Of a stretch of 13,687 bases of DNA, positions 1 through 13,687 are shown piece by piece; position 1 is the first letter of the stretch, and the number at the start of each line of letters is the position of its first letter. Origin of the DNA: Clostridium sp. UBA6758. GTDB taxonomy: Bacteria > Bacillota > Clostridia > Clostridiales > Clostridiaceae. A program made the position numbers and the translations under genes. The DNA is taken from the NCBI GenBank assembly GCA_002453475.1, contig DKGY01000029.1, positions 2,670 to 16,356 on the forward strand, given 5' to 3'. The notes beneath the pieces were generated by a model. It saw only the letters and a program-made list of their open reading frames with translations. It did not search any database and was not told the DNA's origin.

Positions 1-1
1 A

Positions 2-2170
2 AGAGAAGTGCTTATAAGCTTTATGAAAGAGAAGGCTTATAAACCAATGAGTTTAAAAGAATTATCTAAAATATTTGGTATAGGTAAAAAAGAATCTAAA
101 GAGTTTTCAAACCTACTAGATGAAATGGAGAAAGATGGAGAAATAATAAAAAATAGAGCAGAGTTATATGGTATTCCAGAGAGAATGGGCATACTTAAGG
201 GGGTTTTTGCAGCTAACCAAAAGGGCTTTGGCTTTGTAATTGTAGAAGAAGATAGACCAGATATATTTATCCCTGCTAGTAATGTGAATAGTGCCATGAA
301 CAATGACGTGGTATTAGTTAAAGTATTAAAAGATGAAAACAATGGTAAAAAATCTGAAGGGGAAATTATCAGAATTGTTGAAAGAAAGAACAAAAAATTA
401 GTTGGAACCTATGAAGATAGTAGAAACTTTGGATTTGTTGTGCCAGACGATAAAAAGATAGGTCAAGACGTATTTATTTCTAAAAATGATAGAAATGGAG
501 CTAAATCAGGTCAAATAGTAGTGGTAGAAATAACTAGCTGGCCAGAAAAGAGAAGAAATCCTGAAGGAAAAATCATTGAAATCCTAGGAGAAAAGGGAGA
601 TAAAGGAATAGATATCCTAACTATAATAAGAAAGCACAATCTTCCTGAAGAATTCCCAATACAGGTAGAGGAATATGCAGAAAGAATAGAAGATATGGTT
701 CCTCAAAGTGAAATTGATAGAAGAAGAGACCTTAGAGATGTAACTATGGTTACCATAGATGGAGAAGATGCAAAGGACTTAGATGACGCTGTTTCAGTAG
801 AAATCCTAAAAAATGGAAACTTTAAGCTAGGAGTTCACATTGCAGACGTATCTCACTATGTGAGAGAAAATAATGTCCTTGATAAGGAAGCCTTTAAAAG
901 AGGTACCTCTGTATATCTAATTGATAGAGTTATCCCAATGCTTCCTAGAAAACTATCCAATGGAGTATGTAGCTTAAATCCAAAGGTAGATAGACTTGCT
1001 CTTAGTTGCTTTATGGAAATTGATCCTACAGGAAAAGTAGTAGACCATGATATCTTTGAAAGTGTAATAAAAACTAATGAAAGAATGACCTACACCGATG
1101 TAACCAAGATTCTTAGAGATGAAGATGCTGAAACCATAGAAAAATATAAACATCTTCATGAAGATTTTAAGAATATGGGTAGATTATTTGAACTCTTAAA
1201 CAAAAAGAGATTATCAAGAGGTGCCATAGACTTTGACTTTGATGAGTGTAGAATAATCTTAGATGATACTGGTAAACCCATAGATATACTACCTCGTGAA
1301 AGAGCCATAGCCAATAGAATAATAGAAGAGTTTATGCTTATATGTAATGAAACTGTAGCAGAACATTTCTTCTGGCTTAATGCACCATTTGTTTATAGAG
1401 TTCACGAAGACCCAGACATGGAGAAATTATTACACTTCAGCGAATTCGTATATAACCTAGGATATCATGTAAGATTTAAAGAAGATGAGATTCATCCAAG
1501 GGAGCTTCAAAAGATTCTAGAGAATGTTAAAGGCAAGAAAGAAGAAACAGTAGTTAGTACTTTACTTTTAAGATCTATGATGAAAGCAAAGTATTCTCAG
1601 GTATGTGTAGGACACTTTGGTCTTGCTGCTAAATACTATTGTCACTTCACATCTCCAATAAGAAGATATCCTGACCTGGTAATTCATAGAATTATAAAGG
1701 AAATGATAAATGAAGGGTTAACTCCTAAGAGAGAAAAGAGACTAAAAACCTTTGTAGTAGATGCTTCAAGACAATCTTCTGACACTGAAAGAATGGCTGT
1801 AGATGCAGAACGTGAAGTAGATGACTTAAAGAAAGCTGAATATATGCTAGATAAGATAGGAGAAGAATTCGAAGGAATCATATCCTCTGTAACTAGCTTT
1901 GGTATGTTCGTTGAACTTCCTAACACCATAGAAGGTTTAGTTCACATTAGTGAGCTTCATGATGACTACTATATTTATGATGAAAAACATCTAGCGTTAA
2001 TTGGAGAGAGAACTAAGAATATCTACAGATTAGGAGATGAAGTTAAGGTAGTTTGCTCTAAGGTTGACATAGATGCTCACGATATTTACTTTGAGGTAGT
2101 CAAACCACAAGCAGAAGAAGAGGAAGAAGAAATGTCCCTAGACATTGATGATTTAATTTTTGGAGAGTAA
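2..2170 (+). CDS. rnr: Ribonuclease R (RNase II family 3'-5' exoribonuclease), 5'-partial
   Basis: Processive 3'-5' exoribonuclease that degrades structured RNA and, in trans-translation, the faulty mRNA released by tmRNA-SmpB. Numbering from the GTG at 8: an N-terminal winged-helix region (about 1-60), two cold-shock-like domains (about 62-200), the RNB catalytic domain (about 240-580) with the metal-binding motif DGEDAKDLDDA at 251-261 (family Asp ligands present), and a C-terminal S1 domain (about 617-705). The tail is acidic (a run of Glu, then DIDDLIFGE) rather than the Lys-rich tail of enterobacterial RNase R. The frame is already open at base 2 (Arg-Glu before the GTG). RNase R proteins normally carry a few residues before the LISFMKE-like motif, so the true start probably lies just off the left edge. 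It shares a neighbourhood with smpB and ssrA, the usual clostridial arrangement. Confidence 0.96.
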   Translation, partial: REVLISFMKEKAYKPMSLKELSKIFGIGKKESKEFSNLLDEMEKDGEIIKNRAELYGIPERMGILKGVFAANQKGFGFVIVEEDRPDIFIPASNVNSAMNNDVVLVKVLKDENNGKKSEGEIIRIVERKNKKLVGTYEDSRNFGFVVPDDKKIGQDVFISKNDRNGAKSGQIVVVEITSWPEKRRNPEGKIIEILGEKGDKGIDILTIIRKHNLPEEFPIQVEEYAERIEDMVPQSEIDRRRDLRDVTMVTIDGEDAKDLDDAVSVEILKNGNFKLGVHIADVSHYVRENNVLDKEAFKRGTSVYLIDRVIPMLPRKLSNGVCSLNPKVDRLALSCFMEIDPTGKVVDHDIFESVIKTNERMTYTDVTKILRDEDAETIEKYKHLHEDFKNMGRLFELLNKKRLSRGAIDFDFDECRIILDDTGKPIDILPRERAIANRIIEEFMLICNETVAEHFFWLNAPFVYRVHEDPDMEKLLHFSEFVYNLGYHVRFKEDEIHPRELQKILENVKGKKEETVVSTLLLRSMMKAKYSQVCVGHFGLAAKYYCHFTSPIRRYPDLVIHRIIKEMINEGLTPKREKRLKTFVVDASRQSSDTERMAVDAEREVDDLKKAEYMLDKIGEEFEGIISSVTSFGMFVELPNTIEGLVHISELHDDYYIYDEKHLALIGERTKNIYRLGDEVKVVCSKVDIDAHDIYFEVVKPQAEEEEEEMSLDIDDLIFGE

Positions 2171-2440
2171 AGTATAGTTTAGAAGTAAATGGACTTTCAC
2201 AAAATTAACTAATCTAATAAAAATGTTGAGCATGCCCATATATTATTAACAAAATAGAATATTTAGAGAACGAAAACTTAAGGACAAAAATTTAACATTA
2301 TATAAGGAGAGTTAAAATTTTATTTATTAAATTAAATATGATTTTATCTCTTCCTTTTTATGTAATTTACTAGAATTTAAGGGGTATAAATAAAAATATA
2401 GGGTTATTTTACATATAAGAGTGTGGAAATCAAAAAAAGA
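2171..2440. other. AT-rich gene-free spacer after rnr
   Basis: I see no convincing gene here. A short inverted repeat, TTTAAC (2291-2296) with GTTAAA (2311-2316), is followed by a T-rich run and could be a weak terminator for rnr. Its loop contains AAGGAGA, which resembles a ribosome-binding site, but no start codon follows at a useful distance. The regulatory region of the next gene begins after this stretch. Confidence 0.4.
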
Positions 2441-2479
2441 TTGTTAAAAAGTTAAACAAATCAGATAATTTTTTAACAA
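2441..2479. promoter_or_regulatory. Two adjacent Rex-like operator sequences upstream of the adh promoter
   Basis: The established Rex consensus is TTGTTAANNNNTTAACAA. Bases 2441-2459 read TTGTTAAAAAGTTAAACAA: a perfect left half and a right half with one extra A. Bases 2462-2479 read CAGATAATTTTTTAACAA: a perfect right half and a 4/7 left half. They lie just upstream of and into the -35 region of the likely adh promoter. Rex is the NADH/NAD+-sensing repressor of fermentative genes in Firmicutes. Binding here is inference. Confidence 0.5.
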
Positions 2480-2503
2480 AGTACTAGCATTTTTAGAAAA
2501 AGG

Positions 2504-2512
2504 TGGTATACT
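2504..2512 (+). promoter_or_regulatory. Extended -10 promoter for adh
   Basis: TGGTATACT is an extended -10 (TGn followed by TATACT at 2507-2512). The -35 region (about 2485-2490, TAGCAT) is poor, as is usual for extended -10 promoters. Transcription would start near 2519, about 50 bases before the adh start codon and just ahead of a Rex-like box. Confidence 0.55.
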
Positions 2513-2522
2513 TAAATTATAA

Positions 2523-2540
2523 ATGTTAAATAAATAACAA
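2523..2540. promoter_or_regulatory. Rex-like operator between the promoter and the adh start
   Basis: ATGTTAAATAAATAACAA matches the Rex consensus at 12 of the 14 specified positions; the mismatches are the first base and the first base of the right half. It lies just downstream of the predicted transcription start, so a bound repressor would block transcription. This is the best of three Rex-like sequences in about 100 bp, and together they suggest control by the NADH/NAD+ ratio. Confidence 0.6.
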
Positions 2541-2572
2541 AATTTAAAGTTTGTATTAGGGAGGTTCATATT

Positions 2573-3739
2573 ATGGCACGTTTTACATTACCAAGAGATA
2601 TATATCATGGAGAAGGAGCGTTAGAAACTCTGAAAACTTTAAAGGGGAAGAGGGCTTTCATAGTTGTTGGTGGCGGATCTATGAAGAGATTCGGTTTCCT
2701 GCAAAAGGTTGAAGACTACCTAAAAGAAGCAGGTATGGAAGTTGAATTATTTGAAGGGGTAGAACCAGACCCATCAGTAGAAACAGTTATGAAAGGTGCA
2801 GAAGCTATGAGAAGCTTTGAGCCAGACTGGATAGTTTCTATAGGTGGAGGATCTCCAATAGATGCAGCAAAAGCAATGTGGATATTCTACGAATACCCAG
2901 AATTTACTTTTGAACAAGCAGTTATTCCATTTGGACTACCTGAATTAAGACAAAAAGCAAAATTCGTTGCAATACCATCAACTAGTGGTACAGCTACAGA
3001 AGTTACAGCATTCTCTGTAATTACTGATTATAAAGCTAAAATTAAATATCCATTAGCTGATTTCAATATAACACCAGATATAGCAATAATAGATCCATCA
3101 CTTGCACAAACAATGCCAAAGACTCTAGTTGCTCATACTGGAATGGATGCTTTAACTCATGCTATAGAAGCATACACAGCATCACTAAGATCAAACTTTT
3201 CAGATCCATTAGCATTAAAAGCAATTGAAATGGTAAAAGAATACTTAATAGATTCTTATAATGGATGTGAAAAATCAAGAAACTTAATGCACGAGGCTCA
3301 ATGCCTTGCAGGAATGGCATTCTCAAATGCACTACTAGGAATAGTTCACTCTATGGCTCATAAAACAGGAGCAGTATTCCACATTCCTCATGGATGTGCA
3401 AACGCAATCTTCCTTCCATATGTAATTCAGTACAATAGAACTAAATGTGAAGATAGATATGCAGACATAGCTAGAATGTTAAAATTAAATGGAAATACAG
3501 ATTCAGAATTAACTGATTCATTAATAGAAATGATCAATGACTTAAATACAAAACTAAGTATTCCTCACTCAATGAAGGAATACGGTGTTACCGAAGAAGA
3601 CTTCAAAGCAAATCTTGAGTTCATAGCTCACAATGCAGTACTTGATGCATGCACAGGCTCAAACCCAAGAGAGATAGACGACAAAACAATGGAAAGACTA
3701 TTTGAATGTACTTACTACGGTAACAAAGTAGAATTCTAA
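2573..3739 (+). CDS. Iron-containing (group III) NAD(P)H-dependent alcohol dehydrogenase
   Basis: Oxidoreductase that reduces aldehydes to alcohols (ethanol- or butanol-type) to regenerate NAD(P)+ in fermentation; cytoplasmic. The 388-aa length is normal for a stand-alone Fe-ADH, and the protein resembles the C-terminal half of bifunctional AdhE. The N-terminal nucleotide-binding domain carries the GGGS motif at 91-94 and the STSGTATEVT segment. The C-terminal helical domain supplies the metal ligands expected from FucO: Asp192 and His196 (GMDALTHAIEAY), His259 (HSMAH) and His273 (IPHG); His263 is the conserved second His. The ATG follows GGGAGG at 2559-2564. It is probably monocistronic, with its own extended -10 promoter and Rex-like boxes upstream, and a repeat hairpin plus a terminator downstream. 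The substrate cannot be told from sequence, and adh, bdh and adhB names are all possible. Confidence 0.93.
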   Translation: MARFTLPRDIYHGEGALETLKTLKGKRAFIVVGGGSMKRFGFLQKVEDYLKEAGMEVELFEGVEPDPSVETVMKGAEAMRSFEPDWIVSIGGGSPIDAAKAMWIFYEYPEFTFEQAVIPFGLPELRQKAKFVAIPSTSGTATEVTAFSVITDYKAKIKYPLADFNITPDIAIIDPSLAQTMPKTLVAHTGMDALTHAIEAYTASLRSNFSDPLALKAIEMVKEYLIDSYNGCEKSRNLMHEAQCLAGMAFSNALLGIVHSMAHKTGAVFHIPHGCANAIFLPYVIQYNRTKCEDRYADIARMLKLNGNTDSELTDSLIEMINDLNTKLSIPHSMKEYGVTEEDFKANLEFIAHNAVLDACTGSNPREIDDKTMERLFECTYYGNKVEF

Positions 3740-3740
3740 G

Positions 3741-3890
3741 TAAGAGTCTAAATCTTTGATTTAGTTACTCGAACTTACTCATTGGAACAAAGTGAGAAGG
3801 AGTTTCCTTGCGACCAAAGGGAGAAAAAGAAATCTAGGATTTGGTCAGTGGAACAAAGTAAGAAGGGGTTTCATTACAATAGAGGGGAAA
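3741..3890 (+). repeat. Dispersed structured repeat, copy A (two tandem modules)
   Basis: It begins 1-2 bases after the adh stop with a perfect hairpin, CTAAATC (3748-3754), TTT, GATTTAG (3758-3764), extended by GAGT/ACTC. A conserved single-stranded-looking module follows. A 24-nt segment at 3783-3806 (TGGAACAAAGTGAGAAGG, then AGTTTC) recurs at 3849-3872 with two differences, preceded by another small stem, AAATC (3830-3834) with GATTT (3838-3842). Related copies lie at 4085-4190 and 5191-5258. The bases of the hairpin vary between copies while pairing is kept, which suggests an RNA-level structure. Confidence 0.7.
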
Positions 3891-3909
3891 TAAACAATTT
3901 AGTTAGTGG

Positions 3910-3941
3910 AAGAAACTCCACATATAAAAGTGGAGTTTCTT
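3910..3941 (+). terminator. Intrinsic terminator-like hairpin downstream of adh
   Basis: A perfect 12-bp stem: AAGAAACTCCAC (3910-3921) pairs with GTGGAGTTTCTT (3930-3941) around an 8-nt loop. The tail (TATATTATG) is U-rich but lacks a long T run. It is the most likely transcript end for adh. Confidence 0.7.
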
Positions 3942-4030
3942 ATATTATGTTATTAATTCTGTTGAACTAAGGTACAGCAGATTTAAAAAATATCCTTATA
4001 TAATTCATCAAATCAAATCAAATCAACTTG

Positions 4031-4083
4031 GAAGAGCTGTCTCAAAGTAGAATTAAAAAAATTCTACCGTGAGACAGCTCTTC
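4031..4083. terminator. Long nested hairpin, possible bidirectional terminator
   Basis: The outer stem GAAGAGCTGTCTCA (4031-4044) pairs perfectly with TGAGACAGCTCTTC (4070-4083). After an AA/CG internal loop an inner stem, GTAGAAT (4047-4053) with ATTCTAC (4061-4067), closes on an A-rich loop. The total is 21 bp, nearly symmetric on both strands. Hairpins with a GAGCTGTCTC-type stem are common as Firmicute terminators, but no T run flanks it and no gene ends next to it, so a small mobile or repeat element is an alternative. Confidence 0.55.
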
Positions 4084-4084
4084 T

Positions 4085-4190
4085 AAGTTCTACTCCAAAT
4101 CTATAATTTGGTTAAGTAGAACTTACTCATTTGAGCGAAGCGAAAAGGAGTTTCCTTGCAACCAAGGAGAGAAAAGAAATCTATGCTTTG
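4085..4190 (+). repeat. Dispersed structured repeat, copy B
   Basis: It opens with a long two-part hairpin: AAGTTCTACT (4085-4094) pairs with AGTAGAACTT (4115-4124), enclosing CCAAAT (4095-4100) with ATTTGG (4106-4111). The shared module follows: ACTTACTCA, a GAGCGAAGCGA segment, AAGGAGTTTCCTTGC and ACCAAGG, then GAAATCTATG. TTTCCTTG and CAAGGAGA form a second small stem around CAAC. The bases of the first stem differ from copies A and C but stay complementary. This copy does not follow a gene end, unlike A and C. Confidence 0.65.
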
Positions 4191-4656
4191 ATTAAAAGTT
4201 GTAAAAAGCTTCCCAAATTGGAGGCTTAAATATTTGAAGAAATCCCTGAAACCACCACAGCGTCAACAACTAGTTAAATAGTTCCCTAGTTATATATTTA
4301 TATAGTTTTATATAAACATATTTTTATCGGTAAATAGTTTTCTATAGAAATAGAGAAAAATATAACAATTTAGCAAGTTTCCTATATAGATATTTTTAAT
4401 TTTAAACATTTAAAATATAGATTTCTCCTAGAAGGCTTGAATACAGTTATATCAAGGCTTTAGCTATGGAAGAACATGAAAACATAGGAACATAAAAAGC
4501 TAAAAACATGGAAATTAGTGAAATTAAATTAATATGAAAATTATTTTTATATGTCTATAACATTTTAAAGAATTAAAATTCATATATTTCAAGGTTAATA
4601 ATTACAATATTTTTATTTTAGGTTATAATAAAAATAGGATATACTATACAATACAT
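4191..4656. other. AT-rich gene-free stretch with small inverted repeats
   Basis: No gene is supported. Visible structure: a small hairpin AAGCTTCC (4206-4213) with GGAGGCTT (4220-4227), one G.T pair; a locally less AT-rich patch at about 4235-4275; and an inverted repeat TTTAGCT (4459-4465) with AGCTAAA (4498-4504) that encloses TATG/CATA. Neither strand carries an open frame with a ribosome-binding site, and no known riboswitch is recognised. Confidence 0.4.
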
Positions 4657-4679
4657 TTTAAATTTAGTAAAATCACATG

Positions 4680-4685
4680 TATAAT
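4680..4685 (+). promoter_or_regulatory. Probable -10 box for smpB
   Basis: A perfect TATAAT at 4680-4685, preceded by TG, lies 38 bases upstream of the smpB ATG. No good -35 is visible at 17 bp (TTTTAA-like). A second candidate -10, TATACT, lies at 4640-4645. Either would make smpB independent of adh, which fits the 960-bp gap. Confidence 0.45.
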
Positions 4686-4723
4686 GAGAAAATTATATAT
4701 TAATGATAAAAGTAGGTGAAAAC

Positions 4724-5191
4724 ATGGCAAAGAAATTAGGAACTAAGACTTTAGTAGAAAATAGAAAAGCAAGACACGATTACTTCATAGAAGAAGCTAT
4801 GGAAGCTGGAATAGTACTTGTAGGAACAGAAGTTAAATCTATAAGAGCTGGAAAAGCGAACCTTAGAGATAGTTATGCAGATGTATACAATGGAGAAGTT
4901 TTCGTAAAAAATATGCACATAAGCCCTTATGAGCAAGGAAACATATTTAACAAAGATCCTCTAAGAGTAAGAAAGTTACTTCTTCACAAAGGGGAAATAG
5001 ATAAACTTTTAGGATTCACGGCTCAAAAGGGGTATACTCTAATACCACTAAGCTTATATCTTAAAGATGGTAAAGTAAAAGTAAACCTTGGAGTTTGCAG
5101 AGGTAAAAAGGATTACGACAAGAGAGATGTAATGCTAGAAAAAGCAGCGAAGAGAGACATAGACAGACAAATGAAAGAGAAATACAGATAA
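4724..5191 (+). CDS. smpB: SsrA-binding protein SmpB
   Basis: Small basic RNA-binding protein that binds the tRNA-like domain of tmRNA, promotes its alanylation and delivers it to stalled ribosomes for trans-translation. The signature [21 protein letters not shown] leads into GTEVKSIR at 34-41, followed by LRDSYA. The basic C-terminal tail ([13 protein letters not shown]) is the part that enters the decoding centre. The product is 155 aa, normal for SmpB. The reading frame also has an ATG at 4703, but the start at 4724 is preferred: AGGTGA at 4714-4719 is correctly spaced and MAKKLGTKT is a typical clostridial N terminus. Its RNA partner ssrA lies about 970 bp downstream. Confidence 0.97.
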
Positions 5192-5258
5192 GAATCTAAA
5201 TCTTTGATTTAGTTATTAGAACCTACTCATGTGAATAAAGATGAGCAGGAGTTTATTT
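5191..5258 (+). repeat. Dispersed structured repeat, copy C
   Basis: It follows the smpB stop directly. It repeats exactly the hairpin of copy A: CTAAATC (5196-5202), TTT, GATTTAG (5206-5212). A diverged copy of the downstream module follows (ACCTACTCA, then GAGCAGGAGTTTA). Two of three loci therefore place this element at the 3' end of a gene, as a 3'-UTR hairpin. It has no T run, so it is not a typical intrinsic terminator. Confidence 0.65.
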
Positions 5259-5316
5259 GGCATAATAGAATTTTGATATGAAGTATGGGAAGTTTAAATA
5301 GGGGGAGCGGTAAGAT

Positions 5317-5928
5317 ATGAAAAGGATAATTACCATTCAACATACTCAATCAGTTCACCATACCAATGGAATGATTGGTTCATGGACAGATTGGGATTTA
5401 ACTAACCTAGGAAAAGAACAAGCAAATAACATTGGGATAAAACTTAAAGAAGAGCTTTCAAAAGATAATGTCTATGTTATGTATTCTTCAGATTTAAAAA
5501 GAGCAAAACAGACCGCCGAAATTGTAGCAAAGCATTTAAACTTAAAACCCATCATTAATGAAGCTCTAAGGGAACGTAACCTTGGTTCTGCTGTAGGCAA
5601 AAGTGTACAGTGGCTTAGAGAAAATCAAACAGCATGGGAAAAGACAATTGATGATAGATGTATACCAGATGTTGAATCAAGAAGAGAAACTTGGAATCGT
5701 CTAGAACCTTTCTACAATGATATAATTAGCAGTGATGATGAGAATATAATTATTGTTTCTCATGGAGATACATTAAGTATTTTCAACGCTATGTGGCTAG
5801 GACTTAAGCTAGATGATCTTAATAACTGTGATTTATTTGGATTTGCAGGTGGAGTTTCTCATTTTATAGAAGATGACAATGGAAAACACATCATAAAGAG
5901 ACTGGGCGATTTGTCTTATATAAAATAG
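5317..5928 (+). CDS. Histidine phosphatase superfamily protein (phosphoglycerate mutase-like) with QHT in place of RHG
   Basis: A 203-aa protein of the histidine phosphatase fold. The catalytic His9 is present, but the usual RHG signature reads QHT (Gln8-His9-Thr10), so the first phosphate-binding Arg is replaced. Other family residues remain: Arg62 (SSDLKRAKQTA), an acidic candidate Glu86 (LRERNLG) and the second His149 (VSHGD). No signal peptide or membrane segment is seen. The substrate is unknown; phosphoglycerate mutase, broad sugar-phosphate phosphatase or a non-canonical activity are all possible. The ATG is preceded by GGGGGAG at 5301-5307. It may be transcribed with smpB across a 125-base gap, and a strong terminator follows. 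Fold confidence is high; function is not assigned. Confidence 0.88.
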   Translation: MKRIITIQHTQSVHHTNGMIGSWTDWDLTNLGKEQANNIGIKLKEELSKDNVYVMYSSDLKRAKQTAEIVAKHLNLKPIINEALRERNLGSAVGKSVQWLRENQTAWEKTIDDRCIPDVESRRETWNRLEPFYNDIISSDDENIIIVSHGDTLSIFNAMWLGLKLDDLNNCDLFGFAGGVSHFIEDDNGKHIIKRLGDLSYIK

Positions 5929-5972
5929 TTAGATTTACCTATGTATAATAAAATAAATTTATATTTAGTGTG

Positions 5973-6001
5973 AAAGTATCATTATAAATGGTACTTTTTT
6001 T
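5973..6001 (+). terminator. Intrinsic terminator after the histidine phosphatase gene
   Basis: AAAGTATCAT (5973-5982) pairs with ATGGTACTTT (5988-5997), a 10-bp stem with one G.U pair and a 5-nt loop. It runs into seven Ts at 5995-6001. It separates this transcript from ssrA. Confidence 0.85.
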
Positions 6002-6086
6002 ATTTAAATAGATTTGACAAGTACCATATGTAGAATCTAAAGGAAATATGTCCATAAACACTATAAAACTTTTTACAAAACTTTAC

Positions 6087-6115
6087 TTGCTATAAGTATT
6101 GATATTGTTTATAAT
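6087..6115 (+). promoter_or_regulatory. ssrA promoter
   Basis: TTGCTA (6087-6092), a 17-bp spacer and a perfect TATAAT (6110-6115) form a good vegetative promoter. Transcription would start near 6122, leaving a leader of about 36 nt before the mature tmRNA 5' end. An isolated TTGACA at 6014-6019 has no good -10 partner. Confidence 0.8.
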
Positions 6116-6123
6116 GAATATAC

Positions 6124-6147
6124 GTGGTAATCACTAATAATTACCAC
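6124..6147 (+). other. Leader hairpin of pre-tmRNA
   Basis: GTGGTAAT (6124-6131) pairs perfectly with ATTACCAC (6140-6147) around an 8-nt loop, just after the predicted transcription start and 10 nt before the mature tmRNA 5' end. It would lie in the segment removed by RNase P. A role in processing is inference. Confidence 0.6.
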
Positions 6148-6255
6148 TACCTAACATGGGGGCGTACTGGTTTCGACGGGGGTACGTGACATATAGGAAG
6201 CGAGTAGAGGGAACTCATGGGCCCGCTTTAAAAAACTATGGGATTAAAGATAAAC

Positions 6256-6285
6256 GCAGAAGACAATTTTGCATTAGCAGCTTAG
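6256..6285 (+). other. tmRNA proteolysis-tag reading frame
   Basis: From the resume codon GCA the frame reads A-E-D-N-F-A-L-A-A followed by TAG. The LAA end is the degradation signal recognised by ClpXP-type proteases. The tag type fits Clostridium. Confidence 0.93.
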
Positions 6286-6497
6286 TATAGTTGCTCGTCC
6301 TACCTTTGAGTCCCACGGCTTAGGATAGGGCGCCGATTAGTGGGGAACCGAGCCATGGAAAGCTTTGACCATGGAACGGAATTTATGAAGCTACTGAAGT
6401 AGAAACCCGGTCTCTAGGGGTTCTATGGAGGGAATGTTAAAATAGAGACTGCACTCGGAGATGCTTATGTGGAATGGCTTTCGGACAGGGGTTCGAT

Positions 6498-6789
6498 TCA
6501 AAAGAGTCGCCTTAGAGAGTAATTTCTAAGTGAAAACTTGGCTTTATCGGTGAAACCGTAACAGATGGTGCTGACGGCAATACCGAGTGGTATGTGAAGA
6601 AATTCAACAGCCGTGTATCGACTTATAGGTTCCTAAGGAGTAATCTATGGAATACTAGGATAGAAGATATCAAACTAAACTATGCTTCTATAATACGCCA
6701 AGAGTCCTATACAGTATTCAACTTTAAAAGAGAATATTGGAAGAGGAGGAAAATATAGTCAGTACCTGCAGAGATGTAGGAAGTATATG
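6498..6789 (+). other. ORF-less group I intron in the T loop of tmRNA
   Basis: The insert divides the T loop TTCGATT between its sixth and seventh bases. P1 forms across the junction: CGATTC (6494-6499), AAAA, GAGTCG (6504-6509), with T6497.G6506 as the obligatory U.G pair at the 5' splice site. The intron ends in G6789, and GA (6504-6505) can pair with exon TC (6790-6791) as a short P10. P2: CTTAGA (6511-6516) with TCTAAG (6525-6530). Core-like helices: ACGGC (6574-6578) with GCCGT (6610-6614) enclosing ATACC/GGTAT. P7: GACT (6620-6623) with AGTC (6757-6760), extended past a one-base bulge by TAT/ATA. Peripheral arm: AATAC/GTATT, TAGGA/TCCTA, TAGAAG/CTTCTA (6651-6718). P9: CCTGC (6765-6769) with GTAGG (6776-6780). 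The layout recalls the phage T4 td (IA) intron. No endonuclease gene is present. Confidence 0.92.
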
Positions 6790-6812
6790 TCCCCTCGCCT
6801 CCACCATGAAAC

Positions 6813-6850
6813 CCTCGACAATACAGAAATGTGTTGTCGAGGTTTTTTTT
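6813..6850 (+). terminator. ssrA terminator
   Basis: CCTCGACAATAC (6813-6824) pairs with GTGTTGTCGAGG (6831-6842), 12 bp with one G.U pair and a 6-nt loop, followed by eight Ts (6843-6850). A textbook intrinsic terminator starting six bases after the encoded CCA. Confidence 0.95.
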
Positions 6851-6920
6851 ATTTAAGTTTGATGTATAAGTATTTCTTAAATATAGTTAAGGTGAATCGC
6901 ATTTGTAACTAAAATTAGAG

Positions 6921-6926
6921 TATAAT
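6921..6926 (+). promoter_or_regulatory. Possible -10 box of the restriction-modification operon
   Basis: A perfect TATAAT 45 bases upstream of the preferred hsdR start, with no convincing -35 at the right distance. It is the best candidate between the ssrA terminator and hsdR. Confidence 0.4.
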
Positions 6927-6970
6927 ATTATTGACAAGCTTATGTATTGGAAGTGATGGGAGCGGTGGAA

Positions 6971-9900
6971 ATGAATAATTTTAACTTTATAGGGGAAGTA
7001 TCAAAGCATCTCGAACATTTAGGAATAGATATGGAAAAATATTGTATTAGCCAAAAAGATGCATGTATGCTCGAAATAGATTTTTATTTTAATCATTTAG
7101 TTGACTTATTGTGTTCAAAATTAGAGATGAATATTGAAAAAGATACGTCAATAATTGAGAAAATAAACTTAATTCAAGAAAGTGGACAAGTTAAAATATC
7201 AGTGATAAGGGTTTTAGAATTAATAAGAAGAAATATAGTAGATTTTCAATTTGCTAAGATTACTGATAAAGCAATTTTATTATGCTTGGAAAGATGTTTT
7301 AAATTAACGAAATGGTTCTATTCATATGTTAGTGGAGATAATAAAAAGATAAATAAATGCTATATTATGCCTATAGATACGAACATAAAAATAGACTTTA
7401 ATAAAGAATATATTGAAAAGAAAAGGAAAGAAAATGATTCAAATTGTAAATTAGATATGATACAATTTAACGCTATAAAAAAGTCTAAGTCTATAGATAA
7501 ATTATGCTTAGATCAAATTACAGATGATTTAGGATTAACAGAAGAAGATACAAGAAAATTAATAATTGATATAATGCTTAAAGATGTTGGATGGGACGTC
7601 AATGATGAAAATTTTGTAGAGTTAGAATTTGAAGTTAATGGATATAATGCTAATCCATCAGGTACGGGACGTATTGATTATTTATTAAAAAATAAAAAAG
7701 GAGACCCAATTGCAATTATTGAAGCTAAAAAGACTAGTGTTGATCCATTAACTGGAAAGAAACAAGCTAAATTATATGCTGATAGTATTGAAAAAATGTA
7801 TGGAATTAGACCGGTTATATTTTACACAAATGGTTTTAATACATGGATTTGGGATGATATAGCTAAAAGTTCAGGAGCTCCAAGAGAAATCTGGGGATTT
7901 TATTCATTGGATGAACTAGAATTTATGATTATGCAAAGGGATATACTGAAACCTTTAAATATACAAAACATAGAAAAGTCAATAGTAGATAGAGAGTATC
8001 AACTAAAAGCAATTGAAGATATATTTAACACATTTACAAATGGAAATAGAAGAGCTCTGGCTGTAATGGCTACCGGTACAGGAAAAACAAGAACAGCGAT
8101 AGCATTAACTAAATGTCTTATTGAAGCCAATTATGCAAGAAGAGTGCTGTTTTTAGTAGATAGGGATGAACTAATAGATCAAGCTATGGAAGGCGATAAT
8201 AGTTTTAAGACGTTTACAAAATATACCAGAGTGCGAATAAAAGCAAACACTGCAAATGATAGAGATAAATGTTTATATTTTTCAACATATCAGGCTATGA
8301 GCAGATATTATAGAAATTTTGGAGTAGGTTTTTTTGACTTAATTATATGTGATGAGTCTCATAGAAGTATATATAAAGTGTATAAGGATATTATAGAATA
8401 TTTTGATGCATATTTATTAGGAATGACAGCTACTCCTAATGAGTTAATTCATAAAAACACGTATAAAGTTTTCAAGTGTATAGGTAAGAAACCAACTACA
8501 AGTTACACTTATGATGAAGCATTAGCTAACGTACCACCATACTTATGTAAATATACATCAATTAAGGCTTCTTCCAAATTTTTAACTAAAGGAATAAAAT
8601 GGAGTCAATTAAGTGAAGAACAACAAGAACAATTAACAGATGAAGGGTATGAAGAAGGATTAATTAACTTTAATGTTTCACAACTTGGAAATAGTATATC
8701 GAATGTTGCAACAGATAGATATATAATTAGCACACTACTACAACATGGCATTAGAGTTAAGGGAGAAATTGGGAAAAGTATAATATTTGCAAGAAATATT
8801 CCTCATGCAAATGATTTATTAAAACTTATTGATGAGATGTGTCCAGAAAGTAATGGGAAAATAGCAGTAGCAATACATGATAAAGTTAAGCATAATAAAG
8901 TACTACTTGAAGAATTTAAAAACAATGATATGCCTAGAATTGCAATTTCAGTAGATATTTTGGATACAGGAGTAGATATACCTGAAATTGTAAATTTATC
9001 ATTTGCTAAATCTACTCGTTCAAAAACAAAATTTCTTCAAATGATAGGAAGAGGAGTAAGATTGTGTGAAAATATATTTGGCAAAGGAATGGATAAAGAA
9101 GAATTTTTGATTATAGACCACTTTGGAAATTTCGAGTTTTTTGACATGAATCCTGAAGGGTATAAGCCAAAGTTTCCAGAATCACTAATTCAAATTAGGT
9201 TTAGAAGTATAATAAAATTATTAGAGTTGTATAGTGTTAAAAGTAAAGAAGTTTTATCAACGAGCATTTTGAAAAACATTGTAAAAGATATTAGAGGTGA
9301 AATAGCAAAATTAGATTTACGATCACCAATTATAAGAAAGCATATCGAAGTTATAGAGCAAATTAAAAAGAAGCAAAGATGGAATATAATAGATGAAAAC
9401 TTAATAAAAATATTAAAGCTTCATATAGTACCATTAATGGCATATGTAAGTAACAAAGAAGATTTTAGTTCTATATCTTTTGATACTAAAATTTATGAAA
9501 TAATCAGACTGAAATTATGTGATAATAACGAATATAAGGTAAGTATTAATTTAATGATAGCTGAATTAATAAAATTAAGATTAAATCTTAATGTTTTTGA
9601 TGGTAAGAGAGAATATTTTACAGAATGGATGGAGCAAAATAAATGGTATAATTCTAGTTGTGATGAAATATACGAATTTAGAATTCAAGCAAGAGATTTT
9701 ATGCGATATAAAAATACAAATGAAAAATTAAGGCTCGGAATTGATGTAGAAGATTCGGATTTTAAAATTGAAGACATAAAAAACGAAACAAATAAATTTA
9801 AAACTAAATCACAAATGATTGAAGAAGCTAAATTAATAATTGAATCTAAGGATTTTCTAAAGAATTTAATAAAAAAAATTAAAAATGGCTGTAGTATTGA

Positions 9901-10276
9901 TAGAGAGGAAATAGAAAAAAATATTAAATTATATAATGAAACAGTAACTGAATATGATTTAAAAATGCTATGTAAATTAACGGGAGTAAACGATGAAAAA
10001 AATATTGTAGCAATAATTAGAAAACTAATTGGCATAAATGAAAAAGTTTTAAATGATAAATTTGAAAATATTATAGTAAAACATAAAATAGTAGAAACTA
10101 AGGAGCTAGATATATTGAAATTAATACCAAAGGATATAGTTACTAATAACGGGATTGGATTGGATAGTTTATATAAAGCTCCATATACTAATATAAGTAG
10201 TAAAGGAATAGATGGGATCTTTTCAGAAGAAATTGTTGATGAAATATTTGAAGTTATAGAAAACTATAAAATATAA
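6971..10276 (+). CDS. hsdR: Type I restriction enzyme HsdR subunit (EcoEI-like) with N-terminal helical domain
   Basis: Restriction and DNA-translocation subunit; with the M/S protein it cuts unmodified foreign DNA. The product is 1101 aa. A helical N-terminal region (about 1-130) resembles the DUF4145-type domain found in some type I R subunits. The PD-(D/E)xK nuclease shows Asp236 (RIDYLL) and Glu251-x-Lys253 (IIEAKKT). The SF2 helicase has Walker A ATGTGKT (367-373), motif II DESH (461-464), motif III TATP (486-489) and motif VI QMIGRGVRL (from 690). The C-terminal part (FTEWMEQNKWYN and around) fits the EcoEI R C-terminal domain that docks onto the methylase. The ATG at 6971 is preferred because GGGAG at 6958-6962 is well placed; TTG 6947 or ATG 6956 are alternatives. 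The methylase gene starts 10 bases after its stop. Confidence 0.94.
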   Translation: MNNFNFIGEVSKHLEHLGIDMEKYCISQKDACMLEIDFYFNHLVDLLCSKLEMNIEKDTSIIEKINLIQESGQVKISVIRVLELIRRNIVDFQFAKITDKAILLCLERCFKLTKWFYSYVSGDNKKINKCYIMPIDTNIKIDFNKEYIEKKRKENDSNCKLDMIQFNAIKKSKSIDKLCLDQITDDLGLTEEDTRKLIIDIMLKDVGWDVNDENFVELEFEVNGYNANPSGTGRIDYLLKNKKGDPIAIIEAKKTSVDPLTGKKQAKLYADSIEKMYGIRPVIFYTNGFNTWIWDDIAKSSGAPREIWGFYSLDELEFMIMQRDILKPLNIQNIEKSIVDREYQLKAIEDIFNTFTNGNRRALAVMATGTGKTRTAIALTKCLIEANYARRVLFLVDRDELIDQAMEGDNSFKTFTKYTRVRIKANTANDRDKCLYFSTYQAMSRYYRNFGVGFFDLIICDESHRSIYKVYKDIIEYFDAYLLGMTATPNELIHKNTYKVFKCIGKKPTTSYTYDEALANVPPYLCKYTSIKASSKFLTKGIKWSQLSEEQQEQLTDEGYEEGLINFNVSQLGNSISNVATDRYIISTLLQHGIRVKGEIGKSIIFARNIPHANDLLKLIDEMCPESNGKIAVAIHDKVKHNKVLLEEFKNNDMPRIAISVDILDTGVDIPEIVNLSFAKSTRSKTKFLQMIGRGVRLCENIFGKGMDKEEFLIIDHFGNFEFFDMNPEGYKPKFPESLIQIRFRSIIKLLELYSVKSKEVLSTSILKNIVKDIRGEIAKLDLRSPIIRKHIEVIEQIKKKQRWNIIDENLIKILKLHIVPLMAYVSNKEDFSSISFDTKIYEIIRLKLCDNNEYKVSINLMIAELIKLRLNLNVFDGKREYFTEWMEQNKWYNSSCDEIYEFRIQARDFMRYKNTNEKLRLGIDVEDSDFKIEDIKNETNKFKTKSQMIEEAKLIIESKDFLKNLIKKIKNGCSIDREEIEKNIKLYNETVTEYDLKMLCKLTGVNDEKNIVAIIRKLIGINEKVLNDKFENIIVKHKIVETKELDILKLIPKDIVTNNGIGLDSLYKAPYTNISSKGIDGIFSEEIVDEIFEVIENYKI

Positions 10277-10286
10277 GGAGTTACGT

Positions 10287-12233
10287 ATGTTAAATATAGA
10301 ACTAAGGAATAAAATAGATAATATTTGGACAAATTTTTGGAATTCAGGAATAACAAACCCATTAACTGTAATTGAACAAATTACATACTTAATGTTTATG
10401 AAACAACTTGATGAAAAAGAAATGTTAAAGGAAAGAATTAGTAAAAGGACAAGAAAAGAGTATAAATCTATATTTACAGATGAAGAATGTAGATGGTCAG
10501 TTATTAAATTTAGAAATTCTACTGAAATGCTAAAGCTTACAAGGGAAAAAGCATTTCCATTCATAAGAGACTACGCAGGCGAAAACTCTACGTTTAGTCA
10601 ATATATGAGAAATGCATCATTTTTAATAACAGAACCAGAACTGTTATATAATTCAATTCAAGCTATAGATAAGTTACCGATGGACAATATAGATATTAAA
10701 GGAGATTTATACGAATATTTATTAAGTAAATTGACTACAGCTGGAGTAAATGGACAATTTAGAACACCATTGCATATAAGAAAACTTATGGTTAAATTAA
10801 CAGATCCTAATATAAATGATATTATTTGCGATCCTTCTTGCGGAACAGCAGGATTTCTTATAGAAGCAAGTGATTTTATATTAGAAAAATATACTTCAAA
10901 TGTAATTGTGGATGATGATGGGGTAGTTCATAATAAAATTGGTGATAAGCTATCTGAACAGCAAAGACAACATTTTGCAACAAAAATGTTCTATGGTAAT
11001 GATTTTGATATTACAATGCTTAGAATAGCGGCAATGAACTGTATAATACATGGAATAGAACCACCAAATATATTTAATTATGATTCACTTTCAACATCAT
11101 ATAATGAGGAAAATAAATATACTTTGGTATTAGCAAACCCTCCATTTAAAGGTAATGTAAATGAAAAATTAATAAATAAATCTTTGAAAAAAGTTATTAA
11201 GGCAAAGAAGACAGAACTTCTATTTATAGCACTAATTCTTAGAATATTAGATGTAGGAGGTAGATGTGCAATAATTGTTCCAGAGGGAGTTTTAACAGAA
11301 GCTTCAAAAAAAGATGGTAGAACTTTAAGGGAAAAATTAATTAATGAAAACCAGCTGGAAGCGGTTATATCTCTTCCACATACTATTTTTAAGCCATATG
11401 CAAGTGTAGCAACTTCAATATTGATTTTTAACAAGAGTGGGAGAACGGATAAAGTTTGGATGTACAAATTGGAGAATGATGGTTATAGTGATGGGTCTGT
11501 AAAGATACCAACACCAGATAAGGATGATATTCCAGACATATTAAATCATTGGAGTAAAATAAAAAATGGAAGTTATAAGGACGTATCTGGGAAGCATAGA
11601 TTTGTAGATAAGCAAGAAATAATAGAAAATGAGTATCAATTAATTACTAGAATGTATTTAGATGTAGTTAAACTTACAGATAAGTATACGTATGAGAAAT
11701 TAGGAGTATTGTGTACAATAGAGAAAGGGAATGTACCTGCTTCAGCTAATTCAGATGGAAAATTTATTTTAGTAACTACAGCAGAAGAGTTTAAGAAGTT
11801 TGATACATATGAATATGAAGATGAAGCTGTGTGCATACCTTTAGTATCGTCAACGGGACACGGTCATGCTAGTATAAAGAGAGTTCACTATGTATCAGAT
11901 AAATTTTCAGCTGCTACAATAATGGCGGTACTTAGGGTTAAAGATAAATCAATTTTAAACACTAAATATTTATATTATATTCTTCAGAATTATAAAGATG
12001 AAATTATTGTACCTTTAATGGCGGGAGCTGCTAATGTTTCTTTAAGTATTCCTAAGATAGAATCTATTAAGATACCTTTACCTAGTTTAAAGGAACAAGA
12101 AGAATTGATAGGGAAATTAGAAAATAATTCGAGAGAAATCATTAAACTAAAAGATAGCCTTAAGAATTGTGAAGAAAATCAAGAAAAGTATAATAGTGAA
12201 TTTAAAGATATTTTTAAATACAAAGAAAGTTAA
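10287..12233 (+). CDS. hsdM: Type I adenine methylase fused to a single-TRD specificity domain (HsdM-HsdS)
   Basis: N6-adenine DNA methyltransferase that protects host DNA and, through its fused recognition domain, sets sequence specificity for the complex. Residues about 1-140 are the HsdM N-terminal helical domain (VIEQITYLMFMKQLDE). The Rossmann methylase has the SAM motif DPSCGTAGF (182-190) and catalytic NPPF (284-287). From about 466 (KYTYEKLG) to the end is one HsdS-type target-recognition domain closing with IPLPSLKEQEELIGKLE and a coiled-coil-like helix. A classical HsdS has two TRDs; this fusion has one, so two copies probably pair to read a two-part, possibly symmetric, site (inference). 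AGGAG at 10276-10280 overlaps the hsdR stop, giving tight coupling. No separate hsdS follows. At 648 aa it is longer than a typical HsdM, in line with the fusion. Confidence 0.94.
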   Translation: MLNIELRNKIDNIWTNFWNSGITNPLTVIEQITYLMFMKQLDEKEMLKERISKRTRKEYKSIFTDEECRWSVIKFRNSTEMLKLTREKAFPFIRDYAGENSTFSQYMRNASFLITEPELLYNSIQAIDKLPMDNIDIKGDLYEYLLSKLTTAGVNGQFRTPLHIRKLMVKLTDPNINDIICDPSCGTAGFLIEASDFILEKYTSNVIVDDDGVVHNKIGDKLSEQQRQHFATKMFYGNDFDITMLRIAAMNCIIHGIEPPNIFNYDSLSTSYNEENKYTLVLANPPFKGNVNEKLINKSLKKVIKAKKTELLFIALILRILDVGGRCAIIVPEGVLTEASKKDGRTLREKLINENQLEAVISLPHTIFKPYASVATSILIFNKSGRTDKVWMYKLENDGYSDGSVKIPTPDKDDIPDILNHWSKIKNGSYKDVSGKHRFVDKQEIIENEYQLITRMYLDVVKLTDKYTYEKLGVLCTIEKGNVPASANSDGKFILVTTAEEFKKFDTYEYEDEAVCIPLVSSTGHGHASIKRVHYVSDKFSAATIMAVLRVKDKSILNTKYLYYILQNYKDEIIVPLMAGAANVSLSIPKIESIKIPLPSLKEQEELIGKLENNSREIIKLKDSLKNCEENQEKYNSEFKDIFKYKES

Positions 12234-12242
12234 TTTACTTAG

Positions 12243-12278
12243 AAGTTATTATATTATTTTGGGATATAATAACTTTTT
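12243..12278 (+). terminator. Terminator of the hsd operon
   Basis: AAGTTATTATAT (12243-12254) pairs perfectly with ATATAATAACTT (12264-12275), a 12-bp stem with a 9-nt loop, running into five Ts (12274-12278). It starts nine bases after the hsdM stop. Confidence 0.8.
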
Positions 12279-12280
12279 GC

Positions 12281-12703
12281 TTTATAGAAAGTGATGTTAT
12301 AGTTGAATATGTAGAGAAGATAGTATGTAGTAATGGTGAGGTTTATACTAATTCTTTAATATTATGTAATAATGATCATGCAATATCACTAATAATTCTA
12401 TTAGATTTAACCCCACAGAATTTAAAAGATTACATGGTTGATTAAAAAGCTTTAATTACTAATATAGCAGATGAAGAATACACCTATGCTTTAGAAAAGA
12501 TTGTAGTAAAGAAACAGGGAAATAGGCAGGAGATAAGATTTAGTGTTTACAAATTTAATGAGAAGTATGGTATGAAGTTATTAGTAAGACCATTAGATTT
12601 ACAGGAGGAGTTATTCGTAGAATTGTTAAAGAAGGCTTTTGATGATAACTTATTTAGTAAAAGGTTTATAACACAATTAAAGAATTTAATTAATGAAAAA
12701 TAA
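12281..12703 (+). pseudogene. Broken gene of unknown function (no start codon, in-frame TAA)
   Basis: One frame carries protein-like sequence on both sides of an in-frame TAA at 12443-12445. Before it: YVEKIVCSNGEVYTNS, SLIILLDLTPQNLKDYMVD. After it (85 codons to TAA at 12701): ITNIADEEYTYALEKIVVKK, IRFSVYKFNEKYGMKLLVRP, LDLQEELFVELLKKAF, ending KNLINEK. The only ATG before the TAA is three codons upstream of it, and no GTG or TTG lies in frame earlier, so the 5' end is lost too. A single change such as CAA to TAA would explain the stop (inference). Composition is normal coding-like, with charged and hydrophobic residues alternating. I do not recognise the family. It sits between the hsd terminator and its own hairpin terminator, so it was once a separate transcription unit. 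Confidence 0.65.
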
Positions 12704-12741
12704 GACTTAATTATCAGTATTAATGGTAATTAAGTCTTATT
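12699..12741. terminator. Long hairpin terminator after the broken gene, usable on both strands
   Basis: AATAAGACTTAATTA (12699-12713) pairs perfectly with TAATTAAGTCTTATT (12727-12741), a 15-bp stem with a 13-nt loop, followed by a T-rich run (TTATTTTAGG). The stem overlaps the stop codon of the broken frame, so it was that gene's terminator. Confidence 0.8.
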
Positions 12742-12757
12742 TATTTTAGGAGGATTT

Positions 12758-12787
12758 ATGGGATGTTTGCCATATGACCAGCAATAA
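12758..12787 (+). CDS. Possible 9-aa leader peptide
   Basis: ATG preceded by a perfect AGGAGG (12748-12753, 4-nt spacer) encodes MGCLPYDQQ and stops at TAA 12785-12787. The strong ribosome-binding site in front of so short a frame is the main evidence. Its stop overlaps the ATG of the next small frame in a TAATG junction, the usual layout for translational coupling. It could equally be the remains of a longer decayed gene. Confidence 0.3.
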   Translation: MGCLPYDQQ

Positions 12788-12855
12788 TGGTAGTAAATTG
12801 TGGGGAGTGCAAATACTTAAGATTAATAAATGATATATGTTTGTACGAAAAATGA
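12787..12855 (+). CDS. Possible 22-aa cysteine-rich small protein
   Basis: The ATG overlaps the TAA of the preceding mini frame. The product MVVNCGECKYLRLINDICLYEK has a CxxC pair plus a third Cys, as in small zinc-ribbon-like proteins. It has no ribosome-binding site of its own, so translation would depend on the upstream frame. It may be a truncated N-terminal piece of a longer protein. No function is assigned. Confidence 0.3.
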   Translation: MVVNCGECKYLRLINDICLYEK

Positions 12856-12940
12856 AAGAAAATCTTCACCTAATCAAATTGTTATATTCAACAAATTTGT
12901 TAAAAAGTAATATTTTGTTTAAAAAAACAGCAATAATATA

Positions 12941-12946
12941 TATAAT
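12941..12946 (+). promoter_or_regulatory. Probable -10 box for the PHP-domain gene
   Basis: A perfect TATAAT in an alternating AT tract, 33 bases upstream of the TTG start. The -35 is weak (TTTAAA at 12918-12923 with a 17-bp spacer, or TTGTTT at 12915-12920). Confidence 0.45.
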
Positions 12947-12978
12947 GTATATATAGGTGAAAAAGCGAGGGGATAAAA

Positions 12979-13687
12979 TTGGGAATAGCAAAATGGTGGA
13001 AAATAGATTTTCATACACATACACCAGCAAGTAATTGTTTTAAAAATAAGTCAATTACAGAGGAAGAGTGGATTAATTCTGCTATTGATAGTGGCTTAGA
13101 TGGAGTGGTTGTTACAGACCACAACTCTGTTGAATGGGTAAAGAGATTAAGAGAAGCAAATAGAGAAATATTAAAAAAAGATAAAGATAGAAAATTAGCA
13201 ATATTTCCAGGAGTAGAATTGTGTGTTGGAACTAGTTTTATTCATGTTTTAATAGTTTTTAATCCGGTGTTATCGAATGAAAAAATACAAGAGTTTATAA
13301 CTAGAGCAGGAATAACTAGTGAGTATTATGCAGACACAACAATGCAAGTTAGTGAAGATGAATTATCAAAACTTATAAAGGAGTATGCTAATGATATTCT
13401 TGTAATACCTGCACATTTTAATAAAAATAAAGGCTTGTGCAAGGAATTAAATCAAAATGGAATAAAAGAATTTGCTAAAAAAATAAGAATTGATGCTATT
13501 GAGGTAAGAGATGAAGAGGATGAAAAGGAATATAATAATAAAGTAAGAAATAAGATAATAGCACCTGTAGCGTTAATAGTAGGCTCTGATAATCCAGGGA
13601 AATCACTAGGTGAACATTCGATTATAGGATTCGGAGACTCTTATACATATGTAAAAATGAGTGAATGTTCTATTGAAGGGTTAAGAC
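12979..13687 (+). CDS. PHP-domain protein, probable TrlF-type PHP-ATPase, 3'-partial
   Basis: The first 236 codons of a larger gene that runs off the right edge. It starts at TTG, with GAGGGG at 12967-12972 and a 6-nt spacer; no ATG fits. The N-terminal PHP metal-dependent phosphoesterase/nuclease domain shows the metal-site residues in order: His12 and His14 (DFHTHT), Asp47-His48 (VVVTDHNS), Glu80 (FPGVEL), His89, His146 (IPAHF) and Asp204 (GSDN). The closing GEHSIIGFGDSYTYVKMSE, then IEGLR, matches the end of the PHP domain in proteins where it is joined to a large SMC/AAA-like ATPase (TrlF-type family). That ATPase half would lie beyond the window. Its position beside a restriction-modification operon suggests a defence role (inference). 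A stand-alone PHP phosphatase is the alternative. Confidence 0.85.
   Translation, partial: MGIAKWWKIDFHTHTPASNCFKNKSITEEEWINSAIDSGLDGVVVTDHNSVEWVKRLREANREILKKDKDRKLAIFPGVELCVGTSFIHVLIVFNPVLSNEKIQEFITRAGITSEYYADTTMQVSEDELSKLIKEYANDILVIPAHFNKNKGLCKELNQNGIKEFAKKIRIDAIEVRDEEDEKEYNNKVRNKIIAPVALIVGSDNPGKSLGEHSIIGFGDSYTYVKMSECSIEGLR

Follow-up and report, generated by a model that had tools for sequence, protein, structure and literature searches.

A T-loop group I intron of a clostridial tmRNA gene and a candidate endonuclease partner in its relatives

The ssrA locus and its interruption

The window, that is, the whole stretch of 13,687 nucleotides from Clostridium sp. UBA6758 that was analysed, carries the tmRNA gene ssrA among the neighbours listed in Table 1. 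The type I restriction genes that follow ssrA occupy the place where relatives have an endonuclease gene or an island. At 12979–13687 stands the start of a gene cut by the window end, which we take to be PHP-type phosphoesterase-like, with HTHTP near its start.

Table 1. Features of the window and helices of the ssrA intron (window coordinates).
Feature	Coordinates	Strand	Remarks
rnr	8-2170		upstream part of window
iron alcohol dehydrogenase gene			between rnr and smpB
smpB	4703..5191	+	protein partner of tmRNA; PF01668, E 3e-62
histidine phosphatase gene			between smpB and ssrA
possible ssrA promoter	6087..6115	+	TTGCTA-17-TATAAT; match to consensus alone
ssrA, whole	6158-6806	+	intron included; precursor 649 nt
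ssrA 5′ exon	6158..6497	+	340 nt; tRNA-like 5′ part, tag reading frame, T-arm 5′ part; RF00023, ARAGORN on joined exons
tag reading frame	6256..6285	+	AEDNFALAA-stop; ARAGORN
group I intron	6498..6789	+	292 nt, terminal G
P1	6494..6509	+	CGAU/GUCG spanning the 5′ splice site, U6497.G6506
P2	6511..6530	+	hairpin, GUAA (GNRA) loop; 8/8 pairs change on both sides
P3	6537-6542/6697-6702	+	spans 6537..6702; encloses P4, P5, P6, P6a, P7.1, P7.2
P4	6547-6551/6582-6586	+	
P5	6556-6559/6574-6577	+	
P6	6587-6590/6611-6614	+	
P6a	6595-6598/6603-6606	+	
P7	6620-6623/6757-6760	+	spans 6620..6760; guanosine-site helix GACU/AGUC, pseudoknot with P3
P7.1	6630-6633/6649-6652	+	
P7.2	6660-6666/6685-6691	+	
P8	6705-6708/6744-6747	+	spans 6705..6747; 4/4 pairs change on both sides
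P9.0	6762-6764/6786-6788	+	spans 6762..6788, around P9
P9	6765-6769/6776-6780	+	GAGA loop
ssrA 3′ exon	6790..6806	+	17 nt; T-arm 3′ part, acceptor strand, encoded CCA
terminator-like hairpin	6813..6842	+	3′ of ssrA
type I restriction-modification genes	6947..12233	+	hsdR 6947-10276; hsdM with specificity domain 10287-12233

The tmRNA model RF00023 covers 6166–6500 with a score of 120 bits, its match stopping at the T loop, and ARAGORN finds no tmRNA in the unspliced window. On the joined exons ARAGORN returns a 357-nt tmRNA with the tag AEDNFALAA, together with another, permuted call that overlaps it and wraps round from one end of the joined piece to the other. A preliminary description of this DNA had proposed a 292-nt insert splitting the T loop and a 357-nt tmRNA upon excision; its coordinates and junctions were correct, and the tmRNA is found at that length. 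The junctions read TTCGAT|TCAAAAGAGTCG...GTATATG|TCCCCTCGCCTCCACCA, with T6498 alternatively readable as exon, in which case the insert is without a terminal G. In our reading the insertion point is position 7 in the nomenclature of PMC11915505, the site of most known ones. Within the window intron there is no endonuclease reading frame, and the longest listed ORF has 54 aa.

Intron-form tmRNA genes were reportedly treated by Williams in 2002. A recent survey, in the part available to us, counts 883 unique intron-form tmRNAs from 21 phyla, most at position 7, with an average of 293 nt in the founding intron set and an endonuclease gene inside 36 of the 883 (Nawrocki, Petrov and Williams 2025; PMC11915505); that part mentions no endonuclease gene beside ssrA. 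The window intron is like the published ones in its T-loop position 7, its −1 U paired with G, its terminal G, its size of about 290 nt, the lack of an endonuclease inside and its host in Bacillota, and there is no essential difference. Similarly, the tmRNA intron of C. botulinum, another species, has 287 nt against 292 nt here, in a precursor of 649 nt in both, and shares the 5′ splice-site letters CGAU; the accessible portion of PMC2729099 states that it had already been shown to self-splice and mentions a crystallisation oligonucleotide, CGAdT, used with it. Taken alone, the window intron is another copy of a published kind. The class had at first been described as reported but rare; it is indeed reported, but with 883 unique sequences, and 49 carriers among 225 Clostridiales genomes, it is commoner than implied.

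Fold and conservation of the intron

The group I model Intron_gpI (RF00028) matches 6483–6781 with 29.0 bits (E 2.5e-5), and a default Rfam scan of the window reports no group I intron because this score lies below the gathering score of 50. In the Rfam check suggested in the preliminary description, the tmRNA match is broken at the T loop and the intron match is present but below the gathering score. This threshold is a convention of scoring and does not define the class; the tmRNA intron of L085 also stays below it, with 35.5.

Relatives of the intron were collected by BLAST and by pattern. BLAST of 58 related genomes matched 12 of them, 11 with an intron adjoining tmRNA; G040, a short BLAST match without an intron in Rfam, was rejected as a carrier. 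A search of genome_contigs with a core pattern of 20 bases returned 71 matches, spread over 70 loci; 67 of the matches lie at the T loop. Four pattern matches without T-loop context (L046, L064, L082 and L086), about the number estimated for chance, were rejected as introns of the lineage outside tmRNA. Neither an exact core-pattern match in viral_contigs nor a blastn match in phages or plasmids was found. Boundaries were solved for 76 of 83 core matches, three of the seven unsolved ones running off the sequence end, and the relatives yield 66 distinct introns of 241–432 nt. Alignment A1 holds 61 of these, the five longest (L055, L062, L081, L099 and L107) being left out. Among the genomes searched, the nearest relatives are C. 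sulfidigenes, at 94%, and Clostridium sp. UBA1056, at 93%.

The tmRNA intron of L087, a contig labelled Bacillus subtilis DE0224, closely resembles the one in Lederbergia (L079), and the label may be wrong. The weak model matches in L156 and L158–L162, from other Clostridia families, are anticodon-loop introns of tRNA genes, called by ARAGORN as Tyr(GTA) and in L162 as Thr(TGT). L085, from a MAG labelled Thermincola ferriacetica, carries a second copy of the 3′ part of ssrA and its intron 2.2 kb downstream (330 bp, 95%; region 4150–7000), with a 361-aa two-motif LAGLIDADG_1 gene between the copies on the same strand as ssrA.

A structure of 72 pairs was hand-written for the window and scored on the 61 aligned introns. 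Standard pairs fill 95.5% of the pair cells, compared with 36–42% when the 3′ partners are slid by 1–3 columns. For covariation the structure scores 0.452, where shuffled alignments reach 0.172 and slid ones 0.07–0.10. Both partners change in 45 of the 72 pairs, and the agreement of the fold across the 61 introns is beyond chance. These two-sided changes occur in P2, P3, P6, P6a, P7.1, P7.2, P8 and P9.0. P4 and P7 are near-invariant; the four P7 pairs, placed at the GACT/AGTC pairing noticed earlier and paired in 61 of 61 introns, never vary and so neither support nor contradict the fold. The conserved core from P3 to P8 with the P3/P7 pseudoknot, a trait of group I introns, is present. Subgroup IA is marked by P7.1 and P7.2 between P7 and P3, and here both helices stand there, with 3 of 4 and 5 of 7 pairs, respectively, changing on both sides.

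The pair at the 5′ splice site, which the preliminary description had given as U6497.G6506, is U.G in 64 and C.A in two of the 66 distinct introns, and these are the two forms described in the part of PMC11915505 available to us. L2 is a GNRA loop in all 61 aligned introns, and a GNRA lies somewhere in the P9 region in 58. The P2 and P9 hairpins proposed earlier can both be placed, the former with every pair covarying, while the inner P9 pairs are weak, with 51% of cells pairing in a poor alignment. The terminal G, given correctly as G6789, was demanded in the relatives by the boundary script, and their G count is not independent; the 3′ splice site is supported independently of it because P9.0, all three pairs of which change on both sides, places it at G6789.

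On the strength of this fold, the window insert is almost certainly a self-splicing group I intron, as the preliminary description had proposed. The precursor would fold the intron with P1 setting U6497 at the 5′ splice site. A guanosine bound in P7 would attack at U6497, and the freed 3′ OH of the exon would attack after G6789, leaving the T arm AGGGG UUCGAUU CCCCU and the 357-nt tmRNA. Before splicing, the T-stem halves of the two exons can pair with each other, which may keep the splice sites close. It is extremely improbable that the intron no longer splices and that ssrA is a pseudogene: the weak Rfam score and two outer P8 pairs mismatched in the window row would suit such a loss, but core helices, GNRA loops, P9.0 and the terminal G are all retained, both ssrA exons are kept and the tag frame is open, and smpB is intact.

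Dependence of the host on splicing for its tmRNA is plausible, unless a second ssrA lies elsewhere in its genome. Group I splicing requires guanosine, and ssrA would need splicing for function; on a regulatory view, the intron would make ribosome rescue depend on RNA folding or on the supply of guanosine. No sensor domain was noticed, and the intron is dispensable since 37 of 48 related genomes with ssrA above the cut-off are without it; we consider regulation very unlikely to be the role of the intron.

A convergent LAGLIDADG gene beside ssrA in relatives

A motif scan of the intron loci found single-motif LAGLIDADG frames downstream of ssrA on the opposite strand, with 3′ ends 34–74 nt past ssrA (326 nt in one). 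Fifteen of the endonucleases were aligned and are 46–76% identical to the first. Pfam assigned six to LAGLIDADG_1 or _3, three reaching the cut-off and three just below it. An AlphaFold model (pLDDT 93) has I-CreI as its best Foldseek match and also resembles I-MsoI, which is the nearest solved sequence. I-CreI and I-MsoI are homodimers and intron-encoded. The endonucleases of the relatives share with them one motif per chain, a similar length and the same predicted fold, whereas their genes lie outside the intron. By motif and predicted fold, the gene belongs to the LAGLIDADG homing endonuclease family. Of the 29 genes of full or almost full length that were examined, 28 keep the motif with its catalytic acid. 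The motif scan found no such frame in 30 intron-less ssrA loci (L014–L043), beside three of which (G013, G020 and G035) a later profile search found endonuclease fragments. It also found none in the window, to 6.9 kb past ssrA; the chance that the gene lies beyond the right end of the window in this genome is about even.

The profile was built from endonucleases beside introns, and it maps where this family lives rather than all endonucleases. In a class-wide sample, 17 of 391 Clostridia genomes had a profile match and ssrA was found in 15, in every one of which the endonuclease shares a contig with ssrA and lies downstream of it in convergent orientation. The other two matches sit close to a contig end: the contig of G420 stops within the 3′ end of ssrA, and that of G191, which has a full-length endonuclease gene, shows no ssrA sequence before it stops. 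L144 (a partial second copy) and L153 (a degenerate T arm) in the class sample are without intact T-loop context.

The census of 225 Clostridiales genomes counted the intron in 49, the endonuclease or its remains in 49, and both in 32. The 49 introns are 48 found by the intron model R1 plus G480, added from a remaining intron half. For 30 of the 48 R1 hits the location at the T loop was observed, in one by eye, and for 14 further hits it follows from a tmRNA hit ending beside the R1 hit; the position check covers all of the 48 but G465, G490, G571 and G594. Intron and endonuclease co-occur with an odds ratio of 17.6 (p 1e-14), a genome-level value without tree correction over related genomes that are not independent. 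Counted by genus, 13 have both, 6 the intron alone, 5 the endonuclease alone and 32 neither (p 6e-5). In all 46 same-contig pairs with ssrA, from 16 genera, the endonuclease is downstream and convergent, including all 31 that carry the intron, and 26 endonuclease matches lie less than about 0.5 kb from the R1 or tmRNA hit. Outside the order the coordinates read the same way in 9 of 9 further genomes, which the class sample adds after the six it shares with the order sample.

Twenty-three genomes have the intron with a full-length endonuclease gene, nine have it with a partial or decayed gene, 17 of the 49 carriers have it with no endonuclease trace at threshold, 17 of the 49 with the endonuclease have a gene or scar without the intron, and 159 have neither. 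Of the 26 full-length genes, 23 accompany the intron. One of the three others (G575) has lost the catalytic acid, reading IGGIIDSKG for IAGIIDGEG, beside a consensus T loop. The other two, G528 and G529, have an intact motif beside an intron-less ssrA with the T loop TTCGACA, and the T stem of L057, a relative with the intron, hardly differs from theirs. Beside six intron-less ssrA genes there are only partial endonuclease copies, 38–46 nt away, and such copies look like scars. The pattern agrees with a homing cycle where the site must be occupied or altered if the enzyme is active, with G528 and G529 as exceptions unless their altered loop resists cutting.

A Mantel-type distance comparison used 22 distinct loci of 27 offered. 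Endonuclease distances correlate with those of the ssrA exon (0.80) and of the intron (0.71); the partial correlation is 0.38 for intron given exon (p 0.0015) and 0.62 for exon given intron (p 0.0005). Because endonuclease distances follow the ssrA exon more than the intron, most intron-endonuclease pairs seem co-inherited, with little sign of recent transfer. The same correlation, and the 17 and 17 genomes in which the two occur apart, can be read to mean that the intron is old and vertically inherited and that the endonuclease is an unrelated selfish gene homing into the ssrA flank. Against such independence stand the co-occurrence, strong by genus too, the company of the intron at nearly all full-length genes, and the phage tmRNA intron that contains an endonuclease of this family, and we find it unlikely.

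The phage case is viral contig IMGVR_UViG_3300028797_000007 (L280), one of at least 80 loci with viral relatives of the endonuclease, which among the matches listed are at most 44% identical over most of their length (L349 is 51% identical over 49 residues). Run on 80 viral loci, R1 gave 25 bits for L280 and 20–22 bits for L350, L307 and L327. In L280 the tmRNA scores 47.6 bits against a gathering score of 47, the T loop is split at the same point as in the window by R1-like sequence, and a fitting 3′ exon lies downstream. The intron contains an antisense endonuclease frame 42% identical to the L102 protein. L280, though a single case, ties the endonuclease family to tmRNA introns independently of chromosomal neighbourhood.

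A probable two-part element and putative islands at the ssrA 3′ end

A partnership of intron and endonuclease in this lineage is likely from the position, orientation and co-occurrence of the gene. The intron would be one half of a two-part mobile element moved in trans, and the other half the single-motif LAGLIDADG gene, convergent and about 40 nt past ssrA, a little beyond its terminator. The endonuclease would cut intron-less ssrA at the near-palindromic DNA of the T arm, and repair from the donor would copy the intron and the adjoining endonuclease gene together by co-conversion. By splitting the cut site, the intron would protect its own host. A self-splicing intron together with a two-part element in the lineage is, with good confidence, the best explanation as a whole. 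The full version, a selfish element in two pieces with cleavage of the empty T arm, co-conversion, host immunity, census classes as stages of a homing cycle and islands that separate the halves, we hold somewhat more probable than its negation.

Collaborative, or trans, homing in phages combines an ORF-less intron with a free-standing endonuclease for the same site, according to the part of a review available to us (PMC3984707). As described there, it shares with the present lineage an endonuclease-less intron and a separate endonuclease gene near the insertion site, and in the relatives the gene is linked to the intron but outside it. The lineage differs in its bacterial chromosomes, the tmRNA gene and a LAGLIDADG gene in a fixed convergent position, whose enzyme is predicted to cut the site.

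In some relatives other genes lie between ssrA and the endonuclease. The DNA ahead of the displaced endonuclease gene was searched for remnants of the 3′ end of ssrA in 14 such cases out of about 22. A remnant or copy lies 39–68 nt before the gene in eight (G001, G239, G326, G529, G531, G019, G005 and G463). None was found at threshold in six, among them G007, where only a degenerate CTCCACCA stands, missed at the script threshold. Random 120-nt windows from the same loci pass in 190 of 8400 trials (2.3%). With remnants in 8 of 14 against this control, elements that use the ssrA 3′ end probably entered between ssrA and the endonuclease gene. No attachment repeat, meaning a further copy of the 3′ end of ssrA, occurs in the window, which ends 6.9 kb past ssrA; perhaps islands, some with defence genes, at the ssrA 3′ end separated the two halves here as well.

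Twenty proteins from five such stretches, part of the frames there, were scanned. They include type I restriction genes in G007, a SIR2 protein close to LmuA in G001, a type II-like methyltransferase in G019 and a weak PDC-M68B/LmuB match in G531; none of the 20 is an integrase. The segment that separates ssrA from the endonuclease gene (6947–12233 in the window; L178, L179, L270 and L271) frequently contains genes of defence type and could be a defence hotspot. In L184 (G326), a second, partial copy of the intron and the ssrA 3′ end adjoin the endonuclease gene, 2.7 kb past ssrA.

These stretches also bear on whether the intron persists as a shield of ssrA against integrating islands. It does split the region that serves as attachment site, but stretches bounded by ssrA 3′-end repeats lie directly downstream of intron-bearing ssrA in relatives such as G001, G019, G531 and G005, and the 3′ exon alone seems enough for islands. 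We disfavour the shield, which has hardly any chance of being right.

In the titles and abstract openings of the literature on tmRNA, ssrA and homing endonucleases, and further into PMC11915505, PMC3984707 and PMC13153191, a body that mostly leaves subscription papers outside, an endonuclease gene beside ssrA is undescribed. The linked convergent gene, seen in relatives and not in the window, may be the new part. It suggests a way, open to test, in which tmRNA introns could be mobilised although few contain an endonuclease gene, 36 of 883 in the survey as far as it was available (PMC11915505). If the enzyme cuts empty ssrA, the trans homing of phages would extend to bacterial chromosomes, and genomes that tolerate an active enzyme could be predicted. 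The two-piece element, if true, would explain the spread of mostly endonuclease-less introns to many phyla.
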